IMG/VR virus record: IMGVR_UViG_3300030451_002095
Location: 1 to 61,128 of that record
Length of the DNA stretch: 61,128 nucleotides
Direction: 5' to 3' (one strand)
Source of the DNA: a virus
In this document: positions 1 through 61,128 of the stretch, piece by piece
Numbering within the stretch: position 1 is the first letter of the stretch
Layout of the letters: every line of letters starts with the position of its first letter
Translations under genes and position numbers: made by a program
The notes under the pieces: model-generated
Seen by the model: only the letters and a program-made list of their open reading frames with translations
The model's database searches: none
Told to the model about the DNA's origin: nothing

Positions 1-53
1 ACAATATCATATAGTGAAGACGTCAAAGGATGGCCTTCTTTTTATTCTTTTTT
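1..53. repeat. Terminal redundancy, left copy
   Basis: Identical to 61076-61128. It shows that the contig closes into a circle of about 61,075 bp; a 53-bp overlap is short for a biological terminal repeat and more likely an assembly overlap. Confidence 0.85.
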
Positions 54-807
54 ACCTGATTGGATGATAGGTATGAACGGTTATTTTTATTCGTGGAACG
101 GAGGAAATTTATATCGACACAATACAAATCCTTTAAGAAATAATTACTACGGAGTACAGTATAATTCTACTATTACTTCGGTTTTTAATGAAGAGCCATT
201 AACAATTAAGCTTTTTAAAACCATGTCGTATGAAAGTAATGACAGGTGGGAATGTACAGCTTTGTTTTCAGATTTAAGTACAGGGTCTATGTTACAAACT
301 TTTTTCGAACAAAAGGAGGGAGAGTGGTTTACATTTTTAAGAGAAAATACAGGAGAGTTAGATTTTAGAGACAGGTCAACTAATGGTATTGGTCGATGTA
401 CTAATGTAACAGGTCCTGTAGCAGCAATAGTAATTGAGTTTGGAACGTTGCAAGATATAGGTAGTATTTTAAGTATTGGAGATGCTGTATATTTTGTTAC
501 CCCTTCAGTACCTCCAGCTGTATCTGGACCACCTACTTTTGGAGGAACTGTAACTAATATTGTAAGACAAAGCACTACAAATGTTGTTACAGGGGTCGTA
601 ACTCCTCCTTCTATTACTATTGATACGGTTGCTCCAGTAGCCGGAGCAGTGCCTCCTGCTGGAGATTATATTTCTTTTGTAAAAGACGCTGTTGCAGAGT
701 CACACGGAGCCCGTGGTTATTTTTTAAATTTTACACTAACTAACAACAATACAAATGCTGTGGAGTTATTTTCTGTAGGTAGTAGCGTAATGAAATCGTT
801 TCCATAG
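1..807 (+). CDS. Tail/virion structural protein, C-terminal part (gene crosses the window ends)
   Basis: The reading frame is open from base 1. Because bases 61076-61128 repeat bases 1-53, the gene really begins at the ATG at 61052, giving about 276 residues. The N-terminal part is rich in W, F, Y and N (WMIGMNGYFYSWNGG), a style seen in tail proteins of Bacteroidota phages. A beta-rich segment around residues 150-240 contains a 'SIGDAVYF...TVTNIV' pattern that resembles modules in other virion proteins here. It follows the tail genes directly. A role as a tail or adhesion component is inferred from context; the exact function is unknown. Confidence 0.6.
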   Translation, partial: TISYSEDVKGWPSFYSFLPDWMIGMNGYFYSWNGGNLYRHNTNPLRNNYYGVQYNSTITSVFNEEPLTIKLFKTMSYESNDRWECTALFSDLSTGSMLQTFFEQKEGEWFTFLRENTGELDFRDRSTNGIGRCTNVTGPVAAIVIEFGTLQDIGSILSIGDAVYFVTPSVPPAVSGPPTFGGTVTNIVRQSTTNVVTGVVTPPSITIDTVAPVAGAVPPAGDYISFVKDAVAESHGARGYFLNFTLTNNNTNAVELFSVGSSVMKSFP

Positions 808-814
808 ATTTTAT

Positions 815-822
815 TATCTTTG
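815..822 (+). promoter_or_regulatory. TAnnTTTG promoter, possibly leaderless
   Basis: TATCTTTG matches the Bacteroidota -7 element. Only 5 bases separate it from the ATG at 828, so the transcript of the acetyltransferase gene may start at or next to the start codon. No clear -33 TTG is visible. Confidence 0.55.
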
Positions 823-827
823 CATAA

Positions 828-1238
828 ATGAAATTAACTATAATACCACTAAAAGAAACGGATTATGACAATATTTTATGTCAATGGTGGAAAGATTGGC
901 GGTGGACGCCTCCTTCAAAGGATTTTTTACCCGAGAACGGAATGGGTGGTTTTATTGTGTATGACGGAGATATTCCAATATGTGCCGGGTTTATGTATGT
1001 AACTAACTCAAAAGCAGCGTGGTGCGATTGGATTATATCTAATTTAAAATATAAAGATAGACAAAAAAGAAAAGAAGCTTTAGAATTATTGGTAAAAACA
1101 ATAAGTGATAAAGCGGAGGGGTTGGGAAAAAAATATGTATATGCTTTAATTAAAAACAAACCTTTAATTAATGTGTATAAAAAAATAGGTTATGTGGAGG
1201 GTAGCACCTACACTCATGAAATGATTAAAACAATATAA
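828..1238 (+). CDS. GNAT-family N-acetyltransferase
   Basis: A 136-aa protein with the length and pattern of a GNAT acyl-CoA transferase. It has an N-terminal strand, a central GGFIVYDGDIPICAGFMY hairpin, a helix with RQKRKEALELLVK where the acetyl-CoA loop would be expected, and a C-terminal 'NVYKKIGYVEGST' segment typical of the family's last strands. The substrate cannot be read from sequence. It sits between tail and internal virion genes and has its own promoter 5 bases upstream, so it could modify a virion or a host protein (inference). Confidence 0.7.
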   Translation: MKLTIIPLKETDYDNILCQWWKDWRWTPPSKDFLPENGMGGFIVYDGDIPICAGFMYVTNSKAAWCDWIISNLKYKDRQKRKEALELLVKTISDKAEGLGKKYVYALIKNKPLINVYKKIGYVEGSTYTHEMIKTI

Positions 1239-1239
1239 T

Positions 1240-1989
1240 ATGGCAGTAGCAACAGCAGCGGTAGTAGGAATAGCCGCATCAGGTTATCAGGCATATCAAG
1301 GTTTTTCAGAAGCAGCTAAACAAAAACAATTAGCCGCGGACGCAGATAAAGCTGCGGCAAAAGCCATGAAAGAAGCAAAACAAAAAGCCGAAACAGATTA
1401 TTATGAAGGGTTGAATGTTCCTTTAGACGCTTATGAGGCTGAATTTGAAAATCAGTTAGCAGGACAAAAGCAATCAGTAGAAGCCTTACAAGAAGGAGAC
1501 GCCAGAGCCTTAGCTTCAGGTGTAGGCCGAATAGGAGCTCAACAAACTGCGGCAGGAGAACAAACTCGTATTGCTATGGGTGAAGAAATATCTGATCTTA
1601 ATAAAATGAAAGCCGACTCTAAAGACGCTATAAATCAACAACTTATAGAGATGGATGTTGCTTATGCCAAAGAGCAGAATCAAAGAAAAAGAGATGCTGA
1701 GGCAGCGAGAGCAGCAGGTATACAATCTGGTGTACAGGGAGTTACCGGGGTGATTCAAGGCGTAGGATCTTTAGCTCCGTTATACGGGCAAAGTAGAGCT
1801 GATAGAAGAGGGTCAAAAATCGCTGAACAATATTCGGCTCAAAAACCAGCGGGCATGTCAGATAGAGAGTGGCAAGCTAAAATGGGAGACATGGACTTTA
1901 ACCGAAAAGATTACCAGAGACTTAAATCTGGAGACCCTAATAAAGCTACTTGGAATCAGGAAACTAATCAATTTGACTTTACACCTTAA
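1240..1989 (+). CDS. Ala-rich coiled-coil internal virion (ejection-type) protein
   Basis: A 249-aa protein. The N-terminus is small and hydrophobic (AVVGIAASGYQAYQG). It is followed by a long Ala/Gln/Lys helical region (about 20-165), a Gly-rich hydrophobic stretch (about 166-186) and a polar tail. This resembles internal core or DNA-ejection proteins of podoviruses (P22 gp7/T7 gp14 type) in style only. It starts 1 base after the GNAT stop and ends 2 bases before the next gene, so the three are translationally close. Function is inferred from composition and position. Confidence 0.5.
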   Translation: MAVATAAVVGIAASGYQAYQGFSEAAKQKQLAADADKAAAKAMKEAKQKAETDYYEGLNVPLDAYEAEFENQLAGQKQSVEALQEGDARALASGVGRIGAQQTAAGEQTRIAMGEEISDLNKMKADSKDAINQQLIEMDVAYAKEQNQRKRDAEAARAAGIQSGVQGVTGVIQGVGSLAPLYGQSRADRRGSKIAEQYSAQKPAGMSDREWQAKMGDMDFNRKDYQRLKSGDPNKATWNQETNQFDFTP

Positions 1990-1991
1990 TT

Positions 1992-3842
1992 ATGGCAAAC
2001 CAATTCGCAAAAAAAAATATAGACTTTGATGTTTATGAAAGGCAAGACCCTGCTTCAACGGTTGATTGGGGGAAAGCGGCAAAAGATATTGCCGACAGTT
2101 TTCAAGGTGTTGTAGATGAAAGAGAAAAAAGAAAAGGAGAAATTGAAAAAGCTTATCAAGACCAGCAGAAAGCTTTAAATGATATAGGGGAGTATGATAA
2201 CCCCACCATACAACAATTTGTAATGAATGGAGGTCAAGATGCTGCGAATAAAAACTTAGATTTTTATAACCTTATGAAAAGAGGTTTAGTAAAACCTGAA
2301 GATTACGAAATGTTTAAGCACAATCAAAAAACAGGTTTTGATTTGATGAAAAAAAACGCAGCTAATTTTGATAAAAAATTTCAAGAATACACCCAAAGAG
2401 TACAAGACGGAACGGGTGCTCCAGGTGAAGAGTGGATAGGAAAGCAATTAGAAGGATTTGCTAAGTTAAACAATATGCAATTAGAATCAGACCCTGAAAC
2501 AGGAAATATGGTGATGTTAAAGATAGACCCTGAAACAGGAGAGCCTATACCCGGTTCAAGTATGAGTGTTCAGCACATGACTTTAATGATGGAGCAAAAA
2601 ATTGATAACTTTGATGTTGGAGAGGCAACCACGGGTATTAAAAACGAACTTGGAAAAATTATTACAGCAGATTTTGAGCTTCGAGGAATTACAGGAACAG
2701 TAACTACAGAAGAGCGAAGCAGGGCGGAAACAGAGTTTTTTGCTACTGAAGATGGACAAAAGTTTTTAAATCTTAAAGCTCAACAAATGATTTCTAATCC
2801 TTACAATCAGCAATCTATGATGATGAACGCTGGTTTAACCACAGAAGATGGTACCGCATTTCAAATAGGTAGTCAAGAAGAGTATGATAAGTGGAATGAG
2901 GAAAATCCAGACAATGAAAGTAATAATCCGTACTTAGTTATGGAGTTTGGAGAAGATAATGTTTACAGACCTAAGTTTAACGAGGCTCAAAATAAAATAG
3001 CTGAAGACTACGCTAAAGACCAAATTACCAGCGCATTAGATGTGAAAGAAAGTGTGAGTGCTCAGAAGATTCAAAAGACTCAGCAGTATGCTCCTGAGTA
3101 TGTATACAAAAGAGGAGATGAAAAGAAAGATATGTTGGCTATAGGTAAAAACGTTAACCTCTTAACCTCGGGAGACCCAAGACAAAGGAAAGCTGCTGCT
3201 GAAGCAATTGGAGCTGAAACCGGAGCTGATATTCAAGTAGTAGTAGATGATAACGGAGTAACTACAGAGTTTATTATAACAAAACCAGGTGAAACCGCTA
3301 AACGTATTAGCGCTTTTGCCGAAGACGAAAACGGGCAGCCGGATCCAAACCAACCTTTAACTGTAGATGAATTGAATAGATCGATTTATGAGCACGCGGT
3401 TGATGGTTCTAACTACGACCAGTGGTTAGATGCTGGAGGAGTAGTTGGAAAAGATGTAGGAACAGGAGGTGTAGATGTAAAACAAGCAGGACAGCGTATA
3501 GATTACACTCCAATGGCTGTTGCTGATGTAAAAGAATTTTTAGGTATGGGAGATTCGTTGCTTGGTCAATTTAGAACCAGTGCAATTATAGATAAATTTG
3601 ACCAGATGTTAACTAACGAAGCTTTCTGGCCAGAATCAATGAAGGGTATTGACAAGTCGGTAAAAGAAGAGGATGGTAATATTGTCTTTACTATTGGAAA
3701 CGAAACAATTAGTTTCCCTAACAAAAACGCGACTACCACTCAAGAAATTGTAGACGGGGTACAAAACTTAATGAAACAAGTTGTAAACGATATTAATCAA
3801 GGTGGGGGCGGTGACAAGACTGGCGGAAAATATAATAAATAA
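1992..3842 (+). CDS. Putative virion/internal core protein, 616 aa
   Basis: A soluble, charged protein without membrane segments or a recognisable catalytic motif. It is rich in Asp, Glu, Lys, Gln and Asn, helical in its first 180 residues, with repeated 'DPETG' turns around residues 165-182. The C-terminus is Gly/Lys-rich. It lies between the Ala-rich internal protein and the giant polyvalent protein, with gaps of 2 bases on either side. That suggests co-packaging as a core or ejected protein. No family was recognised. Confidence 0.45.
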   Translation: MANQFAKKNIDFDVYERQDPASTVDWGKAAKDIADSFQGVVDEREKRKGEIEKAYQDQQKALNDIGEYDNPTIQQFVMNGGQDAANKNLDFYNLMKRGLVKPEDYEMFKHNQKTGFDLMKKNAANFDKKFQEYTQRVQDGTGAPGEEWIGKQLEGFAKLNNMQLESDPETGNMVMLKIDPETGEPIPGSSMSVQHMTLMMEQKIDNFDVGEATTGIKNELGKIITADFELRGITGTVTTEERSRAETEFFATEDGQKFLNLKAQQMISNPYNQQSMMMNAGLTTEDGTAFQIGSQEEYDKWNEENPDNESNNPYLVMEFGEDNVYRPKFNEAQNKIAEDYAKDQITSALDVKESVSAQKIQKTQQYAPEYVYKRGDEKKDMLAIGKNVNLLTSGDPRQRKAAAEAIGAETGADIQVVVDDNGVTTEFIITKPGETAKRISAFAEDENGQPDPNQPLTVDELNRSIYEHAVDGSNYDQWLDAGGVVGKDVGTGGVDVKQAGQRIDYTPMAVADVKEFLGMGDSLLGQFRTSAIIDKFDQMLTNEAFWPESMKGIDKSVKEEDGNIVFTIGNETISFPNKNATTTQEIVDGVQNLMKQVVNDINQGGGGDKTGGKYNK

Positions 3843-3844
3843 TA

Positions 3845-6800
3845 ATGAACGAAGAAGCGATTAAAGATGGTTATAATTACTTTGTGCAAACAGGGTATAA
3901 TGGAACTATAGACGACTATAAAGCACTGTTACAGCAAAACAATGAAGCTTTTAACGATACTTATAAATACTTTGTTAACACAGGGTACAATGGAACCGTA
4001 GAAGACTTTCAAACTTTAGTAGGTGTTACGGAGGTAAATGTCACTGACACTGAAAAAAAAAATTCAAAATCTTCACAGGAAGTGGAGGAAATGTTGGTTT
4101 CAGGTATACCACAAGTTCAGGACATCGATGGTACTTTGGAGTCTTCAGAGTCAAAGATAAATCAAGATAATACCGCACAGCCCGAAGTTAATCAAAACGA
4201 ACAAGACGTAAACCAGGATAACACCGCTCAACCAGAAGTCAATGTAGACGAGCAAGAGGTTGACCAATCACAAGGAACTCAACAAAAAGTAGATCAAGAA
4301 ATATTAGATAGATTTGCGGCCATACAGCAGTTAGAGCAGGATTGGTGGATAAAAAGAGCTAAAGGAAATAAAGAACAAGCGGCATTAGATTTTTCTACAA
4401 CAAGAAAGGGGGATCTTACTGAAGCGGAGTTAAATGAGTATATGAGTTTAGGAGGTGTGAACGCTGTTCCTATTGAAGACGATAATAATCAAGCAACAGA
4501 AATAATACAACCTCAACAAATTGTACAAAGGTCTGAAAAGTTTGGGGGAGGAAAAGCATTATTAAACACAATTAAAAATATATTTAAAGGACAAGACTCT
4601 TCTGGAGATAGAGCTTATAATAGAGAGTATTTTGCAGAAACAGCGGACGGAGAAAGAGTTGATCCGGAATTAAAAAAATATATTGAAAGTGACGATCAGT
4701 TTACTCAGTCCCTGCAACATGTTTCTCCAAGGGCTATAGCGGATCCAGAGTCTTCCACAATACCTTTAATGGAATATCATTTTACACAACACGGGTATCA
4801 TTTTGAAGCCGCTGATGCGGCCGGAGATGGAATGAACGCGTATGGGTACCGAAAAGAAGGCGATAAGTGGTTTAAAGTAAAACACTATGTTAACCTGGAT
4901 AGATTGTGGTCAAAAGCATCAACCGCCAAGGCTCTTAGAGATTTTTTAGAAGAAAACAGAGAAGACACACGAGAGTATGTAGAGCTAACTAAAGGAGACT
5001 TAGAAAAACAAACCGTGTTTCATGATCAAGACCAGGTGGATAGAACGGTTAAAAAAATGACCGAAAGAGAAGACGCTCTTCGAGATGATATAAAGTCTTA
5101 TTTAAAACAGGTAAGAGATTACAACACTATCAAAGACCTTCCTGAAGATGAAGTAATTTATATAGAAGATATAAACGGAAAACAAATGGCCACTACTCCC
5201 GCAGCCCTACTGCAAGAGTTAAAATTCCAACGACAAAAATTAGTAAGAGAGCGTGAGAATTTAATTAATATTGGAAGTGAGTTAGACAGGGATATAGGTT
5301 TATGGTATATGCTTAGAGGTCAACAAGGAAGTAGGTCTGGAAGTTTTTTACAGAACATGGTATCTGGGGGAGCCTCTGATATTGGGGCGTTTGGAATGGA
5401 TTTTGTAATAGACACGGGAACTGAAATTGCTGGTTTATTTGATGAAGACTTAGATACGGACGCTGTTAAAAAACAAATTAAATTTGGTCAAGATGGTGAA
5501 AGACCAAATATGTCTCCTTTTTCTCAATACGCTAACAGAACAACTCAACGAATGGAGTCTGAAAAAGGTATAGTGGGAGGAGCTGAAGCAGCTTTTGACC
5601 AGGCTCTTGGTATGGAAAATAGAGAGCGTATTAGACAGAAAATGGAGCGTGAAAATATATTTGTAGAAGACAATCCTTTTTCAAATGAAGATTTAGAAGG
5701 AGGAAAAAAAGGCTGGTGGGAATGGGTAGGTAACCTTGGTTTTTATGGTGCTGCAAGAAGTATTCCGGCTATGGTGGGCCCTGGAAAAATTAGACTTTTA
5801 AATATGGGGGGTCAAGCTTACACTTATCTTAATAAAGAGATGGCGGGTAATGAATTTTTTGATGATATATCTGAAGGAGAAAAGAAGCTTTTCGCTATAC
5901 CTTTAGCTGTGGTAATAGGGGTTTTGGAAAATGTAGGTTTTAGAAACATGAAGCAAATGAATAGTATTAGTTCTAAAGTCTTAATGAATGTGTTAGGGAA
6001 GAGCGGTAAGGATGTGACAGGACGAAATTTTAAACAACTGGTTAAAGCTGAGGTTAACAGTATGATAGCTCAAGGATTAATTAGAGTAGGAAATGCGGGT
6101 GTTGCTGAATTTGAAACAGGATTTATGCAGGAACTTGCAGATATAACATTTAAAAGTATTTATAATACTGTTAGAGATAGCGATGCTTTTCAAACTCCTA
6201 AAAGTACGGAAGAGTTTTTTGGTCAACTATTAGTTGGAGCTACCTCGGAAATGATTGGTGGTTTTGTAATAGGAACCCCGGGAGCTATAGTGTATGCCGC
6301 AAAAGATGGGGACTTTACTCAAGTAAGCGATGATACTTTTAAAGTTTTTGAAGAGGTTCATAATCAAAAGCCCGTTAGAGATTCTTTTGTAGCTAAAATA
6401 AAGCAGAAAATATTAGACGGGAGTATGACCAAAGAAGAAGGAGATAGACAAATTGCTATCTACGATCAAGTGGTGGGGGTTATGAATCAAATTCCTACAG
6501 ACCTCCCGATGAGCTCTAAGAAAAAACTTTTAGGAAACCTATTAAGACAACAAGAGTTAAATGATTATATCGATAAGTATAATAAACAATTAACTAAAAA
6601 ACAACAAAGCGAATTAAACTTTTTAAAAGATCAGGTAGATGTTATTATTAAAGAGGGTGATAAAATAAATGAGATAGTTAAAAAAACCAAAAAAGAAACA
6701 GGTGAAGAAACTCAAGATGTGGAGGTAACTGATCAGGAAGCGAGGGAGTCTTTAGAGCAAGACAATGAATTAAATGCTCAGCTGGAAAAAAGAGGTATGC

Positions 6801-9800
6801 CTAATTCAGGACAAAAACTTATTACCCAAGAAACTATAAATGAAAGAAAAGAAAAGTTAAGACAAGAAAAATTAAATAACCAAAAAAATAAAAAAGATGC
6901 CATTCAAGAGTCAAGCACAACGCAGGTGGATGTACAAACACAAACCACAGATAGCGGCCAAATGGGAACGCAAGACGTCACGGGGGAAACTACCACAGAG
7001 GGTCAAGTCGAAAGTGAAACAGATACTGGGACGCAGAAAGAGACGGAAGTAGGGGATCCATCTATTGAGCAAGAGGTGGGCGATTTAACTGCTGCTATGG
7101 GGGGTCCAATAGATAATCAAACTGAAGGAAGTCCAGAAACAACAACTCAAACAACCACTTCGTCTGTAGAGGTAGATAGTGAAACTAATAATGTTACTAT
7201 GCAAAAAAGTGACGGTACAAGCGTTTCTTTACCTGGTGTAAGTGTAAGTGATAATGTAACCGTTACTGAAACCGCAGGGGACCCTACTGTTGTAAGGATA
7301 CAAAAAACATTATTAGACCAAGCTAAGAAAGCGGGTAAGGCTATTAAAAAATTATTACCTAATGTAAATATAGTAATACACGCTACAGAAGAGGCATATA
7401 ATCAAGCTGTAAGTCAAGATAGTAAAGGGACAAAAGGAACTTTTGCTCCAGCTACTAATACTATACATATAAACGCTCCTAAAGCGTCAAGAACAACAAT
7501 ACCTCATGAAATATTTCACGCTATTTTATTTAATAAATTAGGGATAGATAAAAATATTCAAGAGGTTACTGATAGAATGTTGAAGGCGGTTATTAAAGCG
7601 GTTAAAGATCCAAAGATTAAAAAAGACTTACAAGACTTTGCTGACGGTTACGCTATTGAAGACCAAAGTGAAGAGCAGGTTGCGGAGTTATTTGCTTTAT
7701 TAGCGGCTAATTATGCTAAATTAAATAAACCTTCTAAAAATATTATCAAACGATGGTTACAGGCTATCGCTAACAAACTCGGAATACCAGCATCTATAAC
7801 TACTGATTTTACCAAAACAGAACAAGACATTGTAGACTTCTTTAATATATTAGCCGGTAAGGTACAAACAGGAGAGGAAATACAAGAGTCTGATATTGAA
7901 GTAATAACAAAAAAACCTAAAAAGAAAACTAAAAAGTCAGAAAAGAAGCCTAAAAAAGAAATGACTAAAGAGGAGGAGGCTAAAATAGCGGACGAGCTTT
8001 ATGTAGAGAGTAAGATTAAAGAAGAGGAACAAAAAGAAAAAGAAAAACGAAAGGCTTATGAAGAAAGGGAAGCTGAATTGGAGCAGATAATGAGAGACGA
8101 AACAGGGCTTCAAGATCCAACTATTGGTTATGTAATGGAGCAGATACACTCTTATTTTTCAGGTATAACTAAACAGGATTTTGATAAATTTGGAGACCCT
8201 AATTTAAGAAAGGGAAATCCAGCCTTAAACTTTTTATTAAGAAGAAACGCTTCACCTTTAGATACTCAAAGTATAGAGTTAAGCGAGATAGCTGGTATAG
8301 AAATTACCGAGCAGGATTTTATTGACTACATGGTAGATAGAAGTAACAACCCAGGAAAATATGTTAAGTCAAAGGAAAAGAATCAAAAGGATATAAAAAA
8401 CAAAAAAGCAGGTTTAGATAAATTAATTCGTATGTATAACATGAACCCTAAAGGGTTTATTGGTACAAATATTTATTCTTTACAAGACTTAGAAAACTGG
8501 GCAGCATCTTTAGGTTTTGGTATTGGTAGAGCAAGAGTTAGAGATAAGAGCGCTTACGATTATGGAAGGTTAACAGGTTATTACTTAACTAAAAACGGAA
8601 GGTTTTTTAACCCACGATCAAAGGAAAAAAATCAAAAAAACATAGACGAGAAGAATCAAAAAGTATTTAATAAAGAGGATAATCCTATTGATATTATTAA
8701 TGATGCCCGTAATCAAAACTTTACAGACCCAGCTATTTATGATTACTTAACTCGAGTTAGAAAGTTCCCTAAAAGAGAAATTAAAGAGTTAATGAAAGTG
8801 TATGACGAAACACTTCAAACTGTACCTCCTTCTGTAGGAGCAGTTAAAGGTGGTATGTTAAATGGTTTAAAATTATATAACAGAGTATTTAAGAAATATA
8901 TTCAACTTCAAAAGGCTAACGTTAAGAATAAATCTAAAAAAAGTCAGCAAGAAATAATGGACTTAACAATGGATTATTTAAAATCTCAACCTGAGTTTAA
9001 GGCGTTAAAAGACAAAGGCTCTGATATTCTTTCTACAAAACAAAGAGTTATAGAGATAGATATGGTTAAAGCTTTAGCTGGACCAACCAGTCCTGATTTA
9101 GCTCAATCAATAAAAAAATCAATATTAATTCTTAATTCTAAAAAATTAGGAGTAAGAGAAATAAAAGAAATCCAAAGAGAACTGAGAAACTTTTTAAGAA
9201 AAGTTTTACCTAAAGATCTTTATACCAAAAAGAATGTAACTGATTTATTGAAAGAAATAAATGAAGCTACTCCAGATAATATAGAAAATATTAAAAATAA
9301 AATAGTAGAGTTTGCTGCTGAGAAAAACAATATTAGACTTGCTGAAGAGGTAGAGAAATTATTAAACCCTAAAGATAGAGTAAAAATTAATAATATATTA
9401 AAGGGTGTTGGTATAGATGACGCTACTCGTAAAAGATTAGATGGTATTAGAAGATTGCTTAATCCTAAATCAAAAGATGGAAATCTTAAAACTGATATAG
9501 GGGTAAGAGATTACTTAGCTAAATTAGAAGAAAGATATAATGAAATTAATAAAAAAGCTAAGAAGACAGATCAGGATTTTAAAGATATGACCGACCTTCA
9601 AATGGCAATGAATTTAATAAACGCTCAAGAGCTAATGAGCGATAAAGATATAGCCAAGGTAGCCACATTAAGCCAGTTAAAAGATGAGTTAACTCAAATT
9701 ATATTAACAGGAAGAACTAAATTTAAAGAAGAGTTAAGGGCTTCTCATTTAGAGTATGTAAGGCAGTTTAAAGAAGTGTGGCAAGACATTACTGGTAAAA

Positions 9801-12286
9801 AAGACTTTTTTGAAAAAGAAGCTAAAAGACAGCTTAAGGAAGAAGGATTTGATAATCCTACGCAAGAACAGTTAGATGATAAAATTGCAGATGTTATTGA
9901 GCAGGTTCGTAAAAAACTTCCAGAAGAAAAGAATTTAGCTGAGTCTAAGAAAAAACAAAACGTATTTAAAAGAGGGTTAAACCTTTATAAGGATATTTTT
10001 AAGACGCTTGGAAACTTAATGAACAAGCACTCAGATTTATTTTTATTAATGGATAAAATATCTAAATTACCAGCAAGATTGTTTGAGGGGGTTACACAAA
10101 CTGAAATAACTCAAAGGGTAGATGATGCTACTCGAGAATATAAGCAAGGGATGTTAGTTTTTGATGCTCTTCTTATTGATAAATATAAAGAGCTGTTCGG
10201 GAAAAAATACAAAAAAATAGTAGGCTCTTTTACAAATAAAATTGCTAATGTTTCTTATAGAGACAGAAGTAGAATTGATAAGGCGCAGGCAGAGTATGAT
10301 GCTAACCCTACTAAAGAAAATCAAAAAAAGCTTGAAGATGAAATAGGAAGATTAGGAATAGACTTAAGTCCTAACCAAATGTATTACTTGTATAATCAAT
10401 ATAAAGACCCTTTAAATCATCCTGGTTTTGAGGCTCAGTTTGGAGAAAACTATCAAGATGTAATGAAAGATATAGAGGCCAGGTTAGAGAAAGATTATGC
10501 TCAATTGAAAAAATTTGCAGATTGGCAAGTAGACGTTTTGTTTCCTTTAATGTATCAAAAATATAATAAAGCATACAAGGACTTGTACAGAATTGACATG
10601 CCATATAATGTGAATTATGCAGGTATGGTGTATAGAGAAGGTATTGAGCCAGAAGGGGTGGACTTACTATCTGGAAAACCTCAGTATCATAATGTGGTTT
10701 CAGCGAACTCTACTAAGTTAAGAGTAAATAGTAAGAAAGCTATTAAACCTGTGGACGGTACAGACGCTTTATATACCTATGCTCGAGACATGGAATATTT
10801 CAGTGCGTATGGTAGGGTGGTTAATGATATGCAAAAGTTATTTAGTAATGAAATAATAAAACAAACTATTGATAATATTTACGCTGGAAATGTTAACGAG
10901 ATGATTTCGGTTGCTATTGAAAAATTAGCCAACAAAGGAAACTTTAAAGACAATCTTCAGTTTGACACAGCGGTAAATATAATGCAAGACTTGTTTATAC
11001 TTTCTCGTTTAGGTATTAACCCTGTAGTTACTTTAAAACAGTTAACGTCTTTTGTTACTTATGCTAATGATATTGGTTTTGTTAATTGGATGAAGAACGC
11101 GGCAGCCTCTCGTTTGCTTAGTGGAAAATCTGTAACAGAGGTATGGAAAGAGATAGCTGCCAACTCAGTGTACCTACAGGATAGGGACGCTAAAAGCATT
11201 ACTAAGGCTTTAGAGATGTATACGGATAAAAAGTTAAACGAGGGAGATCCTATCCGTAATGTGACAGGATTACGAGCGGACCAAAGACAAACCTTGATGG
11301 ATATTTTAATGTATACTACAAGGATTGGGGATAGAGGAGCTATTTACTTAGGAGGGGTTCCTAACTATGTGTATTATAAAAATCAAGCCTTAAAAGCAGG
11401 AAAGACCGAACAAGAAGCTATAGATATAGCGATTAAAAAGTTTGAAAGAGATACTAAACGAACTCAGCAGTCTACCGATCTACAAGATAGAGATTATTAT
11501 CAAACTCGTAATTTCTATATGAGAGCTATTAATATGTTCTTAACAACTCCTAAGCAATATTTAAGAAAAGAAGTTTATGCTATGAGAAACTTCTATCGTC
11601 TTATGGCCTCAGGAGGTAAAGAAGGAAAGGGTACTAAGTTTCAAAACTTTAGAACATTTGTTACTTACCATGTTGTAATGCCTATGTTCTTCCAGTATGT
11701 AGCTAACGGTTTCCCTGGATTATTAGCTGACTGGGATGAAGAAGATAAAAGCGATTTAATGAGAGCTGCCGCTTTAGGAAACGTAAACGCTTTAGTTATA
11801 TGGGGAGAGATAGCTGTAAACACAGCTAATATAGTTCAAGGAAAACCAGAGTCTTTTATTGGGTTTAAAAACCTTCCTTTACTACAGCAATTTGAAATAT
11901 TCTTTAAGAACCTATACAGATATAGAACGTATAAAACTCCAGAGAAAAAAGAAGAGGCTGGATTTAAGGCTCTAAGAAGTTTAGGAGAATTTACAGGCCT
12001 GCCTATAAATAATATTAATAAAATATTCCAAAACCTAAAAGCTTTAGAGAAAGGAGAGGAAGACCCAGGCAAAGTGTTAATGAGATTGTTTAACTATAGT
12101 GAGTATCAAATTAAAAGTGAAGCTGAAAGATCTCAAAAAAGAAAGAAAGAAAGAAAGAAAAGCACTAAAAACGGAAACCCAATGATGCAAGAGAACCCAA
12201 TGATGCAAGAGAATCCGATGATGAAAGAAAATCCAATGATGAAAGGAAATCCTATGAAGAGAGAAAACCCTATGATGAAAAAATAA
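3845..12286 (+). CDS. Giant polyvalent virion protein with zinc-metallopeptidase domain, 2813 aa
   Basis: The largest gene of the phage. Two copies of a 'YFV-TGYNGT--D' motif occupy residues 8-55, followed by acidic low-complexity repeats containing NTAQPEV. A zincin motif H1221-E-I-F-H1225 has a likely third ligand E1281 (EEQVAELFALLA). Long Lys/Glu helical regions follow, and the last 700 residues resemble domains of phage 'large polyvalent proteins'. The C-terminus carries six NPMM-type repeats. Such proteins are usually packaged and delivered with the DNA (family knowledge). No RNA-polymerase DxDxD motif was found, unlike giant proteins of crAss-like phages. The peptidase call rests on the motif. 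Confidence 0.65.
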   Translation: MNEEAIKDGYNYFVQTGYNGTIDDYKALLQQNNEAFNDTYKYFVNTGYNGTVEDFQTLVGVTEVNVTDTEKKNSKSSQEVEEMLVSGIPQVQDIDGTLESSESKINQDNTAQPEVNQNEQDVNQDNTAQPEVNVDEQEVDQSQGTQQKVDQEILDRFAAIQQLEQDWWIKRAKGNKEQAALDFSTTRKGDLTEAELNEYMSLGGVNAVPIEDDNNQATEIIQPQQIVQRSEKFGGGKALLNTIKNIFKGQDSSGDRAYNREYFAETADGERVDPELKKYIESDDQFTQSLQHVSPRAIADPESSTIPLMEYHFTQHGYHFEAADAAGDGMNAYGYRKEGDKWFKVKHYVNLDRLWSKASTAKALRDFLEENREDTREYVELTKGDLEKQTVFHDQDQVDRTVKKMTEREDALRDDIKSYLKQVRDYNTIKDLPEDEVIYIEDINGKQMATTPAALLQELKFQRQKLVRERENLINIGSELDRDIGLWYMLRGQQGSRSGSFLQNMVSGGASDIGAFGMDFVIDTGTEIAGLFDEDLDTDAVKKQIKFGQDGERPNMSPFSQYANRTTQRMESEKGIVGGAEAAFDQALGMENRERIRQKMERENIFVEDNPFSNEDLEGGKKGWWEWVGNLGFYGAARSIPAMVGPGKIRLLNMGGQAYTYLNKEMAGNEFFDDISEGEKKLFAIPLAVVIGVLENVGFRNMKQMNSISSKVLMNVLGKSGKDVTGRNFKQLVKAEVNSMIAQGLIRVGNAGVAEFETGFMQELADITFKSIYNTVRDSDAFQTPKSTEEFFGQLLVGATSEMIGGFVIGTPGAIVYAAKDGDFTQVSDDTFKVFEEVHNQKPVRDSFVAKIKQKILDGSMTKEEGDRQIAIYDQVVGVMNQIPTDLPMSSKKKLLGNLLRQQELNDYIDKYNKQLTKKQQSELNFLKDQVDVIIKEGDKINEIVKKTKKETGEETQDVEVTDQEARESLEQDNELNAQLEKRGMPNSGQKLITQETINERKEKLRQEKLNNQKNKKDAIQESSTTQVDVQTQTTDSGQMGTQDVTGETTTEGQVESETDTGTQKETEVGDPSIEQEVGDLTAAMGGPIDNQTEGSPETTTQTTTSSVEVDSETNNVTMQKSDGTSVSLPGVSVSDNVTVTETAGDPTVVRIQKTLLDQAKKAGKAIKKLLPNVNIVIHATEEAYNQAVSQDSKGTKGTFAPATNTIHINAPKASRTTIPHEIFHAILFNKLGIDKNIQEVTDRMLKAVIKAVKDPKIKKDLQDFADGYAIEDQSEEQVAELFALLAANYAKLNKPSKNIIKRWLQAIANKLGIPASITTDFTKTEQDIVDFFNILAGKVQTGEEIQESDIEVITKKPKKKTKKSEKKPKKEMTKEEEAKIADELYVESKIKEEEQKEKEKRKAYEEREAELEQIMRDETGLQDPTIGYVMEQIHSYFSGITKQDFDKFGDPNLRKGNPALNFLLRRNASPLDTQSIELSEIAGIEITEQDFIDYMVDRSNNPGKYVKSKEKNQKDIKNKKAGLDKLIRMYNMNPKGFIGTNIYSLQDLENWAASLGFGIGRARVRDKSAYDYGRLTGYYLTKNGRFFNPRSKEKNQKNIDEKNQKVFNKEDNPIDIINDARNQNFTDPAIYDYLTRVRKFPKREIKELMKVYDETLQTVPPSVGAVKGGMLNGLKLYNRVFKKYIQLQKANVKNKSKKSQQEIMDLTMDYLKSQPEFKALKDKGSDILSTKQRVIEIDMVKALAGPTSPDLAQSIKKSILILNSKKLGVREIKEIQRELRNFLRKVLPKDLYTKKNVTDLLKEINEATPDNIENIKNKIVEFAAEKNNIRLAEEVEKLLNPKDRVKINNILKGVGIDDATRKRLDGIRRLLNPKSKDGNLKTDIGVRDYLAKLEERYNEINKKAKKTDQDFKDMTDLQMAMNLINAQELMSDKDIAKVATLSQLKDELTQIILTGRTKFKEELRASHLEYVRQFKEVWQDITGKKDFFEKEAKRQLKEEGFDNPTQEQLDDKIADVIEQVRKKLPEEKNLAESKKKQNVFKRGLNLYKDIFKTLGNLMNKHSDLFLLMDKISKLPARLFEGVTQTEITQRVDDATREYKQGMLVFDALLIDKYKELFGKKYKKIVGSFTNKIANVSYRDRSRIDKAQAEYDANPTKENQKKLEDEIGRLGIDLSPNQMYYLYNQYKDPLNHPGFEAQFGENYQDVMKDIEARLEKDYAQLKKFADWQVDVLFPLMYQKYNKAYKDLYRIDMPYNVNYAGMVYREGIEPEGVDLLSGKPQYHNVVSANSTKLRVNSKKAIKPVDGTDALYTYARDMEYFSAYGRVVNDMQKLFSNEIIKQTIDNIYAGNVNEMISVAIEKLANKGNFKDNLQFDTAVNIMQDLFILSRLGINPVVTLKQLTSFVTYANDIGFVNWMKNAAASRLLSGKSVTEVWKEIAANSVYLQDRDAKSITKALEMYTDKKLNEGDPIRNVTGLRADQRQTLMDILMYTTRIGDRGAIYLGGVPNYVYYKNQALKAGKTEQEAIDIAIKKFERDTKRTQQSTDLQDRDYYQTRNFYMRAINMFLTTPKQYLRKEVYAMRNFYRLMASGGKEGKGTKFQNFRTFVTYHVVMPMFFQYVANGFPGLLADWDEEDKSDLMRAAALGNVNALVIWGEIAVNTANIVQGKPESFIGFKNLPLLQQFEIFFKNLYRYRTYKTPEKKEEAGFKALRSLGEFTGLPINNINKIFQNLKALEKGEEDPGKVLMRLFNYSEYQIKSEAERSQKRKKERKKSTKNGNPMMQENPMMQENPMMKENPMMKGNPMKRENPMMKK
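12176..12283 (+). repeat. Six tandem 18-bp units encoding NPMM(Q/K)(E/G/K)
   Basis: Six in-frame 18-bp units end exactly at the stop codon of the giant protein. The first two are nearly identical in DNA; later ones drift (one reads NPMKRE). They give a Met/Asn/Pro-rich flexible tail. An A/G tetranucleotide tract (GAAA repeats) lies just upstream at about 12137-12160. Confidence 0.9.
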
Positions 12287-12290
12287 ATAT

Positions 12291-12524
12291 ATGAGAGATT
12301 TTAACGAAGACCTTTGTATGAGGCATAGTTATAATTTACTATTAGGAAAAAAAACTTTAGACGAATTACTACAGGAAACAGCTCGCCTTTATGTAATGTT
12401 TAATCCGCAACGAGAATATGTTCCTATGGAAGATGATGTTTATGATGTTCTTATAGATTACTTTACGCACACTGAGGAATACGAAAAGTGCGCAGAATTA
12501 CTTAAAGCTAAGAAAAAACTTTAA
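12291..12524 (+). CDS. Hypothetical protein, 77 aa
   Basis: A small helical protein (NLLLGKKTLDELLQETARLYVMFNP) with an acidic centre and a KAKKKL tail. It is the last gene of the rightward late block, 4 bases after the giant gene. Its stop codon overlaps that of the minus-strand gene at 12521, so two transcription units meet tail to tail with no visible terminator. Function unknown. Confidence 0.6.
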   Translation: MRDFNEDLCMRHSYNLLLGKKTLDELLQETARLYVMFNPQREYVPMEDDVYDVLIDYFTHTEEYEKCAELLKAKKKL

Positions 12525-12904
12525 ATTTCGCTTTCAAATTTTATGTGGTCTTTATAATCCCTATTCCTGTTGTACTGGTCTACTAAAAAATTCTTACTAT
12601 AATTTTCCCTTTCAGCCTCCAGTTTGTAATAAAGAAAAGCTTGAAACCCGTTTACATGAGAGTCAGTAGGAAAGAAGTATTTCCATCCTTTTGACACCCC
12701 TTTGTTTATGTAATAGCAAAAAGCCACCCCTATTTTCCCTGTGTTTTTTCTAAAATTAATTACTGCGGTATGGTCTGATGTAGGAATAACTTCTTTAACT
12801 GAGAAAGTTTCTTGGTTTTTATTTCCCTCTCTGTTGGGTTTTGAAAAGCGTTTTGCTATCTCTTTACTAAACTTATTTAACTCTTTAGCTATTTCTTTTT
12901 TCAT
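12521..12904 (-). CDS. Hypothetical protein, 127 aa
   Basis: A basic protein with a helical N-terminus (KKEIAKELNKFSKEIAKRF) and a beta/alpha region. I prefer the ATG at 12904, which overlaps the upstream HNH gene by only 20 bases, over the in-frame ATG at 12931. It is the last gene of the leftward operon. No family recognised. Confidence 0.55.
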   Translation of the reverse strand: MKKEIAKELNKFSKEIAKRFSKPNREGNKNQETFSVKEVIPTSDHTAVINFRKNTGKIGVAFCYYINKGVSKGWKYFFPTDSHVNGFQAFLYYKLEAERENYSKNFLVDQYNRNRDYKDHIKFESEI

Positions 12905-13247
12905 TTTGTTGTCTTCTTTTGGCGGTAGCAATTCGGTGGCAATTAGAGCATCTCACTTCACATTTATCCATCTCTTCCATGATAGCCTCTCTACTGTATG
13001 AGGTTCGAGACATATCTGAAATGTTCATTATTTTTTCCCCTACCACATGATCGAAGTCTAATACTAACGGATTATCTTCTCCACAATCTACACAACAACT
13101 TCGACTTTTAACCCACCTTACAAAGTTTTTATTTTTCTTTTTTTGACTCTTATTTCTGGCTCGAGTCCGAGCCTTTATTTTTTCTTTATTAGCCTCGTAA
13201 TGACGTTTACTGGCTGCCGCTTGATCCTTCTTACTTTTGTACGCCAT
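12885..13247 (-). CDS. HNH endonuclease
   Basis: A 120-aa protein. The first 45 residues are a Lys/Arg-rich DNA-binding-like arm. An HNH core follows: a zinc-binding C52-x2-C55, D66-H67 in 'LDFDHV', and C100-x2-C103-H104 in 'EVRCSNCHR'. HNH enzymes nick or cut DNA with a single metal ion. It is far from the terminase genes, so a free-standing or homing role is as likely as packaging. It is basic, unlike the acidic early proteins upstream. Confidence 0.85.
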   Translation of the reverse strand: MAYKSKKDQAAASKRHYEANKEKIKARTRARNKSQKKKNKNFVRWVKSRSCCVDCGEDNPLVLDFDHVVGEKIMNISDMSRTSYSREAIMEEMDKCEVRCSNCHRIATAKRRQQNEKRNS

Positions 13248-13267
13248 TTTTAGTTCGGGATGGCCAG

Positions 13268-13288
13268 ATAACTACTATGTCTGGATCG
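13268..13288. other. Intergenic stem-loop
   Basis: CCAGATA-ACTACTA-TGTCTGG can form a 7-bp stem (one G-T pair) in the 44-base gap between the HNH gene and the next leftward gene. There is no T-run, so it is not a typical terminator. Role unknown. Confidence 0.35.
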
Positions 13289-13291
13289 GTA

Positions 13292-13483
13292 TTAAACTTC
13301 ATCGGATAAGGATTGATTAATATCTACTAACTCTTTTATGAGGGATTGGATTTTCTTTTTTGCCTCCTCATGATCTCTATCCATTAAATCTTCGTAAAGC
13401 TCAGTGCCGAAGTCGTGAATCCTGTCACAGATATATGTAATGTGTGTTATAGATTTGTTGTCTTCAGGCGCTATACGAGGCAT
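13292..13483 (-). CDS. Hypothetical protein, 63 aa
   Basis: A small acidic helical protein with 'YICDRIHDFGTELYEDLMDRDHEEAKKKIQ' character, a possible small alpha-helical regulator. It lies in the leftward replication operon between a DnaA-like and an HNH gene, 20 bases after the former. No family recognised. Confidence 0.55.
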   Translation of the reverse strand: MPRIAPEDNKSITHITYICDRIHDFGTELYEDLMDRDHEEAKKKIQSLIKELVDINQSLSDEV

Positions 13484-13503
13484 TAGTTCGTCATAAAATA
13501 AAG

Positions 13504-13932
13504 TTATTTCCCGTTTGTAACTATGTTCTTTAACTCTTTTAACTGTTCTTGAACATTATTTAATGACAAATTTAACATTTTATTTTGTTCATGCAACAAT
13601 TTCAGCTCTTTTTTTAATTGCAAAGGTTTTATGTCGTCATACTCTCCCATTTCTCCCTCCCACAAAGTAAGTATAGCTTGATAATCTCTTTCTAATTCTA
13701 CATCCCATTTTCTCATAAACGGAAACTCTTTTACTGCGTGCAATATAGTTGCATGATTTTTTCTGAAAGCCATTCCTATACTATTATAAGACATCAAACA
13801 CTTTTCTCTCATTAAAGTGTAGGCCATTGCTCGGGCTTTTATGTAAGTGTAGGTTCTGGTTTTTGATTCAATATCAATTTCGTAGTGAGAGTTTATTATG
13901 TTTTTGATTGCTCTTACTTTTTCCTGTAACAT
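13504..13932 (-). CDS. DnaA domain-IV-like DNA-binding protein with coiled-coil tail
   Basis: A 142-aa protein. Residues about 27-70 (YIKARAMAYTLMRE, SYNSIGMAF, HATILHAV) follow the DnaA domain IV pattern, in which a basic helix-turn-helix is followed by an 'HsTV-ha' signature helix that reads DnaA boxes. There is no AAA+ ATPase domain. The C-terminal half (about 100-140) is a predicted coiled coil. It probably binds origin-like DNA as an initiator, loader or competitor of host DnaA (inference). A second such protein lies at 21047. It overlaps the upstream gene by 59 bases. Confidence 0.65.
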   Translation of the reverse strand: MLQEKVRAIKNIINSHYEIDIESKTRTYTYIKARAMAYTLMREKCLMSYNSIGMAFRKNHATILHAVKEFPFMRKWDVELERDYQAILTLWEGEMGEYDDIKPLQLKKELKLLHEQNKMLNLSLNNVQEQLKELKNIVTNGK

Positions 13933-14251
13933 TTAATTTTTTATTTAAGTTAAGTAAATCTAAGTATTCGTCCATTGAAACTAATTGTATGTCTGATAAA
14001 ACAATAACATCTTCTTGTTCTTTAATTTTTAAAACCTCTAAAGCGAAGGTTACTGGATCTCCATCGTCATCTATAACCACCCCTCCTATTACCGTAGAAG
14101 TAAGATTGCTTGTAGGTATATTGTCTACGTTTTTTTCTATAAACTTAGCTATCTTAATACCGGTTCGGATATCCAGTTGTTGAAGGGTTTCTACAAACTC
14201 TTCCGCAATATCATACCCCGCCTCCTTTATAAACCTCGGTTTTACATCCAT
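13874..14251 (-). CDS. Hypothetical protein, 125 aa
   Basis: A mixed alpha/beta protein with an acidic central hairpin (VVIDDDGDPVTFALEVLKI) and a basic tail. It overlaps the VRR-NUC gene at its start (41 bases) and the DnaA-like gene at its end (59 bases), as expected in a compact operon. Function unknown. Confidence 0.55.
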   Translation of the reverse strand: MDVKPRFIKEAGYDIAEEFVETLQQLDIRTGIKIAKFIEKNVDNIPTSNLTSTVIGGVVIDDDGDPVTFALEVLKIKEQEDVIVLSDIQLVSMDEYLDLLNLNKKLNVTGKSKSNQKHNKLSLRN

Positions 14252-14459
14252 GTTTGTTTAACTCTTTTAATCTATATTCTTGTAATTTAGTTAGTTTCCC
14301 ATTTGGTTTTTTAACTTCTGAAAACAAAACTGGGCAGTCTGGAGGGATGGCAAGGAGGTCGGGTATACCATTCTTATTAGTCTTGATTAGCTTAAGAACG
14401 TAGTATCCGTCCGCCTCCAATTGCTTAATCCTTTTGCTTTGTATTTGTTGTTCGGTCAT
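14211..14459 (-). CDS. VRR-NUC domain nuclease
   Basis: An 82-aa stand-alone VRR-NUC protein of the PD-(D/E)XK fold. The core is G31-I-P-D34-LLAI, F-S-E48-V-K50-KPNGKLTKLQ60, in which D34, E48 and K50 match the metal and catalytic positions and Q60 the conserved glutamine. Stand-alone phage VRR-NUC enzymes are structure-selective nucleases acting on replication or recombination junctions (family knowledge). It sits beside helicase and primase genes, which fits processing of replication intermediates. Confidence 0.85.
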   Translation of the reverse strand: MTEQQIQSKRIKQLEADGYYVLKLIKTNKNGIPDLLAIPPDCPVLFSEVKKPNGKLTKLQEYRLKELNKHGCKTEVYKGGGV

Positions 14460-14634
14460 ATTTATAGTCTAAATAAAATCCTATAGCTACTATTACATTC
14501 ATTCCTATTGATGATAATATTTCTACAACATCATGAAAATTATGAATCGATAAATGAATATGTCCAACTACCCAAAAAGGTATTGCTAAATTCTGGCTGA
14601 TCCAAATTAGCGTGAAAATAATAAACCTTTTCAT
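14425..14634 (-). CDS. Small membrane protein, two predicted TM segments
   Basis: A 69-aa protein with hydrophobic segments at about 2-24 and 36-57, then a basic polar tail. Function unknown; a membrane-acting early protein is possible. A TAACTTTG sequence ends 5 bases before its ATG, inside the end of the upstream helicase gene, and may act as a promoter. It overlaps the VRR-NUC gene by 35 bases. Confidence 0.5.
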   Translation of the reverse strand: MKRFIIFTLIWISQNLAIPFWVVGHIHLSIHNFHDVVEILSSIGMNVIVAIGFYLDYKYDRTTNTKQKD

Positions 14635-14636
14635 TA

Positions 14637-15869
14637 TTACAAAGTTAACAAATCTCGCTTAAAATGTGTAAGCGTATAATCTTTCTTCTTAACCACGGCT
14701 TTATAGATGTCTTTTTCAATACCTCCTTTACTGAAAACCCAGTACACTTCGTTCTTTAATCTATCTTTAGTTGTCATCCGGTCTCTCGATTGCCAATAAG
14801 AGGTTGCGCTGAAATCAATATTATAATAAACCAAACAGTCGGCTTGACGTAAAGATATTCCCTCTCTACCGCTAACTATCTGTAACGCAATGTTTTTTGA
14901 AGTGGTATTAAAGCAATCCAACTCTGTACATATATCGTCTCCAAATACTTTTTTTAAGGCGTTTAGTTCTTCTTTAAACTTATAGAATATCCCTATCTTT
15001 TTAGATTTAAAATAATTTTTTATAAAGGTAGCTTTACTTAAATCTAACACCATTGAATTGCCGCTCTCAAATTTAATTGTTCCGCTACATAATTGATGTA
15101 CTTTAGTCATTAGTTTTACTGCGGTATCAGCTAATATTACTTCAGACTCACCCTCTACTACCAGGTCTTTTTGAAGGGTTTTTATTAATTTTTTAGTAGA
15201 TCCCTGTATATCTACTTCTAAAATATGTTCATTAGTTTGAACTTTAAATCCAGCTTCTTTTTGGCTAAAGTTTATAGTATAGGGAGACATTTTATCTAAA
15301 ATCTCTTTACTTCCTTTTGAGTAGTCATTAATATACATACCTCCTATTTTTTTTCTAACAACCTTTACAAATCTTTGAGCAAAAGAATAGAAGTTTTTAA
15401 ATTCTACAAAAGGATTATTAGGAATAAAATTAACTTGATGATACATTTGACAATACGACTCAGGTGTAGGTGTTCCACTTAATAGTATTACATAAGGGTT
15501 GGATCTAAAAATTAAACGCGAAACTTTTTTAGAACGACCACTTGGTTTTGGAAAGGCTCCCATTCCATGAGCCTCGTCACAAACTACCACATCCCATCCG
15601 GTTTGTTTGATTTTATGTAGCGATTCATAATTAATAACCTGTAATTCAAAGTTAGGGTTTAATAACTGATAATCGTTTTCTATACTGGATATCGCTTTCT
15701 TTTTGGTAATAAACAAAACTTTTTTAACGTGTAGGTTTTGACATATTCCTAAGCTGGTTAAGGTTTTTCCAGTTCTTACTTCCATTGCTAAATATAAAAA
15801 CCGGTGTTGTTTTAGTATTCCTACTCCGTTAGATATAATGTTTTTTTGATAATCTCTAAACTCTATCAT
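14637..15869 (-). CDS. SNF2/superfamily 2 DNA helicase
   Basis: A 410-aa two-domain SF2 ATPase. Q-motif-like FRDYQ is at 4-8, Walker A E30-VRTGKT36, motif II D98-EAH101, motif III SGTP 131-134 and a motif VI variant QSRDRMTTKDR near the C-terminus. The spacing fits a compact SNF2-like phage helicase. It would hydrolyse ATP to translocate on or remodel replication DNA. It overlaps the primase-helicase gene by 4 bases (ATGA), so the two are translationally coupled. Confidence 0.85.
   Translation of the reverse strand: MIEFRDYQKNIISNGVGILKQHRFLYLAMEVRTGKTLTSLGICQNLHVKKVLFITKKKAISSIENDYQLLNPNFELQVINYESLHKIKQTGWDVVVCDEAHGMGAFPKPSGRSKKVSRLIFRSNPYVILLSGTPTPESYCQMYHQVNFIPNNPFVEFKNFYSFAQRFVKVVRKKIGGMYINDYSKGSKEILDKMSPYTINFSQKEAGFKVQTNEHILEVDIQGSTKKLIKTLQKDLVVEGESEVILADTAVKLMTKVHQLCSGTIKFESGNSMVLDLSKATFIKNYFKSKKIGIFYKFKEELNALKKVFGDDICTELDCFNTTSKNIALQIVSGREGISLRQADCLVYYNIDFSATSYWQSRDRMTTKDRLKNEVYWVFSKGGIEKDIYKAVVKKKDYTLTHFKRDLLTL
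14640..14647 (-). promoter_or_regulatory. Possible internal TAnnTTTG promoter
   Basis: On the minus strand TAACTTTG lies 5 bases before the ATG of the membrane-protein gene. The spacing equals that of the elements at 815 and 36112, but it is inside coding sequence and could be chance. Confidence 0.3.
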
Positions 15870-18277
15870 ATATCTAAATTTGATTGAGTATCATAATGAG
15901 ATTTATTAACAAACTCTATCCATCTACCCACTCCATCTCTTCCTTCTATTGCTCTACAATCATACTTAAATTCAGCATAAGATTGCAACCATTTATTAAA
16001 CCTATTTCTACTCACAGTCATTTTTGATTTAGGAGCAAAGTCAGGATTCTCTTCAATAAAATCTAAATACAAATCGTTTTTATAAATCTTTTTACTTCTA
16101 ATAAGTTTGTCGGTTTTTTGCCCACCTATCGCTCCGCACCACTCGGCAAACTCATGACACGTTTCTGCTGAAAATTTACGAGTCTTAAGATTAACAAAGT
16201 CGCTTTTTAATAATCCCTTATCTAAATATAACTGTAAACATTTAATCATGTAATTATCAAACTGGCACCAGTCATTATCATCCCACTCTCCAAACATTAA
16301 TTTTCCAAACTCTACTAATGGGGTAAATTCTTTAGTGTAATACTGAGTTAATTCTAACTCCCATTTTCTTCTTTCAAAAGAACTTCCGGATCCTTTGATT
16401 GCATAATTAGTTGTGATTGCGATTTTAGGAGATTTACTAAATGGAATTTTAATAGCGTCTTTGTTTTTCTTTTCAAGAGTAAGCCCTTCTGTTACCACAC
16501 TAAACAACCTCTCAAAATCAAAATGTTTTTTAACATCATCAAAGCAAAGTATTTGAGTGTCGGCTGAAACTAATTGATAAGCAAAAGATCTTTCAAAGTT
16601 AAATGATTTTCCATCTATTACTACTAACTTTTTCATGTGTCCCAGTCCGGTCATAAACAACCCTTTTCCAGTACCCCCTTCAGGGTTGTCAGAAATTAAT
16701 TCATCATTAAGTATAGTGGCAGGACAATAAGATAGGTTCTTCCATCCGTGTAATAAAAATCCAATTGTAGACTCCATTGAACTCATTCTTTTATCGGTAC
16801 CTCCTGCAATATTCCCCACAAAAGTTTTATAATCACAATCAGTAATTTCACATATATCAAAAACTCTATCAATAACATGGTCTTTCCATACATACCCTCC
16901 TAAATCTAAATAATCAATTGGAGTTATATCGTCTTTTGTAACTTTAACCGCACAATTATTATAATACAAGTAGGCAGTGTCTTTATTATCCGCAATAAAA
17001 TAAACATTAATAGAGGACAATAAAGTCAAAAATTCTTCTCTAAAATATTTAACTTTTTCTGCAAAGTAATTATATACACTTATATCTTCAACATCTAATA
17101 AATAATTTAAGACAAAATCTTTTATCTCTTTTTCTGATGTATGATCTATTAAATTATTAGTAACCTTTACAAAGACATAATTTTTACTCCCCTCTGGGTT
17201 AAATTTATAAAACCCATTCTCCTCTAAAAATTTCTTAAAAGATATATGAACTATACTAATAACTCCTTTATCTGATTTACTCCAAAATTTTTGTTGAGAT
17301 TGTTCCTCCTCTAACCTTTCTACTACAGCGTTTACAACCGAATCATCCACATCTGTTTCATCTTCTAATTCTTGTTTTATTTTGGTCTTTGTTACACCTC
17401 TTCTTAACTGTTGTTTTACCCTGTTTACTTTATCCTCATCCTCATAATATTTTGTTCCAAAGTTTTGAGTTTGAGCGTAAGCAGAGTTTATTGTTCTTTT
17501 AACCTCAGACATTGGAAACCCTTGATGAGCAAAGTCGTTCATAATGTACTCTGCTAATGTTTTGGTTACTCCAAAATCATTAAAGGCTGAAGCCAGTATA
17601 AAAACATTATTATTTCTTTCTCCACTTTTTAATCCGTACTTTCTTTCCCACCACTTCATTAGGATTTCTACAATTTTATTTTCATCCGTAATAGGAATAG
17701 TTTGAACCCCTTTGTGTTTTATAACTTCTTGATACTCTTGTTCTGTTATTTGATTAAATACACTTGATTGCTCGTTAGTATATATTAATGGATCATAAGA
17801 TTCATAACAAACCCTTGAAACATTTTTACAAGTCTTATCAAAATAAGGAGAGTCATAATGTTTTTCCAATGAGTTAAAAAAGTTTTTATGATTCTCAACT
17901 TCATTAGGTATTTTTACTAAAACTTTTAATCCCAGTCCGCTTGGAGAAATAAATACCGCGTAAGTATATCTATCTTTTGTTATTCTTTCTTTTTCTTCCA
18001 AAAGAAGTTTATCCGACTCATACCCATCAAAATCTAAACAGATCAAACCACTGTGCTCTATCAAAGACGCATCGTTTCTTTTTGTAAATTTACCACTAAA
18101 ACATATCGCTGGTAATGTCTGCTTTAATTGATTTCTTTTTTCTTTATCTTTTTCTAATCGTATTGCTCGTACTATCTCTTGTGACGCTCCCTCTCGTATT
18201 CTTTCTACTATTATACCTACATCTCTATAAAAAGGTTGAGAAGTATCTTTAATATCCTTAAAAATTGTTATTTCCAT
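15866..18277 (-). CDS. Primase-helicase: BT4734-like N-terminus plus SF3/D5-type ATPase
   Basis: An 803-aa replication protein. Residues about 1-190 match the BT4734/VirE N-terminal pattern (HSGLICLDFDGYES, AVFISPSGLGLKVLV) common in Bacteroidota elements and thought to be primase-like. A helical middle follows. Then comes an SF3/VirE-type ATPase with Walker A NPEGGTGKG near residue 534, Walker B ILCFDDV and sensor IAITTNY. It probably unwinds and primes phage DNA. No phage DNA polymerase was recognised, so it must hand over to the host replisome (inference). A structured leader with its own promoter lies upstream. Confidence 0.85.
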   Translation of the reverse strand: MEITIFKDIKDTSQPFYRDVGIIVERIREGASQEIVRAIRLEKDKEKRNQLKQTLPAICFSGKFTKRNDASLIEHSGLICLDFDGYESDKLLLEEKERITKDRYTYAVFISPSGLGLKVLVKIPNEVENHKNFFNSLEKHYDSPYFDKTCKNVSRVCYESYDPLIYTNEQSSVFNQITEQEYQEVIKHKGVQTIPITDENKIVEILMKWWERKYGLKSGERNNNVFILASAFNDFGVTKTLAEYIMNDFAHQGFPMSEVKRTINSAYAQTQNFGTKYYEDEDKVNRVKQQLRRGVTKTKIKQELEDETDVDDSVVNAVVERLEEEQSQQKFWSKSDKGVISIVHISFKKFLEENGFYKFNPEGSKNYVFVKVTNNLIDHTSEKEIKDFVLNYLLDVEDISVYNYFAEKVKYFREEFLTLLSSINVYFIADNKDTAYLYYNNCAVKVTKDDITPIDYLDLGGYVWKDHVIDRVFDICEITDCDYKTFVGNIAGGTDKRMSSMESTIGFLLHGWKNLSYCPATILNDELISDNPEGGTGKGLFMTGLGHMKKLVVIDGKSFNFERSFAYQLVSADTQILCFDDVKKHFDFERLFSVVTEGLTLEKKNKDAIKIPFSKSPKIAITTNYAIKGSGSSFERRKWELELTQYYTKEFTPLVEFGKLMFGEWDDNDWCQFDNYMIKCLQLYLDKGLLKSDFVNLKTRKFSAETCHEFAEWCGAIGGQKTDKLIRSKKIYKNDLYLDFIEENPDFAPKSKMTVSRNRFNKWLQSYAEFKYDCRAIEGRDGVGRWIEFVNKSHYDTQSNLDI

Positions 18278-18282
18278 TTGTT

Positions 18283-18312
18283 ATGTTGATTTTATGTCGA
18301 TTTTATGTCGAC
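18283..18312. repeat. Three ATGTYGAY iterons, 11-bp period
   Basis: ATGTTGAT (18283), ATGTCGAT (18294) and ATGTCGAC (18305) repeat at exactly 11 bp, about one helical turn, just upstream of the primase-helicase start. The spacing places all copies on one face of the helix, as in operator or iteron arrays. Confidence 0.8.
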
Positions 18313-18357
18313 TTATTTTTATTTAACTTATTCATTTACAGTTATTTATATTTTTTT

Positions 18358-18373
18358 ATGTTGATATGTCAAT
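18358..18373. repeat. Tandem pair of ATGT(T/C)(G/A)AT octamers
   Basis: ATGTTGAT followed directly by ATGTCAAT. This is a degenerate relative of the perfect dimers at 18449 and 29739, in the AT-rich leader upstream of the primase gene. Confidence 0.6.
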
Positions 18374-18448
18374 AATAAATAAAAAATAAATAAAAAATAT
18401 AATTATAAATAAATAAAAAATATAATTAGTAGTTATTTTTCTATTAAA

Positions 18449-18464
18449 ATCGACATATCGACAT
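18449..18464 (-). repeat. Perfect ATGTCGAT dimer (minus-strand orientation)
   Basis: On the plus strand it reads ATCGACATATCGACAT, two perfect octamers in tandem. The identical 16-bp dimer occurs at 29739 in the opposite orientation. Confidence 0.85.
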
Positions 18465-18482
18465 AGTTGAGACAAAAGAATA

Positions 18483-18527
18483 GGGGGATACCTGCTCTTA
18501 CTAATGGTCAGTCTAAAACCCCCTATC
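18483..18527 (-). ncRNA. Structured leader hairpin upstream of primase-helicase
   Basis: The arms ATAGGGGG and CCCCCTAT pair perfectly around a roughly 30-base loop. A transcript from the promoter at 18568 would contain it. On the minus strand the stem is followed by TCTTTTGTC, a weak U-rich tract, so attenuation is possible. No known family recognised. Confidence 0.4.
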
Positions 18528-18567
18528 TTTGTGGAGGGGAGATGTAATCGCACACAAAGTATAACCG

Positions 18568-18575
18568 CAAAGTTA
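18568..18575 (-). promoter_or_regulatory. TAnnTTTG promoter for primase-helicase operon
   Basis: Minus-strand TAACTTTG, followed by CGGTTA. The plus-strand promoter at 32482 also has CTTTGCGGTTA, so the two share bases beyond the core element. Confidence 0.5.
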
Positions 18576-18603
18576 TTAAATAAATTACTAACCCCTCCTT
18601 TTT

Positions 18604-18861
18604 TTAGAATGGTAAATCCTCCTCAACTGGAGCGTTTTCCTTTTTAGCCTCAGGCTTAAAAGTATCAATCGCTACATAATGAGTTTTACCATAATCATCA
18701 GCTCCATCTTTTTTAGCTGATACATTTACTTTAATGTATTTTTTACCATTATACTCGAACATGTGTTCTTGAGGTAAGTCTGATAAACAAATACTACAGG
18801 AAATCATATTCCCGTCAAACTTGGAAGTACCACTTCCGACATAGATTTTTTCTTCTGCCAT
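18604..18861 (-). CDS. Small SSB-like protein with acidic DLPF tip
   Basis: An 85-aa protein that begins AEEKIYVGSG and ends in EEDLPF, which matches the acidic C-terminal tip that SSB proteins use to recruit partners. It is shorter than a standard OB-fold SSB (about 110+ residues) but keeps a beta-rich core (KKYIKVNVSAKKDG, KTHYVAIDTF). A single-strand DNA-binding role is suggested by the tip and by its position between recombination and primase genes. It starts 2 bases after the preceding small gene. Confidence 0.55.
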   Translation of the reverse strand: MAEEKIYVGSGTSKFDGNMISCSICLSDLPQEHMFEYNGKKYIKVNVSAKKDGADDYGKTHYVAIDTFKPEAKKENAPVEEDLPF

Positions 18862-18863
18862 AA

Positions 18864-19034
18864 TTAATTAGATTTATAAATGATTTGCTCCAACTTATTC
18901 ATTGTAGCCTCCATGACTTGATCACGTTCGGCTTGTGAAGTAAGGTTGGTTGGAACTTTCAACCACACTTCATTATTATTTTTATTATAAAGTCTCTTTA
19001 ATAATATATGTTTCAATATCTTCTGTAGATTCAT
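18864..19034 (-). CDS. Small hypothetical protein, 56 aa
   Basis: Starts inside the end of the RecE-like gene (ATG at 19034, 50-base overlap) and stops 2 bases before the SSB-like start. Residues 22-56 read like a real helical protein (EVWLKVPTNLTSQAERDQVMEATMNKLEQ), while the first 20 may only follow from the overlap. The operon spacing supports it. Function unknown. Confidence 0.5.
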   Translation of the reverse strand: MNLQKILKHILLKRLYNKNNNEVWLKVPTNLTSQAERDQVMEATMNKLEQIIYKSN

Positions 19035-19722
19035 CACTAAAAAATTTATTATACACTTCTATTGCTTTTTCTACTTTCTCCTTACCATAACTTAAAAAAG
19101 TTTCAGAAGGATGATAGATTCCTAATTCAAAAGTCAACTTGTCTACCACATAAAATACCAGTGGTTTATTAAAAAATTGCTGGTATAAATATGCTTGACT
19201 ATCATAATTATATTTTCTGGCACTATACTTAAAGTCTTTAATATTAGATGTAGTTTTAAGATCTATAAGCATATCTTTACCCACTATATCTGCTTTTCCC
19301 TTCCATTTTTTTCCCAACACTTCGTGTATAGCAGGAACCTCAAATTCATTATCATCATCATAAATAGACTCGTAAAATTCTAAGTTATTTTTCATTGTAG
19401 ATATCGCCTTGTCAATTTCCTCTTTTTCTTTAGTCAACATCATTAACGGTCTTTTGTAATGCAATAATTCTTCCTTATATTTTTTAGTGTTTCTACTGGA
19501 AGCGTCTATTGTCCAGTATTCTACACTATCTATTTTTTCAGGTTCTAACATAGCGGTATGAAAATACCTTCCTATTAACATAGCTTTTGTCATAGGTTTT
19601 TCTTTACCGAAATTTTTAGGATCATTTAATAAAGTTATTATATCCGAGTTAGATAAGAATTGTTTACCAAATTTTCCGTAATAATGCTGATCCTCCCTAA
19701 GTAGTTGTAAGTCTTTGTCCAT
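18985..19722 (-). CDS. RecE-like PD-(D/E)XK exonuclease
   Basis: A 245-aa nuclease of the RecE/YqaJ-like class. Conserved points are G51-R-Y-F-H55, the G-K-A-D145 strand, I-D154-L-K156-T-T and the helix Y173-DSQAYLY. These are the metal and catalytic positions of lambda-exonuclease-like enzymes that resect double-strand ends 5' to 3'. It pairs with the annealing protein at 20058, with one gene between them, forming a two-component recombination module for circularisation, concatemer formation or repair. Confidence 0.8.
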   Translation of the reverse strand: MDKDLQLLREDQHYYGKFGKQFLSNSDIITLLNDPKNFGKEKPMTKAMLIGRYFHTAMLEPEKIDSVEYWTIDASSRNTKKYKEELLHYKRPLMMLTKEKEEIDKAISTMKNNLEFYESIYDDDNEFEVPAIHEVLGKKWKGKADIVGKDMLIDLKTTSNIKDFKYSARKYNYDSQAYLYQQFFNKPLVFYVVDKLTFELGIYHPSETFLSYGKEKVEKAIEVYNKFFSDESTEDIETYIIKETL

Positions 19723-19723
19723 G

Positions 19724-20056
19724 TTATAAGTTGTCGAATTTTATTTTACCCTCCTCTTCAGCTTTCTTTTCCTCCTCTTTAATTTTCTCTTGAATTTCCT
19801 TACCTAACTCCATATACCAAACCCCAAAATATTCCATTGTATCTTTGTCAGTAGTTGCAGTAGTAAAAATAGGTTGTTCCTTGTATTTAACATTTATAAG
19901 TAGTTGATTTTTATCTTTATTTTCTCCTATATTTTCAATATAATCTACCCATAAAGTAAATCCTTCTTTAGAAGAAATAGAGTTTCCACTCCACTCCTCC
20001 CAAGTAAGTTTTTCTAATTTATTATCTATTAGTTCTGATATGCTTTTTATTTCCAT
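19724..20056 (-). CDS. Hypothetical protein, 110 aa
   Basis: A beta-rich centre (TLWVDYIENIGENKDKNQLLINVKYKEQPIF) with a strongly charged Glu/Lys helix at 88-104. It lies between the exonuclease and annealing genes with 1-base gaps on both sides, so it is likely an accessory factor of the recombination module (inference). No family recognised. Confidence 0.55.
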   Translation of the reverse strand: MEIKSISELIDNKLEKLTWEEWSGNSISSKEGFTLWVDYIENIGENKDKNQLLINVKYKEQPIFTTATTDKDTMEYFGVWYMELGKEIQEKIKEEEKKAEEEGKIKFDNL

Positions 20057-20057
20057 A

Positions 20058-20669
20058 CTATTTTATTTGTTTAGATAATTCTTTTTTTACCACCGACTTA
20101 ATATTGTATTTAGTCTCTAAATTTTTAACTATTTTAGGTAATCCTAATTCTTTATTAGAAGCGATATACTTTAATACCTTACTCCAGTTTTCATCTCCTA
20201 TATCTAAAGTTATTTTAGTATTAGTTTTTGGTGTAGGAGTTTTACTAACTGCTTGTGAAACTGGTTTAGTCGATACGATAGTGTCTTCTCCTATCCATAA
20301 ACTTAAACCTAATCCGTGCATTGCAATAGCTTTAGCGGTAGATCTTTGTATGGCTGTATTTACATCCATTGAAGTAATTTTTTCCATAGTTATAGAGTTG
20401 TTTCTATAATCCATAACGGGCAGATAATCAATATGCTCCATTCCATTAATTGTTATACCTACTTTTACATAAGCAGTTTTACCATCAGTAAAAAAATTAA
20501 GTCCAGTCTCTTGACATTCATAAACTTTTCTTTGAGCATCTGGGTATTGTGTTTTAATCATACTCCATGCAGTTGCCCATGATAAGTAATCAAACTTACC
20601 TTTCTTATCAGTTTTACCCTTTATAGATATGGATGATAAATCCTTAAAGATGTTTTTCTTTTTTTCCAT
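20058..20669 (-). CDS. Single-strand annealing protein, DUF1071/Sak3-type
   Basis: A 203-aa protein with the DUF1071 pattern: YLSWATAWSMIKTQYPDA near residue 28, a beta region TDGKTAYVKVGITINGMEH, and the conserved 'DVNTAIQRSTAKAIAMHGLGLSLWIGED' helix around 102-129. Sak3-type proteins anneal complementary single strands and work with a partner exonuclease. The C-terminal 70 residues are a Thr/Pro linker and a basic helical domain. It overlaps the upstream gene by 26 bases. Confidence 0.8.
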   Translation of the reverse strand: MEKKKNIFKDLSSISIKGKTDKKGKFDYLSWATAWSMIKTQYPDAQRKVYECQETGLNFFTDGKTAYVKVGITINGMEHIDYLPVMDYRNNSITMEKITSMDVNTAIQRSTAKAIAMHGLGLSLWIGEDTIVSTKPVSQAVSKTPTPKTNTKITLDIGDENWSKVLKYIASNKELGLPKIVKNLETKYNIKSVVKKELSKQIK

Positions 20670-21054
20670 TTGTTATTCTATTTAATTGTTTAATTCTATT
20701 TGAGTATTTAACCAACAAAGACTCTCTCCTTGTTTTTAATTTTTTTATATGTTTATCGTTTTTTCTTGTGTTTACTTCATCTCTTATTTTATTTTCTATT
20801 AAGTTTAGTTTTCTTTTGTAGTTCATCATAGATAACCTAACACCACCTTCAACCCATCCATATTTATAAAATAAATCGTACTCCTCTGTATTACACTCTT
20901 GAAAAAAATCCCCACTTCTACTGCAATTTAATATTTCAATTTTAGAGGGGAACTTTTGTATTTTTACCCCATTGTTTATTGCGCTATTTATTGTGGGTTT
21001 TAATGAATGTATATCTTCTCTTGATTGAATAAAAATATCATCCAAATTATACAT
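20644..21054 (-). CDS. Hypothetical protein, 136 aa
   Basis: The N-terminal half is a mixed domain with C44 and C54; the C-terminal half (about 75-130) is a basic coiled coil rich in Lys, Arg and Asn. It could bind nucleic acid (inference). It overlaps both neighbours, the DnaA-like gene (8 bases) and the annealing gene (26 bases). Confidence 0.55.
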   Translation of the reverse strand: MYNLDDIFIQSREDIHSLKPTINSAINNGVKIQKFPSKIEILNCSRSGDFFQECNTEEYDLFYKYGWVEGGVRLSMMNYKRKLNLIENKIRDEVNTRKNDKHIKKLKTRRESLLVKYSNRIKQLNRITNGKKEKHL

Positions 21055-21340
21055 TTTGAATTTGTTTTACCACTTGTTCAAAATCTTGATCGTTATCAAT
21101 AAGTTCTTTAGCTTTTTTATATCCATGAATAATAGTGGAGTGAGCAACCTCATGTCCATTTTCTTTCATAAATCTTTGTATGTAAGATATACGGATAGGG
21201 CGCTCCATACACAAGTAGTATAACATTTGTCGGGCATCTACTATCTCTCTCTTTTTTGTTTTAGAAAACATTTGATCTAAAGTCAAATGAAATCTTTTAG
21301 CTATACTGGTAGCATAGTCATCAAAAATATGTTTTTTCAT
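21047..21340 (-). CDS. Second DnaA domain-IV-like protein
   Basis: A 97-aa protein. Residues 24-80 (MFSKTKKREIVDARQMLYYL, ISYIQRFM, HSTIIHGYKKA) follow the DnaA domain IV pattern closely, including the HST signature helix that contacts DNA. No ATPase domain. It differs from the 13504 protein in length and lacks its coiled-coil tail. It may direct host DnaA/DnaB to a phage origin, or block host initiation. Confidence 0.7.
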   Translation of the reverse strand: MKKHIFDDYATSIAKRFHLTLDQMFSKTKKREIVDARQMLYYLCMERPIRISYIQRFMKENGHEVAHSTIIHGYKKAKELIDNDQDFEQVVKQIQNV

Positions 21341-21418
21341 ATTATATTTAATTTAATTCAATTAGCCGGCTAAGATAATTCTTTTTCAATACTTAACCAA
21401 ATTTTGTTTAACTTTTTT

Positions 21419-21724
21419 TTATTTCTTTTCTTTTTTACATTGTACTCTATACAATATAAGGTATCCAATTAAGTCCAGTAAAGTATCTTCTGTTTTATCA
21501 TTTATACCAACTTGTTTAATCCTACTTAATTTATCATCTATTCTTGCCAGTATTCCTTCTTTAGCTGATAATTTAGAAAATATTTTTGGAGGATCGTTTG
21601 CGGTATCTCCGTACGCTTTATTTTTTTCTAACAACAGATACACCACTTCTCTACCTACTTCTTTAATGAGTTCGGATGTGTCTTTATTTACTGGACTTTT
21701 CGAATTTTTTGTTAAATCTTTCAT
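21419..21724 (-). CDS. DUF1599/Nmad-like protein
   Basis: A 101-aa protein with the pattern 'EKNKAYGDTANDPPKIFSK', 'RIDDKLSRIKQ', 'EDTLLDLIGYLILYR'. This is found in phage proteins of the DUF1599 type, related to nucleotide-modification-associated domains and to MazG-like helical folds. A role in nucleotide metabolism is plausible but unproven. It is followed leftward by 78 non-coding bases before the DnaA-like gene. Confidence 0.6.
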   Translation of the reverse strand: MKDLTKNSKSPVNKDTSELIKEVGREVVYLLLEKNKAYGDTANDPPKIFSKLSAKEGILARIDDKLSRIKQVGINDKTEDTLLDLIGYLILYRVQCKKEKK

Positions 21725-21872
21725 GTTTTGCTCTTTTAGTGTTATTATATAATTCTGTTAGTTTTTTATCAAAAACTTTTTTCATTTCTTCTTCATCTAA
21801 AATGATATACCCGTTTTCATCTTCAAAATAATAAACGGGTATTGACAATGTGTGTTTATTTAATTTTTCCAT
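21684..21872 (-). CDS. Hypothetical protein, 62 aa
   Basis: The N-terminus forms a beta hairpin (IPVYYFEDENGYIILDEEEMK) and the C-terminus is a basic helix. It overlaps both neighbours (17 and 41 bases), as in a tightly coupled operon. Function unknown. Confidence 0.5.
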   Translation of the reverse strand: MEKLNKHTLSIPVYYFEDENGYIILDEEEMKKVFDKKLTELYNNTKRAKHERFNKKFEKSSK

Positions 21873-22218
21873 AATTTTTATCTTTTTGATTTGATTTGTG
21901 TCTGTGTTTAATCCACCTTATACTCATGTGATCTCTCATTTTATCTACCATAGGATTTTTTCTTACCCACTTTTCATACTCTTTATATGTTCCTTCTTTT
22001 GTTATCTCAACCTTGCCACTATATTTGAAATAGTCATCAAACTCTATTGTGTTTTGTTTATACAAATCTCGTAAAAAATTTCTTTGTTTAACTTCGGCTA
22101 TAAAATTTTTAACTAAATCTTTATCGGTTAATTGTTGTAAAAAACGAATGTAATCCCTATCTCTGTCTTTAGTAGGTTTTAATTTTTCTTTTAGTATTTC
22201 TTTATTTATTTCTTTCAT
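21856..22218 (-). CDS. Hypothetical protein, 120 aa
   Basis: A basic helical protein (KPTKDRDRDYIRFLQQLTDKDLV, MRDHMSIRWIKHRHKS). The 114-base gap upstream of it holds a possible stem-loop (22289-22322). Function unknown. Confidence 0.55.
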   Translation of the reverse strand: MKEINKEILKEKLKPTKDRDRDYIRFLQQLTDKDLVKNFIAEVKQRNFLRDLYKQNTIEFDDYFKYSGKVEITKEGTYKEYEKWVRKNPMVDKMRDHMSIRWIKHRHKSNQKDKNYGKIK

Positions 22219-22288
22219 ATATATTTTTTTGGTTATTAAAAAAATAAGGTAAAAGGTGGGTATCGCAAATGATTTCTCTCTTATTAAG

Positions 22289-22322
22289 TGTATAGTAGGT
22301 AATTACTCTACAACCCTTACAC
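22289..22322 (-). other. Possible structured leader
   Basis: In the 22219-22332 gap the minus strand can form an outer GTGTA/TACAC stem and an inner GTAG/CTAC stem around AGTAATTAC. It is weak and unclassified. Confidence 0.3.
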
Positions 22323-22332
22323 GCCTTATATA

Positions 22333-22554
22333 TTACTCATCTCTCATATCTTCTAAATAGTTCTCTCTTTGTATAGCTTCATATTCGTAGTCCTCTATCT
22401 CCTCACAATACTCATTACATTCACTACATAATAATTTATCCTCATCAAACATTTCACTATATATTTCCTCATATTCTGCCCCACAACAACTACTTACCAT
22501 ACCACATCCCCCATCATCAATGGGATTACTTAATTTCCAGTTATCATAATTCAT
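22333..22554 (-). CDS. Small zinc-ribbon-like acidic protein, 73 aa
   Basis: Two Cys pairs form a likely zinc site: SSC23-C24-GAEYEE and C43-SEC46-NEYC50. The rest is strongly acidic, with a Glu/Asp-rich C-terminal helix. Similar 'SSCCGAEY...CSxC' proteins are frequent in environmental phages. It could be a protein- or nucleic-acid-binding modulator of the host. It overlaps the upstream gene by 4 bases (ATGA). Confidence 0.6.
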   Translation of the reverse strand: MNYDNWKLSNPIDDGGCGMVSSCCGAEYEEIYSEMFDEDKLLCSECNEYCEEIEDYEYEAIQRENYLEDMRDE

Positions 22555-22781
22555 ATCAGTTCTATATTTTGAGGATCTATATATTCAGGGTGTTCATTCT
22601 CATCCTCTACATCAAAATACCATATAGGTATATCTCCAGTGTTGTCTAACATTCCTTGTAGAGTAATAATTACTTTCCCCTCTTGTATTTCTTCAGCTAT
22701 ATATTTTCCCCAGTAAAGATAATCATCTTTATCTTGGAACATATAATCTATAAATTTACCTCTCTCTAATTTGTATTTCAT
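22551..22781 (-). CDS. Acidic hypothetical protein, 76 aa
   Basis: A beta-rich acidic protein (DYLYWGKYIAEEIQEGKVIITLQG; DIPIWYFDVEDENEHPEYI). Member of the leftward early cluster, preceded by the TTAAATAAAATG leader. Function unknown. Confidence 0.55.
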   Translation of the reverse strand: MKYKLERGKFIDYMFQDKDDYLYWGKYIAEEIQEGKVIITLQGMLDNTGDIPIWYFDVEDENEHPEYIDPQNIELI

Positions 22782-22786
22782 TTTAT

Positions 22787-23509
22787 TTAATTTTCAGTTT
22801 TATCAATATATTCTTTAGCTTCCTCTAATGTTTTTCCACAATACTCTTGTCCCCACTCTAAATAATATCCAACCCCACTCTCATAATTTGGATGATCATC
22901 CAGTAATTTTACTAAATTATAATCTTTATAATCTATCGGTTCTTCCCAGTTAGGATAATCATAATTAAAACAATGTATGTTTTCTCCATCTTCAAAATCG
23001 TATTCTCCTCCCCACTCTTGTTCCTCTTGAAAACGATATTGTATATTAGGAAAATCTTTTAATAACATATCTAAAACATTTTCTCCAATAGGGCTCCACG
23101 CACTTTCAAACTTCAACTCTCCATATTCCTCCCTTTTTCTGTGTGGATGTTGTGTTATTTCTATTTCTAAATCACAATCTCCCCACTTTGTCCCCCAGTT
23201 ATTATTACTCCAATCATACCAATTATTTGTTCCATACTTTGTAATTAGATTATCGTTTATCTCTTGTGTAATTGAACGATCTAAAAAGTGTTCTCCTTTT
23301 AATTCTTTCTCTTTATTTTTAATTTGTATCTCATCATATTCTTTTTGAGAAACAATACTTACTGGACTTCTTGTCTCGGTAATTTCTTGTGGTCGTGGTA
23401 TGTAATAATTACATATTGAACCTACTTTTTCTATCTTTTTTAATATCTCTTTCTGTTTTTTTGTAAGTGGAGTAGATATTGTTATCCCACTATAAACCCA
23501 GTTCGGCAT
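22787..23509 (-). CDS. DUF1281/YubB-like ferredoxin-fold protein
   Basis: A 240-aa protein with the family's hallmarks: an N-terminal MPNWVYSGITIS, a central 'NNWYDWSNNNWGTKWGDCDLEI', 'FESAWSPIGENVLDMLLKDFPNI' and then 'YRFQEEQEWGGEYDF'. The family is found on plasmids and phages and its biochemical role is unknown. The C-terminal 70 residues add an acidic aromatic region. It may be a host-interaction protein, given its place in the early cluster. Confidence 0.7.
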   Translation of the reverse strand: MPNWVYSGITISTPLTKKQKEILKKIEKVGSICNYYIPRPQEITETRSPVSIVSQKEYDEIQIKNKEKELKGEHFLDRSITQEINDNLITKYGTNNWYDWSNNNWGTKWGDCDLEIEITQHPHRKREEYGELKFESAWSPIGENVLDMLLKDFPNIQYRFQEEQEWGGEYDFEDGENIHCFNYDYPNWEEPIDYKDYNLVKLLDDHPNYESGVGYYLEWGQEYCGKTLEEAKEYIDKTEN

Positions 23510-23536
23510 TTTTATTTAATTTTAATTGGTTAATAA

Positions 23537-23791
23537 TTATATTACTGGTATTGTTTGTAGTTCTGAAATTGTAGTTTGTATTGAACCCCCATCATTCCCC
23601 TCATCATCCATCATAGGTATTAACCAATGTCTATTGTCTAAACAAATTGCTATCGGTTTTTTATACCACATGTTCTCTTCCATTTCATCATCTCCAATAT
23701 ATTCTACTTTTGTTATTGTTTTACCGACTAAATGTTTTGATATTAAGTCAGTCCAGTATTTTTCTACTTCTTGTTTACTATAATTTTTCAT
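23537..23791 (-). CDS. Conserved-looking phage protein, 84 aa
   Basis: Pattern 'VGKTITKVEYIGDDEM', 'WYKKPIAICLDNRHWLIPMMDDEGNDGGSI', a small beta-barrel-like protein style that recurs in phage and plasmid early regions. Acidic. Function unknown. Confidence 0.55.
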   Translation of the reverse strand: MKNYSKQEVEKYWTDLISKHLVGKTITKVEYIGDDEMEENMWYKKPIAICLDNRHWLIPMMDDEGNDGGSIQTTISELQTIPVI

Positions 23792-23806
23792 TTTATTTAA
23801 TTTTAG

Positions 23807-23905
23807 TTATATATATTGTCTTATTAGTTTAATTTTTTCTGTATCTGTCAATTCTTCATTATCCAATATATTTATTAGATAACATTCAAATTCTTCTGTA
23901 TTCAT
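23807..23905 (-). CDS. Very small protein, 32 aa
   Basis: MNTEEFECYLINILDNEELT and a short KIKLIRQYI helix; a helical acidic peptide. It fills the gap between two early genes and has the same ATATTTAA-type leader as its neighbours. Short, so it could be chance. Confidence 0.45.
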   Translation of the reverse strand: MNTEEFECYLINILDNEELTDTEKIKLIRQYI

Positions 23906-23919
23906 ATCTATATTTAATT

Positions 23920-24108
23920 TTAATTGTTTTTATATAATTCATAAGTATCGTTTAACACATCCATCATATCTGTTTTATGTTTACTTTCTATCAATGTTTT
24001 AATTAACCACTCTAATTCTCCGTAAGGATCACAACAATCTTCTCTAAACCATTTTACATAATTATCTATTTTATCATCAATGTCTATTTCTTTAATTTCT
24101 TTTTTCAT
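23920..24108 (-). CDS. Acidic helical protein, 62 aa
   Basis: Helical, rich in Asp, Glu and Trp (DYVKWFRE-like segment and ELEWLIKTLIESKHKTDMM). It sits 2 bases after the next upstream gene. Function unknown. Confidence 0.5.
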   Translation of the reverse strand: MKKEIKEIDIDDKIDNYVKWFREDCCDPYGELEWLIKTLIESKHKTDMMDVLNDTYELYKNN

Positions 24109-24110
24109 AT

Positions 24111-24542
24111 CTATTTAATTTTAGTTATTATACTACTTAAAGTTTCTTTGTGTAGTTCACTAATACATTCATCATTGTCTTCTAAATCTTCTGTTAATAT
24201 ATCTACAAGAAAATCCTTTTCATAATTAGTGAGTTCTTTATTTTGATTGTCTCTATATTTAATTTTTTCTATTTGTATTGTCCCACTATTTATCATTTCC
24301 CAAACTTCTTCCCAGTTCCCCTCATCCATCTCCCACTCAATATCATCCCTTTTGTATTTTGTCCCAAAATTACTAAATGATTGAGGATGGGTAGATATTT
24401 TATAATCTCCATCAATTTTTTTTACACTCCATCTGTATTTGTTATCACACATTACAGACACTACATCAATTTTTATTTCTCTTGGGTTTCCCTCTACTTT
24501 TAATACTGGAGGATCTAACCTTAATTTATGATATAAACTCAT
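24111..24542 (-). CDS. Hypothetical protein, 143 aa
   Basis: Beta-rich N-terminal half (RLDPPVLKVEGNPREIKIDVV, CDNKYRWSVKKIDGDYKIS) and an acidic helical C-terminal half. Its ATG overlaps the stop of the 34-aa gene upstream (ATGA). No family recognised. Confidence 0.55.
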   Translation of the reverse strand: MSLYHKLRLDPPVLKVEGNPREIKIDVVSVMCDNKYRWSVKKIDGDYKISTHPQSFSNFGTKYKRDDIEWEMDEGNWEEVWEMINSGTIQIEKIKYRDNQNKELTNYEKDFLVDILTEDLEDNDECISELHKETLSSIITKIK

Positions 24543-24643
24543 TTTATTTTATTTTTAGTTAATTTATTTATTGTCTTATGGATATATTTCATCCATTCTG
24601 TATAACTCTTATTGGTATTGGTACCAACTTTTTTTACTCTCAT
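24539..24643 (-). CDS. Very small basic protein, 34 aa
   Basis: A Lys/Asn/Thr-rich peptide with a short amphipathic helix (SYTEWMKYIHKTINKLTKN). The ATGA overlap with the next gene and the usual AT-rich leader support it as a translated unit. Confidence 0.5.
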   Translation of the reverse strand: MRVKKVGTNTNKSYTEWMKYIHKTINKLTKNKIK

Positions 24644-24656
24644 AGGTTTTAATTTT

Positions 24657-25076
24657 TTATTCATCACAAAACTTTTTGAACTCCTCAACATTTCCGTTAA
24701 ATACTTCTTTGTTGTTAAAGTTATATACTTTTACTTTTATTCCATGACTACTACTTCCCTCTATAATATATTCAAAGTCCTCCCATTCTCTTTTTGTGTT
24801 TGGGTTTTGAACATATATATTACCTATTCCATCCTTAAATTCTGAAATAAGTTCAGCTCCTAAACAACCCATTCCGTTATTTACTTTTTCTTTCATATCA
24901 TCTATTCTAAATCCGTTTGTAATTCTTCTGTTTTCTAAAAAGTCGGATAGTTCTTTTCCGTGTCCACTTGGATAACCATCATATTGTCTGTACATACAAA
25001 CAATGTTTTCTTTTTTAATTCTGTTGTCTTCTCCTTTGTAGGTTTCTATAACCTTTGTTAATGATCTTGTTCCCAT
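24657..25076 (-). CDS. Conserved phage protein of the 'MGTRSLT' type, 139 aa
   Basis: Strong family signature: MGTRSLTKVIE, 'MYRQYDGYPSGHGKELSDFL', 'NGMGCLGAELISEFK', 'GNIYVQNPN'. Such proteins are widespread in phages and in bacteria, with unknown biochemistry. It lies in the early cluster and is preceded by the usual AT-rich leader. Confidence 0.6.
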   Translation of the reverse strand: MGTRSLTKVIETYKGEDNRIKKENIVCMYRQYDGYPSGHGKELSDFLENRRITNGFRIDDMKEKVNNGMGCLGAELISEFKDGIGNIYVQNPNTKREWEDFEYIIEGSSSHGIKVKVYNFNNKEVFNGNVEEFKKFCDE

Positions 25077-25103
25077 TTTATTTGATTTTAATTGATTACT
25101 ATT

Positions 25104-25379
25104 TTAACTATATAATACTTCATGTCCCTCTCCATCTTCACAACCCAGTAATATGTATATATATTCTGTGTCTAAAAATTCTTGTATTGTCGGTTCATAC
25201 CCCCAGTCGTTTTGAATATCAAACTTATATCTTTCATATAGTTCTGTTACTTCATCCATATCGTTGAAATATACTTCTTGTGTATTTTCATCTTTGTTCA
25301 AATATCCAATACTTAACATAGGTTCTAAATATGTTCCGATCGGTTTTGTAAATTCGTTTAATTTAATTTCTGTTTTCAT
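25104..25379 (-). CDS. Acidic hypothetical protein, 91 aa
   Basis: Acidic alpha/beta protein (MDEVTELYERYKFDIQNDWG, PTIQEFLDTEYIYILLGCEDGEG). The start overlaps the upstream stop (ATGA). Function unknown. Confidence 0.55.
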   Translation of the reverse strand: MKTEIKLNEFTKPIGTYLEPMLSIGYLNKDENTQEVYFNDMDEVTELYERYKFDIQNDWGYEPTIQEFLDTEYIYILLGCEDGEGHEVLYS

Positions 25380-25552
25380 TTTATTATTTTTTTTGTGTTA
25401 TCTATTCCATTAAAATTGTTTACTACTATTTTACATACATTAGTAATTATTTCTTGTTCTTTATTACCTACTTCTTCATCTATACCATCAAGGTAAGTAA
25501 GTAAATCTTGTTGTATCTGTTCTTTAAGTTCGTTTAATTCTTTTGTGTTCAT
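25376..25552 (-). CDS. Helical protein, 58 aa
   Basis: MNTKELNELKEQIQQDLL and then an acidic helix and a hydrophobic C-terminal helix. I chose the ATG at 25552, not the in-frame ATG at 25606, because a TAnnTTTG promoter (25575-25582) lies between them and the ATG at 25552 has the standard AAATTAAATAAA leader. Confidence 0.6.
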   Translation of the reverse strand: MNTKELNELKEQIQQDLLTYLDGIDEEVGNKEQEIITNVCKIVVNNFNGIDNTKKIIK

Positions 25553-25574
25553 TTTATTTAATTTTAATTTTTTA

Positions 25575-25582
25575 CAAATGTA
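25575..25582 (-). promoter_or_regulatory. TAnnTTTG promoter inside the early cluster
   Basis: Minus-strand TACATTTG with upstream CTTG elements at about 16 and 21 bp. It lies 23 bp before the ATG at 25552 and would give the downstream early genes a second start site. Confidence 0.55.
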
Positions 25583-25625
25583 TAATAAAATTTTAATACA
25601 AGTCAAGTTTTTGTTTAATTATTTT

Positions 25626-25862
25626 TTATATTGTGTATATTACTTCAAGTAATTTGTAAAGAATATATCCAAAAATTAGTAAAAATACACTCATTCCTAC
25701 TCCAAAAATTACACACTCTTGTATAAATTTTGGTAAATTTTTCTTAAACATTTCCCAGTCCTTTTGATCTTTTTTAGTCCAATCTAATTCATTTACAATT
25801 TTATCTGACTTTTCTTTGTCTGACAATTTATTCCATTTATTTAATTTATCTACTCGTGTCAT
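25626..25862 (-). CDS. Single-pass membrane protein, 78 aa
   Basis: A charged helical N-terminus (about 1-45), then one hydrophobic helix (about 47-75, ECVIFGVGMSVFLLIFGYIL). Tail-anchored topology is likely. It could act at the host membrane during early infection. 1 base after the upstream gene. Confidence 0.55.
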   Translation of the reverse strand: MTRVDKLNKWNKLSDKEKSDKIVNELDWTKKDQKDWEMFKKNLPKFIQECVIFGVGMSVFLLIFGYILYKLLEVIYTI

Positions 25863-25863
25863 T

Positions 25864-26316
25864 TTATTTAATTTTAATTGTATAATGTTCTCCCATTGGG
25901 CTGTCGTGGTGGGAAATTTTTACTTTATATTCTTTTTCTTTTACTTTTTCTATTTTGTAAGTCAAATCACAATTAGGAATAATCTTGTAAAATATATCCT
26001 CTCCTCTTTCAAGTGTAAATTCTTTATATCCAGTTCGGTTTCTCCATCCCATATTTCTTCCCTCAACATGAACCTCACAATCTACATAATCCATAAACTC
26101 CTCATTCAAATCGTATAAAAATTGTTCTGAATGTGTTTCGTACAAATACTCATCATTCATAAAATGATCCTCGATTTCTTCATCAGTTATACTCTCTACT
26201 TCTCTATCTTCATCCCATAATATACTCACAAGAAATTCTTGTTTGTTTTCTTTGAAAAAGTCAATTTCACTCTGTAAAAATTCACTTTCATCATATTGTG
26301 TTTTCCAGTTTTCCAT
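25864..26316 (-). CDS. Strongly acidic hypothetical protein, 150 aa
   Basis: Dense Asp/Glu in residues 1-75 (WDEDREVESITDEEIEDHF), then a beta-rich half ending in HHDSPMGEHYTIKIK. The acidic half could mimic DNA (speculation). Function unknown. Confidence 0.55.
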   Translation of the reverse strand: MENWKTQYDESEFLQSEIDFFKENKQEFLVSILWDEDREVESITDEEIEDHFMNDEYLYETHSEQFLYDLNEEFMDYVDCEVHVEGRNMGWRNRTGYKEFTLERGEDIFYKIIPNCDLTYKIEKVKEKEYKVKISHHDSPMGEHYTIKIK

Positions 26317-26320
26317 AATT

Positions 26321-26593
26321 TTATTTATTTAAGTTAGTCAATTTATATTCTTTTGTCTCAATCTTTTTTTCGGTTTCTTGTTTACTTTCTCCTAAAAATA
26401 TATTTCTATATTTTCCCGTAGTTGTTGAATAGTCCCAGTAATACTCATCTAAATACATTTTTCCGTTTTTATTCATACATATTATACTATCATAACTTTG
26501 AAATATGATTACTCCTTTTGTTTCAATGATAAACTGGTTTTTAACCTCTTTACCACTATGTCCGATTATGTTTCTTACTTTTGGTATTTTCAT
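26321..26593 (-). CDS. Hypothetical protein, 90 aa
   Basis: A beta-rich domain (QFIIETKGVIIFQSYDSIICMN) with a Lys/Glu-rich tail. Starts behind a TTAAATAAAATG leader. Function unknown. Confidence 0.55.
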   Translation of the reverse strand: MKIPKVRNIIGHSGKEVKNQFIIETKGVIIFQSYDSIICMNKNGKMYLDEYYWDYSTTTGKYRNIFLGESKQETEKKIETKEYKLTNLNK

Positions 26594-26605
26594 TTTATTT
26601 AATTT

Positions 26606-26884
26606 TTAATTGTTAATATAATCTTCTAATTCTTCAACCTCATATCCTATTAAATATGTTCTTTTATCCTCTACTAAGTCGTGTATCATTTCTTTTCTTC
26701 CTACATTTTCTAATTCTTCTATCTTATAATCTAAACAAAACCACCCTATATAATCGGTTTGTAAATCTTTATTGTTTAGATTGTTTAGTTCTTTTTCGTA
26801 TTTTTCAAGACATGTTTCTCTTAAAATTTTATGATAATCTTCATTATCTAAATAATACTTTATTCGTTCTAATTTTATATACAT
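26606..26884 (-). CDS. Acidic helical protein, 92 aa
   Basis: Helical and acidic throughout (KYYLDNEDYHKILRETCLEKYEKEL; MIHDLVEDKRTYLIGYEVEEL). 3 bases after the lipoprotein gene's neighbour junction. Function unknown. Confidence 0.55.
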   Translation of the reverse strand: MYIKLERIKYYLDNEDYHKILRETCLEKYEKELNNLNNKDLQTDYIGWFCLDYKIEELENVGRKEMIHDLVEDKRTYLIGYEVEELEDYINN

Positions 26885-26887
26885 AAT

Positions 26888-27082
26888 TTATTTATTTTTT
26901 TGATTTATAATTCTTTGTCTTTCGATATATAAACTATCTAATTGATAGTTGTGTTCGTTCCATAAATCATCAACCTTTTTATCTATTTTTATTAGTTGTG
27001 TTTGTTGTTGTGTTGTTAGGTTTCCAACCCCACAGGATGTAAGGAATATACTCCCCACGATCAAAAATTTTATTTTTTTCAT
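26888..27082 (-). CDS. Phage-encoded lipoprotein, 64 aa
   Basis: A type II signal peptide: MKKIKF charge, hydrophobic LIVGSIF and lipobox L14-T-S-C17. The mature part is about 48 residues, polar and helical (QQQTQLIKIDKKVDDLWNEH). It should be lipidated and anchored in the cell envelope. Small phage lipoproteins are often superinfection-exclusion or receptor-blocking factors (family knowledge; not shown here). Its place in the early cluster fits that. Confidence 0.7.
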   Translation of the reverse strand: MKKIKFLIVGSIFLTSCGVGNLTTQQQTQLIKIDKKVDDLWNEHNYQLDSLYIERQRIINQKNK

Positions 27083-27086
27083 TTTA

Positions 27087-27263
27087 TTAGTTTTTTAAGT
27101 AGTTTAATAATTCAGTTAAGTTCAAATAATAAGTAGTCCATCCATCTACAAAACAATTTACTTCCCATTCGTTTGTATTTAATCTTATTATTTCTTTTGT
27201 TGAAAGTCCTCTTTTGATTTCGAGGTGTTCTCCCATATTCATTGATAAAAGTTTTTGTCTCAT
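27087..27263 (-). CDS. Hypothetical protein, 58 aa
   Basis: Begins 1 base after the upstream stop. N-terminal HLEIKRGLSTKEIIRLN looks like a small helical DNA-binding-like segment, followed by a beta strand (VNCFVDGWTTYYLNL). Function unknown. Confidence 0.55.
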   Translation of the reverse strand: MRQKLLSMNMGEHLEIKRGLSTKEIIRLNTNEWEVNCFVDGWTTYYLNLTELLNYLKN

Positions 27264-27264
27264 T

Positions 27265-27624
27265 TTAGAAAGGTTTTATTTCGTTATAGAATTCTTTTAT
27301 TTGTTCCTTACTCATTTCAATATCATAACTATCTGTTAATTCTCTGTTCCATACTGATAACCAAATTGTGTTGGTCTGTTCGTTTACCCATGTGTCCAAG
27401 TTGTATTGTTCGTTAATATAGTCGGATGTTCGTTCTAATTGTGTAGGGTTTAACTCTTTGTTTTCTTTTTCCAGTATTTTCAGAACCTCGATACAGTGTT
27501 CGATTTTCTCCTCATCATCCCACAACATTAAAGATTTTTGATACTGGATGTTTGATAGTGTTGTTTCCAGTCGTTGTCTAACTGATTTGATATCACAATC
27601 AATCAATAAATTTTCTTTTTCCAT
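27265..27624 (-). CDS. Hypothetical protein, 119 aa
   Basis: Helical N-terminal half (SVRQRLETTLSNIQYQKSLM) and Trp-rich C-terminal half (NLDTWVNEQTNTIWLSVWNR). Acidic. Preceded by the second leader type (AACTTAAATAAATAAAATT). Function unknown. Confidence 0.55.
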   Translation of the reverse strand: MEKENLLIDCDIKSVRQRLETTLSNIQYQKSLMLWDDEEKIEHCIEVLKILEKENKELNPTQLERTSDYINEQYNLDTWVNEQTNTIWLSVWNRELTDSYDIEMSKEQIKEFYNEIKPF

Positions 27625-27628
27625 AATT

Positions 27629-27790
27629 TTATTTATTTAAGTTTTGGTATAAAAATTTTATATAGTTTTTTTCAAATGTCTCTAAATTTTGGTATTGTTC
27701 CTTAAAGTACATGTGTTTGATATTTACTGGTATTTGGTTTTTATTTAACCATATTAACCAATCTTCAAAATGATAAATTTTTGTTTCCAT
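27629..27790 (-). CDS. Small protein downstream of hammerhead 1, 53 aa
   Basis: METKIYHFEDWLIWLNKN, then a Tyr/Phe-rich helical tail. The first gene downstream of hammerhead 1: its ATG is 27 bases past the 3' end of ribozyme stem I. After cleavage its mRNA would begin with a short 5'-hydroxyl leader. Function unknown. Confidence 0.55.
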   Translation of the reverse strand: METKIYHFEDWLIWLNKNQIPVNIKHMYFKEQYQNLETFEKNYIKFLYQNLNK

Positions 27791-27816
27791 AAATTTTTTA
27801 ATTTATATTAGTATTT

Positions 27817-27911
27817 GTTATTGACTGGGGGAAGTTTACCTGTGTACCTCTTTCGTGTACCTTATTCGTTATCCCCCAGTTTCGGACAATATCAGTCCTC
27901 ATCAGAATAAC
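27817..27911 (-). ncRNA. Type I hammerhead ribozyme, copy 1
   Basis: On the minus strand: stem I GUUAUU, core CUGAUGA (27905-27899), stem II GGAC-UGAUAUU-GUCC, core GAAA (27883-27880), stem III ACUGGGGGA pairing with UCCCCCAGU, then GUC at the cleavage site and AAUAAC closing stem I. All conserved core bases of the hammerhead are present. Cleavage is predicted between 27823 and 27822. An outer UAUUA/UAAUA pairing (27916-27920 with 27806-27810) could add a stem I internal loop for the usual loop I-loop II contact. It starts at the G of the stop codon of the upstream gene. Confidence 0.92.
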
Positions 27912-28084
27912 TATTTAATAACCTCGACAAACTCCATACTCTTAAACTCCTCTTTTAACTTTTCGTTTATCTCTTTTACTAACTCAATTTCACATCTTTC
28001 ATAAAATTTGATTAGTCCCTTATTTTTAGGGTTGTTTTCCTGTCTCAATTCTTTTAGAATTTTTTTACATTGTAATAAAGTCAT
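27911..28084 (-). CDS. Small protein between the two hammerheads, 57 aa
   Basis: A basic/acidic helical protein (LQCKKILKELRQEN, FYERCEIELVKEINEKL). Its ATG is 26 bases after the end of hammerhead 2 and its TAG stop overlaps the first base of hammerhead 1. Its mRNA segment would therefore be cut out on both sides. Function unknown. Confidence 0.6.
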   Translation of the reverse strand: MTLLQCKKILKELRQENNPKNKGLIKFYERCEIELVKEINEKLKEEFKSMEFVEVIK

Positions 28085-28109
28085 AACTTTTTAATTTTTA
28101 TTAGTGTTT

Positions 28110-28212
28110 GTTATTGACTACAAAGAGAAGTATTGAGATGAAATGTTCTTAAGGGTATTATTGAGAACCTCTCTTTGTAGTTTCGGACATTTTTAGTCCT
28201 CATCAGAATAAC
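28110..28212 (-). ncRNA. Type I hammerhead ribozyme, copy 2
   Basis: Same architecture as copy 1: GUUAUU stem I, CUGAUGA (28206-28200), stem II GGAC-UAAAAAU-GUCC, GAAA (28184-28181), stem III ACUACAAAGAGA with UCUCUUUGUAGU (12 bp), GUC, AAUAAC. Stem III has a different sequence from copy 1 but remains perfectly paired, so structure and not sequence is conserved. Cleavage is predicted between 28116 and 28115. It begins two bases after the stop codon of the gene at 28215. Confidence 0.92.
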
Positions 28213-28214
28213 TT

Positions 28215-28520
28215 TTATTCTCTATCAAATGGAATGTCTAACTCATTACATAGATCCAAACCGAACCAGTAGACAAGATGATTTACTAATTTTTCGTTAT
28301 CTTCAAAAGTCGTTTGTATTTCTCCAAACTCTTTATATTCTCTTATATTACAAATCATAACTCCCTCTCTTTCTCCTATGTTGTGAAGTTTTAACCACTG
28401 GGTGGCGTTGTGGTAACCGATTATATAATAATCTTCATTGAACATTGTAAAATGATTTTGGTCATCTGTATTAAAATTGTTGATGTGTTCGAGTAGTTCT
28501 TTTCTAACTGATTTTTTCAT
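28215..28520 (-). CDS. Hypothetical protein upstream of hammerhead 2, 101 aa
   Basis: N-terminal basic helix (KKSVRKELLEHINNFN), a central FNEDYYIIGYHNATQWLKLHN and an acidic tail with VYWFGLDLCNELD-like helix. Its stop codon is directly followed by hammerhead 2. Leader is AATAATACTAAAATTAAAAAG. Function unknown. Confidence 0.6.
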   Translation of the reverse strand: MKKSVRKELLEHINNFNTDDQNHFTMFNEDYYIIGYHNATQWLKLHNIGEREGVMICNIREYKEFGEIQTTFEDNEKLVNHLVYWFGLDLCNELDIPFDRE

Positions 28521-28550
28521 AACTTTTTAATTTTAGTATTATTATTCGTT

Positions 28551-28775
28551 TTATCTGTTCTCGTATTCTTCAAAATCTAATCCGATACACTCACAAAGAA
28601 ACTCCTCTTCGAACCAAAATAAATCGTTTATTTCTGTTTCTGTTGGTGTTCTGTCGTGGTATAAATCCTCTAAATGAAACTCAATCTCTTTTAATTCGTT
28701 GTAGGTGAATTCGTGTTGTTTTCCTCCACTCCAAAAATTGAAGTTTGTCAAATCTAAATTTTTTGTGTAGTTCAT
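28551..28775 (-). CDS. First early gene: acidic protein, 74 aa
   Basis: Acidic helical protein (ELKEIEFHLEDLYHDRTPTETEI; WFEEEFLCECIGLDFEEYENR). It is the first gene behind the consensus promoter at 28817, so probably among the earliest expressed. Function unknown. Confidence 0.6.
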   Translation of the reverse strand: MNYTKNLDLTNFNFWSGGKQHEFTYNELKEIEFHLEDLYHDRTPTETEINDLFWFEEEFLCECIGLDFEEYENR

Positions 28776-28816
28776 AACTTTTTAATTTTAGTATTATTAT
28801 TCGTTTAATTATTGTA

Positions 28817-28824
28817 CAAATATA
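28817..28824 (-). promoter_or_regulatory. Main leftward early promoter
   Basis: Minus-strand TATATTTG (-7 element) with TTTG at 28849-28846, spaced 21 bp. This matches the Bacteroidota -33/-7 consensus. It lies about 42 bp before the first early ATG (28775). Confidence 0.75.
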
Positions 28825-28944
28825 GTATAAAACTATTTAATAAAACAAACTTTTTTTAACTTTTTTTTGTCCCAGTATGAAAATAATTTTTAAGTTATTG
28901 ATTTACAACAACTTACAGAGAAAAAAAAATTGTGTTTTTTTGGT

Positions 28945-28980
28945 GTTTTGTTTGTGTTTTGGGGGTTTCGTTGGGGTGTT
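28945..28980 (+). repeat. Left arm of imperfect long inverted repeat
   Basis: GTTTTGTTT, then TTTTGGGGG, then TGGGGTGTT. The reverse complement of 29183-29209 contains the same three blocks in the same order without two short insertions. The arms are about 200 bp apart. Confidence 0.55.
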
Positions 28981-29038
28981 ATCCTCTTTCTTTCTTTGTC
29001 TAAATACTTTTATTTAGTCAATAATTGGAACGAGGGAA

Positions 29039-29093
29039 GGACAAACAGAGGACAAAAGGAACGGACAGAGGACAGAACAAGGACACAAGGACA
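29039..29093 (+). repeat. Six GGACA repeats in 55 bp
   Basis: GGACA at 29039, 29050, 29063, 29070, 29081 and 29089, spacings 7-13 bp, in a purine-rich strand. Iteron-like or simple-sequence in origin. Confidence 0.6.
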
Positions 29094-29182
29094 GACAGAC
29101 AGAGAGACAAACAACCAACCAACCAGACAACCAGAACCCCCACCAAAAAACCCAAAAAAATCGGACTGGAAATTTTGAAAAC

Positions 29183-29209
29183 AACACCCCACCCCCCAAA
29201 AAACAAAAC
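29183..29209 (-). repeat. Right arm of imperfect long inverted repeat
   Basis: AACACCCC-ACCCCCCAAA type sequence, complementary in blocks to 28945-28980. Confidence 0.55.
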
Positions 29210-29221
29210 GATTTCCGAACA

Positions 29222-29231
29222 CGACATGTCG
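29222..29231. repeat. CGACATGTCG palindrome
   Basis: A perfect 10-bp palindrome made of two overlapping copies, in opposite directions, of the ATGTCG core found in the octamer repeats at 18.3-18.5 kb and 29739. Confidence 0.55.
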
Positions 29232-29281
29232 GTGTATGACTATATATAACCCTTAACCCCTAAACATCTAAAAAAATTTTA

Positions 29282-29289
29282 TATCTTTG
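29282..29289 (+). promoter_or_regulatory. Rightward TAnnTTTG promoter
   Basis: TATCTTTG, 15 bases before the ATG at 29305; no obvious -33 TTG. Confidence 0.65.
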
Positions 29290-29304
29290 TAAAAAAATAA
29301 AAAC

Positions 29305-29586
29305 ATGAATTGTGGTTGCGGAAATAATCCTTGTAAAACCTACGGATCAAAAAAAACAAACGATATGAAATTTAAAATGAACAACCCTTTTGGGAAAGAC
29401 GATTATGTTGACGGGTTATATGTTGACGGTGGTAGATTAGTAAATGATAGAAGAGACGGAGAGACGGGTATAGCAAGAATGTCTCGTATAAAAAGAGCAA
29501 TTAAAAACGATAGAAAGATAAATAGAATAGCTGAGGGTATTCAATTAGCTGAAGATAAAAAGAACTGGAACGAACTTATGTTCTAA
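29305..29586 (+). CDS. Cys-rich N-terminal hypothetical protein, 93 aa
   Basis: The start MNCGCGNNPCKTYG has three Cys that could bind a metal; then a basic region with NDRRDGETGIARMSRIKRAIK and an acidic tail. It has its own promoter and terminator, so it is a monocistronic unit. Function unknown. Confidence 0.6.
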   Translation: MNCGCGNNPCKTYGSKKTNDMKFKMNNPFGKDDYVDGLYVDGGRLVNDRRDGETGIARMSRIKRAIKNDRKINRIAEGIQLAEDKKNWNELMF

Positions 29587-29615
29587 AGACTTCCCATTTG
29601 TTCTGTTGTGAAAAG

Positions 29616-29647
29616 GAGGTAAGACATTCTGTCTGCCTCTTTTTTTT
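29616..29647 (+). terminator. Rho-independent terminator
   Basis: GAGG/CCTC plus AGACA/TGTCT stem (with a small bulge), loop TTC, followed by a run of eight T. It ends the 29305 unit. Confidence 0.75.
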
Positions 29648-29664
29648 ATATATATGTTTAATAC

Positions 29665-29703
29665 CGACACAAGATTCCACTTTGTAAAAAAAAACGACAC
29701 AAG
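29665..29703. repeat. Direct repeat CGACACAAG, 30 bp apart
   Basis: Exact 9-bp copies at 29665-29673 and 29695-29703 in the groEL upstream region; related to the CGACAT half-site. Confidence 0.5.
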
Positions 29704-29738
29704 CTAACTTATTGATTTTCAATATTATATTTTTATTT

Positions 29739-29754
29739 ATGTCGATATGTCGAT
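29739..29754 (+). repeat. Perfect ATGTCGAT dimer upstream of groEL
   Basis: ATGTCGATATGTCGAT, identical to the dimer at 18449-18464 in the other orientation. Confidence 0.85.
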
Positions 29755-29865
29755 TTCAAGTCTAAAATATATAAAAATATATATACACTAAAAAGAGATA
29801 ATATATATATATAATTACAAAAAATTTTTTCGACATACCGTCACAATTGTATTTATTATTTTTTA

Positions 29866-29873
29866 TATCTTTG
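29866..29873 (+). promoter_or_regulatory. groEL promoter
   Basis: TATCTTTG with TTG at 29847-29849 (16-bp spacing), 32 bases before the ATG. Confidence 0.7.
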
Positions 29874-29905
29874 CTTCAAATTAATTTTAATTAAATCACA
29901 ACATA

Positions 29906-31492
29906 ATGAAAGAACAAGGATACATTCCAAAAGACCTCTCTTTTGATAATGAGGCAAGAGAAAAATTAATATCGGGAATCTCTAAAATATCTAACGCAGT
30001 TAAATCAACTCTCGGCCCTCAAGGGCAAACTGTATTGATAGAATCAACAGAACACACTCAAGGATTAACTGTAACTAAAGACGGAGTAACTGTAGCTAAA
30101 TCAATATTCCTTATTGACCCAATAGAGAACCTTGCGGTTAGGATGATGAAACAAGCTTCAGAGAAAACAGCTAACACAGCTGGAGACGGTACAACTACTG
30201 CGATTGTTTTAACTGAGGCTTTGGTTAAGGCTGGGGAGAAATATATAGAGGCAGGGATGAGTACTATTAATGTAGTTAGGAAAATAAGGGAGATTGGTGA
30301 GGAGATAATTAAGAAAATAAAAAAAGAATCTATAGAGGTTACCGAGCAAATGCTTGCGGACATAGCAACCATATCTGCTAACAACGATAAGGAGATTGGT
30401 GATATTATAGCAAAGTCTTATAAAGAAGTAGGTCGTGATGGTATAGTAACGGTTGAGAGATCTCAAACTGACGAAACTTATGCGGAGGTTACTAATGGTA
30501 TAAAGGTGGATAGAGGATGGACATCTCCACTTTTTATTAATGATCAAAGAAAAGATGAGTGTATATATGATAATGTAAAGATTCTTATATGTGATGCTGA
30601 GATTAATAATATATTACAAATTGAGAATGTTCTTAAACCAATTATTAATGCAGGAGAGAAGTTATTAATTATTGGAGACTGTTCTCAAAATGTTATTAAT
30701 ACTATGGCTGCCAATGTTCAGCGTAACGGATTAAAGTTTTGTAATATAAAACCACCTTCATTTGGATACAAGACTCATGAGTTGATGCAGGATATTGCAT
30801 TTGCTGTAGGAGCTAAATACTTTTCAGAAAAGACTGGAGATGATTTATCTCTAATTAGACCAGAAGATTTAGGTCATGCAGATAAAATAATAGCAGGTAA
30901 AGATTCAACTATTATTATTAAGGACGGTGATATTGGTGAAGAGACTATAAAAAGAGTAGAAGAACTTAGAGAACAACAACAAAGATTAACAGCTAAACAT
31001 GAGAAAGACTTTATTAATGAAAGAATAGCAAGTTTAGTTGGAGGGATAGGATGTATATATGTAGGGGCCACTTCTGATATAGAGCAAAAAGAAAAATTTG
31101 ACCGAGTCGATGACTCGGTATGCGCGGTGCGCAGTGCCTTACAAGAAGGCATTGTTCCTGGGGGAGGATTACTTCTACATACTATAGCTCAAAAATATAA
31201 AGGTGATGATATAGCTAATAAAATAATGAAAGAAACTTTAGAAGCTCCATTAACTCAAATATTAAAAAACGCTGGATTATGTAAAGATGACATATATCAT
31301 AAGGCTGATAATTTACAAAAGAATGTAGGGTATAATGTTGTTACCAGAGAGTACGGAAATATGTTTGACATGGGGGTAGTTGATCCGGCCAGAGTTACTA
31401 TACAAGCATTAAGTAATGCTATTAGTGTAGCTACAACTATACTTACTACTAACGCTATAGTTACTCACGCAAGAATACATACTGATTCGTGA
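29906..31492 (+). CDS. groEL: GroEL-type chaperonin (phage-encoded)
   Basis: A 528-aa group I chaperonin, nearly full length. It has the N-terminal LGPQGQTV (usually LGPKGRNV), KDGVTVAK, ATP-binding G93-DGTTTA with D94, apical-domain VDRGWTSPLFIN and KPPSFGYKTHELMQDIA, catalytic D403 in RVDD, EGIVPGGG and VDPARVTIQALSNA. The C-terminal GGM tail of bacterial GroEL is absent. It should form an ATP-driven folding chamber, probably for capsid or tail proteins, with the GroES at 31772. A GC-rich patch with three perfect hairpins lies inside the gene at 31101-31151. It has its own promoter with ATGTCGAT sites upstream. Confidence 0.95.
   Translation: MKEQGYIPKDLSFDNEAREKLISGISKISNAVKSTLGPQGQTVLIESTEHTQGLTVTKDGVTVAKSIFLIDPIENLAVRMMKQASEKTANTAGDGTTTAIVLTEALVKAGEKYIEAGMSTINVVRKIREIGEEIIKKIKKESIEVTEQMLADIATISANNDKEIGDIIAKSYKEVGRDGIVTVERSQTDETYAEVTNGIKVDRGWTSPLFINDQRKDECIYDNVKILICDAEINNILQIENVLKPIINAGEKLLIIGDCSQNVINTMAANVQRNGLKFCNIKPPSFGYKTHELMQDIAFAVGAKYFSEKTGDDLSLIRPEDLGHADKIIAGKDSTIIIKDGDIGEETIKRVEELREQQQRLTAKHEKDFINERIASLVGGIGCIYVGATSDIEQKEKFDRVDDSVCAVRSALQEGIVPGGGLLLHTIAQKYKGDDIANKIMKETLEAPLTQILKNAGLCKDDIYHKADNLQKNVGYNVVTREYGNMFDMGVVDPARVTIQALSNAISVATTILTTNAIVTHARIHTDS
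31101..31151 (+). other. Three consecutive perfect hairpins inside groEL
   Basis: ACCGAGTC-GAT-GACTCGGT (31101-31119), TGCGC-GGT-GCGCA (31121-31133) and TGCCTT-ACAAG-AAGGCA (31135-31151). The 51-bp patch is GC-rich in an AT-rich gene and codes for the region with catalytic D403 up to the EGIVPGGG motif. Codon choice there differs from the rest of the gene. Confidence 0.7.
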
Positions 31493-31803
31493 CAAAAAAA
31501 TATTATAAAAAGCAGTGGGTTATTGTTTATCTTAATATTAATGATGTAAAAGGGGATTACGATGACTTTTCTTTTTCAGATTTAATAAAAAAAGATAGAT
31601 CATACGACTGGACGAGACTACTGTATGATATAGATAAAGAAGGATTAAAAGAGTTAATTGAGGTGGAGAAAAAAGATTCACATTATAGAGTAACACAAGG
31701 AAACCATAGGTTAAAGGTTTTACAATATTTATATCCACCTAATAATACATTAAGATTTAAATTAAAAAGACATGAGACCAATTGGCAAGTACATTGTAAT
31801 TAA
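31489..31803 (+). CDS. ParB/sulfiredoxin-fold-like protein, 104 aa
   Basis: Starts with GTG overlapping the groEL stop (GTGA). Residues 68-80, V-T-Q-G71-N72-H73-R74-LKVLQY, match the ParB-like nuclease-fold box; the upstream part has 'IVYLNINDVKG' and 'LLYDIDKEGLKELIEV', typical of this domain. The domain binds nucleotides in ParB and nucleases. Its job between the two chaperonin genes is unclear. It overlaps groES by 32 bases. Confidence 0.6.
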   Translation: MTKKYYKKQWVIVYLNINDVKGDYDDFSFSDLIKKDRSYDWTRLLYDIDKEGLKELIEVEKKDSHYRVTQGNHRLKVLQYLYPPNNTLRFKLKRHETNWQVHCN

Positions 31804-32029
31804 AACAATTAAAGAAGAATTAAAAACAGAATCAGGATTATTACTATCTAATGAAGATGCAAGCAGCTTTAGATATAAAAAAGGAAAGGTAGTAAAGCCA
31901 GGAACCGATGTTTCAGTAATCAATACAGACGATGTTATATATTATGATGGAGCGTCAGGTCACCAGATGTTAATAGAAGACAACCCTTACACGATTATCA
32001 CTGAGCGCGATGTCGTTGTTGTCTTATAA
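31772..32029 (+). CDS. groES: GroES-type co-chaperonin (phage-encoded)
   Basis: An 85-aa co-chaperonin. It starts MRPIGKYIVIKTIKEE, has a mobile-loop segment with the hydrophobic tripeptide at 'ESGLLLS', then GKVVKPGTDV, DDVIYYDGASG and a C-terminal IITERDVVVVL, in the order of GroES. It should cap the phage GroEL ring. It overlaps the ParB-like gene at its start and the antisense winged-helix gene at its end. Confidence 0.85.
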   Translation: MRPIGKYIVIKTIKEELKTESGLLLSNEDASSFRYKKGKVVKPGTDVSVINTDDVIYYDGASGHQMLIEDNPYTIITERDVVVVL

Positions 32030-32468
32030 ACTTATTCATCTCTATAATCATATTACGATAAACTTTATCCATATAAGAAGCATCGTGTCTAAATAAAGGA
32101 TTATATTCCGGACTTTCTCCTATTTCTTCTCCATTTAACTTCTTATATATAGTGTTAACCATACGTTTACCTTTGTAAGATAACTCATAAAGAGTTGTTT
32201 CTTTACCCTTTCTTTTTCTCCATACATGTATATATCCTTGATTTAGAAGTTTATAGAACCGAGGCTCGTCCCAAGACATACACTGTTCAAACTCTTTAAA
32301 TTTAGTTTTGTTAAAGATATGTTCGCTATAAAGGAAAAATAGCATATCTATATCTGGAGTTCCGACTTTGTATTTGGCTTTAGCCCAATACCTTATCACC
32401 CTCCAATATTTCATATAGTCGTGCGAGGGCTGAACTCTATCGTAGTTTTTTCTTACTGTATTTGACAT
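31998..32468 (-). CDS. Winged-helix-like DNA-binding protein, 156 aa
   Basis: MSNTVRKNYDRVQPSHDYMKYW, then a 'DIDMLFFLYSE...FKEFEQCMSWDEPRFYKLLNQGYIHVWRKRKGK' segment that fits a winged helix (recognition helix plus wing), with a basic tail (MNKFIRQQRHRAQ). It is the only leftward gene in the rightward half and ends 32 bases inside groES. A transcription regulator of the late genes is plausible, and possibly the reader of the ATGTCGAT sites (inference). Confidence 0.6.
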   Translation of the reverse strand: MSNTVRKNYDRVQPSHDYMKYWRVIRYWAKAKYKVGTPDIDMLFFLYSEHIFNKTKFKEFEQCMSWDEPRFYKLLNQGYIHVWRKRKGKETTLYELSYKGKRMVNTIYKKLNGEEIGESPEYNPLFRHDASYMDKVYRNMIIEMNKFIRQQRHRAQ

Positions 32469-32481
32469 TAAATTAAATTTG

Positions 32482-32489
32482 TATCTTTG
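32482..32489 (+). promoter_or_regulatory. Rightward TAnnTTTG promoter
   Basis: TATCTTTG with TTG at 32462-32464, 17 bp spacing, then CGGTTA as at 18568. Starts the basic-protein cluster; its -33 half lies over the winged-helix start codon. Confidence 0.7.
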
Positions 32490-32535
32490 CGGTTACAAAG
32501 TTATTAAAAATATAAAACTATAAAACTATAAAACT

Positions 32536-32745
32536 ATGGCGAATCCATTTAAAAAGAAAGAAAAGACAAAAAATTACAAAAAGAAGCTCGCAACAATAAA
32601 GAAAAAGAAAGCAATAAAAAAAACTAAAACAGCGGCTACAAATCTTGGTAAACATATACATAACAATCTTGCGCAAAGAGATTTAACAAAACCTTTAAGC
32701 GAAACTCCACCTTTATATATGGGTAGACCATCTTATTCTTCTTAA
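32536..32745 (+). CDS. Lys-rich basic protein, 69 aa
   Basis: The first 40 residues are almost all Lys, Thr and Ala (KKKEKTKNYKKKLATIKKKKAI), then a 'LGKHIHNNLAQRDLTKPLSETPPLYMG' tail. First gene of the small basic cluster. Possibly DNA- or virion-associated; function unknown. Confidence 0.55.
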   Translation: MANPFKKKEKTKNYKKKLATIKKKKAIKKTKTAATNLGKHIHNNLAQRDLTKPLSETPPLYMGRPSYSS

Positions 32746-32747
32746 TT

Positions 32748-33101
32748 ATGCCAACAGTTACAGTAAACGGAAAGAAAAAAACATTCCCCTATAATGCAGT
32801 AGGTAAAGCTCAGGCGGATGCTTACGCAAGATTACATGGGGGTAAAAAGAAAAACAATCCCGGACCTAAAAGCGAGGTAAAGTCTTCTAAAAATAAAAGT
32901 AAATTAGATAAAGACATAGAAGAAAACAAGAACAAGAAAAAAGACACAAAGTTTGCTGATCAAATATATAGAAAATCAAAAGTAGACAAGAGTCTTGAAA
33001 AAGAAGGGTACCATACAGCTAAAGGTATTAGGGGAACAAAAAAATCAAAGTATCATGAAACAGGCATGGGTAATATGTCTGGAACATCAATGTTTAGTTA
33101 A
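32748..33101 (+). CDS. Lys-rich protein, paralogue of 37260 protein, 117 aa
   Basis: N-terminus MPTVTVNGKKKTFPYNAVGK is shared with the 51-aa protein at 37260 (FPYNAVGKAQAD). The rest is a Lys/Ser-rich disordered region ending in GMGNMSGTSMFS. Function unknown. Confidence 0.6.
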   Translation: MPTVTVNGKKKTFPYNAVGKAQADAYARLHGGKKKNNPGPKSEVKSSKNKSKLDKDIEENKNKKKDTKFADQIYRKSKVDKSLEKEGYHTAKGIRGTKKSKYHETGMGNMSGTSMFS

Positions 33102-33113
33102 AAATATAAAACT

Positions 33114-33746
33114 ATGCCAGATCCTAAAAAGAAATATAGAAAACCATTTGGTGGGCCTACAGTAAAAAAGAAAACCACTATTAAGTCTCCAGCTACTCTT
33201 AAAAAAGAAAAAAAGGAAAGAGAGAAAAAAGCTATTGACGCTAAAAGAGCAGCGCAAGAGAAAAAAGCTGAAACAAAAAATAAAGAAAGATTAGAGAAAA
33301 TAGAAAAGAAAAGGTTGTTGAAGAAGTATGATATAGAGGGGAAGACGGCAAAGAAAAATAAAAAAGCTAAAGAAAAAGAAAAGAAAAGAACAGAAAACAA
33401 GCAAGCGAAGTTTGATAAGATAAACGCGAAGATTACTGCCTTACAAGAAAATAAAGAGCTAACTAAAGAAGTTAGGGATAAAAAAATAAAATCTTTAAAA
33501 GACAGAAAAGATAAGATTCGTAAAAAAGCATTAGACCGAAACATTAAGGCTGATAAAAAGCTTATTAAGAGAGAGGGAGACGCGGTAACTAAAAAAACAA
33601 AAAATGAAGAGAGGTCTCGAAAAAGAGTAAAAAGGTCTAAAACTAAAATGGACCGACAAAAAAGAAGAGCTCTTAAGAGGTCCAATCGTAAAAAAAGAAT
33701 GCAAGCGGTAACGGGTATTAAGCGTTGGGACAAAACTTGGAACTAA
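33114..33746 (+). CDS. Highly basic helical protein, 210 aa
   Basis: Nearly half Lys plus Arg, with long heptad-like helices throughout (about 30-190), preceded by a Lys-rich start with a GGPTVKKKT linker. Could bind DNA or be a packaged condensing protein. Ends 45 bases before the next gene. Function unknown. Confidence 0.55.
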   Translation: MPDPKKKYRKPFGGPTVKKKTTIKSPATLKKEKKEREKKAIDAKRAAQEKKAETKNKERLEKIEKKRLLKKYDIEGKTAKKNKKAKEKEKKRTENKQAKFDKINAKITALQENKELTKEVRDKKIKSLKDRKDKIRKKALDRNIKADKKLIKREGDAVTKKTKNEERSRKRVKRSKTKMDRQKRRALKRSNRKKRMQAVTGIKRWDKTWN

Positions 33747-33760
33747 ATAAAAAAAATAAC

Positions 33761-33768
33761 TATCTTTG
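33761..33768 (+). promoter_or_regulatory. Rightward TAnnTTTG promoter
   Basis: TATCTTTG with TTGG at 33737-33740 (20 bp), 23 bases before the ATG at 33792. Confidence 0.7.
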
Positions 33769-33791
33769 TAAAATATTAAAAAATAAAAATT

Positions 33792-34001
33792 ATGAAACAT
33801 CAAGGTTACAATTCAAGATTAGATGAGTCTTTAGGAAACAAGCATAAAGGCAAGCACAAACAATCAATGAAAGACAGAAGAGATGAGTCTAAAGCAATGT
33901 CTAAAAAAATATATGGACACGCTTACGGAGGAGATCACAACATGTCTTATGAGTGCATCAACAATGTGAAGAAAAAAATTGGAGCTGCAATTAGAAAATA
34001 A
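33792..34001 (+). CDS. Conserved-looking basic phage protein, 69 aa
   Basis: Contains 'LDESLGNKHKGKHKQSMKDRRDESKAM', a signature of small proteins near capsid/lysis genes in environmental phages. Basic N-terminus, helical C-terminus. Function unknown. Confidence 0.6.
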   Translation: MKHQGYNSRLDESLGNKHKGKHKQSMKDRRDESKAMSKKIYGHAYGGDHNMSYECINNVKKKIGAAIRK

Positions 34002-34003
34002 TT

Positions 34004-34213
34004 ATGGCAAAAAAAGGAAGAACTAAAAAGGGTGCTTTCCCTGAAATTAAAAAATCTAACGAGGGCAAATTTACTAAATGGGCCAAGAGTAATGGATTTA
34101 AAGATGCGTGTAGCGCGGCTAATGCTGTTATGAAGAAGACTGATAAGTATTCTGAAAGTGTAGTCAAAATGGCTAACTACGCAAAAAATTTCGGGTGTAG
34201 TACAAAAAAATAA
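34004..34213 (+). CDS. Small basic protein, 69 aa
   Basis: Begins MAKKGRTKKGAF; a basic helical protein (FTKWAKSNGFKDACSAANAVM) with Cys 35 and 65. Similar in style to small phage DNA-associated proteins. Function unknown. Confidence 0.55.
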   Translation: MAKKGRTKKGAFPEIKKSNEGKFTKWAKSNGFKDACSAANAVMKKTDKYSESVVKMANYAKNFGCSTKK

Positions 34214-34219
34214 AAAATT

Positions 34220-34360
34220 ATGGGCAAATTATTAATTTGGTTAGGAGAGTCAATCTCTAACTTATGGTGTAAATTTCAATGCAATTGGAACTGGATGATT
34301 TCTAAAATAACGTTTAGCGTAGAAACTTGTCCTAACAAACTGTGTACTTGTAAAAAATAA
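34220..34360 (+). CDS. Small Cys-rich protein, 46 aa
   Basis: MGKLLIWLGESISNLWCKFQ: a short hydrophobic start, then Cys at positions 17, 21, 37, 42 and 44 (ETCPNKLCTCKK), which could bind a metal or form disulfides. It lies between small basic genes with gaps of 6 and 3 bases. Function unknown. Confidence 0.5.
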   Translation: MGKLLIWLGESISNLWCKFQCNWNWMISKITFSVETCPNKLCTCKK

Positions 34361-34363
34361 ATT

Positions 34364-34555
34364 ATGCGTAGAACTAAAACAAAGGATTTACCGAATATTC
34401 AAAGGTCGCGAGGGTTTGGGGATACGGTTGAAAAATTTACTAAAATGACTGGAATCAAAAAAGTTGTAGATACAGTGGCTAAAAAAACAGGTAAAGACTG
34501 CGGTTGCGGAAAAAGAAAAGACGCTTTAAATAGAATGTTTCCTTACGATAAATAA
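34364..34555 (+). CDS. Small basic protein with CGCG motif, 63 aa
   Basis: A basic helical N-terminus and centre (KFTKMTGIKKVVDTVAKKTG) with KDCGCGKRKD near the end, a possible metal-binding site like the NCGCG start of the 29305 protein. Function unknown. Confidence 0.55.
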   Translation: MRRTKTKDLPNIQRSRGFGDTVEKFTKMTGIKKVVDTVAKKTGKDCGCGKRKDALNRMFPYDK

Positions 34556-34567
34556 AAATAAAAAGAA

Positions 34568-35110
34568 ATGGCATATCAAAAATTACAAGCAAGAGAAGCG
34601 TTAGCGGTTATTCCTGATGCAAACGTACCAATTCCAGATCCAAACACAGCTATTAACTTAATTGATGCTGGGACAACAGCAACAGATGGAGTAACAGCTT
34701 TTGAGGTGGTCGCAAATGCGGGTTCTGTTTTAACAGGAGCTGGAACTAAGTTTACCGAAATGAATATTCCTATAGGAGCTATAGTGTACAACTCTACATC
34801 ATCCGAAGCTTACTTTGTAGTAAGTGTTGATTCTGATACGCAAATTACGGTAAATAAAGCGGTAACAGGAACAGCTACTGACACCATAACAATCTATACT
34901 AAAGCGACTGTCGGCTGTACTTTATATATAGGAACAGCAGGAGATGTAACAGTTCAGATGGCAGAAATTAATGGAAATACTGTTGCGGCAGCTGCACCAG
35001 CTAATGCAGAAGTTACTTATAAAAATGTTGGAAACGCAGGCTTATTACCGATTCAAGTAAGAAGAGTGGATGACACTACTACTGCTTCTGATATTGTAGC
35101 AATGTGGTAA
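34568..35110 (+). CDS. Putative capsid-decoration-like beta protein, 180 aa
   Basis: A beta-rich Ala/Thr/Val protein. Residues about 55-115 ('GTKFTEMNIPIGAIVYN', 'VVSVDSDTQITVNKA') carry a small beta-barrel motif also seen in the 51640 protein. No Cys clusters apart from one. Likely a virion surface protein (inference from composition and position next to a lectin gene). Confidence 0.55.
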   Translation: MAYQKLQAREALAVIPDANVPIPDPNTAINLIDAGTTATDGVTAFEVVANAGSVLTGAGTKFTEMNIPIGAIVYNSTSSEAYFVVSVDSDTQITVNKAVTGTATDTITIYTKATVGCTLYIGTAGDVTVQMAEINGNTVAAAAPANAEVTYKNVGNAGLLPIQVRRVDDTTTASDIVAMW

Positions 35111-35111
35111 T

Positions 35112-35873
35112 ATGGGACTTGGTTTAGGAAACGCTAATGCTAACAACTTTGTTAAGATTCCTCCAGGGTCAGCACCACCGCCTCCACCGTTCAGCAATCT
35201 TTATTCAGTACATTTTAACGGAGTAGATCAAAGTCTTCAAAACACAACTATAGCCCCTCTTTTAGGAACGGGCGGTACGGGAGATTGGAGCGTTTCATTT
35301 TGGGTAAAAGCAGACACTATGAGCGGAATAGGCAATCAAAGGTTATGGTCGTTTGGAGCAGGAGGAACACAGCAAACACAGTTGTACATAAATAATAGTG
35401 GAAACCTACAGTTTGCAGGACCTTGGTCGGACGGGTTTAGTTGGGGAATAGCGGCTGGAACTTGGGCTCATGTTGTATACAGGGTAAGTAGAGCTTCGGC
35501 AAGTTTAAATGTAGGGTATGTTTTAAATGGCAGTACATTTAACAATAAAAACCAAACCATAACACTAACGTTTGATACTACCGGAGCTACCTATGTAGGT
35601 AGAAACTCAGGGAGTTATGGATTTGAAGGAAATATAGATGAACTTGCAGTATGGAATAAATATTTGTCAAACGCTGATTGTTTGGAAATATACAACGGAG
35701 GAAGTGGAGTGGATTTAACCACCTTAACACCTGCGGCTAATTTACAGCACTGGTGGAGAATGGGAGACCCTACAGGAACAGCTTCTTACCCTACTATTAC
35801 AGATGCCGCTGGGTCTATAAATTTAACAATGGACAATCAGGCAAGTTCTGATATTGAAACAGATGTTCCATAA
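35112..35873 (+). CDS. LamG/concanavalin-like lectin domain protein, 253 aa
   Basis: After a Pro-rich linker (about 18-28), residues about 30-200 form a LamG-like jelly roll: 'YSVHFNGVDQSL', 'WSVSFWVKAD', 'GTWAHVVYRVS', 'YVGRNSGSYGFEGNIDELAVWNKYLS'. Such domains bind glycans and are common in phage fibres and decoration proteins. It may help the phage hold host surface polysaccharide. It ends 1 base overlapping the next gene. Confidence 0.75.
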   Translation: MGLGLGNANANNFVKIPPGSAPPPPPFSNLYSVHFNGVDQSLQNTTIAPLLGTGGTGDWSVSFWVKADTMSGIGNQRLWSFGAGGTQQTQLYINNSGNLQFAGPWSDGFSWGIAAGTWAHVVYRVSRASASLNVGYVLNGSTFNNKNQTITLTFDTTGATYVGRNSGSYGFEGNIDELAVWNKYLSNADCLEIYNGGSGVDLTTLTPAANLQHWWRMGDPTGTASYPTITDAAGSINLTMDNQASSDIETDVP

Positions 35874-36100
35874 TGTTATTTTCCACATTAGACATATCAC
35901 TTTTAAATGATGTAAACTATAATGAGGTTACAGAAGATTCAGCTTTAACAGTTAGAAAAAATAATAATCAAACACTTTTTATTATAGGATTTCCAGCAAA
36001 TAAAATACCTTCAATAGCAGAAAAAGAAGATCATTACACTAATCAAGAGATGCTTGATATTATTGCTGACCCTGCAAACGGTTGGGTAGAAGAAGAATAA
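35873..36100 (+). CDS. Hypothetical protein, 75 aa
   Basis: Starts at the last base of the lectin stop. Beta-rich N-terminus and an acidic tail (KEDHYTNQEMLDIIADPANGW). Function unknown. Confidence 0.55.
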   Translation: MLFSTLDISLLNDVNYNEVTEDSALTVRKNNNQTLFIIGFPANKIPSIAEKEDHYTNQEMLDIIADPANGWVEEE

Positions 36101-36111
36101 AATATTTATAT

Positions 36112-36119
36112 TATCTTTG
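36112..36119 (+). promoter_or_regulatory. TAnnTTTG promoter before the lysis genes
   Basis: TATCTTTG, 5 bases before the ATG at 36125: the same geometry as at 815. Confidence 0.6.
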
Positions 36120-36124
36120 CATTT

Positions 36125-36187
36125 ATGAATTGGTATCAAACAACAACATATACAGGTGAGGTAAAGTATGTACAGTCATCAACTTAA
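36125..36187 (+). CDS. 20-aa possible leader peptide
   Basis: MNWYQTTTYTGEVKYVQSST. The ATG is 5 bases after the -7 element, so the message may be leaderless. It may be a leader peptide for the lysis operon or simply chance; short. Confidence 0.35.
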   Translation: MNWYQTTTYTGEVKYVQSST

Positions 36188-36197
36188 CCTTTAAAAA

Positions 36198-36353
36198 ATG
36201 AAAACTGAAATGAAAGACACAGTAGAAGTAGTGGCTGCCAATGGGGGAGCTTTAGGTTTAACATTAATGCAGGCTAACGAAATACTTCAATTTGTTTCTC
36301 TGTCGCTTGCTATCGCATTTACAATATATAAGTTTATAAAAAAAACAAAGTAG
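36198..36353 (+). CDS. Small single-TM protein, holin candidate, 51 aa
   Basis: A polar N-terminus, one hydrophobic segment (about 27-47, LQFVSLSLAIAFTIYKFI) and a basic tail KKTK. It starts 10 bases after the 20-aa unit and ends 2 bases before the endolysin start, which is typical of a holin. One membrane helix only, so a holin or pinholin is plausible. Confidence 0.5.
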   Translation: MKTEMKDTVEVVAANGGALGLTLMQANEILQFVSLSLAIAFTIYKFIKKTK

Positions 36354-36355
36354 TC

Positions 36356-36721
36356 ATGAAATATTTTACCTATAAAGAATTTGATTCGCCAGATGAGCCA
36401 GGTTCTGGTAAAAATATGAGGCATGATTTTTTAGAGCTTTTAGACTTTGCGAGAGAAGAATCGGGAACACCTTTTAAAATTACCTCTGGATTTCGTACAG
36501 AGGCCTACAATAAAGATTTATTAAAGAGAGGATATAAGGCTTCTAAAAATAGCTCACATCTAAAAGGGTGCGCTGCGGATATTGCCTGCACAAGTTCATC
36601 TAAAAGAAGTTTAATAGTTAGAGCTTTAATTAATGTCGGGTTTACAAGATTGGGGATTGCAAAATCCTTCATACATGTGGACAACGATTCGAGTAAGCCT
36701 GACGCAATATGGTTATATTGA
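36356..36721 (+). CDS. M15-family endolysin (D,D-carboxypeptidase-like)
   Basis: A 121-aa peptidase M15A domain. 'SGFRT' is at 44-48; zinc ligands are H68 and D75 in 'SSHLKGCAADIA' (H-x6-D) and H107-x-D109 in 'FIHVDND'. These cleave peptidoglycan cross-links and serve as lysis enzymes in many Bacteroidota phages. There is no signal peptide, so a holin is needed for release. It overlaps no gene; the next starts 1 base later. Confidence 0.85.
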   Translation: MKYFTYKEFDSPDEPGSGKNMRHDFLELLDFAREESGTPFKITSGFRTEAYNKDLLKRGYKASKNSSHLKGCAADIACTSSSKRSLIVRALINVGFTRLGIAKSFIHVDNDSSKPDAIWLY

Positions 36722-36722
36722 T

Positions 36723-36881
36723 ATGGCAAAAAAAGGAAGGGTTAAGAGTAAGGGAAATAAAATTTGTAAAGCAGGTAAGGACTGGGCTATGAGAACTTAT
36801 GGTAAATGGTCAGCTTATGCTGCGATGGGAGCTTCTAAATACTGTAAAGATCCTAATTACGCTAAAAACAAAAAGAAATGA
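36723..36881 (+). CDS. Small basic protein, 52 aa
   Basis: MAKKGRVKSKGNKICKAGKD, then a conserved-looking helix with 'GKWSAYAAMGASKYCKDPNYAK'. I chose the ATG at 36723, 1 base after the endolysin stop. Small phage protein of unknown function with Cys 15 and 41. Confidence 0.6.
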   Translation: MAKKGRVKSKGNKICKAGKDWAMRTYGKWSAYAAMGASKYCKDPNYAKNKKK

Positions 36882-37009
36882 CTGAAATAAAAAAAATGAA
36901 AGAAGTTGTAAAGCAACTTAAAAACGCTTCAAAAATGCACGCACAACAAGCTGCTAAAATTGAAAAGATGATTAAATCAATGAAGCCTAAAACTAAAAAG
37001 AAAAAGTAA
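36878..37009 (+). CDS. Lys-rich helical protein, 43 aa
   Basis: A single basic amphipathic helix (KEVVKQLKNASKMHAQQAAK) with a KKKK tail. Starts by ATGA overlap with the upstream stop and ends by TAATG overlap with the next start, so it is coupled to both. Confidence 0.55.
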   Translation: MTEIKKMKEVVKQLKNASKMHAQQAAKIEKMIKSMKPKTKKKK

Positions 37010-37248
37010 TGGCTGGGGCTTTAAAAAAATGGAGAGATGAGAAATGGGTTCGTATAGGAACTGACGGATCTATATTGGGTGCTTGTGGAACAAGTAAGGC
37101 CAAAAAAAACCCAGCAAGATGTCTGCCATTATCTAAAGCTAAATCATTAAGTAAAGCGGAAAGAGCCGCGACAGCTAAAAAGAAAAAAAGATCAGGTGGT
37201 AGAAAACAATTTGTAATGAATACTAAAAAAGCAAAAGTAAAAACTTAA
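37009..37248 (+). CDS. Conserved phage protein, DUF5872-like, 79 aa
   Basis: Pattern 'KKWRDEKWVRIGTDGSILG', 'CGTSKAKKNPARCLP', 'SKAERAATAKKKK' is familiar from small phage proteins near virion genes and resembles DUF5872. Basic, possible zinc site from its Cys. Function unknown. Confidence 0.6.
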   Translation: MAGALKKWRDEKWVRIGTDGSILGACGTSKAKKNPARCLPLSKAKSLSKAERAATAKKKKRSGGRKQFVMNTKKAKVKT

Positions 37249-37259
37249 AACACATAATT

Positions 37260-37415
37260 ATGCCAACTGTTAAAACAAAAGGAAAAAAGAGGGTGTTCCC
37301 TTACAACGCAGTAGGGAAGGCTCAAGCAGACTCTTATGCTAAAATGCACAAGGGTAAAAAGAAAAATAATCCAGGATATGGAATGGAAAGAAAAACTAAA
37401 TCTTCAGGATACTAA
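37260..37415 (+). CDS. Paralogue of the 32748 protein N-terminus, 51 aa
   Basis: MPTVKTKGKKRVFPYNAVGK, then AQADSYAKMHKGKKKNNPG, matching the first 40 residues of the 117-aa protein 4.5 kb upstream. A family duplication in the same phage. Ends in a TAATG overlap. Function unknown. Confidence 0.65.
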   Translation: MPTVKTKGKKRVFPYNAVGKAQADSYAKMHKGKKKNNPGYGMERKTKSSGY

Positions 37416-37708
37416 TGGCTGTCAGTAAAAAAAATATGAAATGCAATGTGGTTCGTCCAAGCACAAGACCTGGTAAGAAAAAAATGGTTAAAGCTTGTGA
37501 AGGGGGAAAAGAAAAGATTATTCACTTTGGAGCTAAAGGATATGGTCATAATTATTCTGCCGCTGCCAGAAAATCTTTTAAAGCAAGACATAAATGCGGT
37601 ACAGCTAAATCAAAACTAACAGCGCGATACTGGTCGTGTAAAAAACTATGGGCAGGAAAAGGAGGTTCTACAAAGTCAAGCCCTAAAAATAGAAGAGGAA
37701 AATACTAA
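37415..37708 (+). CDS. Conserved basic phage protein, 97 aa
   Basis: Signature 'HFGAKGYGHNYSAAARKSFKARH', 'CGTAKSKLTARYWSCKKLWAG', ending STKSSPKNRRGKY. Widespread in environmental phages; Lys/Arg-rich with several Cys, so nucleic-acid or metal binding is possible. The start overlaps the upstream stop. Confidence 0.65.
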   Translation: MAVSKKNMKCNVVRPSTRPGKKKMVKACEGGKEKIIHFGAKGYGHNYSAAARKSFKARHKCGTAKSKLTARYWSCKKLWAGKGGSTKSSPKNRRGKY

Positions 37709-37917
37709 TGGAAGATATTTTAAAGTTAATAGACGGATACGGTTTGCCATTAATATTATTATTAGGCGCTTTATATGCTTTATATAAATTTTTTGTTTTT
37801 AGTATATATGAAGTAAAAGGACAGTTTTCAAAATATCATGAAAAAAACGCAGCAGACATGGAGGAGGTTAAAAAGAAAATAGATATTATATTAGAATACA
37901 TAAGAAAAAAATCATGA
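37708..37917 (+). CDS. Membrane protein with coiled-coil tail, holin-like, 69 aa
   Basis: One hydrophobic helix (about 10-32, YGLPLILLLGALYALYKFFVF), then a charged coiled coil (KYHEKNAADMEEVKKKIDIIL). The layout resembles BhlA-type holins or lysis accessory proteins. It overlaps the 3-TM holin-like gene by 4 bases, so three membrane proteins lie near the endolysin. Confidence 0.5.
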   Translation: MEDILKLIDGYGLPLILLLGALYALYKFFVFSIYEVKGQFSKYHEKNAADMEEVKKKIDIILEYIRKKS

Positions 37918-38306
37918 GTATATTAAATAAAATATTAGGAAAGGGCGCTTTAGATATTGCCGGAAAGGCTGCTGAAATTGCAGATAAATTTATTCAAACA
38001 AAAGAAGAAAAAGCTGCTTTCGAAATGGAAATGGAAAAAGTTGTAATTGAAGCCGAAGCTGAGATTCAAAAAAACGTAACAGAAAGATGGAAGCATGATA
38101 TGACCAGTGATTCTTGGTTAAGTAAAAATGTTAGACCAATGGTATTGATATTTTTAGTAGTATGTACTGTGTTAATGATATTTATTGACGGAGGGTCTAT
38201 TAATTTTGTAGTTGAAGAAAAGTGGACTTCTTTGTTGGAAATAGTTTTAATAACTGTGATTGGAGCTTACTTTGGAGGAAGGTCATTTGAAAAAATAAAA
38301 AAGTAA
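37914..38306 (+). CDS. Holin-like protein of the '3TM' type, 130 aa
   Basis: Basic/acidic helix at 1-60, 'WKHDMTSDSWLSKNVRPMVL', a hydrophobic segment (about 73-92), a short link and a second hydrophobic segment (about 106-124) ending GGRSFEKIKK. The 'SDSWLSKNVRP' box is characteristic of 3TM-type phage holins. Likely controls timing of host lysis. Confidence 0.65.
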   Translation: MSILNKILGKGALDIAGKAAEIADKFIQTKEEKAAFEMEMEKVVIEAEAEIQKNVTERWKHDMTSDSWLSKNVRPMVLIFLVVCTVLMIFIDGGSINFVVEEKWTSLLEIVLITVIGAYFGGRSFEKIKK

Positions 38307-38440
38307 TGGCTAAATCACCAGCATTTATATTTCGCGGAAATAAACAGAAAAAAAGACCAGGAGTTCACTCTAAATCAAAGAGTAGTAATTTAAAATCCAG
38401 CAAGAACTATCTTAAAAAATATAGAGGTCAAGGAAAATAA
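38306..38440 (+). CDS. Small conserved basic protein, 44 aa
   Basis: Pattern 'FRGNKQKKRPGVHSKSKSSN' with 'SKNYLKKYRGQGK' is typical of a widespread small phage protein. TAATG overlap with the holin-like gene. Function unknown. Confidence 0.6.
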   Translation: MAKSPAFIFRGNKQKKRPGVHSKSKSSNLKSSKNYLKKYRGQGK

Positions 38441-38461
38441 AATACATTCCATAACTTTTAT

Positions 38462-38469
38462 TATCTTTG
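38462..38469 (+). promoter_or_regulatory. Rightward TAnnTTTG promoter
   Basis: TATCTTTG, 33 bases before the ATG at 38503; starts the fibre and packaging block. Confidence 0.65.
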
Positions 38470-38502
38470 TAAAAAATTAATTATAATCTAAATTTATTAA
38501 AA

Positions 38503-38748
38503 ATGAAAAAAATTGAAACAAAAGAACTGGAAGCTTTACAAAGCTTAAACGCAGAGTTTAACAAGCTTAAAATGCAATTAGGAGATTTAGCCTTACAAAA
38601 GCATGGAGCGTGTTTAAGAGTAGAAGAGTTAAAATCAGAGTTTGCTTTGTTAGAAAAAGACCTGATGACAAAATACGGTAAGGATGCGGTAATTAACCTG
38701 GAGACAGGAGAGATAAAAGAAAAAGAAAAAGAACAAGAAAAAAAGTAA
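38503..38748 (+). CDS. Coiled-coil protein, 81 aa
   Basis: A continuous helix with heptads (KELEALQSLNAEFNKLKMQL; ALLEKDLMTKYGKDAVIN) and a Lys/Glu tail. Probably a fibre assembly or core protein. Followed directly by the first tail-fibre-like gene. Function unknown. Confidence 0.55.
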   Translation: MKKIETKELEALQSLNAEFNKLKMQLGDLALQKHGACLRVEELKSEFALLEKDLMTKYGKDAVINLETGEIKEKEKEQEKK

Positions 38749-39342
38749 ATGGCAAAAATTGAGAATAAAGTCGCGTATCCTTCAGTTAAACCACAGTCTA
38801 ACGACTATGTGGTTCTAACAGATGTTAGTGATAATAATGCAACTAAAACTTGTTTGGTTGGCGACTTATATTCTTTTTATGGATGGAGAACTTTCGATAG
38901 AACCTTAACCGCTGCCGAAGTTATATCAGCAGAAACACAACCTATTATTTTAATGGCTAATCAAGGGCCAGGCACAATGATTGTACCTGCTTTTATGGAT
39001 GCAGTGTTTAGTGTAATCAGCAACTCTTCCGTTCCACCAGTAGCTTTTAATTGTACCGGAAATGGCAAGATAGCATCTGCAAATAATACTCCTACTCAAG
39101 TTATTTGTTATGGTCTGGACGAGCAGAATATAAATCAAACTGTATTTGGTACAGGTCAAAACAAGATTTTTGGTGGAAGCGATATACTCCCTTCAGGAGG
39201 TAACACTTACGGTGTCGACATGGGAGGGTTAATAAACAGTAGCCTTGTATTTACGTTTGCAGCCGGTGAAGGACCAACGCTTGGCAACGGATCGCTAAGA
39301 ATTACTTTTAGATATAGAATATTAACAGGTTTTAATTTATAG
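38749..39342 (+). CDS. Tail-fibre-like protein A, 197 aa
   Basis: Shares its first about 40 residues in pattern (MAKIEN-x-AYP-V-P, D-LVLTDVS-NN) with the 684-aa protein at 39345, pointing to a common attachment domain. The rest is a beta-rich, Gly/Thr/Asn-rich tip of a different type. Probably a short receptor-binding or cap protein on the tail. Confidence 0.6.
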   Translation: MAKIENKVAYPSVKPQSNDYVVLTDVSDNNATKTCLVGDLYSFYGWRTFDRTLTAAEVISAETQPIILMANQGPGTMIVPAFMDAVFSVISNSSVPPVAFNCTGNGKIASANNTPTQVICYGLDEQNINQTVFGTGQNKIFGGSDILPSGGNTYGVDMGGLINSSLVFTFAAGEGPTLGNGSLRITFRYRILTGFNL

Positions 39343-39344
39343 AC

Positions 39345-41399
39345 ATGGCGAAAATTGAAAACACTCAAGCTTATCCTACGGTTGTCCCTGCAATGGACGA
39401 CCTTTTAATTGCTACTGACGTTAGTAACAATAACGAAACTGTTACATTTTTAGTTAGTTCATTAATAGGGGGCGCGGGTGTTCTTCAGGGATTACAGTCT
39501 GTTTTAGATACGGGAAATACAGCTACACAAAATATTAACCTAACAGGAGATATTACAGTAGTCGGAACAGTTTATCCTACTACTATTACTGCTCAAGCAA
39601 CAACCGGTTTAGCCGGCCAAATCTTATCATCTACAGGAACAGGTATTGAGTGGATTAATTCTCCTGCTACATCATGTTGTAGTTGGAACGATAGTTTAAC
39701 TATAGGTAATACTGCCACTACGAACGCGATTGTAGACGGTGTCAATATGACTTTTCAAAACGCAGGAGCAGGGTTATATGTTAACAGTCCTGCTATAGTA
39801 AGTATTAGCGGTGTTACTAATTTTAATAATACCGTTGTTGACATGAACAACAGTGATGTGATTTTCGGTGTTACAGGGCAAATAGAAGACAGCACAGGAT
39901 CTACTGGAACTGCCGGACAATGGTTAACTTCACAGGGTCCAGCGGGTGGAGTTGCGTGGTCGAGCTCACTACCTCCAGCTTCTTGCTGCGGGTTACAAAG
40001 TACTATTGCTTCAGGAAACACATCTACGGGACAAAATGTAACTTTAACAGGTACAGGACTATGGACTTTCGACACTAATGTTTCTATAACTTCAGCGGGT
40101 ACTAATACCTGGTCAGGCAATAACGTTTTTAGTGCCGCTGGAAATCTTAGCACTACAGCTGGTATTGCGTTAACAGGAAGTTTATATGATGGAGCCTCTA
40201 CAGGAACAGCTGGACAGGTTCTAACATCTACAGCTACTGGAGTATCTTGGGCAGCACCAAGTGCTGGTACTCAAGATTTACAATCAGTATTAGATAATGG
40301 AAACACAGCAGGAGGAGCAAATGCTAATATAACAATATCTGGATTTATAAAACCGGGACAAATTACAGATACATCAGGAGCTACTGGTGCGGCCGGACAG
40401 GTGCTTACCTCAACAGGAACAGGGTTGGCTTGGGTTACTGAGACTTGTTGTAATTTACAAGACACTTTAACTGCTGGTAATAGCGCTACTACAAGTATTG
40501 TTTTATCGGGGCCAGGTATTAGTCTTACAGCGCCTACGATAATCCCAGGATATATACAAGACTTTTCAGGAACCACGGGGGCTCCGGGAGAAGTTTTAAC
40601 AGTAAACGGAGCGGGTACAGGAATAGAGTGGGCAGCGCCAACAGGAGCGGTTACAAGTGTTTCGGCCGGACCATCAGCAGCTTCTACAGGAACACCATTA
40701 ACTATAACTCCTACAACAGGAGCGGTGGTTGTTACTTCTAATACTTATATAGGAGGAACTAATGTTGGTCACGTACCAAGCGGAGGGACAGCTTCTACTT
40801 TTTTACGAGGAGATGGAACATGGCAAACGCCTTCTGGATCTGCCACAGCACCAGAACAAACATTAATGGTTCCTTTTTATAATACTAAATGGAGCCCTGT
40901 AGCAAACACCTTTTACACTTTTCATGGCATGACTGAGGGTTCTACTGTAGGCATAATAGGGGTAAATTCTTTAGGTACCGTTGCTCCTTCAGGAGGAGGA
41001 TTCCTTATGAGCCCCGAAGACTTAATGGCGGGGCAGGTATTTGGAAATCCGCCAGGCGGAACATGTACTCTTTATAGTGAGTTTTGGAGTATTTGCTCTG
41101 TAAGATTTGAGTTCGTGACTACTGTAAATACAATTTTTAACTTCCAACTTTGGAACGCACCATTATGCCCGGCAGACCCAGAAATAGGAACATTAACACA
41201 GTTAGCGATATGTGAGTTTGGGGAAGCTGATACCACTCAGTTTAACTGTTGCGATGCAACCGTTGCAGCATCTCCTGGTAATAGGATAGGACATGGTCAG
41301 TCTATATTTGTGACACTGAATAATGGAGCGGGCACGGGTGCTGCTAATGTGAACTTTCAAGGTAGAATGTATATAAATTTACAAAAGGTTTTACCATAA
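39345..41399 (+). CDS. Tail-fibre-like protein B with repeated modules, 684 aa
   Basis: N-terminal attachment domain as in fibre A, then at least five modules of 'GTAGQVLTSTGTGLAWV' type, most followed by a 'CC-LQ-TL--GNTAT' element. This is the collagen-like/beta-helical repeat style of phage fibres. The C-terminal 190 residues form a distinct globular tip with paired Cys. Likely the main receptor-binding protein (inference). Confidence 0.7.
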   Translation: MAKIENTQAYPTVVPAMDDLLIATDVSNNNETVTFLVSSLIGGAGVLQGLQSVLDTGNTATQNINLTGDITVVGTVYPTTITAQATTGLAGQILSSTGTGIEWINSPATSCCSWNDSLTIGNTATTNAIVDGVNMTFQNAGAGLYVNSPAIVSISGVTNFNNTVVDMNNSDVIFGVTGQIEDSTGSTGTAGQWLTSQGPAGGVAWSSSLPPASCCGLQSTIASGNTSTGQNVTLTGTGLWTFDTNVSITSAGTNTWSGNNVFSAAGNLSTTAGIALTGSLYDGASTGTAGQVLTSTATGVSWAAPSAGTQDLQSVLDNGNTAGGANANITISGFIKPGQITDTSGATGAAGQVLTSTGTGLAWVTETCCNLQDTLTAGNSATTSIVLSGPGISLTAPTIIPGYIQDFSGTTGAPGEVLTVNGAGTGIEWAAPTGAVTSVSAGPSAASTGTPLTITPTTGAVVVTSNTYIGGTNVGHVPSGGTASTFLRGDGTWQTPSGSATAPEQTLMVPFYNTKWSPVANTFYTFHGMTEGSTVGIIGVNSLGTVAPSGGGFLMSPEDLMAGQVFGNPPGGTCTLYSEFWSICSVRFEFVTTVNTIFNFQLWNAPLCPADPEIGTLTQLAICEFGEADTTQFNCCDATVAASPGNRIGHGQSIFVTLNNGAGTGAANVNFQGRMYINLQKVLP

Positions 41400-41421
41400 A
41401 TTACAATTAAATAAAAATGAA

Positions 41422-41640
41422 ATGGACATTCGAAAAATATCAATTGGCGCAGACTACAAGTCTGGAGCCATGCACTATATTGTAGGACAAGACGTTTTAG
41501 GGGGTAGTCACACTATTCATTTGATTCAGGCTACAGAAGGGTCTTACAAAATTTGGATTCAAAAAGAAAATGAGGTTTATATGTGGAAAGAATTTTTAGC
41601 CACCCTGCCTATATCATTAGAATATAATATAAACTTTTAA
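41422..41640 (+). CDS. Conserved-looking phage protein, 72 aa
   Basis: MDIRKISIGADYKSGAMHYI, then VGQDVLGGSHTIHLI and a beta strand pair (YKIWIQKENEVYMWKEF). Similar small proteins occur next to terminase modules of aquatic Bacteroidota phages. Ends by overlapping the next start. Function unknown. Confidence 0.6.
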   Translation: MDIRKISIGADYKSGAMHYIVGQDVLGGSHTIHLIQATEGSYKIWIQKENEVYMWKEFLATLPISLEYNINF

Positions 41641-42203
41641 TGAGGTCTCCTTATAATTTTATAGTAACTCCTATTAACAATAGGAGATATGACAACACTA
41701 AAAATATTGATGGATTAGAATTTATAACCAGTACTTCTCAGGAGGATCATAAAACTTCTAATCGATTCGCTAAAGTAGTAGCTCTTCCTATAAATTATAA
41801 AGGAGAAATAAAAACCGGAGACACATTGCTTGTTCATCATAATGTCTTTAAGTTTTATTATGATATGTACGGAAGAGAAAAAAGTGGAAGAAGCTTTTTA
41901 AAAGATAATTTATTTTTAATAGATCCAGAACAATTTTTTTTATACAAACAAAACGGAAAGTGGAACGCTCACAGTAAGTATTGTTTTGTAAAACCTATTG
42001 AATTAGAAAAATCGTATATATACAAAGGCGGTAATGAGGAGCCTTTAATAGGGATAGTTCGTTATATAAATAAAGAGCTAAAAGAATTAGGAGTTAAAGA
42101 GGGGGATAAAATTTCTTTTACCCCAGACAGTGAATACGAGTTTAATGTGGAGGGAGAAAAATTATACAGAATGTTTACTAATAATATAACTATGGTATTA
42201 TGA
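41640..42203 (+). CDS. Beta-rich protein with GroES-like features, 187 aa
   Basis: Two halves have a similar layout: 'FAKVVALPINYKGEIKTGDTLLVHHN' (about 43-68) and 'IGIVRYINKELKELGVKEGDKISFTP' (about 137-162) with 'GEKLYRM' after it. The 'VVALP...GD-LLVHHN' spacing recalls the GroES barrel. It may be a small beta-barrel chaperone or capsid factor. Its start overlaps the upstream stop and its end overlaps the oxygenase start. Confidence 0.5.
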   Translation: MRSPYNFIVTPINNRRYDNTKNIDGLEFITSTSQEDHKTSNRFAKVVALPINYKGEIKTGDTLLVHHNVFKFYYDMYGREKSGRSFLKDNLFLIDPEQFFLYKQNGKWNAHSKYCFVKPIELEKSYIYKGGNEEPLIGIVRYINKELKELGVKEGDKISFTPDSEYEFNVEGEKLYRMFTNNITMVL

Positions 42204-42772
42204 TACATATTATAGATAATTTTGTGGACAAAGATTTATTTAAAATAGCGACAGACTATTTAAACAAAGGAGAGTTTTTAAAGCACACTGTTGGAGAAAA
42301 AAATTTTTATACACAAAGTTCTCCAGATGCTTTTACTAATTATATGATAGGTAAACTGGGAGTAATAGAGGGTCGTCCCGTAGAGAATATTTTAAGTTTT
42401 TTTAGAACCTCAACTCCTAATAAAGACACAGATTGGAGAATACATTCTGATTTAAAAATTAAAGGTCAACAACCTGATAGAGCCGCAGTTCTTTATATGT
42501 CCCCGCGTGAGCTGGAAGAGCTTCACGGAACTGCTTTTTGGGAGCATGTTATTTACGGAGCCTCATTACCTGATTCTGTAGATAATGAAGAATACGATCG
42601 AATGATTAAAATAGACGCAAACGAGTTGGATAAATGGAGATTAGTTTCTGTGGCGGGCTATGAACAGAATAGATTAATATCTTATCCTGCAAACTACTTT
42701 CATAGTAAATACCCAAATAAATCTTGGAAGGAAGGTAGAAATGTTTTTGTAATATTTTATAAATATAAATAA
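42200..42772 (+). CDS. 2-oxoglutarate/Fe(II) oxygenase-like protein
   Basis: A 190-aa double-stranded beta-helix protein. Fe ligands H82-x-D84 in 'WRIHSDLK' and H168 in 'YPANYFHSKYP'; R180 in 'EGRNVFVIFYK' would bind 2-oxoglutarate. This order and spacing match prolyl-hydroxylase-like family members that many aquatic phages carry. The substrate is unknown; it could hydroxylate a virion protein or a host component. It lies just upstream of the terminase genes with 4-base coupling to the 187-aa gene. Confidence 0.75.
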   Translation: MIHIIDNFVDKDLFKIATDYLNKGEFLKHTVGEKNFYTQSSPDAFTNYMIGKLGVIEGRPVENILSFFRTSTPNKDTDWRIHSDLKIKGQQPDRAAVLYMSPRELEELHGTAFWEHVIYGASLPDSVDNEEYDRMIKIDANELDKWRLVSVAGYEQNRLISYPANYFHSKYPNKSWKEGRNVFVIFYKYK

Positions 42773-43051
42773 ATGGAAAGTAAAGAAATTAAACTACAAA
42801 TAATAGAGGCTGGTAAAAAAGCAGTAAAACAACTAATTAAAGTTGCAAAAGAAGATATTATAAAATATGATAAGGATGATGAGTTGGCAGCGGACAGATT
42901 AAAAAATGCTGCTGCTACAAAAAAATTAGCAATATTTGATGCTTTTGAAATATTAAACAGAATAGAAAGCGAAAGAGCTTTATTAAATGGAGAGGTTGCG
43001 GATAAAAAAACTAATACATTAAAAGGATTTGCAGAATCAAGGTCAAAATAA
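42773..43051 (+). CDS. Probable terminase small subunit or TerL partner, 92 aa
   Basis: A helical protein ('GKKAVKQLIKVAKEDIIKYD', 'ADRLKNAAATKKLAIFDAFEILNRIES') directly upstream of, and overlapping by 23 bases, the large terminase gene. Position and helical character fit a small terminase subunit; no catalytic motif is expected. Assignment rests on context. Confidence 0.45.
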   Translation: MESKEIKLQIIEAGKKAVKQLIKVAKEDIIKYDKDDELAADRLKNAAATKKLAIFDAFEILNRIESERALLNGEVADKKTNTLKGFAESRSK

Positions 43052-45275
43052 GTTATACACAGAGCTAAAGGGAATTATACCTAAAGCGGTTTTGTCTAAT
43101 AAAAACAGAGCAAAAAGTTGGTTGTATGGTTATAATGAAAAATACGATATAGTTATTATTTCTAAAACAGGGGAGATAGAAAATGTTATAGATATTAATG
43201 GATTAAAAATAGCTCTTCCTAAACCTCCTAAAAATATTTACACCAGATCAAAAGAAAAAAAAGAACAATATTGGGAACCTTCTCTTTTGCCGAAAGAGTT
43301 AAGTAAAATTAAATCTATATTTCAATGGCACGAAACTCCTAATAATTTTAAATCACAATGGGTTGATTATATTGAAAAAGAGTTTGATTATAGAGAGCAA
43401 GGATTCTGGTTTATGAATAATGGAAAACCTACATACATTACCGGAACCCATTATATGTATTTACAGTGGACTAAAATAGATGTTGGACATCCTGATTTTC
43501 GAGAGGCTAATAGAATATTTTATATTTTTTGGGAAGCGTGTAAGGCGGATAAAAGAAGTTTTGGAATGTGTTATTTGAAAATCAGAAGGTCAGGTTTTTC
43601 TTTTATGAGTTCTTGCGAAGGAGTTAATCAAGCTACTATTACTAAAGACGCTCGTATAGGCATATTATCTAAAACAGGTTCTGATGCTAAAAAAATGTTT
43701 ACAGACAAAGTTGTCCCTATATCTAACAACTATCCTTTCTTTTTTAAACCTATACAAGATGGTATGGATAAACCTAAAACAGAATTAGCGTATAGAGTTC
43801 CAGCTTCTAAGATTACTAAAAAAAATATGCACAAGCTTTCTGATGAAGAGCTGGAAGGTTTAGACACTACTATAGATTGGAAAAATACAGGAGACAATAG
43901 TTATGATGGAGAAAAATTACAATTACTATTACATGATGAAAGTGGTAAATGGGAGAAGCCTGATAACATATTAAACAACTGGAGGGTAACTAAGACTTGC
44001 TTGCGATTGGGTAGTAAAATTATAGGCAAGTGTATGATGGGATCAACTTCTAACGCTTTAGACAAAGGGGGTGGTAATTTTAAAAAATTATATGAAGACT
44101 CTTTGCCTTCTGAAAGAAATGCTAACGGACAGACTAAAAGCGGTTTATATTGTTTATTTATTCCTATGGAATGGAACTTTGAAGGATATATTGATAAGTA
44201 TGGTATGCCTGTTTTAGACAACCCTGTTAAACCTATAGAAGGTATAGATGGAGAGTTTATTAGTGTAGGCGCTATAAATTATTGGGAAAACGAAGTGTCC
44301 TCTTTAAAGCAAGACCCAGATGCTTTAAATGAATTTTATAGACAGTTTCCTCGTACTGAGTCTCACGCTTTTAGGGATGAAAGTAAACAAGCTTTGTTTA
44401 ATTTAACTAAAATTTATCAGCAGATAGATTACAACGATTCTCTTATTATGGATCATCATTTAACGAGAGGTTCTTTTTCGTGGGAAAACGGAATTAAAGA
44501 TTCTAAAGTAATCTGGAACCCTAATAGAAACGGAAGGTTTTTGGTAAGCTGGACTCCGCCTAAACATTTACAAAACAATATTGTTACCGAAAGAGGAATG
44601 AAAAAACCTGGCAACGAACATATAGGTTCTTTTGGTTGTGACTCTTACGATATATCGGGAGTTGTAGTAGGAAAAGGATCTAATGGAGCGCTGCATGGTA
44701 TGACAAAATTTAACATGGAAGAAGCTCCGAGTAATGAGTTTTTTTTAGAATATATAGCCAGACCTCAGACTGCTGAAATATTTTTTGAAGAAGTTTTAAT
44801 GGCTTGTGTGTTTTATGGGATGCCTATATTGTGTGAAAATAATAAACCCAGACTTTTATATCATTTTAAAAATAGAGGATACAGAGGTTTTTCTTTGAAC
44901 AGACCAGATAAAACTTATAATAAATTATCTAAAACCGAAAGAGAGTTAGGGGGCATTCCTAATACTTCGGAAGACGTAAAACAATCCCACGCTTCCGCAA
45001 TAGAATCATACATAGAAAAACATGTGGGTATTGATTTTAATGGAGACTATAGAGACTCTGGAGACATGGGGACAATGTATTTTCAGAGAACCTTAGAGGA
45101 TTGGGCTAAGTTTGATATAAATAACAGGACTAAATTTGATGCTGCTATTAGTTCTGGACTCGCTGTTATGGCCAATCAAAAACACTTATATACACCATCT
45201 AAACAAAAATCAAAAATAAGTATTAACTTTGCAAGATATAACAATACCAGTACATTAAGCCGAATAATCCGATGA
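43029..45275 (+). CDS. terL: Terminase large subunit
   Basis: A 748-aa TerL. The ATPase half has 'GKPTYITGTHYMYLQWTKIDV', 'YLKIRRSGFSFMSSC' in the Walker A region and 'ILSKTGSDAKKMFTDKVVPI'. The nuclease half has 'GSFGCDSYDISG' and 'CENNKPRLLYHF' with acidic residues for the RNase-H fold. The wording is that of crAss-like TerL proteins. It cuts and pumps DNA into the prohead. The start is uncertain: the frame opens with TTG at 43029 and no ATG is near. It ends with a 4-base overlap to the portal gene. Confidence 0.85.
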   Translation: MQNQGQNKLYTELKGIIPKAVLSNKNRAKSWLYGYNEKYDIVIISKTGEIENVIDINGLKIALPKPPKNIYTRSKEKKEQYWEPSLLPKELSKIKSIFQWHETPNNFKSQWVDYIEKEFDYREQGFWFMNNGKPTYITGTHYMYLQWTKIDVGHPDFREANRIFYIFWEACKADKRSFGMCYLKIRRSGFSFMSSCEGVNQATITKDARIGILSKTGSDAKKMFTDKVVPISNNYPFFFKPIQDGMDKPKTELAYRVPASKITKKNMHKLSDEELEGLDTTIDWKNTGDNSYDGEKLQLLLHDESGKWEKPDNILNNWRVTKTCLRLGSKIIGKCMMGSTSNALDKGGGNFKKLYEDSLPSERNANGQTKSGLYCLFIPMEWNFEGYIDKYGMPVLDNPVKPIEGIDGEFISVGAINYWENEVSSLKQDPDALNEFYRQFPRTESHAFRDESKQALFNLTKIYQQIDYNDSLIMDHHLTRGSFSWENGIKDSKVIWNPNRNGRFLVSWTPPKHLQNNIVTERGMKKPGNEHIGSFGCDSYDISGVVVGKGSNGALHGMTKFNMEEAPSNEFFLEYIARPQTAEIFFEEVLMACVFYGMPILCENNKPRLLYHFKNRGYRGFSLNRPDKTYNKLSKTERELGGIPNTSEDVKQSHASAIESYIEKHVGIDFNGDYRDSGDMGTMYFQRTLEDWAKFDINNRTKFDAAISSGLAVMANQKHLYTPSKQKSKISINFARYNNTSTLSRIIR

Positions 45276-47707
45276 GAGACGTAAAAATAGACATAAATAA
45301 AGCTGCATTTCCAGACCAGTTTGTTTCTGATAAAGAAAAGAAAACTGACCAGTTTGGTTTGCAAGTAGGACAAGCAATACAATATGAATGGTTTAGAAAA
45401 GATGGATACAATTGTAGATTTTATAATCAGTGGGCAGAATTTCACAGATTAAGACTGTATGCTCGAGGCGAGCAATCTATAGCTAAATATAAAGACGAGC
45501 TGTCTGTAGACGGTGATTTATCTTATCTTAATTTAGACTGGACTCCAGTTCCTATTATTCCAAAGTTTGTAGACATTGTAGTAAACGGAATGTCGGATAG
45601 ACTTTTCGATGTTAAATGCGTAGCAATGGATGCTATGTCAGCAGAAAAAAGAAATTCTTTTCAAAGAGATGTAGAAAAAAATGTTCAAGCTAAAGATTTG
45701 TTTTTACAAATAGAAAAAGACTTTCAGGTTCCTATGTTCACTCAAGGACCAAAAAATTTACCTGAGACAGACACGGAAATGGAGTTGTATATGCAGCTGA
45801 ATTATAAACCAGGTATAGAAATAGCTAACGAAATTGCTATCAACACTATGCTTAAAGAAAATCATTACGAGGATATTCGAAAAAGAGTTGATAGAGATAT
45901 AACAACTTTAGGTATTGGTATATGTAAGCATAGTTTTCAACAAGGAGACGGTATAAGAGTGGAGTATGTGGATCCGGCTAACGTAGTATACAGTTATACA
46001 GAGGACCCGTACTTTAATGATGTGTTTTATTGGGGTGAATTAAAAACAGTTCCAATTGGAGAACTTGTAAAAATAGACCCTGATATAACTAACGAGGAAA
46101 TGGAAGAAATTTCTAAATACAGTCAAGCTTGGTACGATTATTATAATGTTGCGGCTATGTATGAAAACAGTATGTTTTCAAGAGACACTTGCACTTTATT
46201 GTATTTTAATTACAAAACCACTAATAGTTTTGTTTATAAGAAAAAGCAATTAGCTGAAGGAACATTTAAAACTGTACAAAAAGACGATCAATTTAATCCT
46301 CCTCAAGAAATGATGGATGAAGGAAAGTTTGAAAGAGTAGAGAAAAAAATAGATGTGTGGTACGAAGGGGTAATGGTTATGGGAACCAACATTCTTTTAA
46401 AATGGGATATGATGGAAAATATGGTAAGGCCTAATTCCGCTAATCAATATGCTTGGCCGAACTATGTAGCCTGTGCTCCGAAAATTTACAAAGGAACTTA
46501 CGAGTCTTTAGTTAGAAGAATGATTCCTTTTGCAGATTTAATTCAAATGACTCATTTAAAAATACAACAAGTAGTTTCAAAGGTAGTTCCAGATGGAGTG
46601 TTTATAGATGCAGACGGGTTAAGTGAAGTAGATTTAGGAACGGGAGCCGCTTATAATCCAGAAGACGCATTACGTTTATATTTCCAAACAGGTAGTGTAG
46701 TAGGACGTAGTTATACCCAAGATGGAGAATTTAATAATGCTCGACAACCAATAAGCCAGCTTAACTCTAACAGTGGTAATGGTAAAATGCAAATGCTTAT
46801 AGGTAATTATAATCATTATTTAAATATGTTACGACAAGTAACAGGATTAAACGAAGCTCGAGATGCTTCTACTCCTGATCCAAATTCTTTGGTCGGAGTG
46901 CAAAAGCTGGCCGCATTAAATTCTAATGTTGCGACTCGACATATTTTAAAGGCAAGTTTATTTATTACTCAGCGTTTAGCAGAGTGTTTATCTATTAGAA
47001 CAGCTGATGTATTAGAGTATGCAGACTTTAAAGATGAGTTCGCTATGCAAATTGGAAAATATAATTTAGGAATTTTAGAAGAAATTAAAAATTTATATTT
47101 ATATGACTTTGGTATATTTATAGAAATGGCTCCAGACGAAGAACAGAAACAACAATTAGAAGCTAATATACAAATGGCTTTACAGCAAGGAGGAATTGAT
47201 TTAGAAGACGCTATTGATATTAGAACTATTAATAATTTAAAATTAGCCAACCAACTATTAAAGGTAAAAAGAAAGCAGTCTGCCGCAGAAAAACAACAAC
47301 AAGAGCAGCAGAAACAAGCTATGCAAGGACAACAGCAGCAACAACTACAACAACAGGCTGCTCAGTCTAAAATGCAACAAATTCAACAAGAACTTCAAGC
47401 TAAAATTCAAATTAAGCAAGCGGAAATTGCATTTGAAATTGAAAAGCAAAAAAATGAAGCTGATCTAAAACGTAGACTAATGGATGTTGAATTTAACTAC
47501 AACATGCAGTTACGAGGAATGGAACAGTCTCAAATAGACATGAGAGAAGAAAAAAAGGAAAAAGCTAAAGCCGATAGAATAAGCATGGGTAACACTCAGC
47601 AATCTAAAATGATTGAGCAGAGAAAAAGAAACTTACCTCCTTTTAATTTTGAGTCTAATGAAGACAGTTTAGATGGGTTTGATTTAGCGGAATTTGAACC
47701 AAGATAA
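45272..47707 (+). CDS. Portal protein
   Basis: An 811-aa protein of portal size next to TerL. 'FYNQWAEFHRLRLYARGEQS' and 'IPKFVDIVVNGMSDRLFDV' are typical of crAss-like portals, and the wing and clip region follows. The C-terminal 150 residues are a Gln-rich helix (QQQQ runs about 670-705) and charged tail, possibly the crown/barrel. Twelve copies should form the packaging channel. Confidence 0.8.
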   Translation: MRDVKIDINKAAFPDQFVSDKEKKTDQFGLQVGQAIQYEWFRKDGYNCRFYNQWAEFHRLRLYARGEQSIAKYKDELSVDGDLSYLNLDWTPVPIIPKFVDIVVNGMSDRLFDVKCVAMDAMSAEKRNSFQRDVEKNVQAKDLFLQIEKDFQVPMFTQGPKNLPETDTEMELYMQLNYKPGIEIANEIAINTMLKENHYEDIRKRVDRDITTLGIGICKHSFQQGDGIRVEYVDPANVVYSYTEDPYFNDVFYWGELKTVPIGELVKIDPDITNEEMEEISKYSQAWYDYYNVAAMYENSMFSRDTCTLLYFNYKTTNSFVYKKKQLAEGTFKTVQKDDQFNPPQEMMDEGKFERVEKKIDVWYEGVMVMGTNILLKWDMMENMVRPNSANQYAWPNYVACAPKIYKGTYESLVRRMIPFADLIQMTHLKIQQVVSKVVPDGVFIDADGLSEVDLGTGAAYNPEDALRLYFQTGSVVGRSYTQDGEFNNARQPISQLNSNSGNGKMQMLIGNYNHYLNMLRQVTGLNEARDASTPDPNSLVGVQKLAALNSNVATRHILKASLFITQRLAECLSIRTADVLEYADFKDEFAMQIGKYNLGILEEIKNLYLYDFGIFIEMAPDEEQKQQLEANIQMALQQGGIDLEDAIDIRTINNLKLANQLLKVKRKQSAAEKQQQEQQKQAMQGQQQQQLQQQAAQSKMQQIQQELQAKIQIKQAEIAFEIEKQKNEADLKRRLMDVEFNYNMQLRGMEQSQIDMREEKKEKAKADRISMGNTQQSKMIEQRKRNLPPFNFESNEDSLDGFDLAEFEPR

Positions 47708-47736
47708 CTTGCTTAAAAATATAATAAAATTAGTAT

Positions 47737-47744
47737 TAACTTTG
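47737..47744 (+). promoter_or_regulatory. TAnnTTTG promoter for scaffold/capsid genes
   Basis: TAACTTTG, 21 bases before the ATG at 47766. Confidence 0.6.
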
Positions 47745-47765
47745 TAAAAATTTAAATTAAATAAA

Positions 47766-48926
47766 ATGGAAGAAAATAAATTTACAGTAAAAGATGTTTC
47801 TGGAGTTGAAAAATCTAAAGCTGAAGTAGAAGAAACTCTACTTAAAGAACATGAAGAAAAATTTGAAACTTCAGAAAGTGACACTAACGTGGAGCGAGTG
47901 GATGCAAGCACTGAAAGTGCCGCTCCCAACACGGAACAAAAAGAAGTACAACCGGAAGGAGAAACACAAGAAAAAACTACCGCATCAGAGTTAAATGATG
48001 CAGACGTTCTTTCATATATTAAAAATAGATACGATAAAGATATCGACTCTGTAGATCAGTTGTTTGAAGAGCAAAAGTCAAACGAAGATTTACCAGAAGA
48101 TGTTGCAGCGTATTTTAAATACAAAAAGGAAACTGGTCGTGGAATTAAAGATTTTGTCGAGTTACAAAAAGATTATAATGAAATGGACGGAGACCAAGTG
48201 CTAACTGCTTATTATGCTACAACTGAAGAAGGTTTAGATAGTGAGGATATTAGAGATATTATGGATGAAAAGTTTTCGTTTGACGAAGAACTGGATGATC
48301 CAAAAGATATTAAGAAAAAGAAGTTAGCTAAAAAAAGAGAACTTGTTAAAGCTAAAAAGTTTTTAATTGAACAACAAGACAAGTATAAAGCTCCTCTTGA
48401 GTCAAGCGGGAGTGGATTGTCAGGAGTTAGTCAAGAAGAACTGGATAGTTATAAAAGTTATGTAGAGGAGTCGAAGACTACTGAAGAGGCTCGTAAAAAA
48501 AGGTATGACTACTTTTTAAATAAAACCAATGAGGTTTTTAACGATGAGTTCAAAGGTTTTGAGTTCAATATCGGAGAAAAGAGTTTTACGTTTAAGCCTG
48601 GTGATAAAGACGAGTTGAGAAGTAAGCAATCTGATGTCAATAATTTTGTAAATAAATACATGGACACTGACAGTGGATTAATGAAAGACGCTCAAGGTTA
48701 TCACAGAGCTATGGCAGTAGCTATGAATTTAGACAAGTTTGCTGAATTTTTTTACAATCAAGGAATGACCGCAGCTGTAGATGATGTTTCTAAAAAATCA
48801 AAAAACATTAATATGGACATGCGTAAAACTCCCCAAACATTCAGTAAAGACGGTTTAAAAATTAGAGCTATTGGAGACAAGAGTAGTGGACGAGGACTTA
48901 AAATTAAAAGTATAAAAAGAGTATAA
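47766..48926 (+). CDS. Scaffold-like protein, 386 aa
   Basis: Acidic, disordered N-terminus (about 1-75, Glu/Thr/Ser-rich), long helical centre with Lys/Glu heptads and a short basic C-terminus (GRGLKIKSIKRV) that could bind the capsid protein. Position between portal and major capsid protein is where scaffolds lie. No protease motif seen. Confidence 0.6.
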   Translation: MEENKFTVKDVSGVEKSKAEVEETLLKEHEEKFETSESDTNVERVDASTESAAPNTEQKEVQPEGETQEKTTASELNDADVLSYIKNRYDKDIDSVDQLFEEQKSNEDLPEDVAAYFKYKKETGRGIKDFVELQKDYNEMDGDQVLTAYYATTEEGLDSEDIRDIMDEKFSFDEELDDPKDIKKKKLAKKRELVKAKKFLIEQQDKYKAPLESSGSGLSGVSQEELDSYKSYVEESKTTEEARKKRYDYFLNKTNEVFNDEFKGFEFNIGEKSFTFKPGDKDELRSKQSDVNNFVNKYMDTDSGLMKDAQGYHRAMAVAMNLDKFAEFFYNQGMTAAVDDVSKKSKNINMDMRKTPQTFSKDGLKIRAIGDKSSGRGLKIKSIKRV

Positions 48927-48944
48927 ACTAAAAAAATTTAAAAA

Positions 48945-50390
48945 ATGTCAGTATTAGGAACACCGGGCTTTGACTTGCAGCCAAGTGCACAGCAAGTAGC
49001 CTTAGCATCAAACTACCTAACTAACTTTGACTTTTTGAATCAGTATCTTCCTGATACTTATGAAAAAGAGTTTGAGCGTTATGGTAACAGAACAGTAGCG
49101 TCATTCTTAAGAATGGTAGGCGCTGAAATGCCTTCAAATTCAGACCTTATCAAATGGGCTGAGCAAGGAAGGTTACACACTAAATATACAGCATGTACGT
49201 CTGCGGCAATAGCAGGATCTAACACTGCTGTTTGGACTATTCCAACAGCTCAAGTTAATCCAGCTTCTCCACCAGCTTCATCTGCACCAGCAAATGGTTT
49301 TGCAGCAATCAGAGTAGGTCAAACTGTAATGATTTCTGACGAAACTGCGGGTTCAACTTTAAGTAACAAAGCAATTGTAACAGCGGTTTCTGGAGCAGGA
49401 GCGCCATTTACAATTACTGTAGCTTATTACGAGGCAGCTGGTCAAGCAATGGCTAACGCTACAAATAGTAGTATATTTATTTACGGGTCGGAGTTTGCTA
49501 AAGGACAAGCAGGTATGCAGGGTTCTTTAGAGTCTCAAGACTTTATATTCGAAAACTCTCCAATCATCATTAAAGACACTTACGAAGTAAGCGGTTCTGA
49601 TATGGCTCAAATTGGTTGGATTGAAGTTACAACTGAAAACGGAGCTTCAGGGTACTTATGGTACTTAAAGTCTGAGCACGAAACAAGACTTCGTTTTGAG
49701 GACTATTTAGAAACTGCAATGGTTGAGGCAGTTCCAGCAGAGGCTGGTTCTGGTGCAGCTGCTGCTGTAGCTCCAGTAGGAAACAAAGGTTCTGAAGGAG
49801 TTTTCTATGTAGTAAACACAAGAGGAAATGTATGGAGTGGTGGTAACCCAGTTGCTCTTGCAGGTTTTGATTCAGTAATCCAAAGATTAGATAAGCAAGG
49901 ATCTATTGAAGAAAATGTTCTTTTTGTAAACAGAGACTTCTCGTTTGATATTGACGATATGTTGGCTGCTCAAAACTCTTATGGAGCGGGTGGTACTTCG
50001 TATGGTTTATTTGATAATGATGAAGAAATGGCTCTAAACTTAGGATTCACAGGATTCCGTAGAGGTTATGACTTCTATAAGCAAGACTGGAAATACTTAA
50101 ACGATCCTACTATGAGAGGTGGTTTAACTGGTGGTGCAATCAATGGACTTATGGTTCCAGCTGGTTCTACTACAGTTTATGACCAAATCTTAGGTAAGAA
50201 CGCTAAGCGTCCATTCTTACATGTTAGATATAGAGCTTCTGAAACTGAAGATAGACGTTACAAAACTTGGATCACTGGTTCTGCTGGTGGAGCAAGAACG
50301 TCTGATATAGACAAAATGCAAGTTAACTTCTTATCTGAAAGAGCTGTATGTACTTTAGGTGCAAACAACTTCTTCTTATTTAGAGATTAA
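48945..50390 (+). CDS. Major capsid protein
   Basis: A 481-aa protein. Its N-terminal segment ('YEKEFERYGNRTVASFLRMVGAEMP', 'IKWAEQGRLHT') matches the wording of HK97-fold major capsid proteins of crAss-like phages. A beta insertion (about 85-185) contains a 'VGQTVMISDETAG' module. The C-terminal half shows the mixed core (DSVIQRLDKQGSIEENVLFVNRDF) and ends FFLFRD. It is followed by a strong terminator, as expected for a highly expressed capsid gene. Confidence 0.85.
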   Translation: MSVLGTPGFDLQPSAQQVALASNYLTNFDFLNQYLPDTYEKEFERYGNRTVASFLRMVGAEMPSNSDLIKWAEQGRLHTKYTACTSAAIAGSNTAVWTIPTAQVNPASPPASSAPANGFAAIRVGQTVMISDETAGSTLSNKAIVTAVSGAGAPFTITVAYYEAAGQAMANATNSSIFIYGSEFAKGQAGMQGSLESQDFIFENSPIIIKDTYEVSGSDMAQIGWIEVTTENGASGYLWYLKSEHETRLRFEDYLETAMVEAVPAEAGSGAAAAVAPVGNKGSEGVFYVVNTRGNVWSGGNPVALAGFDSVIQRLDKQGSIEENVLFVNRDFSFDIDDMLAAQNSYGAGGTSYGLFDNDEEMALNLGFTGFRRGYDFYKQDWKYLNDPTMRGGLTGGAINGLMVPAGSTTVYDQILGKNAKRPFLHVRYRASETEDRRYKTWITGSAGGARTSDIDKMQVNFLSERAVCTLGANNFFLFRD

Positions 50391-50406
50391 TAAGCGCAAT
50401 TAATTT

Positions 50407-50437
50407 AGGGGAGGGCTAAACTCCTCCCCTTTTTTTT
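50407..50437 (+). terminator. Terminator after the capsid gene
   Basis: AGGGGAGG pairs with CCTCCCCT (8 bp), loop of 8 bases, then a T-run of 7-8. Confidence 0.85.
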
Positions 50438-50460
50438 AACTTTAATTAAATTATAATAAA

Positions 50461-51261
50461 ATGAAAAAGAGAAAAAAAGGAACACCTGTTGCTAAACAGT
50501 ATAGATTAAAATCAGACGCAGCGCCATTGGCTTTTATGTTAGCGTCTCACCACAACAAAAGAACCCCATTACTTTATTTTGACGAAGAGTTAGGAGCTAA
50601 CCGAGCTTTACGTTATGCAAGAAACCAAAAAAGTCCGTTTGAAGACGAGCAAGATGGTAACGCTATTTTAGAACCTATTGTTTTTGAAGATGGATTTTTA
50701 AATGTTGAAAGAGGAAATCAAGTTTTACAAGAATTTTTATATTATCATCCACAAAACGGGCAAACTTTTGAGGAGGTAAATAATGAGGTGGATGCTACTG
50801 AAGAGTTAGAAATCGAAGAATTAATTTTAGATGCTCAGATTTTAGCAAAAGATTTAGATATTTCTACATTAGAAAGTTTATCCAGAGTTTTATTTGGAGC
50901 TGGATCGGACAGAAAAAGTACAGCTGAACTTCGTAGAGACATGTTGGTGTTTTCACGAAACAATCCTGCCGAGTTTATTGATATGCTTAACGACCCTTCA
51001 CTTCAGGTTTATGATGACGTGGCTAAGTTTTTTGGAGCAAGTTTATTAGTAGTTAAAAATAAAAACAGAGATGTTTATTTTAACCTTTCGACAAATAAAA
51101 CAAAACTTTTAACGGTGCCTTTTGGAGAAGATCCAGAAGATATTATCGCTTCTTATATGCAAACCGATGAGGGTATTGAAACTTACAAACTCCTTAATCG
51201 TATTTTAAAGGGAGATGATAAACCGAAGACTAAAAAGAAAAACAAGTCTACGGAAGAGTAG
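50461..51261 (+). CDS. Conserved-looking structural gene product, 266 aa
   Basis: 'QYRLKSDAAPLAFMLASHHNKRTPLLYFDEELG', 'NRALRYARNQKSPFEDEQDGNAILEPIVFEDG' and a helical C-terminal domain with a Lys tail. Similar proteins follow the capsid gene in Bacteroidota phages. Probably a head assembly or decoration protein. Function not proven. Confidence 0.55.
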   Translation: MKKRKKGTPVAKQYRLKSDAAPLAFMLASHHNKRTPLLYFDEELGANRALRYARNQKSPFEDEQDGNAILEPIVFEDGFLNVERGNQVLQEFLYYHPQNGQTFEEVNNEVDATEELEIEELILDAQILAKDLDISTLESLSRVLFGAGSDRKSTAELRRDMLVFSRNNPAEFIDMLNDPSLQVYDDVAKFFGASLLVVKNKNRDVYFNLSTNKTKLLTVPFGEDPEDIIASYMQTDEGIETYKLLNRILKGDDKPKTKKKNKSTEE

Positions 51262-51266
51262 TAAAT

Positions 51267-51295
51267 AAAGCACCTATAACGGGTGCTTTTTTTTT
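51267..51295 (+). terminator. Terminator
   Basis: AAAGCACC pairs with GGTGCTTT around TATAACG, then nine T. Separates this gene from the next unit. Confidence 0.85.
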
Positions 51296-51296
51296 G

Positions 51297-51304
51297 TATC
51301 TTTG
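51297..51304 (+). promoter_or_regulatory. TAnnTTTG promoter
   Basis: TATCTTTG directly after the terminator, 30 bases before the ATG at 51335. Confidence 0.7.
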
Positions 51305-51334
51305 CACTTTATTAACCCATTAAAATTATTAACT

Positions 51335-51634
51335 ATGGACAAATTTTTAGACACTCCTGTTACGGGAGAAACACCAATGTTAGTTAGCTGTTCTGATGTA
51401 ATTGCGGTACAAATCGGAGATACAGGAGGAGTAGCATCTAACCCAACAACATGTACTACTGTTTTTTACAATAGTGGTAACACGGTAACATTAACTCATG
51501 CTGCGGTATCTACTACTTTAGAAATGAGAGACTCAGTTCAAAACGCGATGGAGGAAGCTTTAAAAACTTCTTGGACGGATGTTGCATTTGCATACGTTCC
51601 TTCTAAAGCGGTATCAGCAATAGCTGTAGCCTAA
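51335..51634 (+). CDS. Small structural protein, 99 aa
   Basis: MDKFLDTPVTGETPMLVSCS and a beta-rich Thr/Val body. I set the start at the ATG at 51335; a TTG at 51302 lies inside the promoter. It is monocistronic or the first gene of a short operon, and lies in the capsid-tail region. Probably a virion decoration or head-completion protein. Confidence 0.55.
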   Translation: MDKFLDTPVTGETPMLVSCSDVIAVQIGDTGGVASNPTTCTTVFYNSGNTVTLTHAAVSTTLEMRDSVQNAMEEALKTSWTDVAFAYVPSKAVSAIAVA

Positions 51635-51639
51635 GTAAA

Positions 51640-52440
51640 ATGTATAGATATATTAATTTACCAGTACAAATGTACCCAAGCTCTACCGCAACAAATGCAG
51701 CTGCTGTAGACTCAGGTACAACCGATGCGGCTACTACAGGAAAACTTACACAGTCAGGCCAAAACTTTTTAACTACGGTTAATGTTGGAGATTATGCTGT
51801 TATTACTACAGGTATTGCAGGTTATCCAGTAAGAAGCTGGGCTTTAATAACTGCGGTAGATAGTGATACTGTTTTAAGTATTTCTGGACCAGGGGCTTCG
51901 GCTACAAGTGCAGAAGGTTTATCAGCAAGTGGTACTGCTTATGATATTATAGCGGCAGCTGATGCTTCTAAAGTTGTATTGTCAGGAGCAAAGTTTACAG
52001 AAAACGTTTCAGTAGGAGACACAGTGTGTTGTACGACTGCGGGAGCAATTAAAAACTTTACTGTAGCTAAAGTTGTAGATGACACTACTCTTATGTTAGC
52101 AGGAACGAATTTTGGAATCATTAATGGAGACACTTTTTTTATTTTAAGTGATAAAGGAGACCATGGAGCTACAAAAGTTCGTTTAGACAACGCGACTGAA
52201 ATTAGAGGAAACGCTGCTGATGGAGAGGTAACGATTCATTATAAAAGAGGAGCTACCAGTCAAAAATTAGCTATTGCTATGGGAGACAGCGTAACTGACG
52301 ATGCTTACTTTATTAAATTTAAAGAGGTAGCATTAGAAATTATGAAGTCTGATTGGAAGACTAATTCTGGCACAATGCCTTTAACAGTATCAAGCGGTAC
52401 TCAGGGTATTCAGTGGGCTGGAACATTTACTTTCTCATAA
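51640..52440 (+). CDS. Beta-rich virion protein with two small-barrel modules, 266 aa
   Basis: Two repeats of a 'G-F---V-VGD-----...ALITAVDSDTVLSI' type, at about 35-80 and 110-160, and a Thr/Ser-rich C-terminal domain. The module occurs in other virion proteins of this phage (34568, 52525, 1-807 and the capsid insertion). A capsid-decoration or head-tail-connector role is likely. Confidence 0.6.
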   Translation: MYRYINLPVQMYPSSTATNAAAVDSGTTDAATTGKLTQSGQNFLTTVNVGDYAVITTGIAGYPVRSWALITAVDSDTVLSISGPGASATSAEGLSASGTAYDIIAAADASKVVLSGAKFTENVSVGDTVCCTTAGAIKNFTVAKVVDDTTLMLAGTNFGIINGDTFFILSDKGDHGATKVRLDNATEIRGNAADGEVTIHYKRGATSQKLAIAMGDSVTDDAYFIKFKEVALEIMKSDWKTNSGTMPLTVSSGTQGIQWAGTFTFS

Positions 52441-52460
52441 GCTTAACTATGTTTTAAAAG

Positions 52461-52496
52461 AGAGGTTTACAAAAAAATGTAAGCCTCTTTTTTTTT
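52461..52496 (+). terminator. Terminator
   Basis: AGAGGTTTAC pairs with GTAAGCCTCT (one G-T pair), loop AAAAAAAT, then a long T-run. Confidence 0.8.
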
Positions 52497-52498
52497 AT

Positions 52499-52506
52499 TA
52501 TCTTTG
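52499..52506 (+). promoter_or_regulatory. TAnnTTTG promoter for the tail operon
   Basis: TATCTTTG 18 bases before the ATG at 52525, directly after the terminator. Confidence 0.7.
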
Positions 52507-52524
52507 TAAAAATCTTTATAAAGA

Positions 52525-53478
52525 ATGGCAGCATCTATAAATGAAGTTAGAAATACAGTATTAGCTATTGCTAATAAAAATAATTACGGATATATATCTC
52601 CTCAAGATTTTAATCTTTATGCTAAACAGGCGCAGTTAGATATGTTTGAAGATTATTTTTATGCGTACAATAGTTGGATTAATAAACAAAATTCCAGAAT
52701 GTCTGGAACAGGGTATGCAGATATAATAAAAGGACTGGAAGAAGTTATGGATACTTTTTCTGTACAGCTTTTTTTACCTCAGGTAAATCAAAATGTATTT
52801 TCTTTACCTAATGATTATTATTTAATAAATAAATTATATTATTATTCTGATCCTTTATTTACAGGTACAGCCACAGCGGTTGTAGCTAATCAATTAGTTG
52901 ATGCGGCAGCTGTAGGGTGGACTACTATTCCTGCTTCGGCCCCTACACCCCCTATAGGTAGTATCGTAGTAAACACCACTACTTTACAAGAAGCTTTTGT
53001 TACAGGAGTACTCAGTGGAACAGCAATAACTTTAAGTGCGGATATATTTGGAGTTATAGGGGAAGATTATGTTATTTATAATAATAGTAAAATAAAAGAA
53101 GTAGAAAGAGTTACTCAAAGTAAAATATTTTATTTAACCAACTCTATGTTAACGTCTCCAACTAAAAGCTTTCCAGCTTATGTCTTAGACGGTAATAATA
53201 TAACAGTGTACCCTACAAGTATAAGACAAAGGGCTGCTGTCAGAACACAATATATTCGTTACCCTTTAACACCGAGATGGACGTGGCAAAACTTACAATT
53301 AGGAGAGCCTCAGTTTGATCCTACTCAGGCTGATTTTCAAGAGTTTGAGTTGCCTGATTCAGATGAGCCTACATTAATTGCTAAAATATGTCAATATGTA
53401 GGTATTGAGATTAGAGAAGCAGAAGTATATAATTTTGGGAAACAAGAAGAGACTAACGAAATACAAGAAAGCAGTTAA
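52525..53478 (+). CDS. Head-tail adaptor-like protein, 317 aa
   Basis: A helical N-terminus (SINEVRNTVLAIANKNNYGY; AKQAQLDMFEDYFYAYNSWI), a beta insertion with the small-barrel module (about 115-190), and a segment ending 'ADFQEFELPDSDEPTLIAKICQYVGIEIRE', a shape common in phage head-tail joining proteins. It precedes the tail tubular protein by 2 bases. Assigned by position and style. Confidence 0.5.
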   Translation: MAASINEVRNTVLAIANKNNYGYISPQDFNLYAKQAQLDMFEDYFYAYNSWINKQNSRMSGTGYADIIKGLEEVMDTFSVQLFLPQVNQNVFSLPNDYYLINKLYYYSDPLFTGTATAVVANQLVDAAAVGWTTIPASAPTPPIGSIVVNTTTLQEAFVTGVLSGTAITLSADIFGVIGEDYVIYNNSKIKEVERVTQSKIFYLTNSMLTSPTKSFPAYVLDGNNITVYPTSIRQRAAVRTQYIRYPLTPRWTWQNLQLGEPQFDPTQADFQEFELPDSDEPTLIAKICQYVGIEIREAEVYNFGKQEETNEIQESS

Positions 53479-53480
53479 TT

Positions 53481-54413
53481 ATGGCATATATTACAGATTA
53501 CGTTTATTACGAAAATAATATTGGACCTCCTTTTAATAGTCCTTCGGACGCTAATTGGGGTTCGTATCAATATGTTTCTTTAGAGGATATAGTAAATAAT
53601 TTTATGTTAATGTATCAAGGTAACAATGAAATTATTAATAATGTAAACAGATATCAAGTATTGTTTCATGCAAAAAGAGGAATTCAAGAACTGAATTACG
53701 ATGCAATGAAAGAAATAAAAATATTAGAACTTACTATTTGTGATCAATTAAGATTTATCCTTCCTCCGGACTATGTGAACTGGGTAAGAATATCATGGGA
53801 AAAAGACGGTATGTTGTATCCTATGACTGAAAATATTCAAACTAATTGGAGTGGAGCTTATTTACAAGATCATGATTGTAGAATATTATTTGATATAGAT
53901 GGAAATGTATTAAAACCAGATAAGTCTTTTTGGGACAAACAAAGAATAGATGGTACTCAAAAAACTATGTACTTAGGAGAAGGTCAATATAATGGACAGC
54001 AAGGATGGTGTATAGATGGGTGCTGGTATTTTGATTATCAAATAGGAGACAGGTTTGGTTTAAATACCGAAACCGCAAATATAAACCCTACTTTTAGTAT
54101 AAATAAAAAAGGAGGGGTCATTAATTTTAATTCAGTTATGTCTGGCAAAATGGTAGTATTAGAATACGTGTCAGACGGTATGGAGAATGGTGATGACTCC
54201 AGCGTTAGTGTAAACAAATTATTTGAAGAATTTTTATACGCATATATTAAATTTGCTATTTTAAATGGTAGATACGGGGTTCAAGAATATGTAATTAATC
54301 GAGCACGGAAAGACAAGTCTTCTTTGCTTCGTAATGCAAAATTAAGATTAAGTAATATACACCCTGGACGACTCTTACAAAATTTAAGAGGCCAGGATAA
54401 ATGGTTAAAATAA
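53481..54413 (+). CDS. Tail tubular protein (P22 gp4-like)
   Basis: A 310-aa protein with the crAss-like tail tubular pattern: 'SYQYVSLEDIVNNFMLMYQG', 'NNVNRYQVLFHAKRGIQELNYDAMKEIK', 'LPPDYVNWVRISW'. It should form the ring that links portal and tail. It ends 1 base before the next gene. The exact relation to gp4 is by family annotation of crAss-like phages, not shown here. Confidence 0.75.
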   Translation: MAYITDYVYYENNIGPPFNSPSDANWGSYQYVSLEDIVNNFMLMYQGNNEIINNVNRYQVLFHAKRGIQELNYDAMKEIKILELTICDQLRFILPPDYVNWVRISWEKDGMLYPMTENIQTNWSGAYLQDHDCRILFDIDGNVLKPDKSFWDKQRIDGTQKTMYLGEGQYNGQQGWCIDGCWYFDYQIGDRFGLNTETANINPTFSINKKGGVINFNSVMSGKMVVLEYVSDGMENGDDSSVSVNKLFEEFLYAYIKFAILNGRYGVQEYVINRARKDKSSLLRNAKLRLSNIHPGRLLQNLRGQDKWLK

Positions 54414-54414
54414 T

Positions 54415-57400
54415 ATGGGGTCAAAACTAACATCAACTAATTTTGTAGCGGGTAAAATGAATAAGTCTATTGACGAAAGACTTGTTCCTCCTGGAGAATA
54501 TATAGACGCGTTAAATGTTCGTTTAGGGTCTACTGAAAACACAGAAATTGGAGCTGTAGAGAATTCGCGAGGTAATAGTATTTTAACAACTTTAGAATAT
54601 AACAACCAACCTTTAACTGGAGACGTTAGGTGTATCGGGGCTTATGAAGACGGAATAAATGAAACTATTTATTGGTTTGTTCATAACGAAAACAATCCTA
54701 ATTCTGTTGTAACGGGTGTTGTAGATTTAGTAGTTTCATACAATACTAACACAGGTTCTTTGGTTTATCATTGTATTAGCACTGAAGTTTTACAGTTTGA
54801 TTTTAAATATCTTATAACGGGTGTTAATAAAATAGACAATCTTTTATTTTGGACAGATGATTTAAACCCTCCTCGAGTTATAAATGTAACGTCTGATTAT
54901 GATTATCCTGTAGCTGGACTTGACAATGTATTTGAAGAAGAGGATGTAAGTGTTATTGTAAAGCCTCCTGGTTATGAGGATTTTGACACAACAGTAAATC
55001 AATATATGCCTTTAGGGTCTCCAGAAGTAGAGCTTTATCGTTTAGTTGGACAGGAAAATTATATGGAAACCAGGTTTTTATGTTTTGCGTATAGATATAG
55101 GTATGCAGACGGTCAATATAGCGCGATATCTTTATTTAGCACTCCTGCTTATCAGCCTAATCAGTTTAGATTTAGTATTCAAAATTACTTAAACTCTGGA
55201 ATGAGAAATCGTTTTAACGCTTGTAGAGTTACTTTTTCTACAGGATCAAAACGAGTAAAAGAAATTGACCTCTTATACAAACAGAGTACTTCTAATACTA
55301 TATATGTAATAAAAAGATTTAACAAACAAGATTTAGGAATACCTGATAATGACTACGAAACAGTTTCTTTTTCTAACAGTGAAATATATACTACTTTAGG
55401 TTCGGATGAGCTATTAAGATTATATGACAATGTGCCGCGAACAGCTAAAGCTCAAACCATACAAGGTAATCGTTTAATGTACGGAAATTATGTAGACGGT
55501 TATGATGTGACAATTACTCCGGGAGGAGCAGAAATAGATATAGATTACTTTACGTCTCCTAATTCAAAAGAGATTGCAGGAGAGGCTATTGGAGATGGAG
55601 GAACTACAAATCCTTTAACTAATAACTCTCCTTATACTTTCGGTCCTGGAACAGCTGGTCAAGACTCTGTTCTTATATGGGATTTAACCAATGCTAATCC
55701 TGTAGCTGGAGACATTGTGGCGGGAACCACTTTTAATTTTTCATTTTCTATAGAGCAAAATCAATTAATTTGTAATCCCGGAGGAACTCCTGATTGTGTG
55801 GCAGCCAGTACTTATGTACAGTCTTCCCCTTTTAACGTTTCAATGACATTTACATGTCCGGTAGATTATCCAGATGTAACCGCTATGTGTGCGAGTCCTG
55901 AATTTGCAGAAAGAATTGGTGGTAATGCTGCTCAAGGGTATACTGGAACAGGAGTGATACAAGAACTTTATCCGTGTAACAATTCAGATAATGGGGGAAC
56001 ATTAAGTGATAGATTTTATTCTAACGCAGTTAGCCCAATGACAGGGACAACTATGAGTTTAATAAGTGGAGGAATGGACGCGGCTCATCAGTGTACCACT
56101 CCTATTGCTGGGTGGCCTCTTACTTGTAGTACCACTGTGGTTTCTTCAGGGGTTACTGATGGAGCTGTTGCGGGTTTTTTAACCGACTCTACAGCTGACT
56201 TTATTACAGACGGTGTATCTAATGGGGACCAGGTTATGGATATGTCCACTGGTTTAACAGCTACCGTAGACACTTCGGTTAACCCTATTACAGCAACTTC
56301 TTTGCCCATCGTAGATAATACAGGTGGTTTAGCTACATTAGAAACTTCGGGGGTTACATTTCAAGTGGTAGCAGGTTCAGGAGCTGCTGCTCCGTGTGAT
56401 CCTTATGGTTTTGAATTTACGCCTGTAGCAGGAGGGTTTCAATTAAAACTTCCAGCTACTCAATATTGGGCTGATGACGGGGCTGGAGTTACTTCAGAAG
56501 CTTTTATTTATTATAACTTTATTGCTTATGGTTGTAGTGCAGGGTATTTAACTTCTCAAGACCAGGGTAGTTTGCACTCTAATAGAGATTACGAGACAGG
56601 TATTGTTTATATGGATGAATACGGAAGAGCTTCTACCGTATTAGTAAGTAACACTAATACCACTTACTTTGATCCGGCAACCTCTGTATTTAAAAATAGA
56701 ATAACAGTTAATCTTTCAAGTTTACCTCCATGGTGGGCTAAAAAATATAAGTTTGTAGTTAAACCAAGTGAGGGGACATATAATACTATATTTTCCAATA
56801 TTTTTTACAAACAAGATGGGACAGCTACAGCTTCTACAGGTGCTGCTACAGAAAACGACCCAAGTTTAGTATGGTTTAAATTAGAAGGAAATAATCAAAA
56901 CTTAGTAAAAGTAGGAGACGAATTAATAGTTAAAGTAGATACCGCGGGGGCAGTATTAACTGAAGAAAAATGTACTATATTAGCTATCGAGGCGTTTCCT
57001 TCTAAAGGAATAACAAGTAAATCCTTAAAAGGTTTGTACATGTGTTTAAAACCATCAGGATGGACTATTGAATCAACACAACAGAATTATTTTAGAGGTA
57101 CTAAAAAGAAAGACGCAAATGATACCGGGAATTGTGCTGATGGATGTATAAATAATTATGATCTTAATGATGACGGAAGTCCTGGAGTGCCTTATACTAT
57201 ACCAGCGGGTTCTACTATTAGAATACGAATAGATAATTGGCGTGGTGGTGGTGATGGAAACTGCGACTCTAAACGTCTTAAATATGATAAAACATTTATT
57301 TCTACCGCAGACTACCCTAACTTTCATGCTTGGTCAGTAGGAGATGATTTGCAAAGTCAAATGACTTGTAATCAAGCTCAAGAGTGTTATGAAATGAATA

Positions 57401-59601
57401 TTTCTTATGACCCAGCCTTATCTTCTTCAGGAGGTTGTACTTACAGTTGTTTTAATACTAAGTGTAGGTGTAGGGTAGCAAGTAATGGTGAAATGTTTTT
57501 TGTAAACACATGTGGTATACCAAGGTGTTGGGAATGGTTTGAAAGATATGACGGTCATTGCTCTACATTAATTGAGGTAACAAGAGGAGGTTCTTTATTA
57601 GTATGGGAAAGCGTTCCTCAAGATGCAGATCCTAATTTATTTTATGACGCTTCTGATTTATTAGATATAGAGCCTTTAGTACCAGGAGGTCAAGGATACC
57701 ACATGGCTAAAAGAAATTTTGTTAAATCCTTATTACCAGGAGATCCTTACTCGCTACCATCAGGAGAAATTGATCAAAGCCCCGTAACGGATTTAGTTAC
57801 TACTTTAGATTTTTATAACTGTTTTACATTTGGAAATGGGGTAGAAAGTTATAGAATTCAAGACAGTCCAGCAGGAAAAAGTTTTAATTTAGGAGAGAGG
57901 GTTTTAGCTGTTTCTAATCAAGACTTTAAAGAAGCGGATAGATTTGCAGGAATGACGTATAGTGGTGTTTTTAGCGGGCCGGCTAACTCTAACAATCTTA
58001 ATGAGTTTAATTTAGGATTAGCTAACTACAAAGATTGTGAAACTCGTTTTGGTCCTATCATGAAAATGCACTCGAGAGAAACGGATATTTTAGTTCTTCA
58101 AGAAGATAGGATAACTTATGTATTATCTGGTAAAAATGTTATTACAGATTCTACAGGAGGAGGAGCAATAGCTTCAGTGCCAGAAGTATTGGGAACACAA
58201 ATAGCAAGAATAGAAGAATATGGTATAAGTTTTAATCCAGAAAGTTTTGCCGCTTGGGGTTATGATATGTTTTTTACAGACACTAAAAGAGGAGCTGTAA
58301 TAAATTTAAGAGGAGCTTCTCAAGGGAGTGATCAATTACAAACTATTCAGGCTTACGGAATGAACTCTTGGTTTAGAGATAATTTTAATGCTAATTTAAC
58401 TACTCAAAAATTAGGAGGCTACGATCCATATATGAAAGAATTTGTGTTAGGTACTAACTTAAGACAAGTTCCGGTTCCGGTTCCTTTAGTTCCTTGCGGT
58501 CAGCAAATTCAACAAATGTCCTCGTCTTCGCCTGTAGTTTTTGAAGTGGATTTAGGATTGGTAATAGGCCAGGTAGATATTCCTTATAATATTTCAAGCG
58601 GAACTATTAATATTGATGTGGTCTGGAATGGAGTAACTTATAGTTCAGGAAACGTAAGTGCTAACGGTTCGTTTAATTTTAATAAAACCCTTAACACTCC
58701 TGATACAGCAGAAGTTACTATTACTCCAATAACACCTACCGCAAGCTATGATATAACAGTTGAATGTCCTCCTGAAGTTCCATTAACCGTTATTCAAGTG
58801 GTAGTTAACTCTCCAAACTATTCTGGTCAATTTATTACTACTAATTACAATTGGACAGACGGAACAACTATTAGTCCTTATACAGGTTTTTCTCCTGCTG
58901 AACTAATAACATTACAACCTTCAGAGTATCAGGCTCAAACAGGAGTTAGATCTATAGGAGTTTTTCCTTATTCGGGAGCGGATATAAAATTGAGAACCCA
59001 AAAAATACCACCTGATGATTTTGATTTTAACCCATTACATCATAGGTTTAGAATACTTTCTTCTCCTATTTTATATACTAATTCTCCAGCTGATATAGCA
59101 AGTCTATTAGCCAACGCTCCTGTAGTTTCAGGACCAATTACTGGTGGGCCAACTCAATATCAAGCAATAGAAGCTGGATTCTCTATGCCTTTAGCAAACC
59201 CATACCTATATTTAATTTGGGACTTAAGGTTAATTACAAATATGCAATTATGTTATTGTTCACCACCTCCAGCAGCAACCGTAGATGATGTGTGTTGTTC
59301 TTGTTCGGTAGGTTGTGGGCAAATTTATTTAGGACCTCAAACATTTAGTGAAGCGGCAGTGTGCGCTACTAATGTTCAAAGTGCTGGAGCTGTAGGTTTG
59401 GTTGGGTTCAATAGTAATGGAGCTAATCCAGAATTAGGAGCAATAGTATACGACAACACTTCATGCTTAGCAGGTAGTTCAGGAAACTATCAAGCGGCAG
59501 GATTTTATATAATGGATGTTAACAATCCAGGTACCAATAATCCAAAACAGTGGATACAAATTGGAGCTAACGGAGTGGTAATAAACACAGGAACATGTTA
59601 A
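54415..59601 (+). CDS. Tail stabilisation-type protein, 1728 aa
   Basis: 'KMNKSIDERLVPPGEYIDALNVRLGS' at the start matches the proteins called tail stabilisation (P22 gp10-like) in crAss-like phages. The middle is a long beta-rich region with insertions, and many Cys. The C-terminus includes 'CCSCSVGCGQIYLGP' and ends in NTGTC. It is among the longest proteins and probably forms the tail hub or needle platform. Confidence 0.7.
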   Translation: MGSKLTSTNFVAGKMNKSIDERLVPPGEYIDALNVRLGSTENTEIGAVENSRGNSILTTLEYNNQPLTGDVRCIGAYEDGINETIYWFVHNENNPNSVVTGVVDLVVSYNTNTGSLVYHCISTEVLQFDFKYLITGVNKIDNLLFWTDDLNPPRVINVTSDYDYPVAGLDNVFEEEDVSVIVKPPGYEDFDTTVNQYMPLGSPEVELYRLVGQENYMETRFLCFAYRYRYADGQYSAISLFSTPAYQPNQFRFSIQNYLNSGMRNRFNACRVTFSTGSKRVKEIDLLYKQSTSNTIYVIKRFNKQDLGIPDNDYETVSFSNSEIYTTLGSDELLRLYDNVPRTAKAQTIQGNRLMYGNYVDGYDVTITPGGAEIDIDYFTSPNSKEIAGEAIGDGGTTNPLTNNSPYTFGPGTAGQDSVLIWDLTNANPVAGDIVAGTTFNFSFSIEQNQLICNPGGTPDCVAASTYVQSSPFNVSMTFTCPVDYPDVTAMCASPEFAERIGGNAAQGYTGTGVIQELYPCNNSDNGGTLSDRFYSNAVSPMTGTTMSLISGGMDAAHQCTTPIAGWPLTCSTTVVSSGVTDGAVAGFLTDSTADFITDGVSNGDQVMDMSTGLTATVDTSVNPITATSLPIVDNTGGLATLETSGVTFQVVAGSGAAAPCDPYGFEFTPVAGGFQLKLPATQYWADDGAGVTSEAFIYYNFIAYGCSAGYLTSQDQGSLHSNRDYETGIVYMDEYGRASTVLVSNTNTTYFDPATSVFKNRITVNLSSLPPWWAKKYKFVVKPSEGTYNTIFSNIFYKQDGTATASTGAATENDPSLVWFKLEGNNQNLVKVGDELIVKVDTAGAVLTEEKCTILAIEAFPSKGITSKSLKGLYMCLKPSGWTIESTQQNYFRGTKKKDANDTGNCADGCINNYDLNDDGSPGVPYTIPAGSTIRIRIDNWRGGGDGNCDSKRLKYDKTFISTADYPNFHAWSVGDDLQSQMTCNQAQECYEMNISYDPALSSSGGCTYSCFNTKCRCRVASNGEMFFVNTCGIPRCWEWFERYDGHCSTLIEVTRGGSLLVWESVPQDADPNLFYDASDLLDIEPLVPGGQGYHMAKRNFVKSLLPGDPYSLPSGEIDQSPVTDLVTTLDFYNCFTFGNGVESYRIQDSPAGKSFNLGERVLAVSNQDFKEADRFAGMTYSGVFSGPANSNNLNEFNLGLANYKDCETRFGPIMKMHSRETDILVLQEDRITYVLSGKNVITDSTGGGAIASVPEVLGTQIARIEEYGISFNPESFAAWGYDMFFTDTKRGAVINLRGASQGSDQLQTIQAYGMNSWFRDNFNANLTTQKLGGYDPYMKEFVLGTNLRQVPVPVPLVPCGQQIQQMSSSSPVVFEVDLGLVIGQVDIPYNISSGTINIDVVWNGVTYSSGNVSANGSFNFNKTLNTPDTAEVTITPITPTASYDITVECPPEVPLTVIQVVVNSPNYSGQFITTNYNWTDGTTISPYTGFSPAELITLQPSEYQAQTGVRSIGVFPYSGADIKLRTQKIPPDDFDFNPLHHRFRILSSPILYTNSPADIASLLANAPVVSGPITGGPTQYQAIEAGFSMPLANPYLYLIWDLRLITNMQLCYCSPPPAATVDDVCCSCSVGCGQIYLGPQTFSEAAVCATNVQSAGAVGLVGFNSNGANPELGAIVYDNTSCLAGSSGNYQAAGFYIMDVNNPGTNNPKQWIQIGANGVVINTGTC

Positions 59602-59627
59602 AAATTAAAAATTAAATATATTAAACT

Positions 59628-61040
59628 ATGTCACCAATTACTTGTATTACAGGAACATATTATTGGGCGGGAACATCATTTGCTACCGCTACTCAGATTT
59701 ACTCAGACGCTAATTTAACTACCGTTGCTAACGATGGGTGGTATTCGGTAGGGGGAATATATAGACAAATGGTAGGAGGGGTTTTAGGACCTCAAGTACC
59801 GTGCCCTTCATGTGTAGTTCCTTGTGGTACGAATTTATCTATCGGAGGTTTTAGCACGGGTTTATTTGCTATTTCTTTTGACATGGGTACAGCCCCAGGC
59901 GCTGCGGTTATAACTTTTAGTTCTGGTGTTAGAAATGATACTTTTAGACCTATACCTGATGGTTTAACTTGGAACTATAATGGAATGTCTGGATCAGAAG
60001 GAAGTTCGTTAGTTGGAGGGTATCAAAAAGGAGTAATAGGAGCACCAGATGGTCCTCCTGCAACATTTAGTGTTCCTTGTTTTAATACAAACCCAGGTAG
60101 CCCTCCTATTACTACAGCTACAGGTAGTAATGGTATTCAACCTAACGGAGCTCAATATTATGTATGGGACGCGGGTATTAGTAATTTTGTAGCGTCAGGA
60201 GCAGCGGCTATGGGGCCTTACACTGGTATTACTAATAATGTTAATGGTTCTTCAGGTGTATATCCTAATATAGAATCATTAGAAACAACATGTTTAGATT
60301 GGAATTGTACAAATATTAATACTAATGATTGTGGCGGCGGGGGTACAGCCTTAGATATTCCGCCATCTCCATTTGACCCTACTCAACCGATAGCTCCTAA
60401 TTTAGCAAGCGCTCTTGGTTCTCCTTGGCCTTTATCTAACGGAGAATACAGAGGGTGGACTACAGTTATTCCTTCTCCTCCTGGAGTTACAAATAGTATT
60501 GCTACTATTATGATAACAGCTCCTTGTATAAACACATGGTGGGGAATAAATGTACAGTGTCCTCGTCAATTGACAGCTATATCTGCGGGACCTCAAAACC
60601 CTTTAGGTACAGCTTTTGCAACAGTATGTGGGCAGACGATTAATAGTAGTATTTATCATGTTCCTGTGGATAATTCAGGGAATAGTAATCCCAACTCTGC
60701 TTATTATGACGCTACAACAGCTCCTAATGGTTTCCCTGATGAATATGACCCTGCTGACCCGGCTAAAATTGGTCAACCTAACGGAGTTTTAGGATTGCAT
60801 GATTGGGTTTTTTCAGACCCTAATGGCGAAACTCCTTTGCCTATAGGAATGTATAAAGTACAATTTGATCCAACAGGAGGGTCAACTCCATTAAACTATG
60901 TAATAGAGGTAGGGTTTTTAGAATATAGAGATGTAGATGGAGCAGGTCATGCGTTACCACCAGAAGGGTATCCAGGACCAACACAATCAACAGGAACAAG
61001 ACAACCAGGAATAGTAAGATCAATAACTCTTTGTCCATAA
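59628..61040 (+). CDS. Virion tail protein, 470 aa
   Basis: N-terminal 'YYWAGTSFATATQIYSDANL' and 'DGWYSVGGIYRQMVGG', then Gly/Pro/Thr-rich beta regions with paired Cys (CPSCVVPC). The N-terminal motif is common in tail and fibre proteins of Bacteroidota phages. It follows the stabilisation protein and precedes the junction-crossing gene. Adhesin-type role inferred. Confidence 0.6.
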   Translation: MSPITCITGTYYWAGTSFATATQIYSDANLTTVANDGWYSVGGIYRQMVGGVLGPQVPCPSCVVPCGTNLSIGGFSTGLFAISFDMGTAPGAAVITFSSGVRNDTFRPIPDGLTWNYNGMSGSEGSSLVGGYQKGVIGAPDGPPATFSVPCFNTNPGSPPITTATGSNGIQPNGAQYYVWDAGISNFVASGAAAMGPYTGITNNVNGSSGVYPNIESLETTCLDWNCTNINTNDCGGGGTALDIPPSPFDPTQPIAPNLASALGSPWPLSNGEYRGWTTVIPSPPGVTNSIATIMITAPCINTWWGINVQCPRQLTAISAGPQNPLGTAFATVCGQTINSSIYHVPVDNSGNSNPNSAYYDATTAPNGFPDEYDPADPAKIGQPNGVLGLHDWVFSDPNGETPLPIGMYKVQFDPTGGSTPLNYVIEVGFLEYRDVDGAGHALPPEGYPGPTQSTGTRQPGIVRSITLCP

Positions 61041-61051
61041 AATAAATAATT

Positions 61052-61128
61052 ATGCCAACACCATACGAACCAGCAACAATATCATATAGTGAAGACGTCA
61101 AAGGATGGCCTTCTTTTTATTCTTTTTT
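61052..61128 (+). CDS. Start of the junction-crossing tail protein
   Basis: ATG at 61052 behind an AATAAATAATT leader. The first eight codons (MPTPYEPA) precede the terminal repeat; the frame continues at base 1 of the window. Together with 1-807 it makes a 276-aa protein. Confidence 0.75.
   Translation, partial: MPTPYEPATISYSEDVKGWPSFYSF
61076..61128. repeat. Terminal redundancy, right copy
   Basis: Identical to bases 1-53; lies inside the junction-crossing tail gene. Confidence 0.85.

Follow-up and report, generated by a model that had tools for sequence, protein, structure and literature searches.

What hammerhead ribozymes (HHRs) do in bacterial and phage genomes has been a standing question since 2011. 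It is raised again by the window considered here, the whole 61,128-nt stretch of the IMG/VR virus record IMGVR_UViG_3300030451_002095, in which two HHRs, named HH1 and HH2, lie on the minus strand at two successive gene junctions. A preliminary description of this DNA had read two complete type I cores with the cleavage positions listed in Table 1, placed them between stop and start codons, and proposed that they cut a polycistronic early mRNA between genes. Base-by-base re-reading reproduced the cores and both predicted cleavage positions exactly, and the placement, with geneB (27911-28084) flanked by the two ribozymes, was likewise confirmed.

Genome context and the early operon

The window carries a 53-bp direct terminal repeat, with identical copies at 1-53 and 61076-61128, so that the record is probably complete, either circularly permuted or a circular assembly. 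The phage genome of about 61 kb is related to cultured podoviruses of Flavobacterium and Cellulophaga; its terminase is 74% identical to that of the environmental podovirus MW202828 and 38 to 46% identical to those of the cultured Flavobacterium elemo and Cellulophaga phages. The ribozymes belong to a minus-strand operon running downward from about 28.8 kb, which contains genes for a helicase, a primase/helicase and a Sak-type annealing protein, and thus the designation "early" is a fair inference; these genes and the promoter-like site upstream support that part of the preliminary description indirectly. Since the -7 pattern alone does not rise above chance, the promoter is predicted from its position immediately before the operon's first gene.

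Table 1. Features of the minus-strand operon around HH1 and HH2, in order of transcription (window coordinates)
Feature	Coordinates	Strand	Description
Predicted early-operon promoter, Bacteroidota type	28815..28849	-	TTTG 28849-28846, 21 nt, TATATTTG from 28824
Operon's first gene	28551..28775	-	74 aa, PHROG 5149; ORF and PHROG match
geneA	28215..28520	-	101 aa, PHROG 10208, function not assigned; ORF and PHROG match; upstream of HH1
HH1, type I HHR	28110..28212	-	Stem I GTTATT 28212-28207 / AATAAC 28115-28110; CTGATGA 28206-28200; stem II GGAC/GTCC; GAAA 28184-28181; long, extended stem III with ~35-nt loop; GTC 28118-28116; predicted cleavage 28116/28115
Leader 1, A-rich	28085..28109	-	Expected to head geneB mRNA once HH1 has cut, preceded by 6 nt of stem I
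geneB	27911..28084	-	57 aa, function not assigned; ORF; HH1 and HH2 on either side
HH2, type I HHR	27817..27911	-	Stem I GTTATT 27911-27906 / AATAAC 27822-27817; CTGATGA 27905-27899; stem II GGAC/GTCC; GAAA 27883-27880; stem III with inserted side hairpin; GTC 27825-27823; predicted cleavage 27823/27822
Leader 2, A-rich	27791..27816	-	Expected to head geneC mRNA once HH2 has cut, preceded by 6 nt of stem I
geneC	27629..27790	-	53 aa, function not assigned; ORF; downstream of HH2

Several features outside the operon were recorded on the plus strand. GroEL-like (Cpn60, Pfam 198 bits) and GroES-like (Cpn10) chaperonins are encoded at 29906-31492 and 31772-32029, adjoining the early/late divide. 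The motif TATCTTTG(T/C)A recurs upstream of plus-strand genes (at 815, 29282, 33761, 36112, 38462, 51297 and 52499), and these sites resemble the -7 elements of Bacteroidota promoters and would serve late genes. One long ORF of 2813 aa, with no Pfam match, occupies 3845-12286 and is perhaps a large internal virion protein, and a 122-nt direct repeat with 75% identity occurs in the late region at 32743-32864 and 37255-37376, 4.5 kb apart.

Anatomy of HH1 and HH2

In both structures three helices surround the core, with stem I open-ended and stems II and III closed, which is the type I layout. HH1 starts 2 nt past the TAA of geneA (28217-28215), and HH2 overlaps the TAG of geneB (27913-27911) by one base. 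From the end of stem I to the next ATG we counted 25 nt for HH1 and 26 nt for HH2, which agrees with the 26-27 bases reported before within counting convention, and the predicted cleavage sites lie 31 and 32 nt before the ATG. HH1 and HH2 differ very little in the core, in stems I and II and in the 3' leader; in stem III almost the whole sequence differs, and the pairing is perfect in both. The leader common to the two junctions (AACAAAYACTAATAWAAATTAAAAA), of which leader 2 is a near-copy of leader 1, has no other copy in the window, even with three mismatches allowed; a related leader is found before the first two genes of the operon.

For HH1 as well as HH2, the hammerhead three-way junction is the predicted minimum-energy structure (z about -3). 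When 8 upstream nt are added to HH1, a competing GAAUAA/UUAUUC hairpin, in which geneA's end pairs with the 5' strand of stem I, is favoured in the fold, and this counts against the explanation that we consider best. The complete HHR structure, present twice in the real window, was found in none of 400 dinucleotide shuffles of it. Statistics on the core pattern alone were set aside as uninformative (2 found against 1.09 expected by chance), and so was the DNA similarity of the region to Polaribacter and Pelagibacter, which is due to neighbouring genes and not to the ribozymes.

Under R2, a covariance model derived from members in other phages, HH1 scored 51.8 bits and HH2 49.7 bits; the runner-up site in the window scored 15.3 bits, and no decayed HHR copies were found there by this search. 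Because a MAFFT alignment of members of mixed length placed stem III wrongly, we started the model from eight members of 58 nt each and then extended it. Rfam release 15 gave no match in the window at the gathering score, hammerhead matches being sub-threshold only, and this also counts against the explanation that we consider best; the gathering score of RF00163 is a detection threshold and not a defining feature. The identification of HH1 and HH2 as type I HHRs, predicted to cleave themselves, is well supported at the level of sequence.

The wider ribozyme family and its placement

IMG/VR was scanned with the core and one stem II sequence at a time, leaving stems I and III free, and the matched stretches numbered 24 with GGAC/GTCC and 103 with GGAT/ATCC. 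Stems I and III together with a UH cleavage site were present in 108 of 116 unique pattern matches, compared with complete stems I and III in 2 of 1500 sets of shuffled flanks. The strict pattern gave six matches in 84,980 bacterial and archaeal genomes, none of them a complete ribozyme, so that at this stringency the elements are mainly those of phages. With the covariance model, the records behind the pattern matches were found to hold between 1 and 14 HHRs each, and the parser returned 222 unique complete HHRs from 103 loci. The 222 comprise 54 distinct sequences for stem I, 96 for stem II and 190 for stem III; some come from phages related to each other, so that not all are independent.

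Of the 124 unique members found by the model, 122 have an intact core (120 in the tally, plus two rows bearing only an alignment insertion), in which nothing varies except the N of CUGANGA, a known free position of the hammerhead core. The covariance search of related phages suggested at the outset thus yielded, with the newly built models, many members with intact cores. All 16 stem pairs change on both sides, and 99.7% of cells are paired compared with 64% after shuffling; this alignment is fitted to the model, and therefore the unfitted pattern test (108/116) is the stronger evidence. Among some 40 members, taken from eight array loci, a single one (in L218) exceeds the Rfam RF00163 gathering score, and standard Rfam annotation misses nearly all of the family. 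One array member (L260, 3046-3101) has the core CCGATGA instead of CTGATGA and is possibly a weakened or variant ribozyme.

The members are compact. Stem I is exactly 6 bp in 195 of the 222, and the stem II hairpin measures 13 nt with a U-N-A-A-U loop in 198, the conserved loop positions being U (100%), A (88%), A (66%) and U (89%). Stem I is bordered by A on its 5' side in 96% of members and is followed by A in 96%, and its end pair is G-C in 93%. The conservation of the far end of stem I together with loop II suggests a tertiary contact that may replace the usual stem I bulge. HH1 and HH2 are atypical of the family, with a 7-nt loop II and long stem III inserts.

The placement of the family relative to genes is narrow. 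Predicted cleavage falls at a median of 23 nt before the ATG (interquartile range, 21 to 27), and the interval from 15 to 45 nt holds 91% of the HHRs, compared with 17% for positions drawn at random from these loci. In 111 of 211 cases the ribozyme and the stop codon of the preceding gene overlap, and in a further 80 that codon lies 0 to 12 nt ahead of the ribozyme; often it is formed by the UAA that closes the 5' strand of stem I or by the UGA within CUGAUGA. A rule follows from the family, namely a cut about 23 nt before a start codon, at the end of the previous gene. The HHRs of each locus lie on one strand in all of the 107 loci considered. A Shine-Dalgarno site is present in 49 of 205 leaders, and the leaders without one are mostly A-rich, as in the window. 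In the densest array (contig G053), an operon of 6.3 kb has fifteen HHRs, which leave hardly a junction unoccupied, and nearly all of them are followed by AAGGAGG and then by ATG at 19 to 26 nt. This large and mostly uncatalogued family is located at gene junctions in many phages.

Members in culture were found in the elemo phages MT497017 and MT497067 and in Methylophilales phage MEP301 (MW452941), with Cellulophaga phage phi19:3 (KC821608) as a possible, more weakly supported carrier; the question of function is therefore directly testable. In MT497067 the HHR lies at 17011-16950 on the minus strand, and an opposite-strand annotated "hypothetical protein" at 16937-17044 (L248, 4962-5069), probably a spurious ORF, overlaps it. 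Pelagibacter phage Jormungand carries a hammerhead (38217-38281; L247/L257) without an annotated gene start close downstream, and this counts against processing at junctions, being at least one exception in a cultured phage. The same hammerhead lies about 1.3 kb downstream of two ardA genes, and ardA also adjoins hammerheads in Agrobacterium and Legionella (PMC3088659).

The comparison with relatives indicates that the HHRs behave as modules. Orthologs of geneA are 70 to 78% identical in four relatives and 81% identical in G019, where the geneA and geneB orthologs (68% for geneB) are 29 nt apart with no ribozyme between them. In particular, the G019 leader AAACACTAAAATATAATATT matches the window leader AAACACTAATAAAAATTAAAAAGTT directly after the ribozyme, leader 1 having AAACACTAA in common with this junction, and it follows that HH1 forms a separate module, with the stop codon on one side of it and the leader on the other. 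The junction between the first gene and geneA in the window has the same leader type and no HHR (direct repeat D11, sequence). HH2 with the same stem III insert follows geneB in both the window and G019 (G019/L024), the gene downstream being different; the geneC ortholog of G019 (87%) has no HHR there. An HHR is also present after a distant geneB homolog (32%) in G001. No HHR was counted in G029, G031 and MW202828, and one or two in each of five others; being patchy among relatives, the HHRs are dispensable in the long run, which speaks against the explanation that we consider best, and the pattern of presence and absence points to modules that are gained, lost and recombined. Structure, conservation, placement and modularity can all be read from the sequences compared here.

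Probable processing, rival explanations and known systems

We consider it probable, at roughly 0.77, that the HHRs split the polycistronic early RNA into single-gene messages with short leaders and 5'-hydroxyl ends. Transcription would proceed leftward from about 28.8 kb, and each ribozyme would fold once its 3' stem I strand emerges and cut co-transcriptionally after GUC. The RNA of the downstream gene would then begin with 5'-OH-AAUAAC, followed by the A-rich leader of about 25 nt and the AUG, and that of the upstream gene would end in the stem II and stem III hairpins with a 2',3'-cyclic phosphate. Each downstream gene would thereby receive a short unstructured leader with a 5'-hydroxyl end, presumably a poor substrate for 5'-monophosphate-dependent decay, and each upstream gene a structured 3' end. 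The benefit may be that neighbours are uncoupled and their stability and translation set gene by gene, with both ends perhaps shielded from decay. That the RNA is cut in the cell, which chemical ends result and how stability or translation is affected are what we infer; similar phage arrays were cleaved in vitro and in Escherichia coli (PMC3088659). The processing originally proposed for this locus gains comparative support from the intact cores, the strong covariation and the fixed distance to the start codon. If cleavage is confirmed, these phages would split operons by RNA catalysis rather than by nucleases or separate promoters.

It is also possible to hypothesize, as a doubtful extension, that these are ribosome-gated operons, in which self-cleaving RNA at nearly every junction would yield single-gene messages with cleavage coupled to translation. 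Since the stop codon lies in or beside the 5' strand of the ribozyme, a ribosome ending the upstream gene would block ribozyme folding.

Other explanations were weighed against processing. The HHRs may be carried along passively, by a mobile or recombinogenic element or through the modular exchange of genes, with no role in expression, as their patchy presence and the swapping of genes beside them, for instance downstream of HH2, might suggest. This reading is improbable, since no associated mobile gene was seen at the window junctions, decayed copies are missing from the window, cores are intact and stems covary, and the spacing to the start codon stays constrained even where the downstream genes are unrelated. 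The intergenic position just upstream of start codons would also suit uncleaved regulatory hairpins, acting as translation attenuators, by sequestration of the ribosome-binding site or as transcription terminators. None of the 49 Shine-Dalgarno sites lies inside a ribozyme stem, though, no terminator-like site was found in the region, a T-rich tract follows only 3 of the 222 members, and the catalytic core residues, which a hairpin does not need, are almost invariant; we hold these hairpins to be very unlikely. The regulatory-hairpin, terminator and pure-passenger readings all fit worse than processing.

A further proposal takes retrozymes and viroid-like RNAs as its model: the paired ribozymes would excise geneB as an RNA of 293 nt (28115-27823), which would refold and be ligated by the ribozyme or a host ligase into a circle. 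The stem I strands of HH1 and HH2 are identical, so that stem I of HH2 can pair with the 5' end that HH1 leaves behind, and cross-compatible pairs make up 50% of adjacent pairs, 34% of non-adjacent pairs in the same locus and 11% of pairs between loci. Against this, local duplication explains the excess equally well, half of the adjacent pairs cannot re-form stem I, single HHRs are common, and circular products sought in similar arrays were not found (Perreault et al., PMC3088659). Circularisation is thus possible for the geneB RNA and not general, and as an account of the system it is highly improbable.

Gene-flanking hammerheads have a precedent in the work of Perreault et al. 2011 (PMC3088659), who described prophages in which single genes or short gene blocks are bordered by several hammerheads, frequently near integrase or prophage genes, and proposed processing; three tandem arrangements were cleaved in vitro and one in E. 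coli. For this reason, and because hundreds of such HHRs exist, the word "unusual" in the preliminary description needs to be softened. On such arrays we found nothing beyond that report in the open-licence PMC literature, and later work may exist; nor did we find in the same literature the set order of stop codon, ribozyme, leader and start codon, arrays that occupy almost all junctions, or the compact form that has not been catalogued. As in the 2011 clusters, at least two same-strand hammerheads flank phage genes, with geneB between HH1 and HH2. Different from them, the family described here has one compact type I form (6-bp stem I, 4-bp stem II and 5-nt UNAAU loop), a near-constant distance of about 23 nt from cleavage to start, a stop codon often inside the ribozyme, and arrays of up to about 15, with carriers that include, among others, relatives of Flavobacterium and Cellulophaga podoviruses.

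In the haloviruses HF1 and HF2, HHphage lies 13 nt upstream of the start codon of an early gene, and a transcript 5' end was mapped near its cleavage site (PMC3088659). It resembles the elements described here in standing shortly upstream of an early gene start; it was reported as a structural variant at one archaeal-virus gene, and is neither an array nor the compact type I form. Rfam RF00163 (Hammerhead_1) shares the type I topology and the core, whereas the window copies and most of the roughly 40 members tested score below its gathering threshold. Retrozymes and viroid-like RNAs also have two tandem hammerheads bounding an RNA unit, but in our case the HHRs stand between protein-coding genes in a DNA phage, and the likeness was compared for stem I compatibility only. 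Thus, clustered gene-flanking phage HHRs and the idea of processing were known in 2011, and what is new here is that the HHRs are denser, position-locked, more compact and largely uncatalogued.
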